From NCBI GenBank assembly GCA_002239005.1, contig MPNL01000014.1, forward strand, positions 1 to 64,000: a stretch of 64,000 nt of DNA, given 5' to 3'. A program made the position numbers and the translations under genes. This DNA comes from Truepera sp. bin119. GTDB lineage: Bacteria; Deinococcota; Deinococci; Deinococcales; Trueperaceae. The notes below the pieces were generated by a model. That model had not been told where the DNA came from, ran no database searches, and worked only from the letters and a program-made list of their open reading frames with translations. Shown piece by piece: positions 1 to 64,000 of the stretch; position 1 is the stretch's first letter; each line of letters opens with the position of its first letter.

Positions 1-396
1 CCCGGCCCGCTGGTGCTGATAGTGAGCAGAGCAAAGCCCCCGAGCCTAGTAGCCTCGGGGGCAGTTGGGGACGGGGCAGGGGGTCACCGGATCAGGCCAG
101 CATCCGCACGCATTCGCCCTCGCCTCCGGCAAGATGGGCGCCTCGAGGCCAGCAGCTGCGAGCTTGCGCCGGATCGGCATCCGCTCGGCCAACGACCCCG
201 TAGCTGCGGCCATCCTCGCCGCGGAAGGTGGGACGGAGAGGAGAGGACATCAAGCCCCTAACTACTGATTCCGTTCGCTTTTACGTCCGTTAATGCCAAT
301 TAACGGACGTAAAACACAGCTACCGGTGGCAGCCGGGCTCGCTGCATTTGCGGCAGAGAAACCCTCAAAAACGTAGTACGCTTCCTGTACAAGTCC
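1..396. other. Upstream region without a recognised gene
   Basis: Short open frames run through about 13-268, but none matches a family I know and none has a clear ribosome site. A GC-rich hairpin (arms 36-44 and 54-62, nine perfect pairs) has no T-tract after it, so a terminator call is weak. A long perfect palindrome at 279-314 is listed separately. The start of the following esterase gene lies at or before 397. Confidence 0.5.
279..314. repeat. Perfect 16-bp inverted repeat, candidate operator
   Basis: The arms at 279-294 and 299-314 are exact reverse complements around the 4-nt centre gcca; the core of each arm is ACGTCCGTTAAT. The left arm begins with a T run and the right arm ends with an A run, which is opposite to an intrinsic terminator on either strand. 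It lies about 85 bp before the sialate esterase start and could be the site of a dimeric repressor. The regulator is unknown. Confidence 0.6.
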
Positions 397-1959
397 TTGT
401 CAAGTATCTGTACTGCGTTTCTTGATCTTATTGTAGAGACTGTGTTGTTCTCTCAGCTCGCAGTTGCCGAGGTCAGGGTGCCGAGCGTGATCGCTAGCGG
501 CATGGTACTGCAGCGGGACGCCGCTGTTCCGATCTGGGGATGGGCGGAAGCCGGTGAGGAGGTCTCGCTGCTGCTTCGCAGCCCAGACCAGAAGGAGGAG
601 TTCCTACGTACGGTGGCGGACGCCAAAGGTAACTGGCGCGTTTCCCTCTCGCCCAGACCGGCGGGCGGCCCCTACACGCTCAGCATCGAGGGAAGCAACA
701 CGATCGAACTCGAGGACGTGCTGTTCGGCGAGGTCTGGCTGTGCTCGGGACAATCAAACATGGAGTGGCCGGTCGCGATGTCGAAGGACTCAGAGTTGGA
801 GATTGGGACCGCCAACTATCTGGAGATCAGGCTGTTTCACGTTCCGAAGCTGCCGGCCGGATCACCGATGCCCGATCTGGAGGCGAGCTGGCAGTCTACG
901 TCGCCAGAGACGATCGCAACGTTCTCGGCCGTCGCTTACTACTTCGGGCGGGAGCTCCACCGGAACCTTGGCGTGCCTGTGGGGCTAATCAACTCATCCT
1001 GGGGTGGCACCCGGATCGAGCCCTGGACCCCTCCGGTCGGCTTTGCCTCGGTGTCAGGGCTTGAGGTGCTAGGTGAGACTGCACTCGCGACCGACGCGAG
1101 CTACCGTGAGGGATTGTCGGAGACCTTGCAGGCAATCGAAGCCTGGGTCGCCGAGACCCGCAGTGCGTTGGCCTCCGGTGGGGCTATCGGGCCGATACCG
1201 GAGACCGCGCACCCATTGGCCAAGGAGGACCAGCCGACCGCGTTGTACAACGGCATGATTCACCCGCTCGCGCCGTTCACGATCCGCGGGGTGATCTGGT
1301 ATCAGGGCGAACGGAACGTGGGAGAGGGTATGGCCTACCACGACAAGATGCGGGCGCTGATCAACGGCTGGCGCGAGGTCTGGACCCAGGGAGAGTTTCC
1401 CTTTTATTACGTGCAGCTCGCCCCGTTCGACCACGGGTTGGGCAGTCTGGCCGCGCTGGCGGGGCTGAACGTCAGCCCCCACTACCTGCCTGAGATATGG
1501 GAGGCACAAACCGCCTCCCTCGCGATAGCGAATACCGGAATGGTTGTGACGAACGATATCGGCAATCTCCGGGATATCCACCCGAGGAATAAACAGGAGG
1601 TCGGTCGACGGCTCTCCCTGTGGGCACTCGCCAAGACCTACGGGCAGGCGGAGCTGGTGTACTCAGGGCCGCTCTACCGGTCCATGGAGATTGTGGGCGA
1701 CGCGATCGTTTTGCATTTCGACCATGCGGACGGCTTGAGGTCGCGCGACGGCGAGCCACTCTCCTGGTTCGAGATCGCGGGTGAGGATCAGGAGTTCGTT
1801 GCGGCGGCGGCCGTGATCGATGGCACTACGGTCATGGTGTCGAGCGACTCCGTAACCCAGCCGACTGCTGTGCGCTTCGCATGGCACCAAACGGCGGTGC
1901 ACAATCTGGTGAACGGCGCCGGTCTGCCAGCATCGCCATTTCGCACCGAGGCGGAATAA
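397..1959 (+). CDS. Sialate O-acetylesterase family protein (SASA/SGNH)
   Basis: A carbohydrate esterase of the SASA family, which removes O-acetyl groups from sialic acid or other sugars. The N-terminal part has the family pattern AEVRVPSVIASGMVLQRD and PIWGWAEAGEEV. The nucleophile motif GQSNMEWP puts the catalytic serine near residue 120, and the block DIHPRNKQEVGRRL puts the catalytic Asp and His near residues 393 and 395. The usual WYQGESN motif reads WYQGERN. At 520 aa the length is normal. The start is uncertain: the frame opens with TTG at 397, there is no clear ribosome site, and the hydrophobic leader carries an acidic residue, so the 5' end may be altered. It is probably secreted. 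It stands alone, convergent with the VOC gene. Confidence 0.85.
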   Translation: MSSICTAFLDLIVETVLFSQLAVAEVRVPSVIASGMVLQRDAAVPIWGWAEAGEEVSLLLRSPDQKEEFLRTVADAKGNWRVSLSPRPAGGPYTLSIEGSNTIELEDVLFGEVWLCSGQSNMEWPVAMSKDSELEIGTANYLEIRLFHVPKLPAGSPMPDLEASWQSTSPETIATFSAVAYYFGRELHRNLGVPVGLINSSWGGTRIEPWTPPVGFASVSGLEVLGETALATDASYREGLSETLQAIEAWVAETRSALASGGAIGPIPETAHPLAKEDQPTALYNGMIHPLAPFTIRGVIWYQGERNVGEGMAYHDKMRALINGWREVWTQGEFPFYYVQLAPFDHGLGSLAALAGLNVSPHYLPEIWEAQTASLAIANTGMVVTNDIGNLRDIHPRNKQEVGRRLSLWALAKTYGQAELVYSGPLYRSMEIVGDAIVLHFDHADGLRSRDGEPLSWFEIAGEDQEFVAAAAVIDGTTVMVSSDSVTQPTAVRFAWHQTAVHNLVNGAGLPASPFRTEAE

Positions 1960-1981
1960 TCTCACGTTACGACCAATCAGC

Positions 1982-2776
1982 TCAGCTCGGGGTAATGACA
2001 CAGAAGGCACCGCCCTGGGGGTCAGCGATGATGGCGATCCTCCCGGCGGTTTCGTCGAAGGGCTCAACGGTGAGCCTGCCACCCAAACCCTTCGCCCTCG
2101 AGGCCACCTCATCGGTGTCATTGACGGCGAAATAGACCAGCCAGTGCGAGGGCAGCTCGCCCCAGCTTTCATCCAGCGCCAGCAGGCCGCCATTAAAGTC
2201 ATCGTCGGCATCGTGATCACCATCGACCTTGGTGTCGAGCTTGATGAGGTAGTACTCAGAGGTCATCCCTTCAGCCCGCTCGAACGTCCAGCCCAGCGCC
2301 TGTTCGTAGAAGCGCCTCGCCGCCGGGAGGTCTCTGGTGGCGAGTTCGTTCCAGGTGAGCGCTCCCGGCGCGTTGAAGAGCCCTGCACCCTGGTGCGTGC
2401 CGGCCTGCCAGAGCGCGAAGGTCGCGCCGGTCGGGTCGGAAGCCAGCCCCATCCGCCCGGCGGTCATGATGTCCATCCCGGGCATGAGCACCGTTCCGCC
2501 GAAGGTCTTGATGAGTGCCAAGCTGTCGTCGACGCTCTCCACGTTGATATATGAGGTCCAGCAGGCTGGCAGGCCGCGCTTTCGCAGCTCTTCGGACTGG
2601 CCCCCTAAGCCGGCGACCGCCCTGCCGTCTAGGCGAAACAGGGTGTAGATATAGTTGCCCTCGGTGTCGAGCTGATCGTCTGTCTGCCAGCCGAAGAGCT
2701 GACTATAGAATTCCTTCGCGCTCTTGGGGTCGGGTGCGCTCAGGTCGACCCAGCTAAAGAGTCCGTAGGGGAGCAT
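1982..2776 (-). CDS. VOC family protein with two glyoxalase-like domains
   Basis: The 264-aa protein has two tandem vicinal-oxygen-chelate halves. The first (about residues 1-120) begins YGLFSWVDLSAPDPKSAKEF; the second (about 135-262) has the matching LTWNELATRDLPAARRFYEQ. This two-domain layout is typical of cytosolic VOC proteins annotated as glyoxalase or hydroxylase in high-GC bacteria; the substrate cannot be told. The ATG at 2776 has a strong ribosome site (AAGGAGGT, 2781-2788). It is monocistronic and convergent with the esterase. Confidence 0.85.
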   Translation of the reverse strand: MLPYGLFSWVDLSAPDPKSAKEFYSQLFGWQTDDQLDTEGNYIYTLFRLDGRAVAGLGGQSEELRKRGLPACWTSYINVESVDDSLALIKTFGGTVLMPGMDIMTAGRMGLASDPTGATFALWQAGTHQGAGLFNAPGALTWNELATRDLPAARRFYEQALGWTFERAEGMTSEYYLIKLDTKVDGDHDADDDFNGGLLALDESWGELPSHWLVYFAVNDTDEVASRAKGLGGRLTVEPFDETAGRIAIIADPQGGAFCVITPS

Positions 2777-3175
2777 CTCTACCTCCTTAAGCGTTAGCGG
2801 CTAACCGCGTGGCGGTAGGGTAGCAGAAAGCACAGGCCCCTCTTGGTATGGCCACGAGCGCCCGTTCCCGAGAGCAGCCTGCCCGCCTACTCCGGTGGGT
2901 CGTCCCTGCGCCTAGACCTTGACAGTGAGACCCTACCCTCTGTGCACTATACCTTAATTATTAAGGGAATTAGATACCCAAGTCACATTGTAAGGAAGGG
3001 ATTGACACGGGTCGAACCAGGGATTTATTTACATACCTCTCTGGCACAGCTATGCAGTATGTCCTGAGCCGACCGGGAGGACTGACAGAACTTGAGGAAA
3101 CAGGCGATTGTGAGCGTTCTAGACATCAATTCTGTAGGGGGTTAGTGCAGGGGCCATGCCCGGGTCAGTTTTGAT
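2777..3175. other. Intergenic region, AT-richer, no clear gene
   Basis: Base composition drops here relative to the left side, marking the start of the low-GC island. A plus-strand promoter-like pair, TTGACA at 3002-3007 and TTATTT at 3025-3030 with 17-bp spacing, could drive the HicB relic downstream. I looked for a HicA partner on both strands and saw none. The open frame at 2843-3067 has no recognisable content. Confidence 0.4.
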
Positions 3176-3511
3176 GTGAGGGTACCAGTTCAGGTTCGAC
3201 CCGATGATGTAGGTTACATCTCGCACTGTCCTGTGCTTGATGTTTATAGCCAAGGTCCCACTCGGGAAGAGGCCGTTCGCAACATCGTGGAAGCTGCGCA
3301 GCTATTCATCGAATCCTGCTTTTCTTAGGGCTGCTTAGACCAAGCGCTTAAAGCCTGTGGCTTCGGGTGGCAAGGCCCACTTGAGTCGCCCCCCGAGCCG
3401 ATTGAAGATGCGAACATCATTAGTGTCCCGTTGGCACTCGTTTCCGAAATGTCACTCCGACACAAAACCGCCCAACAGCCCCACCGATCCCCCGTGCTCG
3501 GTCGCTGCTAG
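3176..3511 (+). pseudogene. HicB-like antitoxin, interrupted by an in-frame stop
   Basis: Reading from GTG at 3176, the frame gives VRPDDVGYISHCPVLDVYSQ, then GPTREEAVRNIVEAAQLFIES: the HicB fold with its conserved G-Y-x-S-x-C-P ... S-Q-G-x-T-x-E-E-A ... N-I-x-E-A pattern. A TAG at 3326-3328 stops it after 50 codons, but the same frame continues with LDQALKACGFGWQGPLE and EPIEDANIISVPLA, so the homology crosses the stop. The tail beyond about 3450 overlaps the vapC relic and is probably not genuine. No HicA toxin gene is visible. The family assignment rests on pattern recognition only. Confidence 0.6.
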
Positions 3512-3866
3512 CGCATTCGCCAAACGCGCGTCCGCTGTCACCACCTGCCCGCCGATTCGATAGGCAAGTGCGAGATAGACACAATCGTAGACCGGTCGAT
3601 CAAGGGCGAGCCGTGCTGCAGCCGCCCCCAGCACTTCATCGTCATACCGGTGAAGCGGCATCTCGGCGATGGCAGCAGCCAGCGTCCCGGCCTCGCCACG
3701 TCCGATTTCACCTAGTCGGGCCTTGGGCCACAGTAGCATTGGTGACCTCGGATACCATCAGGCGCGGCGCGTGCAACTCATGATTGCCTTCGAGCAACCG
3801 CGTCGCTGTTCAGACCTCCTCGACTAGCCATTTGATGGCAACGCTGCCATCCACCACCAGCCGCAT
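3452..3866 (-). pseudogene. VapC-like PIN-domain toxin, broken
   Basis: The start MRLVVDGSVAIKWLVEE is the first PIN motif (acidic residue in strand 1). It begins at an ATG overlapping the antitoxin stop by one base (TGATG, 3864-3868). A TGA at 3810-3812 then interrupts the frame. The same frame continues as TRLLEGNHELHAPRLMVSEV, shifts by one base near 3740, and resumes as LLWPKARLGEIG through DCVYLALAYRIGGQVVTADA, the C-terminal PIN acidic residues. It therefore carries one stop and one frameshift. PIN toxins are RNases; this one should be inactive unless the lesions are assembly errors. Confidence 0.7.
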
Positions 3867-4138
3867 CAAACCCGGTGTCCGCTGTCTCGATCGTTCCTGA
3901 TAAGGCGCAAGGACGGATTCTTCGGATCTGAGGGCGTCTGTACGCGCCCCTTGGTCCTCTGCCGCAGTCTCGCAGTCAGTTCTTGGAAGGACTTCCGTTT
4001 CGCCGACACATTGTCCTCTGAGGCGCATTGGAGAATATGGCGCACCTCGCTTTCAAGCGAACGGTTGTTCTCGGCAGCCCGACGTTTGAGGCGCCGCACG
4101 ACTTCTTTATCCAGCCGACGTACGTTGATAGTCGCCAT
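3866..4138 (-). CDS. FitA/VapB-like ribbon-helix-helix antitoxin
   Basis: The 90-aa protein begins MATINVRRLDKEVVRRLKRR and continues AAENNRSLESEVRHIL. This is a ribbon-helix-helix DNA-binding domain of the FitA type followed by a toxin-binding tail. The ATG at 4138 is preceded by GGAGAG about 6 nt upstream. A longer open frame exists but its extra 31 residues are translated CRISPR repeat, so I reject it. The start lies 15 nt after the terminal repeat (4154), on the strand on which the array is transcribed, leaving no room for an independent promoter in the gap. The partner toxin next to it is broken, so it may now be an orphan antitoxin. Confidence 0.75.
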   Translation of the reverse strand: MATINVRRLDKEVVRRLKRRAAENNRSLESEVRHILQCASEDNVSAKRKSFQELTARLRQRTKGRVQTPSDPKNPSLRLIRNDRDSGHRV

Positions 4139-4153
4139 GGTTCTCTCCAGCTC

Positions 4154-7100
4154 GTTCCAATCCTCACCCGCCCCTGAAGGCGGGTGCAACGTCGCCACTG
4201 CGTGACGATCCACAGCCAGCTCAGGTTTCAATCCTCACCCGCCCCTGAAGGCGGGTGCAACTCAACCACGAGAGCGTTTTTAGTCACCAAGTTATCCGTT
4301 TCAATCCTCACCCGCCCCTGAAGGCGGGTGCAACCTCCGTCTCCCCTGCCCGGCCCCCCCAGCCACTTAGGTTTCAATCCTCACCCGCCCCTGAAGGCGG
4401 GTGCAACGGGAACGTGACCTGCGATTAGGGCACGCCTCACCAGGTTTCAATCCTCACCCGCCCCTGAAGGCGGGTGCAACCCCCGGATGCCGGATGAGAC
4501 CCCGGAGCTGGCAGGTTTCAATCCTCACCCGCCCCTGAAGGCGGGTGCAACCTTGAGGACCTCAGCACCATCACCAGGGCGACCTTGTTTCAATCCTCAC
4601 CCGCCCCTGAAGGCGGGTGCAACGAGTCGCGACTCTCTCCGGTCCCGCAAGCGAGCGTGTTTCAATCCTCACCCGCCCCTGAAGGCGGGTGCAACGGGGC
4701 CGCGACCCCCCCGGGCCCCGAAAGCGAGCGTGTTTCAACCCTCCCCCGCCCCTGAAGGCGGGTGCAACTTTCGCTATGCCGATCCGATTCAGCGTCAGCC
4801 CGTGTTTCAATCCTCACCCGCCCCTGAAGGCGGGTGCAACTCGACCTGCTCGGTCGAGCCGGCAAGGACGTCGGCGTTTCAATCCTCACCCGCCCCTGAA
4901 GGCGGGTGCAACTTAGCCCACATCTTTGCCTCCTGCATCTTCGTCACGTTTCAATCCTCACCCGCCCCTGAAGGCGGGTGCAACCCGCGGCCTTGCGGTG
5001 CGGCACGAGCCGAGAGGAGTAGTTTCAATCCTCACCCGCCCCTGAAGGCGGGTGCAACTGGAGTCCTCTGCCGAAGACCCGTACATCCCAACAGTTTCAA
5101 TCCTCACCCGCCCCTGAAGGCGGGTGCAACTTGCTTGCGCTGCGTCATTCAGCCCTCAGACCTGGTTTCAATCCTCACCCGCCCCTGAAGGCGGGTGCAA
5201 CCCATCAGCTCCTCACCTCCCTGGCCACGCTCATCAGTTTCAATCCTCACCCGCCCCTGAAGGCGGGTGCAACCCAACAGGTGTTTGTAGTCCCTCAGCT
5301 CACGGTTGTTTCAATCCTCACCCGCCCCTGAAGGCGGGTGCAACCTCCTGGGACTTGGAGAGGATGCCCCTGATGTAGGCGTTTCAATCCTCACCCGCCC
5401 CTGAAGGCGGGTGCAACTTGCAGGCCAGCGGGGTTGATGAGGGCTGAGCCAGGGTTTCAATCCTCACCCGCCCCTGAAGGCGGGTGCAACAAAACCGCTC
5501 CCGCTAGTAATAGCAACACTCAGGCGTTTCAATCCTCACCCGCCCCTGAAGGCGGGTGCAACGCCGTAAACACCAGGTCAGAGGTGCGCTTCTCCTGAGT
5601 TTCAATCCTCACCCGCCCCTGAAGGCGGGTGCAACCCCAGTCCCGACTCAGTCGCTGCAGGAGCCCCTCCTGTTTCAATCCTCACCCGCCCCTGAAGGCG
5701 GGTGCAACTCCAAGTTCAACTCCAACCGCTGCGCCAACTGCACGTTTCAATCCTCACCCGCCCCTGAAGGCGGGTGCAACATACAGGACCGGGCCACGTC
5801 TCGCCGCCAGTGAGTTGTTTCAATCCTCACCCGCCCCTGAAGGCGGGTGCAACGCACGCTGTGTGGCGGGTCTAAGCTCGACCGCAGGTTTCAATCCTCA
5901 CCCGCCCCTGAAGGCGGGTGCAACCTAGAGGTTGCCAACCTTGCGGTCGCAGAGTATGACGTTTCAATCCTCACCCGCCCCTGAAGGCGGGTGCAACGAG
6001 CCCTAAGGGATACGACAGTATACCACCTATATGTTTCAATCCTCACCCGCCCCTGAAGGCGGGTGCAACCCCGCACTCCTGGCGTCCTTCGACGCCCTAC
6101 GCTTGTTTCAATCCTCACCCGCCCCTGAAGGCGGGTGCAACCGGGGCATTCTCAGTGGCCTCCGTGACTGGTGGGTTGTTTCAATCCTCACCCGCCCCTG
6201 AAGGCGGGTGCAACCTTTCCTCTGTCGTGTTGATCGCAAACTCGATGTGTTTCAATCCTCACCCGCCCCTGAAGGCGGGTGCAACCGCGCTGGTGGGGGA
6301 GGTCTCGCGCGAGGCGACGCTGTTTCAATCCTCACCCGCCCCTGAAGGCGGGTGCAACACCGTTCAGGACGGTGTTGCGATAGGCATGACTGAGTTTCAA
6401 TCCTCACCCGCCCCTGAAGGCGGGTGCAACCGGATGAACCCGTCTGCGTGGGCAGCGGGGATCGTGTTTCAATCCTCACCCGCCCCTGAAGGCGGGTGCA
6501 ACGCGCCTGTGGCGGGCACCGAGACGTTTGACAACGTGTTTCAATCCTCACCCGCCCCTGAAGGCGGGTGCAACAACCGTGGTAGCTGATGCCTTCCTCG
6601 AGCCCCCGGTTTCAATCCTCACCCGCCCCTGAAGGCGGGTGCAACCCACCTGGAAACATCTGTGAGTGGAGGGTAGACATGGTTTCAATCCTCACCCGCC
6701 CCTGAAGGCGGGTGCAACCTCCCTTGGCCAACTCGCTTGTGCTGGCAGAGGTGTTTCAATCCTCACCCGCCCCTGAAGGCGGGTGCAACCACATGGGCAG
6801 TCTCCATCTCAACTGCCGGTATCTGTTTCAATCCTCACCCGCCCCTGAAGGCGGGTGCAACGTGATGGTTGACTGGGCACGAGGGAGGGTGATGGATGTT
6901 TCAATCCTCACCCGCCCCTGAAGGCGGGTGCAACCAGCGGTTGATTGAGTTGGAGAGAGAGGAATGAGGTTTCAATCCTCACCCGCCCCTGAAGGCGGGT
7001 GCAACGGGAGGTGGCGGCGCTGGGATGCGCGATTATTCACGTTTCAATCCTCACCCGCCCCTGAAGGCGGGTGCAACCAAACGGAGTCAATTCGTGTCCA

Positions 7101-7296
7101 TTGATACTGACGATGTTTCAATCCTCACCCGCCCCTGAAGGCGGGTGCAACCAAACCGTCGTTCACGATCGCTCAGGTATCCAGCGGTTTCAATCCTCAC
7201 CCGCCCCTGAAGGCGGGTGCAACCAGGGTGGCCTCGAGGCGTAGCTCGTGGTCGTGGTGGTTTCAATCCTCACCCGCCCCTGAAGGCGGGTGCAAC
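4154..7296 (-). CRISPR. CRISPR array, type I-C, 44 repeats and 43 spacers
   Basis: A 37-bp repeat occurs 44 times with spacers of 34-37 bp. On the plus strand it begins GTTTCAATCCTCACCC and ends GGCGGGTGCAAC; on the transcribed minus strand it ends GAGGATTGAAAC, the type I-C 5' handle style, with an inner stem GCACCCGCC/GGCGGGTG. Transcription should run leftward from the leader beside cas2. The leader-distal terminal repeat (4154-4190) has a T-to-C change, as expected for the trailer end. One other repeat (4732-4768) differs at two positions. There is no cas6; Cas5c should process the transcript. I cannot assign protospacers. Confidence 0.98.
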
Positions 7297-7482
7297 GGTA
7301 CCCACTATATACTCCTTGGGCATGGGTTTTTTGAACCCATTTACGCGAATCTTCCTGGAGTTTTGCTGCTTCGCTTCGTATAGCCTCTGGGTAAATTGTC
7401 AAGGTTCCCTTCGCCAAGGGCGAAATAGGCTCTCGCGAACCTCTCGAGGTTTCGACCACCGCTCTGGGTTCGCGTGGCTCTT
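7297..7482 (-). promoter_or_regulatory. CRISPR leader region
   Basis: These 186 bp lie between the cas2 stop and the first repeat and hold no gene. Transcription of the array should start here on the minus strand. A TTGACA box is present at 7397-7402, but the nearest -10-like element (TATACG, 7377-7382) is only 14 bp away, so the exact promoter is uncertain. A perfect 7-bp inverted repeat (ATGGGTT at 7322-7328 with AACCCAT at 7334-7340) lies 25-45 bp from the first repeat and could be a leader-anchoring site for spacer integration. Confidence 0.7.
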
Positions 7483-7773
7483 CTAGAGCACTAAGGGCTC
7501 ATCAAAATTGACATATCTATCCTGACCAAAAGTCATTAGGTAGTCCTCCCGGTTACCCCGGAGTTTGTAAACACGTAAGCTATCGGTGTCCTGCTTGATA
7601 GTCTTCTTAAGCTTGCTGATGAGCGCTTCATACTGCGCTTCATTTACACTACACTCAAAAACTGAAAATTGCACGCGCTGACCGTAGTTTTTGCAGACTT
7701 TGGCAGCGCTGCGCAGGCGTCTGCGCCCAGCCCTGGTTGTTGTCTCTACGTCGTAGGTGACTAGAACGGTCAT
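7483..7773 (-). CDS. cas2: CRISPR-associated endonuclease Cas2
   Basis: Cas2 forms the adaptation complex with Cas1 that inserts spacers at the leader end. The 96-aa protein starts MTVLVTYDVETTTRAG, with the conserved first-strand aspartate, and continues with the ferredoxin-fold pattern YGQRVQFSVFEC. I chose the ATG at 7773, which overlaps the cas1 stop (ATGA); an eight-residue upstream extension is unlikely. It is the last gene of the cas operon and borders the leader. Confidence 0.95.
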   Translation of the reverse strand: MTVLVTYDVETTTRAGRRRLRSAAKVCKNYGQRVQFSVFECSVNEAQYEALISKLKKTIKQDTDSLRVYKLRGNREDYLMTFGQDRYVNFDEPLVL

Positions 7774-8801
7774 CGCAGCAAAAAGGGTTGGTAACACGGC
7801 ACATCGCCGCGCAAGAATCTGGCTAGTAGTCTTGCCTGGACGTGTGGGATAAGGCCATAAGGGACGCTCTTGTTTGAGGCCGGATGATATACCTCGTCTT
7901 GTTTGCGCTTCTGGTAGGCGCTAAGGAGTGCTTTTCTAGTGTCGTCGTTTAGGCTGTATGAGTTGCCGGGGCGCTTAACAATATCATCCGGCTTGATTTG
8001 CTGGCGATTAATAAGGGTGAGGACAAAGCGGTCAGCTAACGGTGAGCGGAGTTCTTCCATCAGGTCGAGTGCGAGCGAGGGACGACCCGAACGTAGGGTG
8101 TGCAAGAAGCCCATCTGAGGGTCTAGGCCGACGCCTTCACAAGCGGAAACACATTCATTTCGCAGCAGACCGTAGGTAAAGGAAAGGAGGGCGTTCACGG
8201 GGTCTTTGGGCGGTCTTCGATTACGTCCCTGAAAGGCAAAGGAATTTTTATTCGCTAGGATGAGATGATCGAACACGCCGAAGTAGATCTTGGCAGCGTC
8301 TCCCTCGGCCCCGCGCACCTCGTCGAGGCGATTTAACCTCGGCAAATGTTGGATGATGGAAGCGTGTTCGCGGGCGGCGCTCTGCAGGGCGGTCTGATGA
8401 TTGGGATGGTCGCTTTCTCGAGCTGCACGCATCAGGGTATGGCGGGCGGTTTGTAGTTTTCCCGCCACAAACCGGCGTGCTAAGTCTAGGGTGACATCCT
8501 CGGCACAGAGTGCTTGGTGCTGGGCACGGCGCAAGAGTACGTTGCCACTAACAGGGCCGTCTAAGCGACCTTTAAAGCGTCCGCTGCGTGATAGCCACAC
8601 CACCATGCGTCCGTCCTCGGCGCAGCGGTGCAGTAGGTAAGGGCTGATGAGCACGTTGCCGAAGACAACAAGGCTACCCAAGTGATGTAACGGTATCTGA
8701 AAAGGTTCCTCTTCAGGCATCTCCATTTTCAGCGTTTCACCCTCCAAACGCAGATACGCTCCCTGCGTCTGCACGTAGAGTGTGTTAAGCAGCTGTTTCA
8801 T
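7770..8801 (-). CDS. cas1: CRISPR-associated endonuclease Cas1 (type I-C)
   Basis: The integrase of spacer acquisition. It has 343 aa, the usual type I-C length, starting MKQLLNTLYVQTQGAYLRLE. The beta-rich N-terminal domain is followed by the all-alpha catalytic domain. Metal ligands are visible: the Glu in RGAEGDAAKIYF, the His in MGFLHTLRSGRP and the acidic residue in LALDLMEELR. It overlaps cas4 upstream and cas2 downstream by 4 bp each, so the three adaptation genes are translationally coupled. Confidence 0.97.
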   Translation of the reverse strand: MKQLLNTLYVQTQGAYLRLEGETLKMEMPEEEPFQIPLHHLGSLVVFGNVLISPYLLHRCAEDGRMVVWLSRSGRFKGRLDGPVSGNVLLRRAQHQALCAEDVTLDLARRFVAGKLQTARHTLMRAARESDHPNHQTALQSAAREHASIIQHLPRLNRLDEVRGAEGDAAKIYFGVFDHLILANKNSFAFQGRNRRPPKDPVNALLSFTYGLLRNECVSACEGVGLDPQMGFLHTLRSGRPSLALDLMEELRSPLADRFVLTLINRQQIKPDDIVKRPGNSYSLNDDTRKALLSAYQKRKQDEVYHPASNKSVPYGLIPHVQARLLARFLRGDVPCYQPFLLR

Positions 8802-9385
8802 ACCTCGAATACATCCTGTGGGACGAAGTCTCTAATGATGAAGGGCATACAAGCGTCTATCAGTGAGCACTTATCACAGCGTTTATCGGCTACAGGTTCA
8901 GGTAAGGAGGATTGTTCGAACAGTTCTCGCACACCCTGGACCGTGTCAGCGACAAGTCGCCGCAGGTCGTCGTCAAAGCACACTACGCGGCGGCGTTTGC
9001 TGCGGTCGTAAAAGAGGCTGCCCTTGGGAACACTCACCTCAAACATCTCTTCTAAGCACATGGCTTGAGCGCAGAGTTGCACGTTATCGGCCTCTTTGAG
9101 CTTGCGTGCACCCGCCTTGTACTCGATAGGGTAAGGTTGTCCAGCCCTAAACTCAACCATGTCGGCACGGCCCGTTAGGCCGTGGCGCTCCGAGTAAAGG
9201 GGTAGGGAACGCTCGACACGCACCTCAGCCCGCCACTCGGTCGTTGTCTCATCGACGCGTTCGTGGACTTGGCGGCCACGCAGCGTATAGAGGTTTTCGT
9301 CGAAGGTCTGCTCGACGTGAATGAGAGCGCACTGGCGGGGGCAGTAGATGTAGTGCTGCAGGGCGCTTATGGGGATAAGATCCAC
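8798..9385 (-). CDS. cas4: CRISPR-associated exonuclease Cas4
   Basis: Cas4 trims prespacers and selects the PAM in type I-C adaptation. This 195-aa protein has the N-terminal cysteine pair YCPRQCALIHVE, the RecB-type nuclease core PIEYKAG, and the C-terminal cluster CDKCSLIDACMP; together these give four cysteines for an iron-sulfur cluster. The GTG start at 9385 directly follows the cas7c stop. It overlaps cas1 by 4 bp. Confidence 0.96.
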   Translation of the reverse strand: MDLIPISALQHYIYCPRQCALIHVEQTFDENLYTLRGRQVHERVDETTTEWRAEVRVERSLPLYSERHGLTGRADMVEFRAGQPYPIEYKAGARKLKEADNVQLCAQAMCLEEMFEVSVPKGSLFYDRSKRRRVVCFDDDLRRLVADTVQGVRELFEQSSLPEPVADKRCDKCSLIDACMPFIIRDFVPQDVFEV

Positions 9386-10234
9386 TCATCCCTCGAAGAG
9401 TTTGGTAAGGGTAACGCCGTTGGGGAGATCCTCATTGACAGTGACGGTGTAGTCGGTGAAGGCGCGGGGCGAGGTGCCATTGGAAGTTCGCTTGACCGCA
9501 ATGTTCTCGAAGAGCTTGTGGGCGTGGGCGTTCCCCTTCTTATCCTGGTGCGTGAACACGTAAAGCCCACGAACAGCCATGTCACCGCGCGCTGCTGAAC
9601 GATCAAATTCATACATGCGCTCCAGGGCTTCCCAAAGCTTCTCCAAATCTTCTTCGCTCACGCGCTTAGCAAGGTAGGGGTTATAGAATCCATGTGCGCG
9701 ATAAAGCCCATAAGGTGTGATGGCCTTGCGACCGATCTCAGTCGTACCGCCGCGTTCCTGTCGCTCCTCCGTCGTACGTGCTTGACGGGTAATAGAGAGG
9801 TTGTGTTGATAGATGGGATCGAGCGAGCGGGCAAACGTTAGTTGCACAGGTCCGCGCACTTGGCCCGCGTTGTAGTCGCCCGTTGTGAGGACTGCGCCGA
9901 ACATGCGAATGTCGTAGAACTTTTCGATCATGGCGCATTGCAGCCCTGGCGCTTCATCTCCCTTCTTCGGTTTATCGATACCCTTCTCTTTGGCAACGTT
10001 TTCCATGACAGTGTTGAGCGCGCTCTTACTCTGGATGAAGATGCTTTCGTCTAAAATTCTCTGGGCGTAGTCTCTAACTTTACGCTTCAGAGACACATCC
10101 GTGACAAGGCCTTGGCGCGTTTCGGGGTCGATGCGGGGCATGTTATCGGCGTCCGGGTCACCGTTTGGGTTACCGTCGCGAACGTCGAACAAGATTACAA
10201 AGTCGTGGCGGGTGTCGGGATTAGTGTGGGTCAT
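9386..10234 (-). CDS. cas7c: Type I-C Cascade backbone protein Cas7c (Csd2)
   Basis: The RNA-binding backbone subunit of the type I-C effector complex. The 282-aa protein has the Csd2 N-terminal signature FDVRDGNPNGDPDADNMPRI and SLKRKVRDYA. Later blocks such as ARTTEERQERGGTTEIGRKA are also typical. The ATG overlaps the cas8c stop by 4 bp and has a GGAG ribosome site. The length is normal and nothing is disrupted. Confidence 0.95.
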   Translation of the reverse strand: MTHTNPDTRHDFVILFDVRDGNPNGDPDADNMPRIDPETRQGLVTDVSLKRKVRDYAQRILDESIFIQSKSALNTVMENVAKEKGIDKPKKGDEAPGLQCAMIEKFYDIRMFGAVLTTGDYNAGQVRGPVQLTFARSLDPIYQHNLSITRQARTTEERQERGGTTEIGRKAITPYGLYRAHGFYNPYLAKRVSEEDLEKLWEALERMYEFDRSAARGDMAVRGLYVFTHQDKKGNAHAHKLFENIAVKRTSNGTSPRAFTDYTVTVNEDLPNGVTLTKLFEG

Positions 10235-10698
10235 TCTGCATCTCCTTCTTCAGCCTCGGTTGTACCAGTCGTAGCGGCGTTATTTCGGCGGAAACCCGCT
10301 CGCTGACAATAGAAACCAAGCGCGAACTCGGCTTGGTCTTTCGGACTGAGAGGACGGTAGCGCTCAGCTTCAGGAATGACCTGAAGCTTCAAACAGGTGT
10401 CCTCCATAAGTTTCTTGAGCCAGCCCGTCCCCGATTTTTGCCGTCCGATTTTAGGCAGGTATGCCGTTTCAAATAGGGTATAGAGCTGCGGCATGGTCGT
10501 GCCTGGTGAGGTGGACACGCCGCCATAAAAGCGCTCGACGAGCATTCGGTTCGTGCCACCGCCGTCACCTTCTTTAGACTTCTGCCCGTAGCGTTCCCTG
10601 TCAAGGTATTGGCTGCGTTCTTGTGCTTGCTCGATGATGGCGAACTGCCGGCCGTATAGATAAGGTGCGGACGTATTGGTTTCGTCTACCACTTGCAT
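10231..10698 (-). CDS. cas11c: Probable Cas11c from internal translation start in cas8c
   Basis: In type I-C systems the small subunit is made by internal initiation within cas8 (established for this subtype). Here an ATG at 10698, residue 489 of Cas8c, is preceded by AGGAGGT (10706-10712) with 7-nt spacing, the best ribosome site in the gene. The product would be 155 aa, beginning MQVVDETNTSAPYLYGRQFA, in frame with Cas8c and sharing its stop. The size fits a Cas11-type helical small subunit. Translation itself is inferred. Confidence 0.7.
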   Translation of the reverse strand: MQVVDETNTSAPYLYGRQFAIIEQAQERSQYLDRERYGQKSKEGDGGGTNRMLVERFYGGVSTSPGTTMPQLYTLFETAYLPKIGRQKSGTGWLKKLMEDTCLKLQVIPEAERYRPLSPKDQAEFALGFYCQRAGFRRNNAATTGTTEAEEGDAE

Positions 10699-12162
10699 AG
10701 TGGCTACCTCCTCTGTTCCGTAGGTAAGTGCAAGTTTCATGGCAGCGGCCAAGGCATGAGTTCGCCAAGGCTCTTTATGCATGCTGGGAACCCGAAACCG
10801 GGCTACCGCCGCGCTGAGCAACTGTTGAGGTGGTGGATAACCCCGGTAGGCGCAGCGCAGCAGACCGAGTTGTATCCCTGGATTGCTGGTGGTACTCTTG
10901 GCACCTATTGGGGTGAGTGCCCCCATGATGGTCCCTATTGATACTGGACTAGGTCGGAAGCCACTAGGTGTGACCACTGAGAGCGCGTCCAGATAAGCTG
11001 TCATATTGTCTTGGAGCTTCTCGAGCGGCACCTCGGTCCAGTCCCGAAGGGCGATGCGCCCTACGTTGGGCGACAGAATTGCCAGATAAAAAGAAATGTC
11101 CCGCAGGTCACGGCTCGAGTCGGAAGGTGCCCAGGGCTGCTTGAGGAAACTGCGTATACGGGGAAGATCAAGCTGGCTTGCTTTTTCGACCTCCTGCTTG
11201 CTACGATCTTTTGGGTCGGGACGGTTATTGATGAGCATGGTGAGTCTTTCCAAGATTGATTCGCTGTCTAGCTGCTCGTTTTCTACGACGATTTCACTGT
11301 CTAGGTCGACCCAATAAAGCGCGATGTGGTTTTTGAGTGAGTCGCCGCTGTTTTTGTCAAAAACCAGTGTTTGACGGTAGTTGCTGCTATTTGAAAGGTA
11401 GTTAAAAGCACGTGCGGCAGTGTCACCTGCTTCAAAGCCGAGACCGATGTGAGCCTTTTTGGCGGTGCTTGCGCTGCCGACGAAAGAGACAAAGGCATCC
11501 TGATTGAGCGAGTGTAGGGGGGCTGTGCTATTGAGCTTCACCTTCAGTGGGATTTTTGCTACTAGCGGCGCTTCTTTACCGGTGATGGCGCAAGCACCTT
11601 GTACGAGACGCCCACTTTCGTCCCTCTGTTCACAGCGTCGCTGCGCCTCTTCGCTCCAGAACCTCAGCATATCTGGAAGTTCAAAAAGGTGCTGCCCTTC
11701 GAGTGCACCCTCACTCGGGGAAAACGAGACCCAGGCTTTGTTAATAACCTTATCCCACTCGGGGTCGGTCCTCAGCCACCCCTCTCCTGACGCTTTCTTG
11801 ACCCAGCCGATAGCCTCCTTAAGGCTGGTATCGGAGGTGAAGTCGTATGCCTCATCCAGCAGCTCGAGGAACGCCCCGTGCTTTTTGCCTGCACGCTTAT
11901 CCACTTTGCCCTTCGCGTCGACCTCTACCCCCAAGGCGTAGGCGGCTTCGTCCACGAGCGCATGAGCCTGAACATCAGACGAGCGACCACTGTATGGCCT
12001 CGGCTTCTCAATCTCTACACTCTCGAGTCTCGCACTCTCAGGACCGATGTGGACGGCCCAGCGTATTGGTTCGCCGTAGTTGTAAAAGCCCACAGGTGGG
12101 AAGGTGTCCGAGGTGTTGCGCAGCTGTCGGCCAAGGTCGTAAAGAGCCCTAAGCATGCCCAT
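10231..12162 (-). CDS. cas8c: Type I-C large subunit Cas8c (Csd1)
   Basis: The large subunit of type I-C Cascade, which recognises the PAM and contacts target DNA. The 643-aa length is usual for Csd1. Typical blocks include CAITGKEAPLVAKIPLKVK, the central SFVGSASTAKKAHIGLGFEA and FNYLSNSSNYRQTLVFDKN. It overlaps cas5c by 14 bp at its start and cas7c by 4 bp at its end. A strong internal ribosome site and ATG at 10698 allow separate translation of the C-terminal domain as Cas11c. Confidence 0.95.
   Translation of the reverse strand: MGMLRALYDLGRQLRNTSDTFPPVGFYNYGEPIRWAVHIGPESARLESVEIEKPRPYSGRSSDVQAHALVDEAAYALGVEVDAKGKVDKRAGKKHGAFLELLDEAYDFTSDTSLKEAIGWVKKASGEGWLRTDPEWDKVINKAWVSFSPSEGALEGQHLFELPDMLRFWSEEAQRRCEQRDESGRLVQGACAITGKEAPLVAKIPLKVKLNSTAPLHSLNQDAFVSFVGSASTAKKAHIGLGFEAGDTAARAFNYLSNSSNYRQTLVFDKNSGDSLKNHIALYWVDLDSEIVVENEQLDSESILERLTMLINNRPDPKDRSKQEVEKASQLDLPRIRSFLKQPWAPSDSSRDLRDISFYLAILSPNVGRIALRDWTEVPLEKLQDNMTAYLDALSVVTPSGFRPSPVSIGTIMGALTPIGAKSTTSNPGIQLGLLRCAYRGYPPPQQLLSAAVARFRVPSMHKEPWRTHALAAAMKLALTYGTEEVATMQVVDETNTSAPYLYGRQFAIIEQAQERSQYLDRERYGQKSKEGDGGGTNRMLVERFYGGVSTSPGTTMPQLYTLFETAYLPKIGRQKSGTGWLKKLMEDTCLKLQVIPEAERYRPLSPKDQAEFALGFYCQRAGFRRNNAATTGTTEAEEGDAE
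10706..10712 (-). promoter_or_regulatory. Internal Shine-Dalgarno for cas11c
   Basis: A full AGGAGGT lies inside the cas8c coding sequence, 7 nt before the in-frame ATG at 10698. Such a perfect site inside a gene is unlikely to be neutral and marks the Cas11c start. Confidence 0.7.
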
Positions 12163-12850
12163 GCTCTAACCTCGCTAGCTCCTCGTACTTCTCTTGTGGC
12201 ACCTTCATCACACCCTCTTTTACCTCCGCATCGAAGTAAAGGGCCTGTGCATAGCCTTTCACCTCTATCCCCCTTCCCGCTTCGTGTATGGCGAAAGCCA
12301 TTTCAGGGCGTTTCGTATCCTTGACAAAGGCAAGATCGAAAAGCATAGTTCCCACCTTCAGGTTGAAATTGGCAGCGGGTAGGTCATCGTTACCCGGAGG
12401 GGCAAAATGGGCTGCGAACTCTCGCGTACCGAGATAGGGCCGAGAAAAGCACTGACCACGATCAAGCCGTCGCTCAAACTGGGACGTATATTTTGGGATG
12501 GGATCTTTTGTGTGCGGTTGCAAGGCAATGGCAGCCTTGAGGCGATATCGCACATTTTTCAAGATCAGGCTGGTGCGTTGCTGGCGTTTGTCTTCAATAA
12601 AGATGGGGTTTTTCCCCTGTCGGTCACTTAGCTCGTTACGTAAGAGACTCATCTGGGTGCCTGGTTCAACGACCACGATCTCCTGAATGCGGTAGCGGAA
12701 CTCTGGCTTCCAGAAGATAGCCTCGAGCACACCTCTGGCCGCGCTCGGTGTGATGATGGGGTAGCTTACACGCTCAACTTTGAACTCTGGTCGGGAGAAG
12801 AGGGCAAAATCGCCCCAGACGGTTACGTCGATATCAGCGTCTGCCACCAT
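12149..12850 (-). CDS. cas5c: Type I-C pre-crRNA endonuclease Cas5c (Cas5d)
   Basis: In type I-C, Cas5 replaces Cas6: it cuts the repeat and stays on the 5' handle. The 233-aa protein starts MVADADIDVTVWGDFALFSR and continues PEFKVERVSYPIITPSAARG, the RAMP-type first strand and GVLEAIFW helix. The later LGTREFAAHFAP block is typical. The ATG at 12850 follows the cas3 stop without a gap, and the gene overlaps cas8c by 14 bp. Confidence 0.95.
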   Translation of the reverse strand: MVADADIDVTVWGDFALFSRPEFKVERVSYPIITPSAARGVLEAIFWKPEFRYRIQEIVVVEPGTQMSLLRNELSDRQGKNPIFIEDKRQQRTSLILKNVRYRLKAAIALQPHTKDPIPKYTSQFERRLDRGQCFSRPYLGTREFAAHFAPPGNDDLPAANFNLKVGTMLFDLAFVKDTKRPEMAFAIHEAGRGIEVKGYAQALYFDAEVKEGVMKVPQEKYEELARLEHGHA

Positions 12851-15085
12851 TCACCTCACTAGATAGTCGTCCTTGTAAACGAGGAGGTCACTTGGGTCAC
12901 GTACGAGTGCGTCGAAACCTTTAAGCTCCGAATCGTATCCTGTTCCTGCACCGTCCCATGCGAATAGTTCGAGCTCCTTGTCGCGCCGTACCACGCGCTT
13001 GAGTAGGCCATCACGATCGAGTCGCCCAACGTCATATCGATAAAGATTGACAACGTAAGCTTGCAGGGTTTGCCAAGTGTGGCGGCTAGGTTTATCCAGG
13101 TAACCCTCCAAATGTATTTCCCAGTCGCCGTACTGAACGACCACTGGTGAGGTGTCGTCCTCGATAAGCTTGTAGCGACTGTCTACCTCAGGGAAATCCC
13201 GACTTCTGCGGTGCTCTTGTACTTCGTTTGCGTCTAACTTTGCACCGGCATCTCCATAAAGGGAGGCGAAATAGGCACGGCAAAGCTCAGGATCATCGAA
13301 CAAGGTGTCGGCGTGTTCGCGCAGGAGAAACCGGGTCTTCTTGGTGCCCATCGCATAAAATCCTTGGGGTTCCCGGCTCTCGACGGTCTCAAATACAATG
13401 ACTTGTCCTCTATAGGGCAGTTCGCCCTCCCGATTACAGCGACCTGCCGCCTGAATGATGCGGTCAAGTGGCCCTATCGCTCGGTAAACTCGAGGGAAGT
13501 CGAAGTCCACGCCTGCCTCTACAACTTGTGTACTAACAAGGCGAACAGGGTTCCCATTCTTGAGGCAGTCTCTAACTTCTGCCAAAACCTTGTTCTGATG
13601 CTTGGGACAAAGGAGTGTCGAGAGAGACTTGAGGTGGGGGACATTTTGTTTCTTTAGTTCGTCAAGCAAGATCAGAACATCTCTTCTTGTGTTCAGGACA
13701 ACTAAAACTTGCTCATTCTCCTCCTGGGCGAGTTCTCTTGCCAACTTCTCCCATGTGAGTGGGCTCGGCCTGAGAGTGTAGTCCACCCGTTTTAGGACAT
13801 CGAAATGTTCTGGGTAGTTAGGGACGATTTCCGTGATGTCGAGGGCATCGAAGTGTTTCTTTAACTGAGGAGCCCCCTCGTACTCTGGCTGAGTCGCAGT
13901 ACAAAACACCACGCTTACACCGTAGTTCTCGACCAACTCCCTGAGCACGTCTAGGGTGGGCTCGAGGATGTGAGCCGGGAGGGTCTGTGCCTCGTCGAGG
14001 ATGATGACCGAGCGATTGAGGTTGTGTAGCTTTCGAGCTTTGCCAGGCCTTCGAGTGAAAAGGCTCTCGAAGAGTTGCACATTTGTAGTGATAATCAGAG
14101 ATTCACTCCAATTCGGAATACTGTAGCGTACCTCTCCCTCGGTAGCCTCGACCTGACTATGGTGCTCGAGAATAACTTGGCCTAAGGGCTCAAATATCTC
14201 TCTGTAGTCATTTGCCGTCTGCTTGATAATGTTTGTGTAGGGGATGGCAAACACGATGCGATCAAGAGGTGTTCGTTGAGAAAGTGCGTGCTTAAGCGCG
14301 AAAGCTAAGGCGGCTCGCGTCTTGCCAGCGCCGGTCGGCGCCGTCAGGCGATAAAATCCAGGCGGGTTGGTCGCGACCTGGCAACAAGCTCGGTACACTT
14401 CTTGCCTTACTTGATTGACTCTGTTCTGCGCTGCGGAGGAGTCGAGTTCCTCAATAAGACCCTTCTGATTTTGCTTGAAGGTTCTCCAGAGCACTTTCAA
14501 ATCTGGATAGGTCGGAGGAATTAAGTCAGGTTGGCAATGTTGTTCGGTATCAGAATAGTCGGCATCGACCAGTGCGCTCAGGAGCATGCGCGTACGGAGT
14601 TCGCTCCCCAACATCGCTCGTTTGGTTAGCGCAAACTCGGGTGGCCCGAGCATTTCCAGATACTTGCTTAGTTCACGTATGACCTCCCATGTTTCCTCTT
14701 TCTGCGAAAGTCGTTCAATGTCGTCTTTGAGGATGCCGACAGCCTTTAGGCCTGCGTGGTGCCCAGCAATCACGGGTGCAAGTTCAATCCAGGAATCTTT
14801 GTCTAGCAGTAAATAAGCCATGAGTGCGCCCCAGATGGCATGCGGCTGACCTGAATGGTACTTCCCTTCGTACTGAGCCTCCAAGTACCTCTGAAATTCG
14901 GGGTGAAGTTTCCCAATATCGTGTAGAAGACCGGCCAAGCGGCCAGCAGTGCCCTCCCCAAACTTTCTAGTAAAAGCTTCTGCCTGAGCGGCAACGCCCT
15001 TCAGATGGTCGTCAAGGTAATGCCAGCGCTGCTTTAGGTCACCTTGCTTCGGTGTGTGAGCAGCAGGCCGTGTGGGTCGTTTCAA
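12851..15085 (-). CDS. cas3: CRISPR-associated helicase-nuclease Cas3 (type I-C)
   Basis: The effector nuclease-helicase that degrades target DNA after Cascade recognition. At 744 aa it has an N-terminal HD domain (LLHDIGKLHPEFQRYL near residues 53-68; GHHAGLK further on). The SF2 helicase follows with Walker A in APTGAGKTRAALAFALK, Walker B in IILDEAQTLPAHILEP, motif III in VVFCTATQPE and motif VI in IIQAAGRCNREGEL. The start is TTG at 15085 with AGAGGA about 7 nt upstream. It is the first gene of the cas operon, 92 bp after the upstream membrane-protein gene. Confidence 0.95.
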   Translation of the reverse strand: MKRPTRPAAHTPKQGDLKQRWHYLDDHLKGVAAQAEAFTRKFGEGTAGRLAGLLHDIGKLHPEFQRYLEAQYEGKYHSGQPHAIWGALMAYLLLDKDSWIELAPVIAGHHAGLKAVGILKDDIERLSQKEETWEVIRELSKYLEMLGPPEFALTKRAMLGSELRTRMLLSALVDADYSDTEQHCQPDLIPPTYPDLKVLWRTFKQNQKGLIEELDSSAAQNRVNQVRQEVYRACCQVATNPPGFYRLTAPTGAGKTRAALAFALKHALSQRTPLDRIVFAIPYTNIIKQTANDYREIFEPLGQVILEHHSQVEATEGEVRYSIPNWSESLIITTNVQLFESLFTRRPGKARKLHNLNRSVIILDEAQTLPAHILEPTLDVLRELVENYGVSVVFCTATQPEYEGAPQLKKHFDALDITEIVPNYPEHFDVLKRVDYTLRPSPLTWEKLARELAQEENEQVLVVLNTRRDVLILLDELKKQNVPHLKSLSTLLCPKHQNKVLAEVRDCLKNGNPVRLVSTQVVEAGVDFDFPRVYRAIGPLDRIIQAAGRCNREGELPYRGQVIVFETVESREPQGFYAMGTKKTRFLLREHADTLFDDPELCRAYFASLYGDAGAKLDANEVQEHRRSRDFPEVDSRYKLIEDDTSPVVVQYGDWEIHLEGYLDKPSRHTWQTLQAYVVNLYRYDVGRLDRDGLLKRVVRRDKELELFAWDGAGTGYDSELKGFDALVRDPSDLLVYKDDYLVR

Positions 15086-15153
15086 CGTTTATCCTCTCGT
15101 TAGTTCTAGGGCTTGCAGCGTCGTCCCTGGTTGTCCCACTACCCCGGAGGTGC

Positions 15154-15175
15154 GCGCCCCACCGGGCCGGGGCGC
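15154..15175 (-). terminator. GC-rich stem-loop between membrane-protein gene and cas3
   Basis: A perfect 7-bp stem (15154-15160 with 15169-15175, GCGCCCC/GGGGCGC) starts 3 nt after the membrane-protein stop codon. There is no T-tract, so it may terminate poorly or act as an RNA-stability element that lowers read-through into cas3. Confidence 0.35.
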
Positions 15176-15177
15176 TG

Positions 15178-15600
15178 TTACCCTTTTCCGCCAGACCCAC
15201 CGCTCCCGAAGTAGAATCCCATGATCGTTCCCGCAATGCCGCCCAGCGCTGCCACGATTTCCGTGAAATTCTCTTGCGATGTGGCTTCGCCAAAGACAAG
15301 GAAGACTACGAACGATCCTACGACAGTAAGCGCCAACATGGATCTGACGGAACCTTGAGGAAGTGCCAAACCCTTCAGCGGAAGGTCTTTGCCAGAGTCT
15401 TTGCCAACTTTGTAGATCGCATAGACCGGGAGCGCGATAAGCGTTATGAGCAGCAAAACTGCTTCCGCTACAATGAGCGGGTAATTGATATTCATTTCCG
15501 ATGAGGTGGAGCCGTCCACATCTTGGGCGTTCACTAGGCTCCCAGCGGCCACGTAGAGCGCGAGCACGCTCACAATCACCAACATGTATCTCAATCCCAC
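15178..15600 (-). CDS. Small polytopic membrane protein upstream of cas3, function unknown
   Basis: A 140-aa protein with a signal-peptide-like start (MGLRYMLVIVSVLALYVAAG, then VNAQ), two further hydrophobic helices (about 38-62 and 83-103) and a last one (about 112-131). It ends GFYFGSGGSGGKG. The pair LPQGSVRSMLAL ... TIMGFYFGS recalls a two-helix module seen in assorted bacterial membrane proteins; I cannot name it. GTG at 15600 has AAGGAG 8 nt upstream, and a consensus-like promoter lies at 15653-15682. It is codirectional with the cas operon, but a hairpin separates them, so a CRISPR link is only positional. Confidence 0.65.
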   Translation of the reverse strand: MGLRYMLVIVSVLALYVAAGSLVNAQDVDGSTSSEMNINYPLIVAEAVLLLITLIALPVYAIYKVGKDSGKDLPLKGLALPQGSVRSMLALTVVGSFVVFLVFGEATSQENFTEIVAALGGIAGTIMGFYFGSGGSGGKG

Positions 15601-15652
15601 AACCTTTTCTCCTTCTCAGGTCTTGTACCCATAAGGAATCTCTACTGCTTAT

Positions 15653-15682
15653 GCTATATGGGGACCCCTAGTAGGTTGTCAA
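15653..15682 (-). promoter_or_regulatory. Sigma-70-type promoter for the membrane protein, possibly also the cas operon
   Basis: On the minus strand a perfect -35 TTGACA (15677-15682) is followed after 18 bp by TATAGC (15653-15658). The start site would be near 15645, giving a 5' leader of about 45 nt with AAGGAG. It is one of the best -35 boxes in the window and the nearest strong promoter upstream of cas3. Confidence 0.6.
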
Positions 15683-15702
15683 GCCCTACCCTCAAGACCC
15701 TC

Positions 15703-15838
15703 CATGTTGCCCGGCCCTTTATCTTCCCCAACCTTCCGGCAGGGGATGTTTCTTGAGATCCCTTCAATCATGGTGCGGGCTCGTCAACTTCCTGGAACAG
15801 GTTGATCCGATCGCCAGCCAGAGCGGGGAAGCTGAGAT
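15703..15838 (-). pseudogene. Diverged second copy of the ruvB 3' end
   Basis: On the minus strand this segment reads LSFPALAGDRINLFQEVDEP then AP and TGA (15768-15770), matching the true RuvB end LGFPVPVDSQVGLFKGVDEP-AP-stop. The DNA after the stop (down to 15703) also matches the sequence after the real ruvB stop (16426-16477), apart from a 15-bp insertion. The N-terminal nine tenths of the gene is absent. It is a remnant of another ruvB allele and overlaps the tail of the PIN frame. Confidence 0.75.
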
Positions 15839-16003
15839 CAGATTTCGCGCACTCCCACGATGCTCATCGAAGGTCTCATCGGAGAACAACAACACCCCGT
15901 TCTCTGACCACACTGCACCGACAACGGCACGCGGCGGTCCTTCCGGTCGAAGGGCAGCGCTGATTAGGACGTTTGTGTCGAGGACGACACGTTCAGCTTT
16001 CAT
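15764..16003 (-). pseudogene. PIN-domain toxin, truncated
   Basis: The start MKAERVVLDTNVLISAALRP and FSDETFDEHRG match the first third of PIN-family toxins (first acidic residue in LDTNV). Homology stops near residue 55, where the frame runs into the ruvB-tail remnant in another reading frame, giving a meaningless end at 79 aa. Full PIN toxins have about 130-145 aa and need C-terminal acidic residues, so this copy should be inactive. Its start overlaps the antitoxin stop by 11 bp. Confidence 0.7.
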
Positions 16004-16244
16004 CCACCAGCAGCGCCTCGAGTCCGGCCTCCGTCAAGCCGTTCTCGGATGCTTCCTTGCCCAAAGTGTCCATCGTCGCCATTAGACGCTCCCAGGCGGC
16101 ACCACGAAGTTGCTCATATTGTTGCATCGACATCATCACGCCAACCACCTGGCCCTTCTTGGTCACACGTACGGGCGCACTCTGCGCGGCATCGAGCAGG
16201 AGGCTGAAGCAGTTCCTGGCGTCTCTGGCGGTGATCTCTTTCAT
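15993..16244 (-). CDS. Phd/YefM-family antitoxin
   Basis: An 83-aa antitoxin with the Phd/YefM pattern: MKEITARDARNCFSLLLDAA, then PVRVTKKGQVVGVMMSMQQY. The N-terminal half should bind DNA as a dimer and autoregulate; the C-terminal half should clamp the toxin. A TACAAT -10-like box (16254-16259) lies 9 nt before the ATG, so the message may be nearly leaderless. The adjacent PIN toxin is truncated. Confidence 0.8.
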   Translation of the reverse strand: MKEITARDARNCFSLLLDAAQSAPVRVTKKGQVVGVMMSMQQYEQLRGAAWERLMATMDTLGKEASENGLTEAGLEALLVDES

Positions 16245-16425
16245 TGAGAGCTTATTGTAGCCAAGGCAACTTCATCCCACAATTGGAGACATCACCGAAT
16301 TTGTCTGTTCGGCAGCGGGGACCACAGCACGCAGGATCCGAAACCATGTTCAGAACTGTCTCGTCGAAATTCCCCTGCGAGGGCATCTGCTCGCACATCG
16401 CAACTACAGTTCAAGGCACTCCCCT

Positions 16426-16547
16426 CATGCTGCCCGGCCCTCCAGCTTCAGGGGATATTGCTTAAGACCCCCTTCGATCATGGTGCGGGCTCATCAACCC
16501 CCTTGAACAGGCCGACCTGACTGTCGACCGGAACCGGGAAACCGAGG
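16426..16547. repeat. Right copy of the duplicated ruvB-end segment
   Basis: This segment, the last codons of ruvB plus about 50 bp downstream, is the partner of 15703-15838 in the same orientation. Both contain the blocks TGCCCGGCCCT and ATCATGGTGCGGGCTC. The two copies flank the Phd/PIN module like direct repeats. Confidence 0.7.
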
Positions 16548-17479
16548 TGGCTGTAGGCCCGCTCCGTCGCCGTTCGGCCCCGGGAGGTCCGCCTAAGGAG
16601 GCCGCGCTGAATCAGGAACGGTTCGTGAACCTCCTCGAGGGTAGCCCGGTCCTCACCCACCGAGGTGGCGAGGGTGTCGAGACCTACCGGTCCCCCGGCG
16701 AACTTCTCGATGAGGCTGCTGAGGATGGCGCGGTCGCGGGCTTCGAGGCCGATGTCGTCGATCTCGAGCTCATCGAGCGCACTCCGAGCACGTTCGAGGC
16801 CGATCACCTCCTCGCCGGCGACATCTGCAAAGTCGCGGATGCGGCGCAGCAGCCGTTTCGCCACCCGCATGGTCCCGCGCGCCCGGCGGCCGATCTCGAG
16901 GGCGGCGCTGGCTTCGAGATCGAAACCGAGGATCTCCGCATCGCGGCTCACCCCCTCTGCCAACTCCTCATCGGTGTAGTACTCGAGGTGCTCGATGATG
17001 CCGAAGCGGCTCCGCATCGGGCCGGTGATCAGCCCGGGACGGGTGGTCGCCCCCACCAGGGTGAACCGCGGCAGGTCGAGGCGGATGGTCCGGGCCGCCG
17101 GTCCCTGGCCGAGAATAATATCGATCTTGTACTCCTCCATCGCCGGGTAGAGGTGCTCCTCGGCCACCCGGCCGAGGCGGTGGATCTCGTCGATGAAGAG
17201 CACGTCCCCATCCTCGAGGGCGTTGGTGAGGATGGCGGCCAAGTCGCCGGGCTTCTCGATCGCGGGACCGCTGGTCACCCGGATGCCGACCCCAAGCTCG
17301 TGGGCGATGATATGGGCCATGGTGGTCTTCCCGAGTCCGGGGGGACCGTAGAGCAGGACATGGTCGAGCGGCTGACTCCGGTTCCGGGCCGCCTCCAGAT
17401 AGACGGCGAACTTCTCCTTCAGCTTCCCCTGCCCCACATATTCGCTGAGGGATTGTGGCCTTAAGGTGCCGTCCTCCAC
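16478..17479 (-). CDS. ruvB: Holliday junction branch migration ATPase RuvB
   Basis: The hexameric AAA+ motor of the RuvABC resolvasome. The 333-aa protein starts MEDGTLRPQSLSEYVGQGKL. It has Walker A GPPGLGKTTMAH, Walker B FIDEIHRL, sensor 1 in LVGATTRPG and the winged-helix C-terminal domain (EPFLIQRGLLRRTSRGRTAT). The GTG start at 17479 lies 7 nt after a TAGGCT -10 box, suggesting a leaderless message. Its 3' end is duplicated at 15703-15838. It is divergent from the phosphoribosyltransferase gene. Confidence 0.97.
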   Translation of the reverse strand: MEDGTLRPQSLSEYVGQGKLKEKFAVYLEAARNRSQPLDHVLLYGPPGLGKTTMAHIIAHELGVGIRVTSGPAIEKPGDLAAILTNALEDGDVLFIDEIHRLGRVAEEHLYPAMEEYKIDIILGQGPAARTIRLDLPRFTLVGATTRPGLITGPMRSRFGIIEHLEYYTDEELAEGVSRDAEILGFDLEASAALEIGRRARGTMRVAKRLLRRIRDFADVAGEEVIGLERARSALDELEIDDIGLEARDRAILSSLIEKFAGGPVGLDTLATSVGEDRATLEEVHEPFLIQRGLLRRTSRGRTATERAYSHLGFPVPVDSQVGLFKGVDEPAP

Positions 17480-17486
17480 GATCTTC

Positions 17487-17492
17487 AGCCTA
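17487..17492 (-). promoter_or_regulatory. -10 box for leaderless ruvB mRNA
   Basis: TAGGCT preceded by TGC (extended -10) ends 7 nt before the ruvB GTG, so the transcript would begin at the start codon. No Shine-Dalgarno is present. Confidence 0.5.
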
Positions 17493-17688
17493 GCATGTGG
17501 GGACCTGCGCGGCCGAAGTCGTCCAGAGGGCTACCGACCGGCGGGACTCCCCGAATCGTTCACGGTCCCCTCGCAAAGCTGTCTTTGGCAGGATCGCGCC
17601 TCACCTTCCCTCGGGGGCCCGACTCGAGTTGCCCCCTCAAGCTAGCGTCGTTACTAGGATAAGCTTAGAGCTAGCTGGAGGGGTGCCG

Positions 17689-18231
17689 ATGAAGAGCCAC
17701 GCCGTACGGATCGGGAGCGAGAGACGTGACCTCCCTATAGTGAACGTGGGTGAGGTCTCGGTAGCCCTGCTGAACCTGCTCGGTGACACCCTCCTCACCG
17801 AGGCCGCCGCGGAGGCGCTGGCGGCCCGCCTGCCTGACGGGGTGGAGACGCTAGTCACCCCGGAGGTGAAGTCGGTCCCGCTCGCCCATGCCATCAGCCT
17901 CCGGACCGGCCTCCCCTACCTGGTGGCCAGGAAGACGGAGAAGCCCTACATGGTCGGCGCCCGCTCCAAGTCGGTGATCTCGATCACGACCGGGGAGCCG
18001 CAACTGCTGGTGATCGACGGTAACGATGTCCACCGGATCGAGGGCAGAGCGGTGGCGATCGTCGACGATGTGGTCAGCACCGGTGGGACGCTTCGGGGAC
18101 TGGCTCAACTCCTCGCTGAGCTTGGGGGGCGGGTCGTCGCCACCCTGGTGGTCTTCACCGAGGGGGAGCCTCGGGATGACGTCATCTCCCTCGGACACCT
18201 CCCCCTCTACCCTAAGGAGGAGGGCGTCTAG
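17689..18231 (+). CDS. Phosphoribosyltransferase family protein (adenine/xanthine type)
   Basis: A 180-aa type I PRTase, a purine-salvage-like enzyme using PRPP. The PRPP-binding motif [14 protein letters not shown] lies near residues 120-133, and the flexible-loop region near 75-95 reads [19 protein letters not shown]. The ATG at 17689 is preceded by TGGAGGGG; the frame is open further upstream but that part looks non-coding. The substrate is unproven; the fold is closest to adenine or xanthine PRTases. Confidence 0.8.
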
Positions 18232-18294
18232 AGCGGCGGCTCTCCCTCCCCGGGCGGGTGCAATCGGCTTCGACCTGCCTCGGCGCCCCTATGC

Positions 18295-18300
18295 TATATT
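18295..18300 (+). promoter_or_regulatory. Extended -10 element upstream of dnaG
   Basis: TATATT preceded by TGC, 85 nt before the dnaG start; no good -35 at normal spacing, consistent with an extended -10 promoter. Confidence 0.4.
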
Positions 18301-18385
18301 GGAGGGCCCTCCCGCTCCCCGGAGCCGACCAGAGTCCGGGAAAGGCACCCTGGGCCGCCCCCCTATACCTGACTAGGAGCTAGCC

Positions 18386-20215
18386 GTGCAGAGTGAGGCC
18401 AAGGAGCTGATCCGGCAACGCCTCGATATCGCTGAGGTGGTCGGAGAGGTGGTGGCTCTCAAGCCGGCCGGCCGGGGTCAGCTAAAAGGGCTGTGTCCCT
18501 TCCATGGTGAGAAGACCCCGTCGTTCTACGTGCACCAGGACCGCGGCTTCTTCTACTGCTTCGGCTGCCGGGCCAAAGGCGATCTGTTCGATTTCGTGAT
18601 GCGGGTCCAGGGGGTGGAGTTCTACGAAGCGCTCCAGCTGCTGGGCCAGCGAGCGGGGGTCGAGGTTACGCCGCAGCCCGCCCGCGACCGGCACCGCCGC
18701 GACCTGTTCGAGGTAAACCGGATGGCCCTCACCTTCTTTGGCGGGGGTCTTGCCGGGCCGGCGCTGGAGTACCTTCAGGGTCGCGGCCTGAGTCTGGAGA
18801 GTATCGCGACCTTCGAACTCGGCTACGCCCCCGCCGGCTGGGACTCGCTGCTAAAGCACGCGCTCAGGAAGGGGATCAGGGAGCAGGACCTGTTGGACGC
18901 CGGACTGCTGGTCGAGAACGAGCGGGGCCGCCGCTACGACCGCTTCCGGGACCGGGTGATCTTCCCGATCCGGGACTATCTGGGCCGTCCGGTCGGCTTC
19001 GCCGGCCGGGTCCTCGGCGACGACCTGCCCAAATACCTCAACACACCGGAGACCGAGCTATTCAAGAAGGCCGAACTCCTCTACGGTCTCGATCTGGCCA
19101 AGACCGCGATCCGAGCCAGCGGCGAGTGCATCGTGGTCGAGGGCTACCTGGACGTCATCGCCCTGCATCAGGCCGGCTTCGGCAACGCCGTGGCCGCGCT
19201 GGGAGCCACCCTGACCGCGGAGCAGGCGTCCCAGCTCTCCCGCCTCGACGTCAACCGGCTGCTCCTCGCCTTCGACGCAGATGAGGCGGGTCAGCGGGCG
19301 GTCCTGGCCGGGCTCGAGCAGTCGGTCGGCCGGCGTTTCCTGGTCCGGGCGATCCAGATGCCGGCCGGCAAAGACCCGGCGGATGCGGTGCTGGGTGGGC
19401 AGGTGGAGGCCTTTCGCGCCGCCCTGGCGGGCGGTCTCTCGGAGGTGGAGTACCGGTTCCGCTCGGTCCTCGAGCAGCACGACCCCAGAACCCTCGAGGG
19501 CAAGAAGGCGATCCTCAACGAACTCCTCCCCGCCCTGCGGCCGCGGGATGTCTTCGATCCGGTGGCTGCGGAGCTGCGGCGGCTGGTGATCGACCACCTG
19601 AGGGTCGACGGCACTCGCCTCGATGAATGGATAAACAGCCGCCGCCGCCGCCTCGACGATACCCAGCTCAAGGGGATGCAGCGCCAGGGTGAGCGCCACT
19701 CGCGGGTGGTGGTGATCGAGCTCGAGGTGATCGCCCTGCTCCTGCTCGAGCCGGAGCGGCTTAAGGAGCGCCTCTCCGCTGTGACCTCGTCGCTTCCCCC
19801 CGCTGGTGAGGGGGCGCTGCTGCGCGAATTCGAGGCCATCTGTCTCGAGTGCTCCTTCGACGATCAGGCCATCCTGATGCGCTACCGCGAGCGGGATGAG
19901 GGGCGGATCCTGTTCGAGCGCCTGCTGATTCAGCCCGAGGAGAGGGAGCTCCGGATCGACATCGAGGGGCATATTGCCAAGTCGCTGTCGCGCCTTCGCG
20001 AGTTCTACCTCGATGGGGAGAAGGAGGCGCAGCGCGCCCGGCTGCTTGAGCGGATGCAGGAGGTGAGTCAGGCGCTGACCGACCCGAACCTCCCGCCCGC
20101 CATGCTCCAGCACTACTACGGAGAGCTCGGCCAGATCAACGCCATGCTGGCGGCGCGAGATGCGGAGCGAAGGTTGAGGACCGCAGCGGTGCCGAAGCGG
20201 AAGCGGCGGCGCTGA
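18386..20215 (+). CDS. dnaG: DNA primase DnaG
   Basis: Primase for replication. The 609-aa protein has the N-terminal CHC2 zinc finger (CPFHGEKTPSFYVHQDRGFF followed by YCFGC, residues about 37-65). The catalytic core with TOPRIM follows: IVVEGYLDVIALHQAGF near 250 and LLAFDADEAGQRA near 290. The C-terminal DnaB-binding helical region ends with a basic KRKRRR tail. The GTG start at 18386 follows AGGAGC. It is a single gene between the PRTase and the V-ATPase operon. Confidence 0.97.
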   Translation: MQSEAKELIRQRLDIAEVVGEVVALKPAGRGQLKGLCPFHGEKTPSFYVHQDRGFFYCFGCRAKGDLFDFVMRVQGVEFYEALQLLGQRAGVEVTPQPARDRHRRDLFEVNRMALTFFGGGLAGPALEYLQGRGLSLESIATFELGYAPAGWDSLLKHALRKGIREQDLLDAGLLVENERGRRYDRFRDRVIFPIRDYLGRPVGFAGRVLGDDLPKYLNTPETELFKKAELLYGLDLAKTAIRASGECIVVEGYLDVIALHQAGFGNAVAALGATLTAEQASQLSRLDVNRLLLAFDADEAGQRAVLAGLEQSVGRRFLVRAIQMPAGKDPADAVLGGQVEAFRAALAGGLSEVEYRFRSVLEQHDPRTLEGKKAILNELLPALRPRDVFDPVAAELRRLVIDHLRVDGTRLDEWINSRRRRLDDTQLKGMQRQGERHSRVVVIELEVIALLLLEPERLKERLSAVTSSLPPAGEGALLREFEAICLECSFDDQAILMRYRERDEGRILFERLLIQPEERELRIDIEGHIAKSLSRLREFYLDGEKEAQRARLLERMQEVSQALTDPNLPPAMLQHYYGELGQINAMLAARDAERRLRTAAVPKRKRRR

Positions 20216-20283
20216 CGGTGCGGGGTCGTCCCCCGCTCCGGGCCCCGGCCGCTCCGGGCGCCGAGTCGGGACATTTGTCTCGA

Positions 20284-20313
20284 TTGACTTTGAAAAAATG
20301 CCCCTGGTATGCT
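20284..20313 (+). promoter_or_regulatory. Promoter of the V-ATPase operon
   Basis: TTGACT (20284-20289), an 18-bp spacer, then TATGCT (20308-20313) with an upstream TGG extended -10. It lies in an AT-richer gap about 120 bp before the first subunit gene, after dnaG. Confidence 0.6.
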
Positions 20314-20434
20314 GGCTGTCGGCGCGGAACTCGGCGTTTATGCCCCGTTTTGCCCCGTTTTTTTTGCTAGCTATCAAGGCCATTCCTGCTACAGTCCACT
20401 GCCAGTAGTCTGAAGAGTGATTAAGGAGGGTGGG

Positions 20435-20755
20435 TTGGAATCCAAGGGCGAGAGACTCCTGCAAGATCTCGTGAGCCACGAGCGGGAACTGGTGGCCAAG
20501 GTTGAGGAGGCCCAGGACCAGGCCGCAGCCATCCTGGCTGAGGCGAGGGCTGAGGCTGAAGCCATCGTGACCGGGGCTCAGGAGGAGGCGGAAGCGGCGG
20601 CGAAGACTCAGGAGGAGCGGACCCGGCTGGAGGCCGAAGGGATCCGCGAGGAGATCTTGAAGACCGCCAGGACCGAGGTGAGCAGGATCGAGGCCCAGGC
20701 GAAGGCGAACCGGGACGAGGCGGTTAGGGGGGTCGTGGAGCGGCTCCTGCCATGA
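20435..20755 (+). CDS. V-type ATPase subunit G/H (peripheral stalk)
   Basis: A small coiled-coil stalk protein of 106 aa, rich in Ala, Glu, Lys and Arg, with heptads from about residue 10 to 100 (for example AAAILAEARAEAEAIVTGAQ). It pairs with subunit E to form the peripheral stalk. The frame opens at GTG 20417, but AAGGAGG at 20423-20429 points to the TTG at 20435 (LESKGERLLQ). First gene of the operon, overlapping subunit I by 4 bp. Confidence 0.85.
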   Translation: MESKGERLLQDLVSHERELVAKVEEAQDQAAAILAEARAEAEAIVTGAQEEAEAAAKTQEERTRLEAEGIREEILKTARTEVSRIEAQAKANRDEAVRGVVERLLP

Positions 20756-22743
20756 TCGCCCCGATGGATCAGGTCACGATCGTGGGTCGCCGAAAGGTCG
20801 CCCAGGAGGTCCTGATAAGCCTGCAGAGCCTCGGCCTGGTGCATATCGACCCGCTCGAACCCGGGGAGGAGTTGCCCCTGGAGCCGCTCCGGCTTAAGGG
20901 GGCCGACCGCGAGGAGAAGGAGGGCTGGGACGCGGCCGTCTCCCGCAGCGCGTCGCTCCTCAACCTGCTCGGCGCTGCCGCCGCCAGTCCGGTGAGCCGT
21001 AGCGAGGTCCCCGCCAGCTTAGCGGAGATCGCCGCCCAGCTCGAGACGATCGGTAGCCAGGTCGATCGGCTGGTCGCGGAGCGTGGGGAGATCGCCGATG
21101 AGCTCGACGTCATCTCCACCTTCCTCCCCCTCTTTCGCGAGCTAGCCCCGAACCTGGCGCAGCTCGAGAGCAGCCGCTACCTGAGGGGCTGTGCCTTCGC
21201 CGTCCCTGCGGACGATTACGAGGAGGTTGCCACCGCACTCACGGAGGCGCTCGAGGGGAGGCTGCTGCTGGTTCCGCGCGACCAGGGAAAGCGGTACCTG
21301 GTCATCGCCGCCACGCTTAGGGAGGATCATGATCCGCTCCGCACGGCTCTCGGCCGGGCGGGGCTGAGTGAACTGATCCTGCCCGAGCGCCACGAGGGGC
21401 AGGGGGTTGCCAAGGCCGTCCATATCATGGAGGTGAGGTCCCAGACCCTCCCCCGGAGGCGGGTCGTCATCGGGGAGGAGCTCCGCCAGTTCGCGGAGGA
21501 ACAGGCGGGCAGGCTTAAGGCGATGCATCAGGTTGCCTCCAACCACCAGAGCCGTTACGAACGGCTCGAGGAGCTGGCTGAGGGGCGCTACGGCTTCGCC
21601 CTACAGGGGTGGGTGCCGGTCGGCGACCGGGCCAGGGTGGTCGACAGCCTGCAGCGGCAGTTCGGCGACAACCTCGTCGTCGAGACCAGGGCCGCCGACG
21701 AGCACCATGACCGGGACATCCCCGTGAAGCTCGACAACCCCGGCTGGGTTAAGCCGTTCGAAGGGCTCCTCGCCCTGTTCGCCCCACCGAAGTACGGCAG
21801 CTTCGACCCGAGTTGGACCCTCGCACTCTTCTTCCCCTTCTTCTTCGGAATCGTGGTCGGCGATATCGGCTTCGGACTGATGTTCGCCAGCGTCGCCTGG
21901 TTGCTCAGGCGCCGTGGCGCCGTCGGCAAGGCGCTCTCGCTCGGTCCTATCGGGATCACCATTCCCGCTAAGGTGTTGGCCCCGATCAGCACCGTCATCT
22001 TCTGGTGCTCTGCCTGGAGCGTACTGTTCGGCTTTGGCTTCGGGGAGTTCTTCGGCAACTTCCTCGAACGTTTCCCCGCGGGCCGCCCCATCTTCTACAC
22101 CACCCTCCACTACCCGGCCGGCCACGGCCTGATCGATATCCCCCTGTTCCGGGTCGAGGTGTTTACTCCGCTCCTGCTGGTTTCGCTCGGCTTCGGCATC
22201 CTGCAGGTCCTCGGAGGTTGGGTCATCCGGGTGATCTACGGGCTCCGCCACCACGATAGGAAGCATGTCTACGAGGGCGTCGGCATGTTCAGCGGCCTGC
22301 TGGCCCTGGTCATCTTCGCCACCGCCTTCCTGACCGGCACCGGCAGTCCGGTGGTGACCGGGCTGATCATCGCAGGTCTGGCGGTCTTCGTGATCGCAGC
22401 GGTGCTGGCCCGGATCCCCCTGATGCTGCTGGAGATCTTCTCCAACTCCGGTCACATCCTTAGCTATCTGCGGCTCTTCGCGGTGGGCCTCTCCGCCGCT
22501 CTGGTAGCGAACCTCGCTACCGATCTGGGCTTCGCGGTCGGGGGCACGCTGCCGATCATCGGTCCCATCCTGGGTATCCTGATCGGCCTCTCGGTCCACC
22601 TGATCGCGCTCGCCCTCACCATCATCGGCCACACCCTTCAGCCGCTCCGTCTGCAGTATGTAGAGTTCTTCACCAAGTTCGGGTTTTACGATGAGAGCGG
22701 TCGCCCTTACCGGCCGTTTCGTCTCCTGGGAGGGAAGTCATGA
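20752..22743 (+). CDS. V-type ATPase subunit I (membrane stator, a-subunit)
   Basis: The stator that carries the two proton half-channels. The 663-aa protein has a soluble coiled-coil N-terminal half (about 1-330) and a membrane half with about seven to eight helices, beginning at PSWTLALFFPFFFGIVVGDI. The conserved FSNSGHILSYLRLFAVGLSA contains the essential arginine. The ATG overlaps the G-subunit stop, and the end overlaps subunit K, each by 4 bp. Confidence 0.96.
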   Translation: MIAPMDQVTIVGRRKVAQEVLISLQSLGLVHIDPLEPGEELPLEPLRLKGADREEKEGWDAAVSRSASLLNLLGAAAASPVSRSEVPASLAEIAAQLETIGSQVDRLVAERGEIADELDVISTFLPLFRELAPNLAQLESSRYLRGCAFAVPADDYEEVATALTEALEGRLLLVPRDQGKRYLVIAATLREDHDPLRTALGRAGLSELILPERHEGQGVAKAVHIMEVRSQTLPRRRVVIGEELRQFAEEQAGRLKAMHQVASNHQSRYERLEELAEGRYGFALQGWVPVGDRARVVDSLQRQFGDNLVVETRAADEHHDRDIPVKLDNPGWVKPFEGLLALFAPPKYGSFDPSWTLALFFPFFFGIVVGDIGFGLMFASVAWLLRRRGAVGKALSLGPIGITIPAKVLAPISTVIFWCSAWSVLFGFGFGEFFGNFLERFPAGRPIFYTTLHYPAGHGLIDIPLFRVEVFTPLLLVSLGFGILQVLGGWVIRVIYGLRHHDRKHVYEGVGMFSGLLALVIFATAFLTGTGSPVVTGLIIAGLAVFVIAAVLARIPLMLLEIFSNSGHILSYLRLFAVGLSAALVANLATDLGFAVGGTLPIIGPILGILIGLSVHLIALALTIIGHTLQPLRLQYVEFFTKFGFYDESGRPYRPFRLLGGKS

Positions 22744-23063
22744 AGAAGATCGTAAGCGTACTCCTGTTCATCGCCGTCCTGGCACTCGTCGTCGGGCTCG
22801 GCTTCGCCCAGGAGGCGGAGCATGCGGCCGCGGCCGCCCGCAGCCTCGGCGACGGCCTGCTCGGCATCGGTGCCGGACTCGCCATCGGGCTCGCCGCCAT
22901 CGGGGTGGGGATCGCCCAGGGGTATATCGGCTCGGCCGGTCTCGGCCTCCTCGCCGAACGGCCTGGCGCCTTCGGTCAGGTGCTTATCTACCTGGTGATC
23001 CCCGAGACCCTGATCATCTTCGGCTTCGTCATCGCCTTCTTCCTGAATAATCAGATCGGCTGA
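22740..23063 (+). CDS. V-type ATPase subunit K (c-ring proteolipid)
   Basis: A 107-aa rotor ring subunit. A signal-like first helix (MKKIVSVLLFIAVLALVVGL) is followed by one hairpin of two helices. The glycine-rich helix GIGAGLAIGLAAIGVGIAQG and the second helix with the ion-binding glutamate (VIPETLIIFGFVIAF) are clear. The two-helix form is that of Thermus-type V-ATPases; the cleavable leader is also known there. Confidence 0.95.
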   Translation: MKKIVSVLLFIAVLALVVGLGFAQEAEHAAAAARSLGDGLLGIGAGLAIGLAAIGVGIAQGYIGSAGLGLLAERPGAFGQVLIYLVIPETLIIFGFVIAFFLNNQIG

Positions 23064-23068
23064 TTAGC

Positions 23069-23653
23069 GTGGCGAATCTCTCGGCTCTTCTCGATAGGGG
23101 GGCGAGCGCAGAGATCGAGGCCATCCTTGCCGAGGCACGCTCGCGCGCCTCGGAGCTTGTCTCCCAGGCCCGGAGCGATGCCGAAACCCTGCTGGCCCAG
23201 CGCAGGCGCGTGGCCGAGGCGCAGCACGCTGCGGCGCTGATCCGGGCGCAGAGCGGCGCCCAGCTCGAGGCCGCCTCGCTGAAGCTTACCGCCCAGCACC
23301 GGGCGATCGAGGGGGTGTTCGAGGGGGTGCGGGCCGAGCTCGAGGCGCTCCGGGGTAGCCCCCGGTACCGCCCGGTGCTCGCCGGACTCCTCGAGGAGGC
23401 GGTCTCCTCCTTCCCGGCGGGGGGGGTGGACGCGATCCTGGTCGACCCCGCCGACCTCGGACTTGCCAGAGAGGTCGCCGCCGCCAGCGGGCTCGCCGAC
23501 CGGGTCGAGGCTGAGCCCGGCATCGGGGCGGGGGTCCGCCTCCGCCAGAGCGAAACCATCACCGTGGAGAATACGCTCGGACAGCGGCTCGCCGCCCTCA
23601 GAGATGAGCTCGCCTCCTACGTCTCGGGGGTCCTGTTCGGCTCGGAGACCTGA
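23069..23653 (+). CDS. V-type ATPase subunit E (peripheral stalk)
   Basis: A 194-aa peripheral stalk protein with an N-terminal coiled coil (about 10-90) and a globular C-terminal domain that binds the A3B3 head. GTG at 23069 starts 5 nt after the K stop with no strong ribosome site, so translation is probably coupled. Confidence 0.9.
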   Translation: MANLSALLDRGASAEIEAILAEARSRASELVSQARSDAETLLAQRRRVAEAQHAAALIRAQSGAQLEAASLKLTAQHRAIEGVFEGVRAELEALRGSPRYRPVLAGLLEEAVSSFPAGGVDAILVDPADLGLAREVAAASGLADRVEAEPGIGAGVRLRQSETITVENTLGQRLAALRDELASYVSGVLFGSET

Positions 23654-24664
23654 ATGTCGAGCGACTACGGGTTCATCAACGCCCGGGTGAAGGGGCTCAA
23701 GGCGAACCTCCTCGATCAGGAGTTCTACTCCGAGGCGCTTAACTCCGGCGATTTCGCCGGCTTCACCTCTGCTCTGGCGCAGTCACCCTACCTGCCCGAG
23801 CTCGAGGAGGCTCAGACCCGCTATTCCGGGATCCGTTCGGTCGACTCCGCCCTGGCGCGCAACTTCTACCGCACCACGCGGAGCCTCCTCCAGCTGAGCG
23901 ACGGCCTCCCGGGCGAGCTGGTCGGGCTGATACTGCTGCGCTACGATCTCGCCAATATTAAGGCTATCGCTCGCGCGAAGCATGCGGGTCGGGAGCCGGA
24001 CGACACCCAGGTCGCCCTGCTCCCGGCGGGTGAGCTTAAGCCGGCTGTGCTCGAGGCCGTAGCGGCCGCTCCAGATATGGCCGCCGCCGCTCAGGCGCTG
24101 CTCGCCACCTCGACCCCCCTGCGCACCGCCTTTGCCCGGGCGGCGGCCCAATACCAGTCCGACGGCGACCTCTACACCCTCGAAATCGCTCTCGACCGGG
24201 CCTACTTCACCGCTATCTTCGCCCTGCTCAAGCGGGTTCCCGCCCCGGCCTCCTTCGAGCGCCACCTGAGGCGGGAGGTCGACGCCACCAACCTGCGGAC
24301 CGCACTCAAGCTCAGGGGGAGTGGGGGAGCGGATGAGCTATTCATCGCCGGCGGCCGCGAGATCGATCGGTCGGTGTTCGACGCCATCGCGGCCGACCCG
24401 AGCCCCGCTGCACTTCAGGTTCTGGCAGGGACCGGGTTCGCTGCGGTCGGCGAGGTCGAGCGCCTGGGCGCGGCGGAGGCGATCATCCGTGAGCTCGTCG
24501 ACCGCAGCGCCAAGCGGCTCGCCGCCGACCCGCGCGGCATCGGTGTCGTCGCCGACTTCCTGAGGGCCAAGGAGGCTGAGACTGCGAGGTTGAGACTCCT
24601 CGCGCGGGGCAAGTTCTACGGTGTCCCCCGTGCGGAGTTGGCAAAGGAGTTGGGCGATGCCTAA
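23654..24664 (+). CDS. V-type ATPase subunit C (central stalk-ring adaptor)
   Basis: The funnel-shaped subunit that couples the central stalk to the K-ring. The 336-aa all-helical protein starts MSSDYGFINARVKGLKANLL, typical of V-ATPase C/AC39 subunits; the internal repeat of three helical bundles is suggested by recurring RxxYDLANIKAIARAK-type segments. Its ATG follows the E stop directly, and its end overlaps F by 8 bp. Confidence 0.93.
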   Translation: MSSDYGFINARVKGLKANLLDQEFYSEALNSGDFAGFTSALAQSPYLPELEEAQTRYSGIRSVDSALARNFYRTTRSLLQLSDGLPGELVGLILLRYDLANIKAIARAKHAGREPDDTQVALLPAGELKPAVLEAVAAAPDMAAAAQALLATSTPLRTAFARAAAQYQSDGDLYTLEIALDRAYFTAIFALLKRVPAPASFERHLRREVDATNLRTALKLRGSGGADELFIAGGREIDRSVFDAIAADPSPAALQVLAGTGFAAVGEVERLGAAEAIIRELVDRSAKRLAADPRGIGVVADFLRAKEAETARLRLLARGKFYGVPRAELAKELGDA

Positions 24665-24983
24665 GATGGTGGTCCTGACCGACAGCGAGACGGCGACGGG
24701 GTTCCGCCTGGCAGGGGTGGAGGTTCGCGAGACCACTGCCGATGAGGCCCAGAGTCTCCTCAACGAGGTCATTCTCTCCGACAGCTACGGCCTCGTCGTG
24801 GTGGATGAGGGGCTGATTCCCGATCCGCACCTCTCCAGCGAGCGGGCGATGCGCGGGCGTAGCCTCCCGGTGCTGCTGTCGGTGCCCGGTCTGGGCGCAG
24901 CGTTCGGCGAGGAGGCCGACGCGACGGCGTACATGAAGAGGCTGGTGCGCGACGCTATCGGCTTCGACGTCAGGATGGAGTAG
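24657..24983 (+). CDS. V-type ATPase subunit F (central shaft)
   Basis: A 108-aa Rossmann-like rotor-axis protein: [20 protein letters not shown] ... [13 protein letters not shown] ... [10 protein letters not shown] chose the ATG at 24657, inside the 3' end of subunit C, over an upstream GTG whose extra residues are not family-like. Confidence 0.93.
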
Positions 24984-25023
24984 CCCCGCCCGATTTCGAG
25001 GCAGCCAGAGAAGGAGGTCCTTG

Positions 25024-26763
25024 GTGGCAATTGAAGGCAAGATCCAGCGCATCTCCGGCCCCGCGGTGATCGCCGAGGGGATGATGGGGTCGCGCATGTA
25101 CGACCTGGCACGGGTCGGCGAGGAGGAGCTGGTCGGCGAGATCATTCGGCTCGACGGCGATACCGCCTTCGTCCAGGTCTACGAAGATACCGCCGGCCTC
25201 ACGGTCGGTCAGAAGGTGGTCTCCACCGGCCTTCCGCTGGCGGTGGAGCTCGGTCCCGGGATGCTTAACGGCATCTTCGACGGTATCCAGCGCCCGCTCG
25301 ATAAGATCAGGGAGGCGTCGGGGACCTATATCGATCGCGGCATCGTGGTGAACTCGCTGTCGCGCGAGGTCAGTTGGAGCTTCACCCCCCTGGTCTCGGT
25401 TGGCGACCAGGTCGAGGGCGGCACCGTGCTCGGGACCGTTCCAGAGTTCTCATTCAGCCACAAGATCCTGGTGCCCCCGGGCGTGGCTGGGACCGTCAAG
25501 AGTGTCGCGCCGGCGGGTGAGTACCGGATCGATCAGACCGTCGCCACCCTCGAGGATGGCACGGAGTTGACGCTCTTCCACCGCTGGCCGGTGCGCCAGG
25601 CGCGCCCGGTGCAGGTCAAGCTCGACCCGGTGACCCCGTTCCTGACCGGCATGCGGATCCTCGATGTGCTGTTTCCACTTACCATGGGGGGCACCGCCGC
25701 GATTCCCGGGCCGTTCGGCTCGGGCAAGACCGTTACCCAGCAGTCGGTCGCCAAGTACGGCAACGCCGATATCGTCGTCTATGTCGGTTGCGGCGAGCGC
25801 GGCAATGAGATGACCGACGTGCTCGTCGAGTTCCCCGAGCTCGAGGACCCGCAGACCGGCAATCCGCTGATGCACCGTACCGTGCTTATCGCCAACACCT
25901 CGAACATGCCGGTCGCCGCGCGCGAGGCCTCGATCTACACAGGCATCACCCTGGCGGAGTACTTCCGCGACCAGGGCTACGGCGTGTCGGTGATGGCCGA
26001 CTCGACCTCCCGCTGGGCGGAGGCGCTCCGCGAGATCGCCTCGCGCCTTGAGGAGATGCCCGCCGAGGAGGGCTATCCACCCTATCTCGCTTCGCGGCTC
26101 GCCGCCTTCTACGAGCGCGGCGGTCGGGTCCTTACCCTGGCGGGCGATGAGGGGGCCATCTCGATTATCGGGGCCGTCTCGCCGGCCGGCGGGGATTTCT
26201 CGGAACCGGTCACCCAGTCGACTCTGCGGATCACCGGCTGCTTCTGGGCGCTCGACGCCGCCCTGGCCCGGCGTCGTCACTTCCCCGCCATCAACTGGAG
26301 CCGCTCCTATACCCTGTTCGGGAGCATTCTCGACCCCTGGTACGGCGATAATGTAGCCGAGGACTATACCGATCTGCGCGGCCGCGCCGTCGCCATCCTC
26401 CAACAGGAGGCAGAGCTTCAGGAGGTGGTCCAGCTGGTCGGCCCCGACGCCCTGCAGGACCAGGAACGGCTCGTGATCGAGATGGGCCGCATCCTGAGGC
26501 AGGATTTCCTGCAGCAGAACGGCTTCGATCCGGTCGACGCCTCCTGCTCGATGAAGAAGGCTTACGGGATGCTGCAGCTGATGCTGAAGCTTAGCGATCT
26601 GGCTGGGGAGTTCATCGGCGAGGGCGGCACTGTCGACGAGGTGCTACAGCAGCCCGTGATCGAGAAGGTCAGCCGCTCACGTTACATTGCCGAGGATCAG
26701 TTCGAGAGCTACCGGGACGAGGTCTTAAGCGAACTCGATGGCGCCTTTGTGGTTGCGGTTTGA
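25024..26763 (+). CDS. V-type ATPase catalytic subunit A
   Basis: The nucleotide-hydrolysing subunit; 579 aa. It has the N-terminal barrel, the V-type bulge domain (about 110-200), P-loop [16 protein letters not shown] near 235, [12 protein letters not shown] with the catalytic Glu, and the C-terminal helical domain. The GTG at 25024 lies 6 nt after AAGGAGG (25011-25017) and is a better start than the TTG one codon earlier. Confidence 0.96.
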
Positions 26764-26775
26764 AGGAGATCGATT

Positions 26776-28191
26776 GTGAGCAACCTTCTCAAGAAAGAGT
26801 ATAGCGACGTCAACTATGTCTCCGGCCCCCTGCTATTCCTGGAGAACGCCCCCGACCTGGCCTACAACTCGATCGTCCGGATCAAAGATGGAACGGGCCG
26901 TGAGCGCGGCGGCCAGGTTATCGATGTCTCGGACCGGGTCACCGTGCTCCAGGTGTTCGAGGAGCCCTCCGGGATCGACCTCTCCTCGACCTCGGTGAGC
27001 CTGGTTGAAAATGTCGCCCGGCTCGGCGTCTCCCGGGAGATGATCGGACGACGCTTTAACGGGAGTGGAGAGCCTATCGACGGGCTCCCCGCTGTCGTGG
27101 CGGACAAGCGTCTGCCGATCGGTGGGGCCCCCATCAACCCGGTCTCCCGTCGGAAGCCCGAGGAGTTCATCCAGACCGGCATCTCCACCATCGACACGCT
27201 CCTGACCCTGGTACGTGGTCAGAAGCTACCGATCTTCTCCGGTGCGGGCATGCCCGCCAACGAGTTGGCGGCGCAGATCGCGCGGCAGGCCAGAGTGATA
27301 GGTGAGGATAGTGAGTTCGCCGTGGTCTTCGCCGCGATGGGTATCACCCAGCGGGAGGTCACCTTCTTCACCCAGGAGTTCGAGCGTACCGGGGCTCTGG
27401 CCCGGAGCGTGCTCTTCCTCAACAAGGCCGACGATCCCGCCGCCGAGCGGCTGCTGACCCCGCGGATGGCCCTCACCGCTGCCGAATATCTGGCTTTTGA
27501 GCACGACTTCCACGTGCTCGTCATCCTGACGGACCTGACCAACTACTGTGAGGCGCTTCGCGAGATCGGGGGCGCCCGCGAGGAGATCCCCGGTCGCCGC
27601 GGCTACCCCGGCTATATGTATACCGACCTCGCCTCGATCTACGAGCGGGCCGGTGTCATCGAGGGTGAGAGTGGGTCGATCACCCAGCTCCCCATCCTCA
27701 CCATGCCGGATGATGACGTGACCCACCCGATCCCCGACCTGACCGGCTACATCACCGAGGGGCAGATCTACCTGGCGCGCAACCTGCATACCCAGGGCTA
27801 CTACCCCCCGATCAACCCCGGTCCCAGCCTCAGCCGGCTGATGAATAACGGGGTCGGCGAGGGCAAGACCCGCGATGACCACAAGGACGTTCAGGCTCAG
27901 TTGCAGGCCGCCTACGCCAACGGGCTCGATCTGCGCCGCCTCGTGGCCATCACCGGGGAGGACGCCCTCACCGAAAACGACAAGCTCTATCTGGCCTTCG
28001 CCAGCGAGTTCGAAAGGCGCTTCATCGACCAGGGTGATGCCGACCGGAGCATAGAGGAGTCGTTGCAGATCGGCTGGGCGCTCCTGTCGAGTCTGCCGAG
28101 GAGCGAGCTGACCCGGCTCAGCCGTGATTCGATCGACAAGTACTACGGCTCCAAGCTGGACGAGCTCTGGGGTGCCGGCGCGCAGGTCTAA
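26776..28191 (+). CDS. V-type ATPase regulatory subunit B
   Basis: The non-catalytic partner in the A3B3 head; 471 aa. In place of a canonical P-loop it has [19 protein letters not shown], as expected for B subunits. [16 protein letters not shown]-like segments (here [20 protein letters not shown]) and the [20 protein letters not shown] block are diagnostic. GTG start with AAGGAG upstream, 12 bp after subunit A. Confidence 0.96.
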
Positions 28192-28194
28192 CTC

Positions 28195-28845
28195 ATGGCT
28201 GAGCAGATCGCACCCACCCGATCGAACCTGCTGCAGCGGCGGGACCAGCTTCGCCTCGCCCAGAGGGGTGTCGACCTCCTGAAGCGGAAGCGGGACGCCC
28301 TGATCGCGGAATTCTTCGGGCTGGTCAAGGAGTCGCTGGCGGCGCGGCGCAGCCTGGCGGCGGCCAGCAAGGAGGCCTACTTCAGCCTCTTCCTGGCCAA
28401 CGCCTGGGACGGTCCCGAGGAGGTGGAGAGCCTGAACCTGGCCTCCCGGACCGGGTTGGAGCTGGAGATCAGTATCGAGAACATCTTTGGGGTGAAGGTC
28501 CCCCAGGTCCGGCCCCCGGAGTTCTCAGGGGAGTTGCCCTTCTCGCCGATCAACGCGGGCGCCAGGACTCTGGACGCCGCCGCCCAATTTCGCAGGCTCA
28601 CCGAGGCCATCATCCAGGTGGCGGCCACCGAGACTCGCCTGCGCCGCATGGGGGAGGAGATCAAGAAGACGAGCCGGCGGGTGAACGCCCTCGAGCAGAC
28701 GGTCATCCCCGGCATCGTGGTGCAGATTCGCCAGATCCGCAGCGTCCTCGAGCAGCGGGCGCTCGAGGAGGTCACCGTTCTGAAGCGGATCAAGGCCAAG
28801 CTTCAGGAGCGCGAGGGGCAGCAATCCGAGGCCGTGACCGCCTGA
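28195..28845 (+). CDS. V-type ATPase subunit D (central shaft)
   Basis: A 216-aa antiparallel coiled-coil shaft protein that turns inside the A3B3 head. It starts MAEQIAPTRSNLLQRRDQLR and has the closing helix RRVNALEQTVIPGIVVQIRQ, both typical. ATG begins 3 nt after the B stop; this is the last gene of the operon, completing the order G-I-K-E-C-F-A-B-D. Confidence 0.96.
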   Translation: MAEQIAPTRSNLLQRRDQLRLAQRGVDLLKRKRDALIAEFFGLVKESLAARRSLAAASKEAYFSLFLANAWDGPEEVESLNLASRTGLELEISIENIFGVKVPQVRPPEFSGELPFSPINAGARTLDAAAQFRRLTEAIIQVAATETRLRRMGEEIKKTSRRVNALEQTVIPGIVVQIRQIRSVLEQRALEEVTVLKRIKAKLQEREGQQSEAVTA

Positions 28846-28883
28846 ATCCGCTGCGGCGGCCGGCTGCCTCCCCGCTCTCCACC

Positions 28884-28912
28884 TTTACAGTTCGCCTTAG
28901 AGTGGGTACCAT
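28884..28912 (+). promoter_or_regulatory. Promoter of the amino-acid transporter operon
   Basis: TTTACA (28884-28889), a 17-bp spacer and TACCAT (28907-28912), about 50 bp before the binding-protein ATG and after the V-ATPase operon. Confidence 0.55.
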
Positions 28913-28961
28913 GACGTGTTGAGTGGGTAACCCAAATCCACTTGAGGAATCAGGAGAGGTG

Positions 28962-30029
28962 ATGTCAGTGCGCAAACTCCCCCTTTTCGTCATGTTGGCC
29001 CTTCTAATCCTGGCTGGAACCGTCTTCGGGCAGACGCTCGATACCGTTCGCAGCCGGGGGACCCTTATCTGCGGAGTGAACCAGAACCTGCCCGGGTTCG
29101 GCTCGATCGATGAGGACGGCGACTTCGTAGGCTTCGATATCGACTTCTGCCACGCCATCGCAGCCGCTGTGCTCGGAGATGCAGAGGCTGTGGAATTCCG
29201 CCCCCTCTCCGCGACCGAGCGTTTCACCGCGCTGCAGTCTGGTGAGATCGATGTCCTCATTCGCAACTCCACCTGGACCTCGACCCGCGACGTCTCCCTG
29301 GGCCTGAACTGGGCGCCGACCACCTTCTACGACGGTCAGGGCTTCATAGTTCGCAAGAACTCCGGGATCGAGACGCTGGAGGATCTCGACGGGTTCAACA
29401 TCTGTGTCCAGACGGGGACCACCACCGAACGTAACCTCGCGGATACCATGGCCACCCTCGACATCGACTACACGCCGCTCGTCTTCCAGGATACCAACCA
29501 GTCCATAGCCGCCTACGACGACGGCGCCTGCGAGGCCTTCACCACCGACAAGTCGGGTCTGGTGAGCCGTCAGACCACGCTCCGCGACCCCGGCGAGCAC
29601 ACCATCCTCGACGCCACGATCTCCAAGAAGCCCCTCGGCCCGGCCGGCCCCCCCACCCTCGACGCCACGACCTCCAAGGAGCCGCTCGGCCCGGCTGCCC
29701 GCCACGGCGATGATCAGTGGTACGACATCGTCAAATGGACCGTCCTCGCCACCTTCCTGGCCGAGGAGTTCGGTGTCGATTCGATGAACGCTTCGAGCCT
29801 CTTCGAGTCTTCCGAAAGCCCGCAGGTCCGTCGCCTCCTCGGGGCCGACCCCGATCGGGTCTCCGCCTTGGGTCTTGACCCCGATGCCTTCCTCAACGCC
29901 ATCACTCAGGTCGGCAACTACGCCGAGATCTACGACCGGCACCTCGGACCCGACACCATCTTCGACGTGCCTCGCGGTCTGAACTCGCTCTACCTCGATG
30001 GCGGACTGTTGTACTCGCCACCGATGTAG
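28962..30029 (+). CDS. aapJ: General amino-acid ABC transporter, substrate-binding protein (AapJ-like)
   Basis: The periplasmic receptor for the Aap uptake system. The protein (355 aa from ATG 28962) has a signal peptide (KLPLFVMLALLILAGTVFGQ). The SBP family-3 core follows: SRGTLICGVNQNLPGFGSID, GDFVGFDIDFCHAIAAA and a conserved DQWYDIVKWT near the end. Upstream in-frame residues are probably not translated; GGAGAGGTG precedes the chosen ATG. It carries an internal 17-codon tandem duplication (29604-29705). Expression relative to the permeases is probably set by the hairpin at 30051-30080. Confidence 0.92.
   Translation: MSVRKLPLFVMLALLILAGTVFGQTLDTVRSRGTLICGVNQNLPGFGSIDEDGDFVGFDIDFCHAIAAAVLGDAEAVEFRPLSATERFTALQSGEIDVLIRNSTWTSTRDVSLGLNWAPTTFYDGQGFIVRKNSGIETLEDLDGFNICVQTGTTTERNLADTMATLDIDYTPLVFQDTNQSIAAYDDGACEAFTTDKSGLVSRQTTLRDPGEHTILDATISKKPLGPAGPPTLDATTSKEPLGPAARHGDDQWYDIVKWTVLATFLAEEFGVDSMNASSLFESSESPQVRRLLGADPDRVSALGLDPDAFLNAITQVGNYAEIYDRHLGPDTIFDVPRGLNSLYLDGGLLYSPPM
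29604..29705 (+). repeat. 51-bp tandem duplication inside the AapJ-like gene
   Basis: Two adjacent 51-bp units encode ILDATISKKPLGPAGPP and TLDATTSKEPLGPAARH. Only the second continues normally into GDDQWYDIV, where AapJ proteins have a single such segment. The length keeps the frame. Confidence 0.85.
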
Positions 30030-30050
30030 TCGACCGAGAGGTCAGAGGCT

Positions 30051-30080
30051 AGGGCGGGGGTGAGCCCGCCCTAAGCTTTT
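30051..30080 (+). terminator. Hairpin with T-run between receptor and permease genes
   Basis: Perfect 8-bp stem (30051-30058 with 30065-30072, AGGGCGGG/CCCGCCCT), loop of 6, then AAGCTTTT. It most likely acts as a partial terminator that keeps the binding protein in excess over the membrane subunits. Confidence 0.6.
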
Positions 30081-30279
30081 CCTGTCGCTACGCAGCGACC
30101 GTTGCTAGAGGGGATGGCATGGTGAGCGAAGCCTCCCTGCACCGGGGGGTCCTGGAATAGCGCAGAATCTGCCTAGGAGTGGGGGGAGCGGACGGATCCC
30201 CTTCTACCGGAACGTCAAGGTCCTGGCGATCATCGCCCAGGTCGTCTTCCTCGCTCTGGTCCTGATCGTTCTGGCCCTG

Positions 30280-31893
30280 ATGCTCCGCAATGTGGTCAGC
30301 GGCATTCAGCGGCTCGGGATCTCTGCCGACTTCGGGTTTCTCGGCGAACGGGCGGGCTTCGATATCTCAGAGGTCCCGATCCCCTACACGGCCGACGATA
30401 GCTTCGGCAGGGCGATGCTCGTGGCCATCGTCAACACCCTTAAGGTCGCCCTGCCGGGGGTGGCGCTGGCCACGCTGCTCGGCATCGGGCTGGCGCTGAT
30501 GCGGCTGTCGAGCAACTGGATCTTAAGGCAGATCGCCACGGTCTATATCGAAACGATCCGCAATATCCCGCTGGTCATCATTATCTTCCTGTTTTTCACG
30601 GTTCTCTTCGTCCCCGGCCTGCCGCGGGGGAGGAACGCCATGATGTTCTGGGGGGGAGGGCTCCTCAACAACTCCGGTTGGGCGCTCCCCTGGCTCTTCC
30701 CGGGTGCAGGCTTCCGGAGCTGGCTGCCCTGGCTCGTCGCTGGCCTGATCGTCGCCGCCGCCATCCTGGTCGTTCGCCGCATCCAGATCGTCCGCTCCGA
30801 ACGTCCCGGCAACCCCTGGCCCCCCGCGCTCGTCGCCCTGGCCCTGATCGGGGCCGTAGGCTATTTCGTCGCGAGCCTGAACTCCTCTTATCCGGCCAAT
30901 CTCCAGATCGACTTCAATCCCTCCCGGGCACGGATCACCTCCTACATCGACATCGATGAGAACGGCGAGTTCAGCAGCAGGGTCGATCGGGCCGTCGGCT
31001 ACGTCCCCGTCCGGTTTGTGCTTGGGGCAGGTACCGTGCGCAGGGAGTTTCCCGACAGCTTCGTAGAGCTCCGCAGGACCGTCTACAGCACCTTCCGCTT
31101 TCCGCTGATCAGAGAGCGGGAGGTCGAGTCCGCCAGCCCGCGCTTTGTGGACGAGGGGCTCGCTGCGAGCTTCGGCATCGAGTTCACCAACTATCCCAGC
31201 ATCGGATTCATCTATCAGGACCGCAACCGTAACGGCAGCTACGACCGGGGTGAAGAGGCCGACGCCGAGACCGGCAAGGGCTTCGACGGGGGCGACTATC
31301 GGCTCGTGCTCGATGTGACCGGTTTCGAACGCCGACTGGTAACGGGCCGCGAGGGCGAAGTGAGGGTGCCGAGGTTTGATGAGTTCGTGACCGAACCGAG
31401 GGTCGAACTCCTCGCGGCCGCTCCGCTCCTCCTCAGCAGACCGAGCATCCCCGGCAACCTTAGCGGCGGGGGGGGACTGATCCTCACTGTGGCCTACCTG
31501 GCCCTGGTGGTGGCCCTGGTGGTCTACACCTCGACCTTCATCGCTGAGATCGTCCGGGGAGGGATCCTCTCGGTGGCCAAGGGGCAGACGGAGGCCGCCA
31601 AGGCCCTCGGCCTTAGCGGCTCCCAGACCTTTCGGCTGGTGGTCTTCCCACAGGCGATGAGGGTGATCGTCCCGCCGATGATCAGCCAGTACTTAAACCT
31701 CACCAAGAATAGCTCCCTCGGCGTCTTCGCCGCCTACCCCGACTTTTTCGCAGTGAGCGCGGTGATCGCCAACCAGTCGGGTGCCTCGGTCCCGATCGTC
31801 CTCACCCTCATCGTCGGTTACCTGGCGATCAGCCTCTCGTTCTCGCTGATTCTGAACTGGTACAACGAGCGGGTGAAGTTGGTGGACCGGTAG
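30280..31893 (+). CDS. aapQ: Amino-acid ABC permease (AapQ-like), 5' end frameshifted, large insertion
   Basis: An inner-membrane subunit with the HisM-type domain and EAA loop (GGILSVAKGQTEAAKALGLS ... VVFPQAMRVIVPP). The frame from ATG 30280 gives 537 aa but omits the first helix: the same frame upstream encodes IPFYRNVKVLAIIAQVVFLA, typical of AapQ. A start (ATG 30119 or GTG 30122, after a GAGGGG site) exists one frame away, and one added G in the run 30144-30149 would join them. About 190 extra residues between membrane helices (about 205-395) include an EF-hand-like loop, D314-x-N-x-N-G-x-x-D-x-x-E325. It is followed by aapM after 3 bp. Confidence 0.85.
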   Translation: MLRNVVSGIQRLGISADFGFLGERAGFDISEVPIPYTADDSFGRAMLVAIVNTLKVALPGVALATLLGIGLALMRLSSNWILRQIATVYIETIRNIPLVIIIFLFFTVLFVPGLPRGRNAMMFWGGGLLNNSGWALPWLFPGAGFRSWLPWLVAGLIVAAAILVVRRIQIVRSERPGNPWPPALVALALIGAVGYFVASLNSSYPANLQIDFNPSRARITSYIDIDENGEFSSRVDRAVGYVPVRFVLGAGTVRREFPDSFVELRRTVYSTFRFPLIREREVESASPRFVDEGLAASFGIEFTNYPSIGFIYQDRNRNGSYDRGEEADAETGKGFDGGDYRLVLDVTGFERRLVTGREGEVRVPRFDEFVTEPRVELLAAAPLLLSRPSIPGNLSGGGGLILTVAYLALVVALVVYTSTFIAEIVRGGILSVAKGQTEAAKALGLSGSQTFRLVVFPQAMRVIVPPMISQYLNLTKNSSLGVFAAYPDFFAVSAVIANQSGASVPIVLTLIVGYLAISLSFSLILNWYNERVKLVDR

Positions 31894-31896
31894 ATC

Positions 31897-33111
31897 ATGG
31901 CAGCGAAGCGACCCCTCCAGAGCAGGGTAGGCGCCGCCGACTGGCTGCGGACGAATCTGTTCAGCAATTGGTGGAACACCATCGTCTCGCTGCTCTCCAT
32001 CGCCCTCTCGCTGTGGCTGCTGTTTGTCTTCGCCAAGTTCCTCTTCATCGACGCGAACTGGGACCGCGTATGGGCCAACCTGCGTCTGCTCACGGTGTTC
32101 CGCTATCCCGCCGACCTCCTGTGGCGGCCGATGCTTGTCATCGTCTTCCTCATGACCCTGTTCGGCGCCTCGGCGGGCCTCTCCGGCGAGGGTACGGGTG
32201 CCATCCTGCGCAACACCTTCCGCTGGCTGATGGGGTTGATAGGGCTGATCGCTCTCATCTCCCTGTTCGCCTTCCCGGCGGTGAGGATCTGGTGGCTCCT
32301 GGTGATCGTCTTTGCCCTCGGCGGCTACCGGCTGGGTCGCCATTTCCCGGCGCCGGTGAGTCGGCCCCTCGCCTGGCTCTGGGGCGCCTCCTGGATCGTG
32401 ACCCTGCTGATCCTCTACGGCGTCGGGCCGGAGGAATCCTCCTCCCCCTTCCGCCTGGTCCCGGCCACCCTGTGGGGCGGCATCCTGCTCACCTTTTTCC
32501 TGTCGATCACCGGCATTGTGGTCAGCTTTCCGCTCGGGATAGCCCTCGCCCTCGGACGCCAGAGTCGCTTGCCGATCATCAAGGGGATCTGCACCAGTTT
32601 CATCGAGATCGTCCGTGGCGCCCCGCTCATCTCCTGGCTCTTCATCGCCTCGCTCGTCCTTCCCCTGATCATCGGCGCCAACCCACCGGCCATCTGGCGG
32701 GCCCAGGTCGCCATCATCCTGTTCGCCGCCGCCTATCTGGCGGAGAACGTCCGCGGGGGGCTGCAATCCGTGCCCAGAGGGCAGACTGAGGCCTCTCGCG
32801 CGTTGGGGATGAGCGGCTGGGACACCACGCGCCTCATCGTCCTCCCGCAGGCGCTCCGGGCGGTGATCCCGGCGATCGTGGGGCTATTCATAGGGCTCTT
32901 CAAGGATACCTCGCTCGTCACCATCGTGGGGCTAAGCGATCTCTTCGCAGTCGGGATCACCGTCACCAACCAGCCTGAGTCACTCCTGGTCACGGGCGGT
33001 GTCACCCGCGAGGCGTTCATCTTCATGGCCCTGTTCTTCTGGTTCTTCTCCTACCGCATGAGCGTGGCGAGCAGGCAACTTGAGAGGCAGCTCGGCCTGG
33101 GAGAGAGGTAG
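31897..33111 (+). CDS. aapM: Amino-acid ABC permease (AapM-like)
   Basis: The second permease. At 404 aa it starts [20 protein letters not shown] and continues [20 protein letters not shown], the standard AapM N-terminus. It has about eight hydrophobic helices. The EAA loop reads [20 protein letters not shown] ... [17 protein letters not shown] begins 3 nt after the AapQ stop. Confidence 0.93.
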
Positions 33112-33157
33112 AAGCCCATGCCGACCCCGTGCCCCGGTCGAGAAGGAGTCCGTTGAG

Positions 33158-33931
33158 ATGGCAGATCAGACATTAGTGCGAGCCGACGCCCCCGCTGGGG
33201 GAGAGCGCGTCATCGAGATCGAGAACCTGAACAAGTGGTTCGGCGATTTCCACGCCCTCCAGGACATCAACATGTCGGTCAACCGGGGGGAGGTGGTGGT
33301 CGTTATCGGCCCTTCCGGTTCGGGTAAGTCCACCCTGATCCGCTGCATCAATCGCTTAGAGGAGCATCAGCAGGGCCGTATCTTCGTGGATGGGACGGAG
33401 CTCACCGACGATGTCCGCAACATCGACCTGATCCGGCGGGAGACCGGCATGGTGTTCCAGCAGTTCAACCTTTTTCCCCACTTAAGTGTCATGGCGAATA
33501 TCACGCTGGCCCCGGTACGGGTGCGGAGGTGGAAGCGGTCCGAGGCGGAGGAGCGGGCTATGTTCTATCTCGAGAAGGTCGGCATTCCCGAGCAGGCGCA
33601 GAAGTACCCGGGCCAGCTCTCCGGCGGCCAGCAGCAGCGCGTCGCTATCGCCCGTGCCCTCACCATGGGTCCGAAGGTGATGCTGTTCGATGAGCCCACG
33701 AGCGCCCTCGATCCCGAGGTGATCGGCGAGGTGCTCGAGGTGATGGTCAACCTGGCGAAGGAGGGGATGACCATGTGTGTGGTGACCCATGAGATGGGGT
33801 TTGCCCGCGAGGTGGGTCACCGGGTGATCTTCATGGACGCCGGCCAGATCGTCGAGGTCGGTTCGCCCGAGCACTTCTTCACGAGCCCGACTGAGGAGCG
33901 GACCAGGTCCTTCCTCTCCAAGATCCTGTAA
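33158..33931 (+). CDS. aapP: Amino-acid ABC transporter ATP-binding protein (AapP-like)
   Basis: The ATPase of the uptake system; 257 aa. Walker A is [20 protein letters not shown], the Q-loop [12 protein letters not shown], the signature [15 protein letters not shown], Walker [14 protein letters not shown] and the switch His in [10 protein letters not shown] chose ATG 33158 because AAGGAG lies 9 nt upstream (33143-33148); an earlier ATG inside aapM adds unrelated residues. Confidence 0.96.
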
Positions 33932-34070
33932 AACCCCACGCAATAGAACTTCAGTCCCCGGCCTCATCGGGAGGGCAGCTAGCGGAGAGTTCCGCGAGGG
34001 TCCTCGCCGCAGGCTCCCGCCGGACTGATCGCGGCGTATCGCCCGGATGGGTGAGTGCCGACCTCCGGAG

Positions 34071-35423
34071 CTACCACTGCGGTACCGTGGGCCGCCAGGG
34101 CACCGGTTCCACGGCCTCCCCTTCGAGGTCGTATACCCCCGCCCCGGTGATCCTGGCCCGGACCCGATCTCCGATCTTGACCGTACCGTCGGTCTTAACC
34201 AGGACCGTGCCGTCGATGTCGGGCGCGTCCGCCTGGCTGCGCCCTATCACCTCGCCCGGCAGGTCGCCGTAGGCGTCGACGATCACCTCGAGTTCGCCGC
34301 CGACCCGTTCCCGGTTCTTCTCGAAGCTGATCCGTTGCTGGAGTCCCATAAGCCGCTCGAGCCGCTCGGTCTTGACCTCATCCGGAACCGAGCCGCTCAG
34401 TTCGTTGGCCGCCGCCCCCTCGACCTCGCTGTAGCTGAAGGCGCCGACCCGGTCGAGGCAGACCTCGGCGAGGAACTCGAGGAGGAGTTCGAACTCCTCC
34501 TCGGTCTCTCCCGGGAAGCCCACGATGAAGGTCGAGCGGATCGCCAGTTCGGGGCAGATCGAGCGCCACTCGGCGATGGTCTCGAGGTGGCTCTCCGCCC
34601 CTCCTGGCCGCCGCATCGACCGAAGGATGCGCGGGCTCGCGTGCTGGAGGGGAACATCGAGGTAGGGCAGCAGCTTCCCCTCGGTCATTAGCGGGATCAG
34701 CTCCCGCACGTGCGGATAGGGGTAGATGTAGTGCAGGCGGATCCAGACCCCCAGTTCGGCCAGTTCCCGCACCAGCGGCACAGGATGCGCCTTCACCGTT
34801 CGGCCCCGGTACTCGCTACCCCGGTGTTTCAGATCGGTGCCGTAGGCGCTTGTGTCCTGGGCGATGATCAGGAGTTCGCGGGTTCCGGTGGCGACCAGCC
34901 GCGTCGCCTCACTCAGGATGTCGGCCGCGTCCCGTGAGACCTGGAGACCCCGGAGCTGCGGGATGATGCAGAAGCTGCAGCGGTGGTTGCAGCCCTCGGC
35001 GATCTTCAGGTAGCTGTAGTGGCGGGGGGTGAGCTTGATCGAACCGGTTCCCGGGATCAACCTCCTGAAGGGCTCGACCTCGGGCGGCAGGACGTTGTGC
35101 ACGGCGTTCATGACTCCAGCTGAGTCCGCCTGCCCGGTTACCGCTAGGACGCTGGGGTGGCGCTCCATGATCACCTCGGGCCGCTCCCCGAGGCAGCCTG
35201 TCACCACCACCCGGCCGTTGGCGTCTAGCGCGTCGCCGATGGTGGCCAGGGACTCTTCCACCGCCGGGGTGATGAAGCCGCAGGTGTTCACGACGACCAG
35301 ATCGGCTTCCTCGTAGCTGGACACTAGCAGGTACCCTTCAGCTCGGAGTTGGGTGAGGATATGCTCGCTGTCCACTAGGGCCTTGGGGCAGCCGAGGCTA
35401 ACGAATCCGATCTTGCCGCTCAT
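34071..35423 (-). CDS. rimO: Ribosomal protein S12 methylthiotransferase RimO
   Basis: A radical-SAM enzyme that adds a methylthio group to Asp of ribosomal protein S12. At 450 aa it has the UPF0004 domain ([20 protein letters not shown]), the radical SAM cluster CNHRCSFC near residue 145, and a C-terminal TRAM domain. The ATG at 35423 has GGAGAG upstream. The gene on its 5' side (35490-36170) runs in the same direction 66 bp away. Confidence 0.95.
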
Positions 35424-35489
35424 GTCGACTCTCCACAATTCTCCAGGGGGATGGCGGTGCCGGGTTCGGTCGGAGGCCCCTGAGGCGGG

Positions 35490-36170
35490 TCAGCTGCGGG
35501 ACCTGCTCCGGCGTCGGCGCCTCTCGCGGCCTCCTCCTCCCTTGGTCGGCCTCTCCCGGTTCGGGACCGGCGTCTCCTCGTGGGTCTTGACGAGCAGGGC
35601 GTCCACACTCGTGTCGGTCAGTCTCTGGGTCAGGCGAAGGATCGGGTGTGGCGGTTCGGCGTCTACGTAGATGAAGCTTCTCCCCGGGTAGAGGGAAAAA
35701 GCCCACGCCTCCCGGTCTCCTAACGGGGTAGGCAGGGTCACGACGCCGACGGGCAGCACCATTATCTCCTTCCCCAGCATCGGAATGCGGGTCTGGCCCC
35801 CCCCGTTTCCGGAGAGCCGACGGATCTCGTGGAGCATCGACAGCGGATCCCGGTAGGGGAGGAGGTAGGGGGTGTAGGCCCGGTCGTTCTGCCCCCTGCT
35901 CGCCCGAATCATCCCCGTGGAGCTGTCGAACACCACCTCGTAGCGCCGATTGCCCCCCCGCGCCTTTGTCTCCTCGAGAAAGCGGTAGCTGAAGAAACCG
36001 GTATTGTGACAGCGGCTCTGCTGAATGACGGTACTCTGCCCCAGGTTGCCCTGCAGCATCGTTCTGCCCTCGAGCAGCGCCGCCTCTCCCCGCTGCTGGG
36101 TGCGGAGGGTGTGGGTGCCAACAGGCTTACCACGCAGCGTGAGGCGGTATGAATGGACCTCCACGGGCAT
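35490..36170 (-). CDS. Conserved hypothetical protein, DUF3108/DUF6134-like
   Basis: A 226-aa protein, starting MPVEVHSYRLTLRGKPVGTH, with a pattern of beta strands (LRTQQRGEAALLEGRTMLQG; NRRYEVVFDSSTGMIRASRG) like DUF3108-type outer-layer proteins, but without a signal peptide. It ends in a very basic tail (ERRRRRSRSRS) that may bind nucleic acid or membrane. Likely cotranscribed with rimO. Function unknown. Confidence 0.65.
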   Translation of the reverse strand: MPVEVHSYRLTLRGKPVGTHTLRTQQRGEAALLEGRTMLQGNLGQSTVIQQSRCHNTGFFSYRFLEETKARGGNRRYEVVFDSSTGMIRASRGQNDRAYTPYLLPYRDPLSMLHEIRRLSGNGGGQTRIPMLGKEIMVLPVGVVTLPTPLGDREAWAFSLYPGRSFIYVDAEPPHPILRLTQRLTDTSVDALLVKTHEETPVPNRERPTKGGGGRERRRRRSRSRS

Positions 36171-36664
36171 GGGGTTCAGGGTAGCACGACCGCCTCAGGT
36201 TCCCGCCGTCCCCGGCTTGGTAGCTCGTCCTTCAGCTGAACCGGCTCTCTGGTCGACCTCTCAAGGAAGCTGTCCCGACTCCTGGGTGGGGCGATCATCA
36301 CGACTCGGCTCGGGCACTGGCTGTCGTGGGGCCCGAGCCGCTCGCTGGCGATCCTATAGGCGAGCACTCTGGTGGATCGTCATCGACCGGGGGCGGCTCA
36401 GCGGCCGCATCGACCTGCTGGGTACCGCCGACGGCCCTCTCGACGCGGAGGCGGCGAGCGCCCTCCTGCACTCCCGGGTCCCCCCACCCCGCGATCAGGC
36501 CGCACCCCCGGCTCCCGGACGACACCCGCCTGAGGGCCGCACTCCAGCGAGCGAGCGGAGGCGGCCGGCTGCGTCTACCGACCGCAGCGTCGAGGTCATC
36601 GACTCAGGGCTCTCGGCTCTTAGGAAGGGGGTGGGCTAGGATAGGGGGCAGGAGGTCCATCCCC
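36171..36664. other. Gap with possible decayed coding sequence
   Basis: No intact gene. Plus-strand fragments look coding but change frame: IDLLGTADGPLDAEAASALL, then (other frame) LPDDTRLRAALQRASGGG, then DRSVEVIDSGLSALRKG ending at 36639. This could be a gene with two indels, which I do not recognise, or chance in GC-rich DNA. Confidence 0.3.
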
Positions 36665-37624
36665 ATGGTGAGTTCGCCCGTTCCCTCCGACCCCCAGTTG
36701 GTAGCCCTCGAGCGGGGTGGTCCGGACTTCATCACCGAGCCGACCGTAGCCGCTAACGGGAGGCTGGTCGATTTCTACCGTGAGCACGGCTACCTGGTCG
36801 TTCCCGATCTCTTTAGTGCGGTCGAGCTTGAGGAGCTTAAGGCGGAGACGCTGAGCATCTGCCGGGGTGAACGGGGCGAGGTGATCGGTGTCGAGCCGAG
36901 TGTTCCCGGGGAGAGTGCAGAGGAGACCCTCAGGCGCTACCTGTGCATCCACTTTCCCCACAAGATCTCCGAAGTCATGCACCGCTACCTGGCTGCGCCG
37001 AAGCTGGTTGAGGTCCTTACCGAGGTGATCGGGCCGAACGTCAAGTGCATGCAGTCGATGCTGTTCATCAAGGCGACCGGCAAGCCCGGTCAGGCCTGGC
37101 ACCAGGACGAAGACTTCATCCCCACCCGCGACCGTTCCCTGGTAGGCGGCTGGATTGCGGTCGACGACGCCACCGTCGAGAACGGCTGCCTGTGGGTCAT
37201 CCCTGGTTCGCACCGGCCTGGACTGCTGTGGCCCCTGGAGCAGCAGGACGATGCCCGTTTCGACTGCACCGATGAAGCGACGGGCTTCCCCTACCATGAC
37301 GAGGATGCGGTCCCGGTCGAGGTCAGGGCTGGGAGCGTCGTCTTCTTCGGTGGCTACCTGCTGCACCGCTCATTCCCCAACCGGGCTCGAGGCGGGTATC
37401 GCCGGGTCCTGGTCAATCACTACATGAGCGCCGAGTCGCTGCTGCCCTGGCGACAGACACTCAAGGAGGGCGAGCATGTGGCGGTCGCCGATTATCGGGA
37501 TATCGTGATGGTCGCCGGCGAGGACCCTTACGCCTGGAAGGGCAGAGAAGAGATCGCGGTTGCAAGGGTGCGCCCCAGCGGTGAGGGGGGCTGTGAGCGC
37601 TGGGGCAGCAGGGAGTCCCAATAA
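36665..37624 (+). CDS. Phytanoyl-CoA dioxygenase (PhyH) family protein
   Basis: A 319-aa Fe(II)/2-oxoglutarate oxygenase. The facial triad is visible in WHQDEDFIP (His-x-Asp near 145) and LLHRSFPNRARGGYRR (His with the oxoglutarate Arg). The motif CLWVIPGSHRPG is typical. The start MVSSPVPSDPQLVALERGGP at ATG 36665 has AGGAGG upstream; a longer in-frame extension is low-complexity and rejected. Substrate unknown; it stands alone between rimO and gnd. Confidence 0.85.
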   Translation: MVSSPVPSDPQLVALERGGPDFITEPTVAANGRLVDFYREHGYLVVPDLFSAVELEELKAETLSICRGERGEVIGVEPSVPGESAEETLRRYLCIHFPHKISEVMHRYLAAPKLVEVLTEVIGPNVKCMQSMLFIKATGKPGQAWHQDEDFIPTRDRSLVGGWIAVDDATVENGCLWVIPGSHRPGLLWPLEQQDDARFDCTDEATGFPYHDEDAVPVEVRAGSVVFFGGYLLHRSFPNRARGGYRRVLVNHYMSAESLLPWRQTLKEGEHVAVADYRDIVMVAGEDPYAWKGREEIAVARVRPSGEGGCERWGSRESQ

Positions 37625-37701
37625 CGCTCTTTGCCACTCGATCTCAAGATACGCGAGCGGTGTCGACCCCCCGGACTGTCCCGAGGTGGCCCGACCCTCG
37701 G

Positions 37702-39156
37702 TCAGGCGTTATAGCTTCGTGAGGAGATGTCCCCGCCCCGGCCGGTCCAGTTGGTATGGAAGAACTCCCCCCTGGGCCGGTCGATTCGTTCGTAGGTGTG
37801 GGCCCCGAAGTAGTCGCGCTGGGCTTGCAACAGGTTGGCGGGAAGCCGGGCGTGGCGGTAGCCATCGTAGAAGGCGAGCGCAGCCGCCATGGTCGGCGTC
37901 GGGATGCCCGTCCCGACCGCGGTGGCGACGGTCCGCCGCCACGCCGCCTGGGCGGCCTCGATCTCGTCGCGGAAGAAGTTGTCGAGGAGGAGGTTCTGGA
38001 GGTCCGGCCGCTCTCCATAGGCGGAGCGGATATCGGTGAGGAAGCGAGAGCGGATGATGCAGCCTCCCCGCCACATCTGGGCGATACCCCCATAGTTGAG
38101 CTCCCACCCGTGCTCCGCTGCGGCCGCTCGCATGAGCATATAGCCCTGCGCGTAGGAGCTGATTTTGGCGGCGTAGAGCGCCTGCTCGAGGTCCGCTATA
38201 ACGGCGTTGCGGTCGAGGCCGGGCAGCTCCGGCGGTCCCCGCAGGACCCTGGAAGCGGCGACGCGCTCCTCCTTAAGCGAGGAGAGGAACCTCGAGAAGA
38301 CCGCCTCACCGATGAGCGTGAGGGGGATGCCGAATTCGAGGGCATCGATGACGGTCCACTTGCCTGTGCCCTTCTGTCCGGCGACATCGAGGATCTTCTC
38401 CACCAGCGGTGTACCGTCATCGTCCTTGAGGGTGAAGATGTCGGCCGTGATATCGATCAGATAGGAGTCGAGCTTGCCCGCTCGCCAGCCGGAGAATACC
38501 TCGCCGATCTCGGTCGCACCCATGGCCAGACCGGCATGCATGAGGTGATAGGCCTCGGTGATGAGCTGCATGTCGCCGTACTCGATACCGTTGTGGACCA
38601 TCTTGACGAAATGTCCCGCTCCGCCCTCGCCGACCCAGTCGCAGCAGGGTAGACCGTCGACCTGGGCAGCGATCTCCTGCAGGATCGCCTGCAGGTGTGG
38701 CCAGGCGTCGCGGGAGCCTCCCGGCATGATGGAGGGGCCGTTGCGGGCCCCCTGCTCACCCCCGGACACCCCCGCTCCGACGAAGAGCAGCCCCCTGGCC
38801 TCGAGCTCCTCTAAGCGACGCACGGTGTCGCGGTAGTTGGCGTTGCCGCCGTCGATGACGATGTCACCCTCCTCGAGCAGCGGCAGCAGCGTCTCAATCA
38901 CCCGGTCGACAGCGCCGCCGGCCTTGACCATTAGCATGATCTTGCGGGGGCGTTTGAGCTTCGCGACGAGCCCCTCGAGGCTCTCGAAGCCCTCGACCCC
39001 GGTTCCGCTTGCGGGCCCAGAGACGAAGGCCTGCATGACGCTGGCAGTTCGGTTGTAGACGCCGACCCGGTACCCGTGGTCGTTCATGTTGAGGACCAGG
39101 TTCTGGCCCATCACGGCGAGACCGATGAGGCCGATGTCGAGCTTCGGGTCGTCCAC
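37702..39156 (-). CDS. gnd: 6-phosphogluconate dehydrogenase, decarboxylating
   Basis: Converts 6-phosphogluconate to ribulose 5-phosphate, CO2 and NADPH in the pentose phosphate pathway. At 484 aa it has the NADP fold (GLAVMGQNLVLNM), GGNANYRDT, catalytic Lys and His region FVKMVHNGIEYGDMQLI, and the C-terminal FFRDEIEAAQAAWRR. GTG start with AGAGGAGG upstream. It appears monocistronic. Confidence 0.97.
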   Translation of the reverse strand: MDDPKLDIGLIGLAVMGQNLVLNMNDHGYRVGVYNRTASVMQAFVSGPASGTGVEGFESLEGLVAKLKRPRKIMLMVKAGGAVDRVIETLLPLLEEGDIVIDGGNANYRDTVRRLEELEARGLLFVGAGVSGGEQGARNGPSIMPGGSRDAWPHLQAILQEIAAQVDGLPCCDWVGEGGAGHFVKMVHNGIEYGDMQLITEAYHLMHAGLAMGATEIGEVFSGWRAGKLDSYLIDITADIFTLKDDDGTPLVEKILDVAGQKGTGKWTVIDALEFGIPLTLIGEAVFSRFLSSLKEERVAASRVLRGPPELPGLDRNAVIADLEQALYAAKISSYAQGYMLMRAAAAEHGWELNYGGIAQMWRGGCIIRSRFLTDIRSAYGERPDLQNLLLDNFFRDEIEAAQAAWRRTVATAVGTGIPTPTMAAALAFYDGYRHARLPANLLQAQRDYFGAHTYERIDRPRGEFFHTNWTGRGGDISSRSYNA

Positions 39157-39528
39157 GCTATCCTCCTCTGGAATGCGTCGAGACGGGGTGGCCGGGGCGG
39201 TGCCCCCTATCTAACCACCTTCTCCACCGGCCAGTGGCTACCAGGACCGCTACTGGCCGCCTGGTTTCTCCCCGCTGATAGGTGGCCCGGGGCTGCTGCG
39301 GGCGACCTAGGAGAGTTGGGGATCGGCGCTGAGTCGGGGTAGATGTGAGGTCTCCCAGGATCAGCTATCGCTTCGAGGGGCTGCCGCAGAGAGGGTTAGA
39401 GGGGGTTTGAAGCTGTATGGTTCAAACCTTGAAGGGGTCCTGGCCCGAACCGGGGCGGTCCCGTTGTCGGGGAGGGGTCGATCGGTGATATGGTTCGCGG
39501 CGCGAGGCTGCCCGCTGCAGCTACCGGC
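39157..39528. other. Intergenic region with an inverted repeat
   Basis: No gene seen. An 8-bp inverted repeat (GGTTTGAA at 39404-39411 and TTCAAACC at 39421-39428) could be an operator; no factor can be named. Confidence 0.4.
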
Positions 39529-40551
39529 TTAGCGGCGGGGTTCTGGGCTGCCGCGGCGGTCTGTCTGATCCAACTCCTTGCGAACGGCGGTGAGGACCCG
39601 CTCTCGGGCGATGTCGATAGCTGCGGCGATCGTGGCGCCGGCAGCGGGCACATGCCCTCCTCCCCCCAGCATGAGGCAGATCGCTTGGGCTGAAACGCCG
39701 CCGCGGGTCCGAACACTTACCTTGGTTGTGTCCCCCTGCTCCTTCAGCAGCACGGCCACCCGGATTCCCTCGGCGTAACGGATTACGCCGATGAAATCCT
39801 CGGAGTCGAGGATCTCCTCGCTTAGGTCTTCTCGCATCGATTCGGTCACCCGGGCGAGGGCCACCTCGCCGCCGAGAGGAAATTCGACGGTGGCCATCAC
39901 CTGGGCCAGGAGTGGATAGTAGCTCTGGGGTCGCCACTGCAGGCGGTCTGTCAGTTCAGCGTAGTCGAGTCCGCTCGCCAGCAGCTCCGCAGCCGCCCTG
40001 AGGACAGCCGGGCGGGTGTTGCCGAACCGGAGGAAGCCGGTGTCGGTCAGGATGCCCAACAGACAGGGCGTGGCGAGCTCCGGTGTCCAGGCCAGTCCGA
40101 GCTGCTCCACGATATCCTTCACGATCTGGGCCGTTGCCGCCTTGCTGGGATCGACGAGGTGGATGTCGCCGAACCTTTCGTTGGTGCCGTGGTGGTCGAT
40201 ATTGATCGTGAGAGCGGCGTCGCCGAGCGGCACTCCGGCCACGCGCGAGGCCGCCCCGGCATCCAGGGCGATCAGGAGGGTGCCCGGTGCAAGAGTCTCC
40301 AGCTGCGGGACGAGTTCGCCGGGCGCGGTGAGGAAGGCCAGGAACCGCGGCGGGGTCAGGCTGACGGTCGTCGCCCTTCCGAGTGCCTGCAGCGCCCGGC
40401 TCAGCGCCAGGGTGCTCCCGACGGCGTCGCCATCGGGGTCGATATGGGTGGCAAGAACGATCGGCCCCGACCAACTCCGCAGCCGCTCTGAGATGGCCCT
40501 GACCTTCCCCGAATAGTCGGACTCGCTTCGGTTGTCTACCGGTGTCGTCAT
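39529..40551 (-). CDS. nrnA: DHH/DHHA1 phosphoesterase, NrnA-like oligoribonuclease/pAp phosphatase
   Basis: A 340-aa cytosolic phosphoesterase that should degrade nanoRNAs and pAp. The metal motifs ATHIDPDGDAVGS, the DHH box in IDHHGTNE and the DHHA1 motif GGGGHVPAAG are all present. The ATG at 40551 lies 7 nt after a TATCAT -10 box, so the message looks leaderless. Divergent from the protease gene. Confidence 0.93.
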   Translation of the reverse strand: MTTPVDNRSESDYSGKVRAISERLRSWSGPIVLATHIDPDGDAVGSTLALSRALQALGRATTVSLTPPRFLAFLTAPGELVPQLETLAPGTLLIALDAGAASRVAGVPLGDAALTINIDHHGTNERFGDIHLVDPSKAATAQIVKDIVEQLGLAWTPELATPCLLGILTDTGFLRFGNTRPAVLRAAAELLASGLDYAELTDRLQWRPQSYYPLLAQVMATVEFPLGGEVALARVTESMREDLSEEILDSEDFIGVIRYAEGIRVAVLLKEQGDTTKVSVRTRGGVSAQAICLMLGGGGHVPAAGATIAAAIDIARERVLTAVRKELDQTDRRGSPEPRR

Positions 40552-40558
40552 AGGCCTG

Positions 40559-40564
40559 ATGATA
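40559..40564 (-). promoter_or_regulatory. -10 box for leaderless nrnA mRNA
   Basis: TATCAT on the minus strand ends 7 nt before the ATG at 40551; no Shine-Dalgarno. Confidence 0.5.
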
Positions 40565-40636
40565 CCTCTAGGGCGTCGCCATCCCCTCGACCCCGGAAAT
40601 CGCTAGCTAGCTGGCAGGCTTCTCACGGCGTGGTGC

Positions 40637-40642
40637 TATAAT
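40637..40642 (+). promoter_or_regulatory. Consensus extended -10 for leaderless protease mRNA
   Basis: TGC-TATAAT, a perfect -10, ends 6 nt before the ATG at 40649, so transcription should begin at the start codon. Confidence 0.65.
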
Positions 40643-40648
40643 TGAGGC

Positions 40649-41875
40649 ATGATTCTGGAGCCCGGACAGCGCCGGTCTAGAGGGCAACCCTTCGGGAGAA
40701 CCATTCTGCCCCTGCTCCTGCTGGCCGTCGCGGCGGTCGTCGCAAACGAGTTGCGAACCGAGCGTGTCGTCGCGCAGGATATGCCACCTCCGGTGGTCGA
40801 GGCGACAGGGCGGCTCGAGGAGGTCTATCAGGGGGCGCGTCCCGCCACGCTTCGCGTTGAGGCCCGCGTCTTGAGTCGGATGCCCGGTCGTTCGGTCGTC
40901 GGAGTCGGGACCGGCTTCTTCGTCAGCGAAGAGGGCCTGCTCCTTACCGCCTATCACGTAGTCAAAGCGCAGTGGTTGGGCGGCAGGCACATGCACTACT
41001 TCGGGGTGGCGCCCGGGGGCGAGGAGTACCGGCTCGAGCTCGTGGGTTTCGACGCCTACCTCGATCTCGCCCTGTTGCAGGCTGAGGTCGGTGGGCCTGT
41101 CCCCTACATCCCCTTCGCGAGCGGCCCGACCCGGCCGGGCAGGGAGATCGTGGCTATCGGCAACAGCCGAGGGGAATTCCTGGAAGATCGTAGTGGCAGG
41201 GTTACCCGGCTCGGCGTGGGTTCGCCGAACGCGTTGCTGGCAGACGGCGTCATCGAACTTACCGCCTCCCTCTTCCAGGGGGATTCCGGTGGACCGGTCC
41301 TCAACACCGACGGAGAGGTCGTCGGCGTGGTGAGCTACATCAGCTTCAATCCCCAGGACATGGGCTCTGAGGGCCGGGGGTTCGTCCCCCCCTTCCTGAG
41401 CGGTCTGACACTCCCGCGGAGGTTCGCCTCCTACGCAGTCCCCGTGTCCGCGGGCAGCGAGGTGGTGGCGGCGCTCTTTGCGGGCGAGACCCGGGATATC
41501 CCGGTCATAGGGTTCGCCTGGGCGAACTTCGACTACGATCCGGCCACCAACAGCAGCCTCGACCTAGGCCGGCGCCCGGGGACGGTGATCGGCGATGTCG
41601 TCGCCGGCGGTCCCGCCGCCCGGGCAGGACTGCGCAGCCTCGAGAGTCGACGGGTAGTCGTCAACAGGGAGGGGGGCTCGGTCCGCACCTCGGTGGTCTC
41701 GGCCGCCGACGTGATCGTCGCGGTCGATGGCGAGCCTACGCCCACCTTCAACTCCCTCGTCGAGGTGCTGCGGCGCAAAGAGGTCGGGCAACTTGTGGAG
41801 CTCACAGTGCAGCGTGGGCCGGAGACGTTTAAGGTCGACCTCGAGCTGGGAGCTCACCGCCAGGTCTTCAACTGA
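40649..41875 (+). CDS. HtrA-like trypsin-type serine protease with PDZ domain
   Basis: A 408-aa membrane-anchored or secreted S1C-type protease for envelope protein quality control. One N-terminal hydrophobic helix (FGRTILPLLLLAVAAVVANE) is followed by the triad: His in LLTAYHVVKAQ, Asp in YLDLALLQAE, Ser in LFQGDSGGPVLN. A PDZ domain forms the C-terminal part (VIGDVVAGGPAARAGLRSLE; TVQRGPETFKVDLELG). Leaderless start from the TATAAT box. Confidence 0.9.
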   Translation: MILEPGQRRSRGQPFGRTILPLLLLAVAAVVANELRTERVVAQDMPPPVVEATGRLEEVYQGARPATLRVEARVLSRMPGRSVVGVGTGFFVSEEGLLLTAYHVVKAQWLGGRHMHYFGVAPGGEEYRLELVGFDAYLDLALLQAEVGGPVPYIPFASGPTRPGREIVAIGNSRGEFLEDRSGRVTRLGVGSPNALLADGVIELTASLFQGDSGGPVLNTDGEVVGVVSYISFNPQDMGSEGRGFVPPFLSGLTLPRRFASYAVPVSAGSEVVAALFAGETRDIPVIGFAWANFDYDPATNSSLDLGRRPGTVIGDVVAGGPAARAGLRSLESRRVVVNREGGSVRTSVVSAADVIVAVDGEPTPTFNSLVEVLRRKEVGQLVELTVQRGPETFKVDLELGAHRQVFN

Positions 41876-41908
41876 CCTCCGGCTCGAGCGAGGGGTCCAG
41901 ACAGAGCA

Positions 41909-41932
41909 CGCACCCCCGGACCCGAGGGTGCG
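41909..41932. terminator. Hairpin between the protease and tRNA genes
   Basis: Perfect 7-bp stem (CGCACCC 41909-41915, GGGTGCG 41926-41932) with a 10-nt loop between two convergent units. No T-tract on either side, so termination is only likely by position. Confidence 0.4.
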
Positions 41933-41937
41933 CTCCC

Positions 41938-42014
41938 TGGTGGGCGATGGTGGATTTGAACCACCGACCTCGTCGTTATCAGCGACGCGCTCTAACCGAC
42001 TGAGCTAATCGCCC
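41938..42014 (-). tRNA. tRNA-Ile (GAU anticodon)
   Basis: Minus strand. Acceptor GGGCGAT pairs with ATCGCCC; the D-arm contains GCTCAGTCGGTTAGAGC; the anticodon stem CGTCG/CGACG encloses CTGATAA, giving anticodon GAT; the T-arm is GGTGG-TTCAAAT-CCACC. Discriminator A and an encoded CCA (41938-41940) complete it. It stands alone, not next to rRNA. Confidence 0.97.
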
Positions 42015-42037
42015 CCGGTCGGTCGAAAACGGCCCCG

Positions 42038-42067
42038 AGTCTATCACGAGCCCGTGAGAGGGGTCAA
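42038..42067 (-). promoter_or_regulatory. Promoter of the tRNA-Ile gene
   Basis: TTGACC (42062-42067), 18-bp spacer, TAGACT (42038-42043) with upstream TGA extended -10; start expected about 15 nt before the mature 5' end. Confidence 0.65.
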
Positions 42068-42184
42068 GGAGCGTGAGACTCCACAGGCTGGCACGGCCTG
42101 CCCTGCAGGTCGCGTCTAGGTGGCACCGCTACCGAGGGAGCTCTTAGGTCGCTTCGCAATCGGTGGCTCTCCGGCCTCGGCAGG

Positions 42185-42190
42185 TATCAT
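42185..42190 (+). promoter_or_regulatory. -10 box for leaderless ispH mRNA
   Basis: TATCAT ends 6 nt before the ispH ATG at 42197; no ribosome site is present. Confidence 0.5.
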
Positions 42191-42196
42191 GGGTCC

Positions 42197-43207
42197 ATGA
42201 TCGAGCGGGTCTATCTGGCCAGGCCGCGTGGGTTCTGCGCAGGGGTGGTTATGGCGATCAGGGCGGTGGAGGAGGCCGCAGCGGAGAATCGCAGCCGCGG
42301 GGCCGGTACCCTCCCGGTCTTTCACGCCATCGTTCACAACGACACCGTGGTCTCCCGCCTCGAGCGCGATCATGATGTCCACTTTGTGGAGGACCTGGAG
42401 GAGCTCAGCGGGCCTCGTGGCCGGCTGAAGGAGGAGTTCGATCCCACCCTGGTGTTCAGTGCTCACGGGGTGAGCCCCGCGGTACGCCGCCGCGCCTCCG
42501 AACTGGGCCTGGCCACCATCGATGCGACCTGCCCTCTGGTTGCCAAGGTCCATAACGAGGCCAGGAAATACGCCCGGGAGGGTTACCACATCCTCTTGAT
42601 CGGCGACTCGACTCGGCATCAGGAGGTGATCGGCACCCGTGGCGAGGCGCCTGAGTGCACCACGGTGGTGAGCGTGCTCGACAACCGCCAGGACGATCCC
42701 GAACTCGCCGATCCGCACGTGGTGGAGGTGCCCGACCCGGACCGCGTGGTGGTCCTGACCCAGACCACCCTCTCGGTGGACGATACCTCCCGCACGATCG
42801 AACTCCTCCGGGAGCGCTTTCCCGGGCTGGTGGTGCCGCCGCGGGACGACCTCTGCTTCGCCACCAAGAACCGTCAGGACGCGGTTAAGTCGATCGCGCC
42901 GCTGGTCGAGCTGTTCCTGGTGGTGACGAGCGACTACAGCTCCAACGGGATGCGGCTGCTCGAACTGGCCGAGGAGCTGAGCGGGAGAGCCCGGAGGGTC
43001 GAGGGTCCGGCCGACCTGCAACCTGCCTGGTTTGAGGGGGTGAGGAGTGTCGGGATCACCTCGGCCGCCTCGACCCCCGACGATCTGGTTCAGGGGATCG
43101 TGGCCCGGCTGCGGCGGGAGAGTCCGGAGCTCGAGCTGATCGAGGAGGGGGAGTGGGAGGAGATCACCTTCCGGCAGCCCACCCGCCACCCGCCACCGGC
43201 GTCGTGA
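42197..43207 (+). CDS. ispH: 4-hydroxy-3-methylbut-2-enyl diphosphate reductase (IspH/LytB)
   Basis: The last enzyme of the MEP isoprenoid pathway, making IPP and DMAPP with an iron-sulfur cluster. The 336-aa protein has the three ligand cysteines in [22 protein letters not shown] and [11 protein letters not shown]. The start [17 protein letters not shown] is standard. Leaderless promoter pattern. Its stop overlaps the start of the Dus gene by 1 bp. Confidence 0.97.
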
Positions 43208-44235
43208 TGCGGCCCGGCACGGGGCGGCGCTGGCCGGTGAGCGTGGCCCCCATGATGGACCGGACCGACCGCCACTTCCGCGCCTTCATGCGCCGCATCA
43301 CCCGTGAGACGCTGCTCTATACCGAGATGATCACCACGGGGGCGATTCTCCATGGTGATCGCGACCACCTCCTCGGGTTCAGCCCCGAGGAACGGCCCCT
43401 CACCCTTCAACTCGGCGGGGACGATCCCACAGCACTCGCAGCCTGTGCCTCCCTCGCTGAGAGATTCGGCTACGACGAGGTGAACCTCAATGTCGGCTGC
43501 CCGAGCGACCGCGTCCAGCGGGGCCGTTTCGGGGTCTGCCTGATGAAGGAGCCCTCGAGGGTTGCCGCCGGTATCGCCGCCATGCGCGCCTCCGCCTCTA
43601 TCCCCGTGACCGTCAAGCACAGGATCGGGGTGGACAGCCTCGATCGCTACGAGGACCTCGCCCGCTTCGTCGCGACCGTGGCGGAGGCCGGGGCTGAGCG
43701 GTTCATTGTGCACGCGAGGAAGGCGTGGCTCCAGGGCCTGAGCCCAAAGGAAAACCGGACGGTTCCCCCCCTCCGCTACCAGGATGTGTACCGACTGAAG
43801 CGGGAGTTCTCCCACCTCCGCATCGAGATCAACGGCGGAGTCCGGGTCGTGGATTCGGTGAGATCCCACCTCGCCCGGGTCGACGGCGTGATGATCGGTC
43901 GGGCGGCCTATGAGGACCCCTACCTGTTCGCCAGCTTCGACCGGGACTTCTATGGCAGCCCGGAGCCTCCGCCTACCCGCCGCGAGGTGGTTGCGGGCAT
44001 GCTCACCTACGCTGAGAGTTGGCTCGAGCGGGGCCTCAACTTACAGCGGATCACCCGACACCTGCTGCCCCTGATGAACGGTCTCCCTGGGGCCCGGAGC
44101 TGGCGCCGTTTCCTGAGCGAGCGATCCCACCTGCCGGGTGCGGGTCCAGAGCTCTTGGAGGTGGCGATGAAAAGCATTCCGAGTACCCTCCTCGATCAGT
44201 GCCCGCCGGCCTCACCTCCGGTCGTCGCCGGCTGA
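43207..44235 (+). CDS. dusA: tRNA-dihydrouridine synthase, DusA type
   Basis: A 342-aa flavoenzyme that reduces uridine 20/20a in the tRNA D-loop. SVAPMMDRTDRHFRAFMRRI, LNVGCPSDRVQRGRFGVCLM (catalytic Cys) and TVKHRIGVDS are DusA hallmarks. The ATG overlaps the ispH stop (TGATG); the two are probably cotranscribed. The 3' end overlaps the convergent SAM hydrolase gene by 24 bp. Confidence 0.94.
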   Translation: MRPGTGRRWPVSVAPMMDRTDRHFRAFMRRITRETLLYTEMITTGAILHGDRDHLLGFSPEERPLTLQLGGDDPTALAACASLAERFGYDEVNLNVGCPSDRVQRGRFGVCLMKEPSRVAAGIAAMRASASIPVTVKHRIGVDSLDRYEDLARFVATVAEAGAERFIVHARKAWLQGLSPKENRTVPPLRYQDVYRLKREFSHLRIEINGGVRVVDSVRSHLARVDGVMIGRAAYEDPYLFASFDRDFYGSPEPPPTRREVVAGMLTYAESWLERGLNLQRITRHLLPLMNGLPGARSWRRFLSERSHLPGAGPELLEVAMKSIPSTLLDQCPPASPPVVAG

Positions 44236-45057
44236 TCTGGAGAGCTCGACCTTCACAACCCGCAGTTCGGCTCCCACCCCGAGATTCCAGTCTTCGGCCG
44301 CGCTACCGTTCCGGATGGCGAGTTCGAGGTAGCCGCTGCTCCCCCAGTAGGCGACCGCCTCGCCGGGCTCGACAGCGGCGAAGGTCGCTCTCAGAGGTGC
44401 AGATCGAGCAGATCTGGAGAGTCCGGCCTTGGCGAGTTCGACGACCCTCCAGTTAGCTGAGGGCTCGAGCGAGCCCGCGGGCAGGTTGGTGATCAGGTTT
44501 CCGAACCGGTCCTGGTAGAGGACCGTCACCTCCCAGCCGTGGTCGCTTCGCCTGGGCTGAGGCCACAAGAGCGGAGCCAGGGCGGTGGCTGCCAGGGGTG
44601 AGCCCACCTCGGCCAGCGCCCTCCCCGCCGCGAGGTGGGCGGCCACCGGAGCGAACAGGTCCCTCCCGTGGAAGGTGGTACTTACCTTCGGGAGGTGGAA
44701 GGCAGGATTATCGAGTGTGACGGCCGCGCGTACGGGGGCGGTATCCAGGAGAGCGGCGGCAAGGCCGTTGTCGGGGCACACCAGGCTCCGGGTTGTCTCC
44801 TCGTCGCCTAGCTCGAGGGCGACTGGTCGCCTGGAGGTGCCGACGCCTGGGTCGACCACGGCACATACCACCGCTTGTGGTGGCAGGTAGGGCCACGCCG
44901 CCCGGAGTGCGAAGGCGCCCGCTCGGATGTCCTGCGGGGGCAGCTCGTGGGTGAGATCGACCACGGTGGCACCGGGCGCGACGCTTAAGATCACACTCTT
45001 CATAACCCCTACGTAGGGGTCGGTAAGGCCGAAATCGGTGAGGAGTGCGAGGAACAT
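44212..45057 (-). CDS. SAM hydrolase / SAM-dependent halogenase family (DUF62)
   Basis: A 281-aa protein of the SAM hydroxide adenosyltransferase family: MFLALLTDFGLTDPYVGVMK, VVDLTHELPPQDIRAGAFAL, VCAVVDPGVGTSRRPVA. Family members split S-adenosylmethionine to adenosine and methionine; true halogenases are rare, so hydrolase is more likely. I chose ATG 45057; 13 more upstream residues are not conserved-looking. Confidence 0.9.
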   Translation of the reverse strand: MFLALLTDFGLTDPYVGVMKSVILSVAPGATVVDLTHELPPQDIRAGAFALRAAWPYLPPQAVVCAVVDPGVGTSRRPVALELGDEETTRSLVCPDNGLAAALLDTAPVRAAVTLDNPAFHLPKVSTTFHGRDLFAPVAAHLAAGRALAEVGSPLAATALAPLLWPQPRRSDHGWEVTVLYQDRFGNLITNLPAGSLEPSANWRVVELAKAGLSRSARSAPLRATFAAVEPGEAVAYWGSSGYLELAIRNGSAAEDWNLGVGAELRVVKVELSRSAGDDRR

Positions 45058-45556
45058 CTGGCGATTCGAGGGGGGCGCCACTAGTCCCGGAAGCACTTGA
45101 GGAACTCGTTGACGATGAGGGGGTGCTGGGCCATCAGATTACCTTATCGGAAGAGTCGCTCGACCGGGGCAAGCAGCCGTCAAGCTGCTGCGGGCAGGGT
45201 TGATGGCGGCTGTAGCTGTGTGAATGAGCAGTCCGTCGTGGTGGCTGTCGGAAGGGTGGGGCGTTATTGCTCGGGCAGTCGACTAGGAGGCCCGGGACCG
45301 ATCCCTGTGCTCCAACTCCCCCCGGGGTTCCCTGCCCTGGCGGGTGTAGGGTGGCGACTAGCGCTCGAGCCTGAGGTCGACCGCCGGTTCTGACCGGTCC
45401 ACTCCCCTAGCATCTCTGCGATAATTGACCAAGTGCTCATATGCCTGTTGCGTTCGTTGTGGAGTCCGAATACAACCTGCGGGATAGCTCGAGGCCCATG
45501 GATTGAGCAGACCGGTAGTCGGTCCTGCGGAGCAGGGACGTTCCGGGGAGGGAGCC
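45058..45556. other. Intergenic region, only a tiny open frame seen
   Basis: On the minus strand 45081-45134 encodes MAQHPLIVNEFLKCFRD with AAGG upstream; it may be a leader peptide or a gene fragment. No clear promoter for the GH32 gene: the GATAAT at 45420-45425 lacks a matched -35. Confidence 0.4.
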
Positions 45557-47176
45557 ATGATGCGGAAAGGGAAGCCCGATTACACCTCTCGCGTTCCCCA
45601 CTACACCTTCGCCGAGACCCTGGGACAGCAGGAGCTGCAGCTTAAGGAGAATCCGCTGCTGCGACGCATGATCGCGGCCCGGAAGGAGTTGGAGGGGGAT
45701 CCGCATCGTCCTAGCTATCACTATGTCAACCCGGAGAACCTGCTCAATGACCCCAACGGGCTCTGCTTCTGGCAGGGCCGCTGGCACCTCTTCTACCAGG
45801 CCTACCCGCCCGAGGATCCGCGCCAGCACTGGGGGCACGCCGTCAGCGACGACCTGATCCGCTGGCGGGACCTCCCCTACGCGATCTACCCACACCCGGA
45901 AGAGAGGTGCTACTCCGGCTCCACCTTGGTCGAGGAGGGCCGGGTCATCGCTACCTATCACGGCACCGAGGTCGGCAACATGGTCGCGGTCTCGAGCGAC
46001 CCGCTGCTGCTGAACTGGGAGAAGGTGACCGGAGGACCCGTCATCCCGTTCCCGAGCGACCTCGAGTCCGTGCCCTACAGGGTGTTCGACCCCTGCATCT
46101 GGAAAAAGGAGGGCGGGTACTACGCGCTCTCCGCCGGGACGCTGCCCCACGGTCCCGGCGGCCTGCCGATCCGCGCGAACTTCCTGTTCCGCTCCGAGGA
46201 TCTAGAGAGCTGGGAGTACTTGCACCCGTTCGTCGAGGGAGACCGTTTCACCTTGGTGGGTGACGACGGCGCCTGCCCCTATTTCTGGCCGATCGGCGAC
46301 CGGCATATCCTCCTGTTTTTCAGTCATATGAGCGGCGGACAGTACCTGCTGGGCGACTACGACACCGACCGCGACAAGTTCGTCGCGACCGCGCATGGCC
46401 GGTTCAACTTCGGGCCGGCACAGCCGTCCGGGTTGCACGCGCCGTCGGCGGCCCCCGACGGAGAGGGGGGCATCGTCGTGATCTTCAATATGAACCCCGG
46501 CCTGCCCAGCCAGGGCTGGGACCAGATCATGACCTTGCCCCGGCGCCTGACTCTGGCCGGGGGCGACGACCTGAGGATCGAACCGGCCGGCGACCTCGAG
46601 TCGCTGCGCTACGACCATCGCCGCGTCGAATCGCTGACCCTGCCGGCCAACCGGGAGGTCGTGCTCGAAGAGTTCTGCGGGAACGCCATGGAGTTGCTGG
46701 TCGAGATCGACCCGAACGACGCTCCCGTAGTCGAACTGAATCTCCTGCGCTCCCCGGGTCGGGAGGAGTTCACCCGGATCGCCTTCTTCCCCGACCGGGG
46801 CTTCCGGCGCCGGGTGCGGTCTCCCGACGCCACAGCTTCGGCCCGTACGCGAACCCCCCTGATCCGGGCCGAGAGCCTGATCACGATCGATTCGTCGTAC
46901 TCGTCGATCCTGCCGGAGGTGCGACCGCGGGCTCCCGAGACGGCCCCGGTCCACCTCGAGCCGGGCGAACCCCTGCGGCTGCGCATCTTCGTCGACCGCA
47001 GCGTAGTCGAGGTGTTCGTGAACGGGAAGCAGTGCGTCGCCGTCAGGGTCTATCCCAGCCGTGAGGATAGCGTCGGCGTCTCCTTGCGCTCCCAGGGACG
47101 GAGTGCCGAGTTACGGTCCCTGGACGCCTGGCAGATGGGTAACATTTATGAAGTGCATGGGCAACTAGGGTGGTGA
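45557..47176 (+). CDS. Glycoside hydrolase family 32-like protein
   Basis: A 539-aa five-blade beta-propeller plus C-terminal beta-sandwich. The nucleophile motif is present (YHYVNPENLLNDPNGLCFWQ), as are WGHAVSDDLIRW, the stabiliser region VFDPCIWK (RDP-like) and the C-terminal RIFVDRSVEVFVNGKQC. At the usual WECP acid/base site the sequence reads DDGACPYFW, without the glutamate. No signal peptide, so cytosolic. It should act on beta-fructosides such as sucrose or levan-type substrates if active. ATG 45557 has GGGAGGGAG upstream. Confidence 0.87.
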   Translation: MMRKGKPDYTSRVPHYTFAETLGQQELQLKENPLLRRMIAARKELEGDPHRPSYHYVNPENLLNDPNGLCFWQGRWHLFYQAYPPEDPRQHWGHAVSDDLIRWRDLPYAIYPHPEERCYSGSTLVEEGRVIATYHGTEVGNMVAVSSDPLLLNWEKVTGGPVIPFPSDLESVPYRVFDPCIWKKEGGYYALSAGTLPHGPGGLPIRANFLFRSEDLESWEYLHPFVEGDRFTLVGDDGACPYFWPIGDRHILLFFSHMSGGQYLLGDYDTDRDKFVATAHGRFNFGPAQPSGLHAPSAAPDGEGGIVVIFNMNPGLPSQGWDQIMTLPRRLTLAGGDDLRIEPAGDLESLRYDHRRVESLTLPANREVVLEEFCGNAMELLVEIDPNDAPVVELNLLRSPGREEFTRIAFFPDRGFRRRVRSPDATASARTRTPLIRAESLITIDSSYSSILPEVRPRAPETAPVHLEPGEPLRLRIFVDRSVVEVFVNGKQCVAVRVYPSREDSVGVSLRSQGRSAELRSLDAWQMGNIYEVHGQLGW

Positions 47177-47424
47177 CATGAGATCACCCCGCACCCCGAC
47201 AAAAGAGGTGGGCACCAGACCCTGGCAGGATCGGTGGTTTTGGGGTTGGTGCCGGCAGGGGGGTGATGAAGAGTGAAGGGGCGGTTCTCGAATAGGCCGA
47301 GTCTTGCACTTTTTCGCTGGACGATGGGCCTTGGTCCTTCGAGAACAAGGTCCTCCCAGGTGTCGGTCTCGGGGCGGATGGGACGTGGCAGCTTCCACAT
47401 CGATTCAGGTTCGATTCACGGGGG

Positions 47425-48537
47425 TCAGTGGTGAAGGCCGATAGGCGTTAGGTCTCGCGTCATCTGGGTGAAGGAGCGACACCCCGCTCCACTGATCACT
47501 ACGTTATCCTCGATGCGTACGCCACCCCACCCTTCGAGGTAGATCCCGGGTTCGATCGTGAAGACCATGCCCTCCTCGAGGGCGAGATCATTGCCTTTGG
47601 TGAGTACGGGGTGCTCGTGGACATCCAGCCCCAGGCCATGACCGGTGCGGTGCAAGAAAAACGGTCCGTAGCCTGCATCTTCGATAACCTTCCGAGCCGC
47701 CCTGTCTACGTCCTGACAACTTGCACCCGGTCTGGCCGCCGCGTGGGCCGCCGCGTTGGCGGCTTTGACGACGCCGTAAACCTCGACGACCTTGGCCGGT
47801 ACGTCTTCACCCGCGAAGAGGGTTCTGGTCAGATCGGAGAAGTAGCCATTCACCGTTGTGGTGTAGTCGATGAGCAGAAGGTCTCCCGGCTCGAGTTTCC
47901 GGTCGGTGGTTCTACCATGTGGTCTGGCGGAATTTGGACCTGATTGAACCAGGGGTTCGAGCGGCACCGTCTCTCCACCGTTCATTAGCAGACTGGCGGT
48001 CAAGCGACGACCGATCTCCTTCTCGGTCATACCGATGGTGATAGTCTCGATTACTTGCGTCAGGGAGGTTTCAGCTATCGCATTGGCCCGCTGTATGTAC
48101 TCGAGCTCACGCCCATCTTTGATCTGGCGCACGGGGGTCAGGATATCTTCCGCCTGAGCGATGTGGATATCGTTCCAGACCGACCGAATGAGAGAGGACT
48201 CAAGTAGCCGCATGCGCAGGTATTCGGCTGCCAGCGATTGCGGTCTGATGCCCTTGGCGAGTCGACGCAGCGCCCCTTCCGGACCTTCTTCATCACTCCA
48301 GGGGAATAGCAGCGATGGAATGGCAACTTCGCTTTCCCAGGCCGGCGCTTCCAGTTCTGGGATAAGCACGGCAAGCTCGGCATCTTCTGCGGGAATGAAT
48401 ACTATCATGGGTCGCTCGAGTTGGAAGAAATCGACATTCGTAAGGTATTTCAGATTGGTGCCCGGGACGAGTGCCAGGCAGTCGATACCTAGGTACCGCA
48501 TCCGCTCTCTTACGACAGCTAGTCGTTTTCTTAGCAC
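47425..48537 (-). CDS. M24 family Xaa-Pro aminopeptidase-like protein
   Basis: A 370-aa pita-bread metalloenzyme, cytosolic. Metal ligands: Asp in LLIDYTTTVNGYFSDLTRTL (two), His in HRTGHGLGLDVHE, Glu in FTIEPGIYLEG and in GVRIEDNVVI. The N-terminal creatinase-like domain is complete. Family members cleave X-Pro peptides, but related ones (creatinase, DMSP lyase DddP) act on small molecules; beside PhyH and DMGDH-like genes either is possible. GTG start. Confidence 0.88.
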   Translation of the reverse strand: MLRKRLAVVRERMRYLGIDCLALVPGTNLKYLTNVDFFQLERPMIVFIPAEDAELAVLIPELEAPAWESEVAIPSLLFPWSDEEGPEGALRRLAKGIRPQSLAAEYLRMRLLESSLIRSVWNDIHIAQAEDILTPVRQIKDGRELEYIQRANAIAETSLTQVIETITIGMTEKEIGRRLTASLLMNGGETVPLEPLVQSGPNSARPHGRTTDRKLEPGDLLLIDYTTTVNGYFSDLTRTLFAGEDVPAKVVEVYGVVKAANAAAHAAARPGASCQDVDRAARKVIEDAGYGPFFLHRTGHGLGLDVHEHPVLTKGNDLALEEGMVFTIEPGIYLEGWGGVRIEDNVVISGAGCRSFTQMTRDLTPIGLHH

Positions 48538-48567
48538 CTTTGCCCTTCCCCGCGTCCCGTCAAGCCA

Positions 48568-49380
48568 TCACTTTGGCACACCCTTATCCTGGTCGCGATG
48601 CCATATGAGTGGCACGTAGCGGTCATCGTCGAGCCTGTCGCCCGGCTTGAGGTTCCGGTAGTAAACCTCGGGAAGGGTGTCGGGAGTTCCGTTGTAGAGC
48701 TCCCCATCTGGGTAGTAGACGCTTGTCATCGCACGGCGCACCCCGGGCGTCATATTGGCGCTGGCACCGTGCGCGATCATGGCGTTGTGGATGACGACGG
48801 AACCTGCCGGGCAGGGGGCCGGTACGGCTTCGATCTCCAGCCACTCGGGGTAGGCGTGAAACTGGTCGAGCATGTTCGACCCGATCCGTGTCAATTCATA
48901 GTCGCCAAGAAGGTGGGTGCCGGGCAGGTACCATAGGCAGCCGTTCGCCACCGTTGCGTCGTCGAGGGCGAACCACATGCTGACCGACTTGCGGGAGTGA
49001 AACGCCCAGTAGGGGACGTCGCGGTGCCAGGCCGTCTGGTTCCCATAGGGCTGCTTGAAGAGCGCCTGGTCGTGCCACAGGCGGACACCGTCGACCCCGC
49101 TCAGGGTCGCCGCGAGTCTCCCCAAACGCGGGTCGGTAAGGAGTTTTTTCATGCCTGCATGGCTATCGACCAGGCGAAGGCACTGAGTGAAGACATTCTT
49201 GTAGAAGTCATCGGCATCTAGGTTATGGAGCCCATCGTCGCTCGCCAGCCGTTGTTGTACGGCCTCTTCGGTCACGTCGCGCCATGTTTGCAGCTCCTCG
49301 CTATTCAAGAAACCTTCGATGACGATGAAGCCTTCCTTCTGGAACTGAGCAACCCGTTCAGGTGCAACCTCTGTCTTCAT
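48568..49380 (-). CDS. Phytanoyl-CoA dioxygenase (PhyH) family protein
   Basis: A 270-aa Fe(II)/2-oxoglutarate oxygenase with WHRDVPYW (His-x-Asp) and MIAHGASANMTPGVRRA (distal His, Arg). CLWYLPGTHLLG is conserved. The ATG at 49380 follows AAAGGA. It lies between the FAD/GcvT gene and the M24 gene, same direction, and probably hydroxylates the compound taken up or oxidised by these neighbours. Confidence 0.87.
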   Translation of the reverse strand: MKTEVAPERVAQFQKEGFIVIEGFLNSEELQTWRDVTEEAVQQRLASDDGLHNLDADDFYKNVFTQCLRLVDSHAGMKKLLTDPRLGRLAATLSGVDGVRLWHDQALFKQPYGNQTAWHRDVPYWAFHSRKSVSMWFALDDATVANGCLWYLPGTHLLGDYELTRIGSNMLDQFHAYPEWLEIEAVPAPCPAGSVVIHNAMIAHGASANMTPGVRRAMTSVYYPDGELYNGTPDTLPEVYYRNLKPGDRLDDDRYVPLIWHRDQDKGVPK

Positions 49381-49530
49381 CGTTCAATCCTTTCCCCAGT
49401 CCGCGAGACGGTTATGGCTTTGTCAGTCGGGTAGTTTCCAAAAGCGACTATGAGTGGGGACGGCTTTCTGAAGCCATGAGTGCAATGCGAGTCGGGATTC
49501 CTGGATTCCAAGTCATCTGGTCCTCTCATC

Positions 49531-52002
49531 TCATCCTTTCAAGCGCTTGTTCGTCGGGTCGAAAAGCGGCTCGACACCTACCGTCACCGGGTGACGCTCA
49601 CCGAAGTACTCGATCTCCAGTTGCCTACCGGGGGCGCTGGATTCCGCGGGCAGGTAACCGTAGGCGATATGCTTGCCCACGCTATAGCCCATGTTGGCAC
49701 TCGTGACGTAGCCGATGCAATGATCACCGTCGAAGATCGGCTCCTTGCCGAGGGCCATGCCGGTCGCCGTGTCGAAGGTGAGGCAGCGTAGGAGCCGGGC
49801 TAGGCCGCCCGCTTTCGCTTCCAACAGGGCTACTCGCCCGACGAATTCGCTGCGGTCTAATCGCACCGCCCAACCGGTGCCGGCCTCGAAGGGGTTGTAA
49901 TCCTGGTGGATATCCTGGCCCCAGAGCCTGTACCCCTTTTCCAGTCGAAGAGAGTCGAAAGCGCCTGCCCCGGCGGCGATCATCCCGAACTCGCGACCGG
50001 CAGCCCAAAGGTCATCCCAGACGCTCAAGGCGTATTCTGCTGGGGGGTAGAGTTCCCAGCCGAGTTCGCCCACGTAGGAGATGCGCAGGGCTACTACCGG
50101 AGCGCAGCCGATCTCGATGGACCGGGCCGTGTAATAGGGGAATGCCTCATTGGAAACATCGTGGCCGGTCGCTTTTTGTAGCACCCTGCGCGCATTGGGT
50201 CCCCAGAGGCCGATTGGCATGTAGCGGGAAGAGCGGTCGGTGATGGTAACCGAACCGTCGTCAGGAGCGTGCCGGCGCAGCCAGGCCATGTCGCGGGTCA
50301 GAAGTGCACCGCCGGTAACGACCCAGTAGCGATCCTGATCGAGGCGCACGATCGTCAGATCGCTGGCGATGCCACCTTTGGGGGTAAGCAGGCTGGTGTA
50401 GACGATCTTTCCTAGTGGGCGTTCGATGCGGTTGGCCGCTACCCGCTCAAGTAAGCCGGTCGCACCTGGACCGCCCACCTCGATCACCGCAAGGGTACTG
50501 ACGTTGAATAACCCCACGTTGGCCCGCACTTCGAGATGCTCTGCCCCTTGGATGGGGGACCAGAACCGGGCCTCCCAACCGGTACGCTGAGGGATCTGAG
50601 CCGCGTAGCTGGCTAGCAGCCGCTCGTTGGCTTCATACCACTGGGCCATCTCGTAACCGGCGGACGGGATGAAGTGGCCATTCTGATCGACAAGCCGAGC
50701 GTGATAGGGACTGAGTCGTACATTCCTGGGCCTGTCGACCGGCTGCGCCGGGTGGATGATGTCGTAAACCTCCCGGTAGTTCTGAGCGCTGCGCAACTCT
50801 ACGTAGCGTCGAGTCTGCTGAAAGGGCAGGAAACGGTTGATATCCGCCTCGTGGATGTCGATCTCCGCCTCGCCAGCGGTCATCAACTCGGCGATCGCCT
50901 TTCCCACACCGCCCGCATGGGTGATCCAGACTCCAACCGCGACCCAGAAGCCCTTGACCGTGGATTCGCCCATCACCGGAAAGCCGTCCACCGTGAAGGC
51001 GAACATGCCGTTGAACTTCTCGATCAGGTCGACGTTGTTCACGGGGGGTAGCAACTCCCTGGCTGCCTGCCAGGCCGTGTCGAAGTGCTTGGGCGTGAAC
51101 GGTTTGATGGCGGTCTTTCCCAACCGGTACGGATCCACCATCAGCGGCGCGTGACGGTAGTTGCCGATCCCGTAGGAATCCCAGTGCTGGCGAAAGTACA
51201 TCGAGAAATCCTGGTGCCGCAGGATCGGGTGGACGATCTCATCGCCGCCCCGCTCCTGGGCGTACTCGCTGAGTTCGGGCAAGCCTTCCGTGATGGTGTA
51301 CTGGTGCTGGGCTGCCAGCAGGGGGATCCTCAGGCCTAGCTTCTCACCGATGACCGGTGCCCAGATGTTGGCACAGAGCAGGGCCTGCTCGCAGCGGATC
51401 GTTCCCTGGTCGGTGACGATAGCACCGATCCTCCCCCGGTCTACCTCAAGGTCTGTCACCCGGGTGTCCTGGATGAAACGCACCCCGCCGATCCTCCCTG
51501 CTTCTCGGGCGAGCGAGCCGGCGATGTGCCACGCGATGACGTTGGCGTCTCCCGGCACATAGAAACTGCCGACGATCACCGCCGGGTCCAGGATGGGGAT
51601 GTGATGAGCAGTCTCTCCTGGAGTGAGCAGATAGGACTCGACGCCGTAGCTCGTGGCCACGCCGTGCTTGCGCTTGAGGTCTTGCATCCGCTCATCGGTG
51701 TAGGCGACCTCAAGTCCGCCTGTAGGTCGGAACGGCGGACGACCCGCCTCGAATTCGGGAAGCTCTTGGTAGATCTGCCTGGACTGCACAGCGAATCGGG
51801 TCATCATGCGGGAGAAGTTGGTTAGATACATGCTGCCGGGCGCGTGAGAAGTGGAGCCGTCGTTGTAGGGCAGCTTGCCCTTGTCGATGACGACGATATC
51901 TCGCCAGCCCAGTTTCGCCAGATGATAGGCGGCGCTGCAGCCGACGATGCCGCCGCCGATGATCACCAGATGGGCGTGGCTGAGGGGTCGCGTCTGTGCC
52001 AT
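49531..52002 (-). CDS. FAD oxidoreductase-GcvT fusion (dimethylglycine/sarcosine dehydrogenase type)
   Basis: An 823-aa two-part enzyme. The N-terminal DAO/FAD domain starts at HLVIIGGGIVGCSAAYHLAK with the DMGDH-type GSTSHAPGS motif; the C-terminal half (from about 430) is an aminomethyltransferase (GcvT) domain that binds folate. Such enzymes demethylate N-methylated amines and pass the C1 unit to tetrahydrofolate. ATG with GGAGG upstream. The substrate is likely delivered by the adjacent ABC transporter. Confidence 0.92.
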   Translation of the reverse strand: MAQTRPLSHAHLVIIGGGIVGCSAAYHLAKLGWRDIVVIDKGKLPYNDGSTSHAPGSMYLTNFSRMMTRFAVQSRQIYQELPEFEAGRPPFRPTGGLEVAYTDERMQDLKRKHGVATSYGVESYLLTPGETAHHIPILDPAVIVGSFYVPGDANVIAWHIAGSLAREAGRIGGVRFIQDTRVTDLEVDRGRIGAIVTDQGTIRCEQALLCANIWAPVIGEKLGLRIPLLAAQHQYTITEGLPELSEYAQERGGDEIVHPILRHQDFSMYFRQHWDSYGIGNYRHAPLMVDPYRLGKTAIKPFTPKHFDTAWQAARELLPPVNNVDLIEKFNGMFAFTVDGFPVMGESTVKGFWVAVGVWITHAGGVGKAIAELMTAGEAEIDIHEADINRFLPFQQTRRYVELRSAQNYREVYDIIHPAQPVDRPRNVRLSPYHARLVDQNGHFIPSAGYEMAQWYEANERLLASYAAQIPQRTGWEARFWSPIQGAEHLEVRANVGLFNVSTLAVIEVGGPGATGLLERVAANRIERPLGKIVYTSLLTPKGGIASDLTIVRLDQDRYWVVTGGALLTRDMAWLRRHAPDDGSVTITDRSSRYMPIGLWGPNARRVLQKATGHDVSNEAFPYYTARSIEIGCAPVVALRISYVGELGWELYPPAEYALSVWDDLWAAGREFGMIAAGAGAFDSLRLEKGYRLWGQDIHQDYNPFEAGTGWAVRLDRSEFVGRVALLEAKAGGLARLLRCLTFDTATGMALGKEPIFDGDHCIGYVTSANMGYSVGKHIAYGYLPAESSAPGRQLEIEYFGERHPVTVGVEPLFDPTNKRLKG

Positions 52003-52017
52003 TGGGAGTTCCTCCGC

Positions 52018-52320
52018 CTAGGTTCTCGTTCGGTCGGTTCGCGCCTTGACAGGCCGCCACCCTCGCCGCTTCGAAGTGTGGGGCACGGAGGGTGGCACGC
52101 GCAACCAGCACTTGAATGTCCGAAAAGGCGGAGCAGTCCCGTCTTCCTTCCCGGTCCCAATGGCGCCGGGATTGATAGTGCGCGCGGGATAGAGATAGCC
52201 GTCTTCTATGCAGAGGCGAATTTGGCGATGAGTATCGTCGAGGCATCTAGGTCGGGTCGTAGGCTTGGCGAATATATCGGCATCGGTCTCGAGCCGGAGT
52301 TGCCAGAGGTCATCCCGCAT
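52018..52320 (-). CDS. Hypothetical protein between permease and FAD/GcvT genes
   Basis: A 100-aa frame starting MRDDLWQLRLETDADIFAKP and continuing DDTHRQIRLCIEDGYLYPAR. ATG at 52320 is 3 nt after the permease stop and 7 nt after AAAGG, and it ends 15 nt before the next gene, so it fills the operon gap exactly. I do not recognise it. The last 20 residues are Arg-rich and may be a shifted tail, so it may be truncated. Confidence 0.5.
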   Translation of the reverse strand: MRDDLWQLRLETDADIFAKPTTRPRCLDDTHRQIRLCIEDGYLYPARTINPGAIGTGKEDGTAPPFRTFKCWLRVPPSVPHTSKRRGWRPVKARTDRTRT

Positions 52321-52323
52321 CTG

Positions 52324-53190
52324 CTAACCTTTGGTGCCCGTAAGCGCAATGCCTTCGATGAAATAGCGCTGAGCGAAGAAGAACAGGACCAGCACCGGCA
52401 GAATCACCACGGTCGAGGCGGCCATCAGCAGGTGCCACTGAGAGGTATAGAGGCCCGTGAATTCGGCGAGCCCGAGTGCCAGCGTGTGTTGTGATGAGCG
52501 GTTGATGTAGATAAGCGGCTCAAGGAAGTCGTTCCACTCGAAGAGCGTTGCGAAGATCACGACGGTGATAAGGGCCGGCCGGCTTAAGGGAACGATTACG
52601 TACCAGAGCACCTGTGGCGGACTCGCACCGTCGATGATGGCCGCTTCGTCGAGCTCTTTGGGGAGGGTCATGAAGAACTGGCGCAATAGGAAGATGTAGA
52701 AGATGCCGCCGCCGAAGAAGTGAGGCACGATCAGCGGCCAATAGGTGCCGACCAGTCCCAAACTTGCCCACAACAGGAAGGTGGGGATGAGCGTGACTGC
52801 GTAAGGGAGCATCAGGGTGGTCAGCAGGATGCCGAAGACGATGTCGCGCCCTGGCCACTGCAGGCGCGAGAAGCCGTACGCCGCTAAGGTCGAGGTAATT
52901 ACAGTTCCGAGTACGGACGGCACCAGAATGACCAGGGTGTTCACGAAATACCTGAAGAACGGGATGGAGGTTAGGGCTTGAGGGTAGTTTTCCCACCGCC
53001 ACGGACTCGGAATCCATTCGGGAGGGAAGGTAAAGATCTGCCCCAGGCTCATAACCGAACTGCGGACCAACCACGCTAAAGGGATCAGCATGAGCACGCT
53101 ACCCAGGGCGCAGAGGAGGTAGACCACCGCCTTGCCGAGGCGCCTCCTAGCGGTACGGCCCAATCTTGAGGAGCGGGCCCCGGTCTTCAT
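52324..53190 (-). CDS. Carbohydrate-type ABC permease, MalG family
   Basis: A 288-aa inner-membrane protein with six helices and the EAA loop ELDEAAIIDGASPPQVLWYV. Overlaps the upstream permease by 4 bp (ATGA). No ATPase gene is nearby, so it probably uses a shared MsmK-type ATPase. Confidence 0.93.
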   Translation of the reverse strand: MKTGARSSRLGRTARRRLGKAVVYLLCALGSVLMLIPLAWLVRSSVMSLGQIFTFPPEWIPSPWRWENYPQALTSIPFFRYFVNTLVILVPSVLGTVITSTLAAYGFSRLQWPGRDIVFGILLTTLMLPYAVTLIPTFLLWASLGLVGTYWPLIVPHFFGGGIFYIFLLRQFFMTLPKELDEAAIIDGASPPQVLWYVIVPLSRPALITVVIFATLFEWNDFLEPLIYINRSSQHTLALGLAEFTGLYTSQWHLLMAASTVVILPVLVLFFFAQRYFIEGIALTGTKG

Positions 53191-54155
53191 CGTCCCCCGT
53201 AGTAGACCCAGCGCGACGAGGAGCGAAAGACGAACAGGCTGAGCCCAGCGATGATGATGAAGAGCACCCAGGCGAGCGCCGACGCGTAGCCCATCTGACT
53301 CTGCTCGAAGGCCTTCCGGTAGAGGTAGAGCACATACAACAGGCTGTTGTTGTTGGGACCGCCGTCGGTCATGACGTAGGCCTGGGTGAAGGTTTGCATG
53401 GCGACGATGATGCTGAGGATCAGGTTGAAGAGGATGGCGGGCGTGACGATGGGAACGGTGATGTGACGCATGCGGTGCCAGGCGTTACCGCCGTCGATCT
53501 CGACCGCTTCGTAGAGTTGCCTCGGTACTCCCTGGAGTGCGGCCAGGAAGATAATCATCATGGGTCCGATATCCCATAGGCTCATCAGAATCAGTGCAGG
53601 GATAACGGAATCCGAGGCGTAGATCCATTGCAATTTCGGGAATCCAAGCGGCCTCAGAATGCTATTCAACAGGCCGAAGTCGGGGTTGAACAGCCACAGC
53701 CACAGCATGCTGCTGGCGATGACCGGTACGATCGAAGGCAGATAGAAGATAGTCCGGAAGACGGGCAAGGCGCGAATCTTCTGGTTCAGCAGGACGGCCA
53801 GGGCGAAGGCGACGAGCATTCTCAGGGGGACACTCCCCAGGGAGTAATAGACGGTCACGCCGAGCGATTTGCGAAAGAGCCTATCTTCTGCGAGAATCTT
53901 TTCGAAGTTCCCAGCGCCGATCCACTGGGGGGTACCAGCAAGCCGCCAGTCGGTGAAGGCGATAAAAAGACTCCCAATGATCGGCCCGAGTTGCCACAGC
54001 ACAAAACCTAGAACGGCGGGGGCCACGAAGAGGATGCCCCACATCGTCTCGCGACGGCGGAGGCGACCTAAACGAGACCTCTTTCGCTGCTTTTCAACGA
54101 CTCGAAGACCTGTTGCCACTACGCTGCTCAGCTGCCCTGGTAGGGGCGTAGGCAC
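53187..54155 (-). CDS. Carbohydrate-type ABC permease, MalF family
   Basis: A 322-aa inner-membrane protein; basic N-terminus, then MWGILFVAPAVLGFVLWQLG and five more helices, with the EAA loop QLYEAVEIDGGNAWHRMRHI. The GTG start at 54155 has no good ribosome site and a start a few codons later is possible. It lies 53 bp after the binding-protein gene. Confidence 0.92.
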   Translation of the reverse strand: MPTPLPGQLSSVVATGLRVVEKQRKRSRLGRLRRRETMWGILFVAPAVLGFVLWQLGPIIGSLFIAFTDWRLAGTPQWIGAGNFEKILAEDRLFRKSLGVTVYYSLGSVPLRMLVAFALAVLLNQKIRALPVFRTIFYLPSIVPVIASSMLWLWLFNPDFGLLNSILRPLGFPKLQWIYASDSVIPALILMSLWDIGPMMIIFLAALQGVPRQLYEAVEIDGGNAWHRMRHITVPIVTPAILFNLILSIIVAMQTFTQAYVMTDGGPNNNSLLYVLYLYRKAFEQSQMGYASALAWVLFIIIAGLSLFVFRSSSRWVYYGGR

Positions 54156-54208
54156 CGTAAGCTGCGTTCAGTTGCCACGGTGTCCGCCCCTACCAGTGAT
54201 CGGGGGCT

Positions 54209-55534
54209 CTACCAGCGACCCTGCATCAGACCTTCGGAATCCCTAACGGCTTGGTCCATCGCTTCCTGGGCACTGGCCTCGCCTGTCCAGAGCAGAGACA
54301 TCGCCGGATTCACCGCATCGGTCCAGATCTGGTCGAGGTTCTTCAACCAGAAGACGGGCGGTTGGCGGGGCGTGTGGTTGAGCGTGTAGTCGAGCAAGAC
54401 CCCTCTGGATTCCGGCGGGTAGACGCCGGGGACCGCGTCGAGCCACTCAGCCGCTTTGGCTTCGTCGGTGTAATAGATCCTCTGCAGCGGCATCCACAGG
54501 CCTCTGGTAAAGAGGGCACTCTGGGTGGGGTCGGAGAGGAAATTGATCAACTCGAAAGCCTCATCCGGGTGCTCTGTACCCTCGAAGATCACGGTGACGC
54601 CGCCCCAGATGAGGGTGGCCGGCCTCTGGTGCATCGGCAGCACCCCGAAACTCCAATTGAACCCGAGTTGGCTCATGGCGAGCGTCTTCCAGTGACCGTC
54701 GACGCTCATAGCAACCTTACCCGATTGCATCATGATGTCGGCTGCTGGGAGCGACTGCGACTGTGCGGGGGTGGGTGCTACATGGTGGACATAGATCAGA
54801 TCCTGCAGCGCCTGCAGCGCCTCCACAGCTTCCGGTCGGTTGATGAGCAGTTCGGTGCCGTCGTCGCTGGCGAGCTGGCCACCATTGCTGTAGACGAAGG
54901 GTAGCCAGCCGGCCCACCACGTTGGGAAGGCTATGCCGAAGACATCGATGTTGTCAGGGTCGAAGTCGGGGCTGGCCGCGTTGTTGCCTTGACGGTCGAC
55001 GGTGAGCTGTTTGGCGATGTCGACAAATTCATCCCAGGTCCAGGCTTCAGAGGCGAATTCGGGCGGGTAGTCTATCCCCGCAGCGTCGAAGAGATCCCGG
55101 TTGTAGTAGAGGATCATCGACTCAACAGCCGCAGCCGTGCCGATCGTTTTGGTCCCGTTATCCCACCGGTACCACATGTTCTCCAGGCGATCGGCCGCCA
55201 TGGGATCGTTGGCAAACTGGGTAGTAAGGTCCTTAATGAGGCCATCGGTCGCCCAGCGCAAGGCCATGCTCGAGTCCATATAGCCCGCATCGGGTAGGGT
55301 GCCCCCGGCCGCCATGGTGCTTATCTTCTCGTTGTAGCCGGCATTCGGGATATGTTGGCCAGTAACGTGGATGTTCGGATGCAAGCTGTTGAACACCTCG
55401 AGAGTCTGATTCACGGCGTCACGTTCGAAAGTCCCACCCCAGAAGGTGAAGGTGAGTTCTACCTGGGCTAGCGTCGTACCCGCCACCGCCAAGGCGATGA
55501 CGAGGCCAGCAGTGAAGCGTAGTCTACTGAACAT
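54209..55534 (-). CDS. Extracellular solute-binding protein, family 1
   Basis: A 441-aa receptor with a signal peptide (LRFTAGLVIALAVAGTTLAQ) and the family-1 fold: LTFTFWGGTFERDAVNQTLE, then YNEKISTMAAGGTLPDAGYM. The substrate is a sugar or another small polar compound; the position before permeases, FAD/GcvT and PhyH genes suggests a sugar-like or N-methylated compound. First gene of the minus-strand operon. Confidence 0.92.
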   Translation of the reverse strand: MFSRLRFTAGLVIALAVAGTTLAQVELTFTFWGGTFERDAVNQTLEVFNSLHPNIHVTGQHIPNAGYNEKISTMAAGGTLPDAGYMDSSMALRWATDGLIKDLTTQFANDPMAADRLENMWYRWDNGTKTIGTAAAVESMILYYNRDLFDAAGIDYPPEFASEAWTWDEFVDIAKQLTVDRQGNNAASPDFDPDNIDVFGIAFPTWWAGWLPFVYSNGGQLASDDGTELLINRPEAVEALQALQDLIYVHHVAPTPAQSQSLPAADIMMQSGKVAMSVDGHWKTLAMSQLGFNWSFGVLPMHQRPATLIWGGVTVIFEGTEHPDEAFELINFLSDPTQSALFTRGLWMPLQRIYYTDEAKAAEWLDAVPGVYPPESRGVLLDYTLNHTPRQPPVFWLKNLDQIWTDAVNPAMSLLWTGEASAQEAMDQAVRDSEGLMQGRW

Positions 55535-56230
55535 TCTTCCTCCATAATCTTCCCAGCATCTGCGTCGGAGAGTAAGTTGCCTTTAAGCCTGCAGCCTTTC
55601 TGAGCCTCCTTTCGCAAACGAGCGGGTACTTCCGGAAAGTGCCTGGGTACAGGTCCCTGTGCAGTTTGCCCCGCAAGATCCGTGCCAGACGAGTGAGCAC
55701 GGAACGCGGTAGGTGTCCAGCCCGCTCTCCCCGCCTTCAAGAGTCTTCTCGTCTCGGCAAAGGGGTGGCACCACCGCAAGTCAGCGGCAGGCGCTCTCGG
55801 CTCACCGGAAAGCCACCACCGGAGCCGATGATGGCCACCTCATTCAGGTATGGCCATTCCTGGCTCGTGCAGGGCGTCGAGCGCTAATGGCAAGTGAGGC
55901 ACTGGTACGCATGGGTCAGCTAGCCTCATAGGGCTTACGGGCAGATTCATACCCCCACTTCATCCCAGATACCGCTTCCTTCCAACGAGGTCAAAGGGAC
56001 TCAATACAGCTACCCAAGCGGGATCACCGTATATCGTTATGACGGGTCATCACAGTAGCCAACGCTGCTCGCCGCCCAACCACCCCTCTGAGGCCGTTCA
56101 GGCTGTCGCCCGGCTCACAGTGTAGCAGATGGAACCAGATAGTTTGCCACTTGATCTGGAAGCGGTCAGGGTCACAATGGCGGAGTAGGTACACCAGGTC
56201 GGAGACCTTGTCCAGCGACCGTCAGCACCA
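55535..56230. other. Intergenic region with an unexplained open frame
   Basis: About 700 bp without a clear gene. On the minus strand, 56024-56218 is an open frame reading SLDKVSDLVYLLRHCDPDRF and QIKWQTIWFHLLHCEPGDSL, protein-like but without a start codon, directly after the sulfatase stop. It may be a gene fragment. The promoter of the ABC operon should lie near 55540-55600, but I see no clear boxes. Confidence 0.4.
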
Positions 56231-57769
56231 TCAGTCCGTCCCGGGGCCAGCGTATGGTGCGTGTTCGAAGCGGCACGGCTCCTCGGCGACGCGGGGATCG
56301 TTCTGCTCCCGGAGGACCCTCATGAGCCTCTCTGAGAGGCTCTGCCGGACCTGCTCGTAGGCGGGGTCGGCAGCGACGTTGTGGAGGTAGTCGGGGTCGA
56401 CCCGGAGGTCGTAGAGTTCCTCGTGGGGACGCTTGCCGAAGCCGAGTTCGAATAGTTCCACCAGGTCAGGATCGGCGCGGTGGTGGATCATCCAGGCCTT
56501 GGTCGGGCTGGCGTCTAAGTCTGGATAGGCGGCGCGAGTATCGCTTGCAAGGGTGTCGTAGTCGGGTGCCTCGGCGTGGGGGTCGTCGAGTCCGGCGGGG
56601 TCTCCGGCGGGCCAGCGGTCGGGGGCGAAGTTGTGGATGTAGAGGTGGTCCCGGGTCCGGACCGAGCGCTGGGGGTAGGGCAGATTGCCCCCGCGGGCCG
56701 TGTCCACATGCCGCTCGCGCCCGGTGATCACGAAGTCCCGGTCGGCCTCCACCTGACCCTGGGCGGTGCTCTCGAGCAGGGGTAGCAGGCTCCGGGCGGT
56801 CATGGTGTCAGGGATGTCCACGCCTGCGGCGTCGAGGAAGGTGGGCCCCAAGTCCATCAGGTTGACGAAGTCATCGACGACCCGCCCGGCCGGGATTCGC
56901 CCCGGCCAGCGGGCGGCGAGCGCTACCTCGCAGCCGAGGTCGTAGAGGTTGCACTTGGCGCGCGGGAGGCCGGGGATGCCGTGGTCGCCACTTACTACGA
57001 TCAGGGTGTTGTCGAGTTCGCCGATCGCCTCGAGCCGCTCGAGCAGGACCCCCAGACCTGCGTCGACGGCGAGACATTCGCCGAGATAGTCGCAGACATC
57101 CTCGCGGACCTCATGAACATCTGGCAGGAACGCTGGGAGGCGCCCCTTGAGGTCGTCGGGGTCGAGGTCCCACAGGGCTTTGCCGGAGCCCCGTTCCCAG
57201 CTGCGGTGGGTGTTGGTCGGGCCCCACCAGTAGCAGAAGGGCCGGTCGTCCTCGCGGGGCTCCAGGAAGGCGTCGAAATTGGCCCGGGTCTCGTCGAGGA
57301 GCGTCCGCTTGGCAGCCTCGACACCCTGCTCGGGCGCCCACTCGGTTGCGGCGTGGGAGAAGCGGCCGAACTCCCTCCCGGCAGGCTCGAAGCGGGTCCG
57401 TTCGGCGCCGTAGGGGGCGTTGAGGGCCCGGCCCGGTGACCAGACCTTGTAGGTGTAGCCGATATGATAGCCGGCCTCCTCGAGGGTGAGCGGGTAGGTG
57501 GGGATGGTCTCGTCCCAGACGGCCCCTAGCAGGATGGCGCCGAGCCCGGTCTGCCAGAAGTACTGGCCCGCCAGGATGGAGCTGCGGCACGGGGTGCAAC
57601 TCGGGGCGGGCACGAAAGCGTTGCGGAACAGCACCCCCTCTCGGGCGACCCGGTCGAAGTGGGGGGTGTCGATGAGAGCGTTGAGGGAGTCGGGGCCCTC
57701 GAAGGGCCGGTAGGCGCTGGCGTAGCGGCCCCAATCATCGGCGAAGGCGAACACGATGTTGGGTCTCAT
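56231..57769 (-). CDS. Sulfatase (arylsulfatase/choline-sulfatase superfamily)
   Basis: A 512-aa type I sulfatase. MRPNIVFAFADDWGRYASAY has the metal-binding Asp pair; SCTPCRSSILAG is the signature C-x-P-x-R, so the Cys must become formylglycine. LIVVSGDHGIPGLPR carries further ligands. No signal peptide, so probably cytosolic and acting on an imported sulfate ester. ATG lies 6 nt after TATAGT, so leaderless. Divergent from the amidase. Confidence 0.92.
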   Translation of the reverse strand: MRPNIVFAFADDWGRYASAYRPFEGPDSLNALIDTPHFDRVAREGVLFRNAFVPAPSCTPCRSSILAGQYFWQTGLGAILLGAVWDETIPTYPLTLEEAGYHIGYTYKVWSPGRALNAPYGAERTRFEPAGREFGRFSHAATEWAPEQGVEAAKRTLLDETRANFDAFLEPREDDRPFCYWWGPTNTHRSWERGSGKALWDLDPDDLKGRLPAFLPDVHEVREDVCDYLGECLAVDAGLGVLLERLEAIGELDNTLIVVSGDHGIPGLPRAKCNLYDLGCEVALAARWPGRIPAGRVVDDFVNLMDLGPTFLDAAGVDIPDTMTARSLLPLLESTAQGQVEADRDFVITGRERHVDTARGGNLPYPQRSVRTRDHLYIHNFAPDRWPAGDPAGLDDPHAEAPDYDTLASDTRAAYPDLDASPTKAWMIHHRADPDLVELFELGFGKRPHEELYDLRVDPDYLHNVAADPAYEQVRQSLSERLMRVLREQNDPRVAEEPCRFEHAPYAGPGTD

Positions 57770-57775
57770 CGATCC

Positions 57776-57781
57776 ACTATA
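57776..57781 (-). promoter_or_regulatory. -10 box for leaderless sulfatase mRNA
   Basis: TATAGT on the minus strand ends 6 nt before the ATG at 57769. Confidence 0.5.
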
Positions 57782-58009
57782 AGCTTCGCTCCCGCTCAGG
57801 GATCTCCGGCAGCCGCTCCTAGGCCAACCCTCGACATAAGGGACCTTCGTCCCCCGCCCGCGCCGTGGGGCTCGCCCTCTAGCGGCGGGCGCAGGATGTT
57901 GTCCCGGTCCCTACGCCGTCATCCGCTGGGAGGCAGAATGCCCTGATGGGGTAGACTACCGGCAGGAGCAGGACCGCCGGATCTGGCTGTGAGTGGAGGA
58001 GGGTGCCTC

Positions 58010-59506
58010 ATGGAGGTGCAGGAACGAAGTATCGCCGCGTTGCAGGAATCCATGATACAGGGCGAGTTGAGCGCTGTCGAGCTTTGCCAGGCCTACCTGG
58101 AGCGAATTGAGGAGTTCGACCGGGCCGGGCCCACGCTCCGCTCGGTGATCGAGGTGAATCCCGATGCCCTCGAGATCGCTGCCGAGCTCGACCGGGAACG
58201 CTTGGAGCGGGGTCCCCGCGGCCCCCTGCACGGCATCCCCATCCTGGTCAAGGACAATATCGACAGCGCCGATCGGATGATGACTACTGCGGGCTCCCTC
58301 GCCCTCGAGGGCAACATCGCACCCAGGGATGCGTTCGTGGTCAGCAGGTTGCGCGCTGCGGGAGCGGTGCTGCTCGGGAAGACCAACCTCAGCGAGTGGG
58401 CCAACTTCCGCTCCCGGCGCAGCACCAGCGGCTGGAGTAGCCGGGGGGGGCAGGTGCGCAACCCGTATGCGCTCGACCGGAGCCCCTGCGGTTCGAGTTC
58501 TGGCTCGGGTGTGGCGGCGGCCGCTAGCCTCGCCGCTGCAACCGTCGGTACCGAGACCGACGGCTCCATCGTCTGCCCCTCTGCCGTCAACGGGGTGGTC
58601 GGCATCAAGCCCACAATCGGGCTGGTGAGTCGCTCGGGGATAGTGCCGATCGCCCACTCGCAGGATACTGCCGGGCCGATGGCGCGCACCGTTGAGGACG
58701 CCGCCACGCTGCTCACCGCGCTCGCCGGGTACGACCCACGCGACCCCGTCACCCAGGAGGGGGTGGGCAAGGAGGTCGACTACCGCGCGTGCCTCGACGA
58801 GGGTGGCCTCGAGGGTGCCCGGCTGGGCGTGGCCCGCACCTACTTCGGCAAGCATGAGCGGGTCGACGAGGTGATCGAGGAGGCCATCGGCAGACTGGAG
58901 GTTCTGGGGGCGGAGATTGTCGATCCGGTGTACGTAGGCGACCTGAGCCTGTTCATGGAACCCGAACGCGAACTCCTGCACTACGAGTTCAAGGCCGATC
59001 TGAACGCCTACCTCGCCGAGCACCCCGGAGCGAGGGTCCGGAACCTCGAAGAGGTGATCGCCTTCAACGAGGCGAACGCCGACAGGGTGATGCCCTACTT
59101 CCGACAGGAGCGCCACGAGTTGGCCCAGGGGAAGGGTGACCTGAGTGAGCAGGCCTACCTCGAGGCGAAGGCCGAGTGTCTGAGGCTAGCGCGCACCGAG
59201 GGGATCGACCAGGCTGTCCGCGAGTACCGGCTCGACGCCATCATTGCGCCGACAGCGCCCCTCCCCTGGCTGATCGACCTGATCGGGGGAGACCCGAGCC
59301 CCGGCGGCTGCTCCTCCCCGGCGGCGATGGCGGGCTATCCCCATATCACGGTCCCTGCAGGCTACGCGTACGGGCTGCCGGTGGGCCTCTCCTTCTTCTC
59401 CGGGCCCTACCGGGAGTGCGATCTCATCCGCTACGCCTACGCCTTCGAGCAGGCGGCCCGAGTCCGGCAGCCTCCGACCTATCTGGAGCATGCGGATCTA
59501 GGCTAA
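58010..59506 (+). CDS. Amidase (amidase-signature family)
   Basis: A 498-aa serine hydrolase with the Ser-Ser-Lys triad: Lys in ILVKDNIDSADRMMTTAGS, Ser pair in GSSSGSGVAAAASL and VGTETDGSIVCP. The C-terminal HITVPAGYAYGLPVGLSFF is typical of amidases near AmiE/peptide amidases; the substrate is unknown. ATG 58010 has AGGAGG upstream and is preferred over the GTG seven codons earlier. Confidence 0.92.
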   Translation: MEVQERSIAALQESMIQGELSAVELCQAYLERIEEFDRAGPTLRSVIEVNPDALEIAAELDRERLERGPRGPLHGIPILVKDNIDSADRMMTTAGSLALEGNIAPRDAFVVSRLRAAGAVLLGKTNLSEWANFRSRRSTSGWSSRGGQVRNPYALDRSPCGSSSGSGVAAAASLAAATVGTETDGSIVCPSAVNGVVGIKPTIGLVSRSGIVPIAHSQDTAGPMARTVEDAATLLTALAGYDPRDPVTQEGVGKEVDYRACLDEGGLEGARLGVARTYFGKHERVDEVIEEAIGRLEVLGAEIVDPVYVGDLSLFMEPERELLHYEFKADLNAYLAEHPGARVRNLEEVIAFNEANADRVMPYFRQERHELAQGKGDLSEQAYLEAKAECLRLARTEGIDQAVREYRLDAIIAPTAPLPWLIDLIGGDPSPGGCSSPAAMAGYPHITVPAGYAYGLPVGLSFFSGPYRECDLIRYAYAFEQAARVRQPPTYLEHADLG

Positions 59507-59632
59507 ATTAGCTCAGTCTGGGTAGTGTTTCCCAGGTCGGCATACCTTTTGCCCTCGCAGGTGGCTGTCGACTGCTGAGGAGGACCGACCCCTCCAACAG
59601 AGTCGAAGACGCCCCCTCACCGCTCTCCACGC

Positions 59633-59662
59633 CCCCCTCTCTGAAACGGTACCGAGAGGGGG
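59633..59662 (+). terminator. Stem-loop after the amidase gene
   Basis: Perfect 9-bp stem (CCCCCTCTC 59633-59641, GAGAGGGGG 59654-59662), 12-nt loop, followed by CTCTGTTG. Weak T-tract; likely terminator of the amidase unit. Confidence 0.5.
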
Positions 59663-59751
59663 CTCTGTTGCGGACATGGTCAGGTCTTCGCAACTTGGTG
59701 GAGCTGCCCTTGCGCCCTTAGGGACCAGGAACGATTCCGATCGGTCAGAGG

Positions 59752-59780
59752 TTGACAGAGCCGGCGGCGGGTAGTACTCT
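59752..59780 (+). promoter_or_regulatory. Promoter of the iron-type binding protein gene
   Basis: Perfect -35 TTGACA (59752-59757), 17-bp spacer, TACTCT (59775-59780). The start site should fall at about 59787, inside the palindrome. Confidence 0.7.
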
Positions 59781-59785
59781 GCCTC

Positions 59786-59812
59786 TAATCCTGAGTAAAG
59801 TACTCAGGATTA
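59786..59812. promoter_or_regulatory. Perfect palindromic operator over the start site
   Basis: Two exact 12-bp arms, TAATCCTGAGTA (59786-59797) and TACTCAGGATTA (59801-59812), around AAG. A repressor bound here would block initiation. The iron-type gene suggests a metal or iron-sulfur regulator. The spacing (GAGTA-N3-TACTC) resembles Rrf2/IscR-like sites more than Fur or DtxR boxes, but this is only a guess. Confidence 0.7.
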
Positions 59813-59877
59813 AAACGGCCTTAACCAGAGGTCCCCACCCGTCCTAAACGGGGAGTGGGTGGAGAAAGGGAAGGACT

Positions 59878-60876
59878 ATGCCCAACCGACTACTGAGAGC
59901 CCTGCTCTTCGCTCTGATCACGACTCTTGGACTCGGCAGCGCTATCGCTCAGACACTCACGGTGTACTCCGGCAGGAACGAAGCGTTCGTCGGCCCCGTC
60001 ATTGAAGCTTTCGAACAGACCACAGGGGTTGACGTTGAGGTGCGCTACGGAGGCACCGCCGCGCTGGCTGCCGTCATCCTTGAAGAGGGCAACCTCAGTC
60101 CTGCCGACGTCTTCCTCGCTCAGGACGCCGGCGCTCTCGGAGCTCTCTCCAGAGAGGGCCTGTTCCAGCGACTCCCCAACATGATCCTCAGCCAGGTCGA
60201 TGCTCGGTTCCGCAGTCCCGAGGGCCTCTGGGTCGGCGTGACCGGTCGTGCCCGGGTGCTGGTCTACAGCACCGAAAACGTCGCTGAGGAGGAGCTGCCC
60301 ATGAGCGTCTTCGAGCTGACCGGTCCCGAGTGGCAAGGCCGGGTCGGTTGGGCTCCCACCAACGGCTCCTTCCAGGCGTTCGTGACCGCCATGCGCGTCG
60401 TGATGGGGGAGGAGCGGACCCGGGAGTGGTTGCAAGGCATGATCGCCAACGGTGTCAAAGACTATCGCAACAATAGCTCACAGGTGGACGCTGTTGGCCG
60501 CGGGGAGATCGACCTGGGACTGGTGAATCACTACTACCTGTTCCGCTTCCTGGCCGAGCGAGGAGAGGACTTCCCTGCTCGTAACCACTTCCCGTCAGAC
60601 GCGGATATCGGGGCGCTCATCAATGTCGCTGGGGCTGGCATCCTGGCTTCGAGCAGCCAGCCGGAGGTGGCTCAGGAATTCATCACCTTCCTCCTGGGCT
60701 CACAGAGTCAGCAGCACTTCACCGATACGGTGTTCGAATACCCCCTCGCAGGTGGGGTAGCGGTGAACCCGCTCCTCCCTCCGCTGGCCGAGTTGGAGAC
60801 TCCTGAGATCGACCTCTCCGATCTCGATGATCTCGAGCGCACCCTCGAGTTGCTGCAGGAGGTCGGTGCCCTCTGA
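59878..60876 (+). CDS. Iron(III)-type ABC transporter substrate-binding protein (FbpA-like)
   Basis: A 332-aa periplasmic receptor: signal peptide LLRALLFALITTLGLGSAIA, then QTLTVYSGRNEAFVGPVIEA. The RYGGTAALAAVILEEGNLSP and YRNNSSQVDAVGRGEIDLGL blocks are typical of FbpA/AfuA; the ligand tyrosines in LVNHYYLFRF fit an iron-binding role. ATG 59878 has GGAAGG upstream. No permease or ATPase gene follows, so it must work with components elsewhere. Confidence 0.9.
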   Translation: MPNRLLRALLFALITTLGLGSAIAQTLTVYSGRNEAFVGPVIEAFEQTTGVDVEVRYGGTAALAAVILEEGNLSPADVFLAQDAGALGALSREGLFQRLPNMILSQVDARFRSPEGLWVGVTGRARVLVYSTENVAEEELPMSVFELTGPEWQGRVGWAPTNGSFQAFVTAMRVVMGEERTREWLQGMIANGVKDYRNNSSQVDAVGRGEIDLGLVNHYYLFRFLAERGEDFPARNHFPSDADIGALINVAGAGILASSSQPEVAQEFITFLLGSQSQQHFTDTVFEYPLAGGVAVNPLLPPLAELETPEIDLSDLDDLERTLELLQEVGAL

Positions 60877-61062
60877 GAAGGTACGGTCTTGAGAACACCA
60901 TATTCGTGAGAGGTTGGAGGAGACCAGGGTCAGGAAGGTGCCTAATGCTCATCACTCAGGTATGTTCGCGACCCATCGGTCCTGGCGAGCAGGACGGAAC
61001 CTGGAAGGAGACTGGCGATAGACGGTAGGCCGAGTCCATCGTCAGCGGCGGTAGCCGGGCAA

Positions 61063-61725
61063 TTGCCGGACCGACCAGCCCGCCTAGCCGGAGTCCTGCT
61101 GCTGCTCACTGCGTCCGCCACGGCGGTGATGGTTATCGCCCGCGTCGTGGCGGACGCCGATCAGGCTACCTTGCAGGCGTCGCTGCGCGCGGTCGCCGAC
61201 AATAGGGCTGTGTACGGCCTCTCGGGGATAGCCAGGCTCCTCTCAGGCCTGACCCTCCTCGTCGCTGGCCGGTTCCTGCTATGGACCTGGATCATCCGGG
61301 GACGCTGGGCGACCCCTCTGGTCCCCTACCTGTTCATCCTGTCCGGCGTCTGCACCGCCATATCGGGAGCGTGCGCCGTCCTGATTGCCGTCTACGCAGC
61401 GCCCACCGTCGCAGCGGCGCCCCTGATTGAGGTGGTGTCCAGTCTGCGGTGGATTGCCGGCAAGGCGGGATTCGCTGCCGCCGGTATAGCGCTTATCGTC
61501 GCAGCCCGCTATCAGTGGCGAGTGGGTGGCACGCTAAAGAGAGTGGCTCCCGTGTCGGCGGTGATCGGCGTCGCCATGCAGTTCATCTGGCTGGATGCGG
61601 CGACCATCATGCACCGGGTGGGGGGCGCCGCCTTCTTCCTCTGGTTGCTGGTCATCGGGACGATGCTCGCCGCTGGCCGCGTCGAACGACGCTTCATTGC
61701 GACCTACGGTGGCGGTGAGGACTAA
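61063..61725 (+). CDS. Polytopic membrane protein, DUF4386-like
   Basis: A 220-aa hydrophobic protein with about six helices (for example LAGVLLLLTASATAVMVIAR; VGGAAFFLWLLVIGTMLAAG). It resembles DUF4386-type proteins; function unknown. The start is doubtful: the TTG at 61063 lacks a ribosome site, while AAGGAG at 61005-61010 lies 7 nt before an in-frame ATA at 61018. Confidence 0.65.
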   Translation: MPDRPARLAGVLLLLTASATAVMVIARVVADADQATLQASLRAVADNRAVYGLSGIARLLSGLTLLVAGRFLLWTWIIRGRWATPLVPYLFILSGVCTAISGACAVLIAVYAAPTVAAAPLIEVVSSLRWIAGKAGFAAAGIALIVAARYQWRVGGTLKRVAPVSAVIGVAMQFIWLDAATIMHRVGGAAFFLWLLVIGTMLAAGRVERRFIATYGGGED

Positions 61726-61763
61726 CTTAGAAGTTTGCGGGCGATTTCTGGATAGGCTCTTAT

Positions 61764-62540
61764 TCAAAGGCTTTGTAGCTCTATGTCAGCGTAGGTGATG
61801 TAAGCCGGATACGGGTTTTCTGAGTGGATGCTGTCGTTGTCATCAGCGGGAGCAACCTGTCGTTGGACGATTCGTCCGGGGAGGGCCTCAATAGGTGCTG
61901 TGAACATTGGCCCGTCGACAACGCAAGTATGAAACTCACCGTTCTCCCCAAGTGGGTCTATCTCGCTGGGCAGATCGGTGAGGAACTGGCGGTCGAACCA
62001 TCTGCCTACGAACCCGCTTGGTAGCTTGAGGGGATTGCCAGCGGTTACGACCGCGCGCACTCCGGACGCGATCATCGTCTTGGCGAGGTCGGCGGTGTCT
62101 TCTCCCCATATCGGGAAGAGCGGTCTGATACCGGTATCGCTGAGTCTCTCTTCCCGGTAGCGGCGGATATCTTCCAGGAACAGGTCACCGAACGCGACGT
62201 GCGATACGGTCAAGTGTTGTGGCAATGCCTGAACCTGTTCCAGAAAGCGCTGCATGGCGGCCTCATATTGGGCGTTGGAACATGGAGACGGTATCGGCAT
62301 CTCGTAGAGGGGTAGGCCGAGTCTTTCAGATTGCAGTTTCAGGATCCGGCGTGGTGTGGAGTGGATGGATACGCGGTTGAAGGTTGTCGTTACGGTCGTG
62401 AATATGCCGCGTACGTCGTAGCGCTCGGGCTGTTGTCGGAGGGTGTGAAGCGCCCAAGCGGAGTCCTTGCCAGAAGACCAAGAGACGAGGACAGGTATGG
62501 CTGGCACCGGGGTGATTGTGGGGGCTGTGCTCACTATCAT
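61764..62540 (-). CDS. ATP-pyrophosphatase of the diphthine-ammonia ligase family (DUF71)
   Basis: A 258-aa adenylating enzyme with the PP-loop WSSGKDSAWALHTLR near residue 22 and the family blocks VSHVAFGDLFLEDIRRYRE and GENGEFHTCVVDGPMF. In archaea and eukaryotes relatives amidate diphthine; bacterial members have no diphthamide and an unknown substrate. It sits 30 bp after the BtuF-like gene, same direction, a pairing that suggests a corrinoid-related role. Confidence 0.88.
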   Translation of the reverse strand: MIVSTAPTITPVPAIPVLVSWSSGKDSAWALHTLRQQPERYDVRGIFTTVTTTFNRVSIHSTPRRILKLQSERLGLPLYEMPIPSPCSNAQYEAAMQRFLEQVQALPQHLTVSHVAFGDLFLEDIRRYREERLSDTGIRPLFPIWGEDTADLAKTMIASGVRAVVTAGNPLKLPSGFVGRWFDRQFLTDLPSEIDPLGENGEFHTCVVDGPMFTAPIEALPGRIVQRQVAPADDNDSIHSENPYPAYITYADIELQSL

Positions 62541-62570
62541 CTTGGTAAGACCTTGATGACCAACGGCTCT

Positions 62571-63485
62571 TCAGACTCGTAGGTACGATCCCGGTACTGC
62601 CATTCCGGCGCACGCTTCGGGATGCAACATCTCGGCGAGGATCTCCGCACTTTCGGCGATGCGCGGCCCGGGCCGGTTGTAATAGGCATTGCCGTCCGCT
62701 ACATACACTCGGTTCTCTTGAACGGCCGGCAACGTCTGCCACAGCGGGTGGGCCATCAGTTGCGGGAGATCCGTCTGCGACTGCGGAATTGGAAAACCGC
62801 ATGGTGTGATAATGAGTACCTCCGGTCGGTAGGCGGCCAAGACATCCCAGGTAATGGCCGGTGTATGCCCCCCTGCATCGACGAGGCCATATTCTCCGCC
62901 CGCAATGTCCACCAATTCGGGAATCCAGTTGCCTGCGACCATCAGGGGATTCAACCATTCCAGGCAGACAACGCGGGGGCGCCGCATATAACGCGTCTTC
63001 TCTTTGACTTTCTGGAGGCGCCCTTGCAGGTTCCGAATCAGTTTCTCTGCGTTTTTCTGCCGACCGGCGGCCTCAGCGACATTACGGATATCTGCCCAGA
63101 TATCACTGAGGTTCCCCGGTCTGAGAGACACAACACTGACATCGAGAGTCAGGAAGGACCGCACCGCATTTTCAACCTCGGAAAGAGAAACGGCGCACAC
63201 CTCACACTGGTCCTGGGTGACGATGACATCCGGCTGCAGTTCTTGTAGGGTGCCGGTTCTCAGGCGGTAGATGCTCAGCCCCTCCTGCACGATCTCGCGT
63301 ACCCGAAGATCGATGTCGCCGCTGGTTCCGTGGGGATCAAGTTTCGGCTCGGTCAAGGTGGGCAGCCCCGCGACATCGGCCGGGTAGTCGCATTCGTGGG
63401 AGACGCTGACCAGGCGCTCTCGCAGCCCAAGCGCACAGACGATTTCCGTGCTACTCGGCAGTAGTGAAACGATGCGGTCTACCAT
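62571..63485 (-). CDS. BtuF-like cobalamin-binding protein without signal peptide
   Basis: A 304-aa helical-backbone metal-receptor fold: MVDRIVSLLPSSTEIVCALG, SHECDYPADVAG, DVIVTQDQCEVCAVSL. It lacks a signal peptide, so unlike true BtuF it should be cytosolic. Family members are annotated as cobalamin-binding. First gene of a two-gene unit with the PP-loop enzyme. I searched the upstream region for B12-riboswitch boxes and found none. Confidence 0.88.
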   Translation of the reverse strand: MVDRIVSLLPSSTEIVCALGLRERLVSVSHECDYPADVAGLPTLTEPKLDPHGTSGDIDLRVREIVQEGLSIYRLRTGTLQELQPDVIVTQDQCEVCAVSLSEVENAVRSFLTLDVSVVSLRPGNLSDIWADIRNVAEAAGRQKNAEKLIRNLQGRLQKVKEKTRYMRRPRVVCLEWLNPLMVAGNWIPELVDIAGGEYGLVDAGGHTPAITWDVLAAYRPEVLIITPCGFPIPQSQTDLPQLMAHPLWQTLPAVQENRVYVADGNAYYNRPGPRIAESAEILAEMLHPEACAGMAVPGSYLRV

Positions 63486-63891
63486 AGGCCACTCAAGGTT
63501 CTTAGCCTATCCGAAAACCCGAAGAGGGCTGGGCTAGCTGCGTCCTAATCCTACCGGGGACCACCTAGTACCTCTACGGCCTCTCTATACTTCAAGCCCC
63601 CCACCCCACCTCCCCAAGACCCCTGGGTGTCGGGAGGCCAGGGAGCTACCGGCCTTGGGGCGAGTTCGGGATTGCGTAGCACGATAGCGCTGGGAGCACC
63701 TCCCATAACCCCTGAGGGTTGGTGTGAGATTCGACCTCACTCTGTCGACCGTGTAGATCCGCTCGTACGAAATCGCTGCTCTGGTATCTCCTGGATTGCG
63801 AAGCACGAAAGATGAGGTTGCACAGAGGACCGGTAGGGTGATAGGCCCTGCTAGTTCGGCGCTTCACTGACAGTTCCGAGTTCGCCCCTGT
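63486..63891. other. Intergenic region with a short direct repeat
   Basis: No gene seen. Two 19-bp near-identical direct repeats (GGATTGCG-x-AGCACGA-x-AG) lie at 63669-63687 and 63793-63811. A T-arm-like hairpin near 63722-63738 has no other tRNA parts. Confidence 0.4.
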
Positions 63892-64000
63892 CTAGCCTAG
63901 AACCGTCTGCTTGATGCGTTCGACCCGAATCGAGTCAGCCTTCTTCATCGCCTGAGCGAGATCATAGGCTGCCTGAAGGCGAGACCACATCTCGGCCTCA
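63892..64000 (-). CDS. HigA-like antitoxin, C-terminal part, cut by window edge
   Basis: The last 35 codons read EAEMWSRLQAAYDLAQAMKK and ADSIRVERIKQTVLG before TAG at 63892-63894. The W-x-x-L-Q-x-x-Y-D-L pattern is that of the C-terminal end of HigA/VapI-type XRE antitoxins. The DNA-binding part lies outside the window. Confidence 0.6.
   Translation of the reverse strand, partial: EAEMWSRLQAAYDLAQAMKKADSIRVERIKQTVLG

Follow-up and report, generated by a model that had tools for sequence, protein, structure and literature searches.

The 27-bp palindrome at positions 59786-59812 of the window (the whole 64,000-nucleotide stretch of DNA that was analyzed) is probably, at about four chances in five (0.82), an IscR operator that would couple iron uptake to the status of Fe-S clusters. 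The site is conserved before orthologues of the ferric-iron uptake gene fbpA, its motif is shared by fbpC of the same genome, it matches known IscR boxes, and an IscR is encoded in the genome. At fbpA, we infer, IscR would bind the site and act as a repressor, with cluster status as its signal.

The operator, predicted to be IscR type-1-like and given no strand, is the perfect palindrome TAATCCTGAGTA-AAG-TACTCAGGATTA, and no other perfect inverted repeat of the 12-3-12 form occurs in the 64-kb window. When loops of 0-20 nt were allowed, perfect repeats with 12-nt arms were hit 8 times, at three distinct places, and the same search in 40 order-1 Markov simulations averaged 0.15 hits and never gave more than 2. 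On the forward strand, the site is preceded by a -35 hexamer TTGACA (59752-59757) and, after a 17-nt spacer, by a weakly matching -10 hexamer TACTCT (59775-59780). The pair agrees with the promoter consensus at 9 of 12 positions, and as the -10 hexamer agrees at just 3 of 6, the promoter was not listed by a stricter promoter scan. Transcription is predicted to start at 59787, 7 nt past the -10 hexamer, which puts the palindrome at about +0 to +26. A previous interpretation made from the letters of the window (the sequence-only reading) had described an exact-armed 27-bp palindrome after TTGACA-17-TACTCT that covers the predicted start, and on both counts it was confirmed in the window sequence. 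A likely ribosome-binding site, AAGGGAAGGA, was recognized by eye at 59866-59875 (forward strand).

The gene that follows, fbpA (59878-60876, forward strand, 332 aa), was assigned to the periplasmic binding protein of a ferric-iron ABC importer by Pfam solute-binding families and solved relatives. The best of these was 7w3w (E = 9.7e-94), and the solved relatives are named ferric-iron binding proteins; these matches place the product among the ferric-iron binding proteins of the FbpA/FutA/AfuA kind. The sequence-only reading had spoken of an iron-receptor gene; it was right as to iron, and the protein belongs to the periplasm and an ABC importer, not to the outer-membrane receptors. The next open reading frame behind fbpA (61063-61725, forward strand, 220 aa) has the look of a membrane protein by eye and matched no family in Pfam or NCBIfam at E = 0.001. 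It is followed on the reverse strand (61764-63485) by a Dph6-like ATP pyrophosphatase gene adjoining a gene for a Peripla_BP_2 (BtuF/siderophore-type) binding protein. Elsewhere in the window, the reverse strand carries a tRNA-Ile (GAT) gene at 41938-42014 and a CRISPR array with cas genes (4225-7296 and 7770-15085), in which 42 matches to Rfam CRISPR-DR9 were counted. The genes beside the array (Cas1, Cas4, Csd1 and Cas3) point to type I-C, and a repeat expected between 4695 and 4804 was missing among the CRISPR-DR9 matches.

In the genome of the window the importer genes are split over three contigs (fbpA on C82, fbpC on C88, fbpB on C42); in the relative G012 all stand together, with fbpC divergent from fbpA-fbpB. 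The FbpC of the window's genome shares 62% identity with the ATPase whose gene diverges from fbpA in G012, and among solved structures it is closest to an iron-transporter ATPase (E = 9.5e-107). A copy of the motif at C88:3712-3736 ends 37 nt before the fbpC gene. The permease gene fbpB was found by 60% identity to G012 fbpB, and no site was found in the fbpB region, where the best matrix score in 6 kb was 5.1.

Conservation was analyzed in 61 genomes, comprising that of the window and 60 relatives, in 59 of which an FbpA match was obtained. The loci of the 30 best FbpA matches, including that of the window, were fetched, and the 27-bp site was located upstream of fbpA in 30 of 30, although these are not 30 independent events, several being near-identical (six rows of one other family, L034-L039, L041 among them). 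Lack of conservation before orthologues had been named beforehand as one finding that would count against a regulatory motif; among these best matches the site was present throughout. Each locus was scored with a matrix from which that locus and, for six look-alike groups, the whole group had been excluded, and the observed score was reached by 0 of 300 letter shuffles in any of the 30 loci; the shuffles here and in the comparisons with the IscR, Fur and DtxR consensuses were of single letters and the repeat simulation above was an order-1 chain, none of which keeps dinucleotides exactly. The window site scored 19.3 under a matrix that never saw it. The common pattern before fbpA reads about nAAWYCCGAGTnnnnnACTCGGRWTTn, most of the relatives' sites are imperfect palindromes, and four fbpA promoters (L014, L015, L018 and L020) carry a second site. 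Least convincing are the matches at L032 and L033, whose register is shifted relative to that of neighbouring loci. In six named relatives from other groups the site was not found before the fbpA orthologue, so the motif is not universal for fbpA.

For geometry, 26 site rows were placed against the best promoter available. Within the window's own family, TTGACA or TTGACG precedes 19 of 20 rows, and 19 of 20 sites occupy one of two places, about +0 to +34, directly behind the -10 hexamer, or, for second copies, about -60 to -33; for the site row of L025 there was no convincing promoter. The six rows from other families are divided between overlap with the -35 hexamer (3) and the interval between -35 and -10 (3). 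At these positions a bound dimer would be expected to hinder RNA polymerase.

IscR was suggested by the spacing of the motif. A test matrix was built from 24 sites upstream of fbpA, leaving out the window site and all E. coli sequence, and was run on E. coli K-12. In 49 kb around iscR, ranks 1 and 2 were the two iscR-promoter boxes; in 40 kb around nfuA, rank 1 fell just before nfuA; and in 40 kb around erpA, rank 2 fell before erpA with a weak score (5.9). We take nfuA and erpA to be IscR targets in E. coli. The score at E. coli iscR was attained by a column-permuted matrix in 1 of 200 cases. Compared directly, the window site agrees with the E. coli type-1 consensus at 18 of 25 positions (4 of 500 shuffles of the window promoter did as well), which is weak evidence alone, since the same count is attained at 4 places in the 64 kb; two P. 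aeruginosa sites gave 17/25 and 20/25 by the same count. Like the IscR type-1 box, the window site is a 25-bp inverted repeat at a promoter, with four-base cores five bases apart, CC/GG flanks and A/T-rich ends. One of its half-sites repeats the 11 bases with which P. aeruginosa iscR site A begins, AATCCTGAGTA, as that site is printed, with the type-1 consensus and its GACT-N5-AGTC cores, in an excerpt of PMC3899308. The impression of a repressor site, already formed by the sequence-only reading, is borne out in that the element is operator-like and fits the IscR type-1 box in frame and sequence. Its further proposal of an undescribed metal regulator motif does not stand, given the 18/25 agreement, the recovery of both E. 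coli iscR boxes by a matrix made without E. coli sequence, and the likeness to P. aeruginosa site A.

Two Rrf2 proteins, C33 and C28, are encoded in the window's genome. The IscR candidate (L073:3746-4204, contig G000:C33) is followed by an Aminotran_5 gene (E = 1.4e-65) that starts 527 nt after the iscR start and presumably encodes a cysteine desulfurase. Its closest solved chain was 4cic (E = 1.9e-30), which we take to be Thermincola IscR. CymR chains ranked next, ahead of E. coli IscR, which speaks against the IscR reading. The candidate keeps Cys92, Cys98 and Cys104 of E. coli IscR, as well as Tyr41, Glu43, Gln44 and Arg59. The IscR contacts Ser40, Tyr41, Glu43, Gln44 and Arg59 are given for a type-2 complex in a section of PMC11475020; by that list 4 of 5 are kept and Ser40 is replaced by Gln (His or Gln in 28 rows). 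At the position of the E. coli cluster ligand His107 the candidate has Glu; this and the Gln at Ser40 also count against the IscR reading. Across the aligned IscR rows of the order (28 of 35, 7 being dropped where the rebuilt frame stopped early, and L067 and L075 being the same gene), that position is Glu in 27 of 28 and Gln in 1 of 28, and the three cysteines are present in 28 of 28. An option raised beforehand was that an Rrf2 homologue binds the palindrome, and an Rrf2 protein, the C33 IscR, is indeed the best candidate, with the E. coli iscR boxes recovered by the matrix.

An IscR orthologue with at least 54% identity was found in 59 of 61 genomes, that of G024 in two pieces and that of G030 with one internal stop. 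G022 (79% complete) has the site and gave no IscR orthologue at that identity; G027 (90% complete) gave no IscR orthologue, no site within 2 mismatches and no close FbpA. In the window's genome no site was found in the promoter of iscR itself (best score -4.5), so that the expected autoregulation was not found; a site before iscR is usual in IscR regulons and lies outside the definition of the box. Among 35 distinct IscR-type loci, a site scoring at least 16 precedes iscR in 3 (G003, G011 and G053), and scores of 9 to 11 were obtained in 7 more.

The distribution of the motif was determined with the regulon pattern AAWYCCGASTNNNNNASTCGGRWTT at up to 2 mismatches in the 61 genomes, with the same pattern read backwards as control. 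It matched 66 palindromes, against 10 for the control; 38 genomes had at least one and 23 had none. In the window's genome exactly 2 sites were returned (fbpA and fbpC) against 0 for the control. The 66 were assigned by hand from flanking open reading frames, Pfam, and FbpA, SUF and Fur matches, to 25 fbpA-type, 14 other iron, 5 Fe-S, 1 other metal, 12 other and 9 unannotated genes. Recurrence near metal genes, a check put forward with the sequence-only reading, thus yielded 44 of 66 palindromes at iron or Fe-S genes; the 25 fbpA-type sites are not independent of a matrix trained upstream of fbpA, in contrast to the remaining 19 iron and Fe-S sites. The 14 other iron sites were assigned to genes for FbpC (3), imelysin (4), FeoB (1), siderophore/haem-type binding proteins (3), an ABC ATPase (1) and Fur (2), and the 5 Fe-S sites to those for SufC (4) and a Suc_Fer-like protein (1). 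Of the 12 other genes, with which two G002 sites (ribosomal L17 and PfkB genes) were counted, 7 matched a Pfam family and the other 5, unscanned, were classed by inspection (G041:C2, G041:C9, G015:C63, G031 and G023:C162); 4 of the 9 unannotated genes were scanned and no family was found, and 5 were unscanned. The Fur-family genes preceded by an IscR-like site are L101 in G056 and L138 in G012.

The regulon became apparent only once the motif had been learned from orthologues. The exact palindrome at up to 3 mismatches gave one hit in the 3.2-Mb genome of the window. There, a relaxed core pattern showed no excess (5 against 6 for the control), and neither did AAWYCCGASTNNNNNASTCGGRWTT at 3 mismatches (3 against 4), whose sole addition was a doubtful place at C12. 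A covariance model search on sequence only returned the fbpC site and missed the window and sufC sites, and for this reason patterns and our own matrix were relied upon.

Regions around suf genes were fetched because four pattern hits preceded sufC. Twenty were picked by position only, and in 15 of 20 a score above 10 was found upstream of sufC, always at -98 to -134 from a sufC start set by homology; L185, L186, L187, L191 and L192 had no site above 10. The sufC site of the window's genome, GATTATCGAGCGGTTTTCTCGACAATA at -113, is weak (14.1). In the motif-blind set of 34 regions (14 around Rrf2 genes and 20 before sufB; 136,047 positions), 17 positions reached 10, namely 15 before sufC, 1 before iscR of G011 and 1 other.

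Binding by a metal sensor of the Fur or DtxR/MntR family, through a motif that is unusual in this lineage, is unlikely. Of the 61 genomes, 60 gave a Fur-family match and all 61 a DtxR-family match (60 of these above the cut-off), so the proteins are available and, being nearly universal, their presence alone is not decisive. Two Fur genes adjoin a site (G056:C1:698576 and G012:C1:396361), and the FeoB site at G014:C94 has a Fur gene about 2.4 kb off; at the former two, either IscR controls Fur or Fur stays a rival. Against such a sensor, G045 (91% complete) has IscR and a site and gave no Fur match, and the matrix picked out the iscR boxes of E. coli although no E. coli sequence had gone into it. 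For the Fur and DtxR/IdeR consensuses we assumed GATAATGATAATCATTATC and TTAGGTTAGSCTAACCTAA. The window promoter matches each of them at best at 10 of 19 positions, which 279 of 500 and 341 of 500 letter shuffles also reached, in keeping with the sequence-only reading, which had seen no Fur or DtxR box. When the same DtxR/IdeR consensus was applied upstream of the fbpA orthologues of three actinobacterial relatives, DtxR/IdeR-like boxes were found that differ in sequence from the window site (L009, 17/19; L012, 14/19; less clearly L011, 12/19). Slightly less probable again is another Rrf2 protein, either that of C28 or one of the RirA kind. The C28 protein (L074:3661-4128, contig G000:C28), encoded beside genes for a ModA/ModB-like binding protein and permease, has three cysteines (C-x8-C-x5-C), the window site contains TGA-N9-TCA, the core of the RirA-type box, and boxes of Rrf2 proteins can resemble one another. 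However, just Tyr41 of the five contacts is kept in C28 (Ser40 is Pro, Glu43 Val, Gln44 Arg and Arg59 Lys), and no site scoring above 4 was found in the 8 kb around its gene.

The palindrome might instead act in RNA, forming a hairpin at the very start of the fbpA message, where it would stabilize the transcript or control translation. A leader starting at 59787 would open with an 11-bp stem, and the 94-nt fbpA leader folds at -38.2 kcal/mol (z = -3.45; 0 of 200 shuffles equally stable). In other families, however, the motif lies across the -35 hexamer of fbpA or between -35 and -10, outside the transcript, and this position argues for a role at the level of DNA; the sufC motif at its distance of -98 to -134 would likewise fall outside that transcript, and the imperfect symmetry of most relatives' sites also speaks against a hairpin, which we regard as very improbable. 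That the palindrome arose by chance and has no function is scarcely credible: it would suit this reading that a search of the 3.2 Mb for the exact palindrome at up to 3 mismatches gave a single site and that looser searches of the same genome gave no excess over control, and the sites at 30 of 30 best-match loci and the excess over the control across 61 genomes argue against it.

With IscR as the regulator, the following mechanism is proposed. When Fe-S clusters are plentiful, a cluster-loaded IscR dimer would bind the 27-bp site over the transcription start and block RNA polymerase, and fbpA would be off. With iron or clusters scarce, or with the cluster oxidized, IscR would leave the site and ferric-iron uptake would be turned on. 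In the window's genome the same IscR would control fbpC, and probably also the sufCBD operon for Fe-S assembly, and iron intake and cluster building would then obey one signal. As a tentative extension, which we hold to be possible and rather doubtful, a Cys3-Glu IscR may be the main iron regulator throughout the order (ferric uptake, FeoB, imelysin, SUF and some Fur genes), sensing Fe-S clusters and not metal ions, with Fur and DtxR serving other jobs. The IscR reading turns an unexplained palindrome into a testable regulon, in which one Fe-S-sensing repressor would tie ferric-iron uptake to Fe-S assembly. Among the top matches listed in a search of the open-licence literature, no title on such a regulon in this lineage was found. 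With Glu replacing His at the position of the fourth ligand, the way in which this IscR retains and senses its cluster becomes a clean biochemical question.

Control of this kind is known from other organisms; here IscR seems to govern iron uptake and Fe-S assembly together. In Rhodobacter sphaeroides, according to an excerpt of PMC4618611, cluster-bound IscR represses iron-uptake genes including afuA, with sites over or near the promoter, and repression of an afuA-type binding-protein gene from such a site is what is proposed here. As given in the same excerpt, the R. sphaeroides Iron-Rhodo-box is a 19-bp palindrome, whereas the window site has 27 bp, and the C-terminal part of the R. sphaeroides protein contains just one cysteine where the C33 IscR keeps three. 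The alphaproteobacterial RirA is described as an Rrf2-family Fe-S repressor of iron uptake like the candidate here; judged by description, it differs in that the motif fits an IscR box and that the C28 Rrf2 protein lacks four of the five contact residues. The DtxR/IdeR-like box of other phyla (L009, L012 and partly L011, under the assumed consensus) stands before the same gene, fbpA, presumably with the same aim of iron-dependent repression, and its motif is unrelated to that of the window and absent here. As far as the promoter sequences indicate, fbpA would thus be placed under different iron regulators, by a DtxR/IdeR-like box in actinobacterial relatives and by an IscR-like box here. Relative to the known type-1 boxes, the window site has GAGT-N5-ACTC in place of the GACT-N5-AGTC cores of the consensus, as printed in the excerpt of PMC3899308, and one E. 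coli iscR box itself has the GAGT core. Unlike the E. coli and P. aeruginosa boxes, it is perfectly symmetric with TAAT ends, and it precedes a ferric-iron uptake gene, whereas the known type-1 boxes precede the isc operon.
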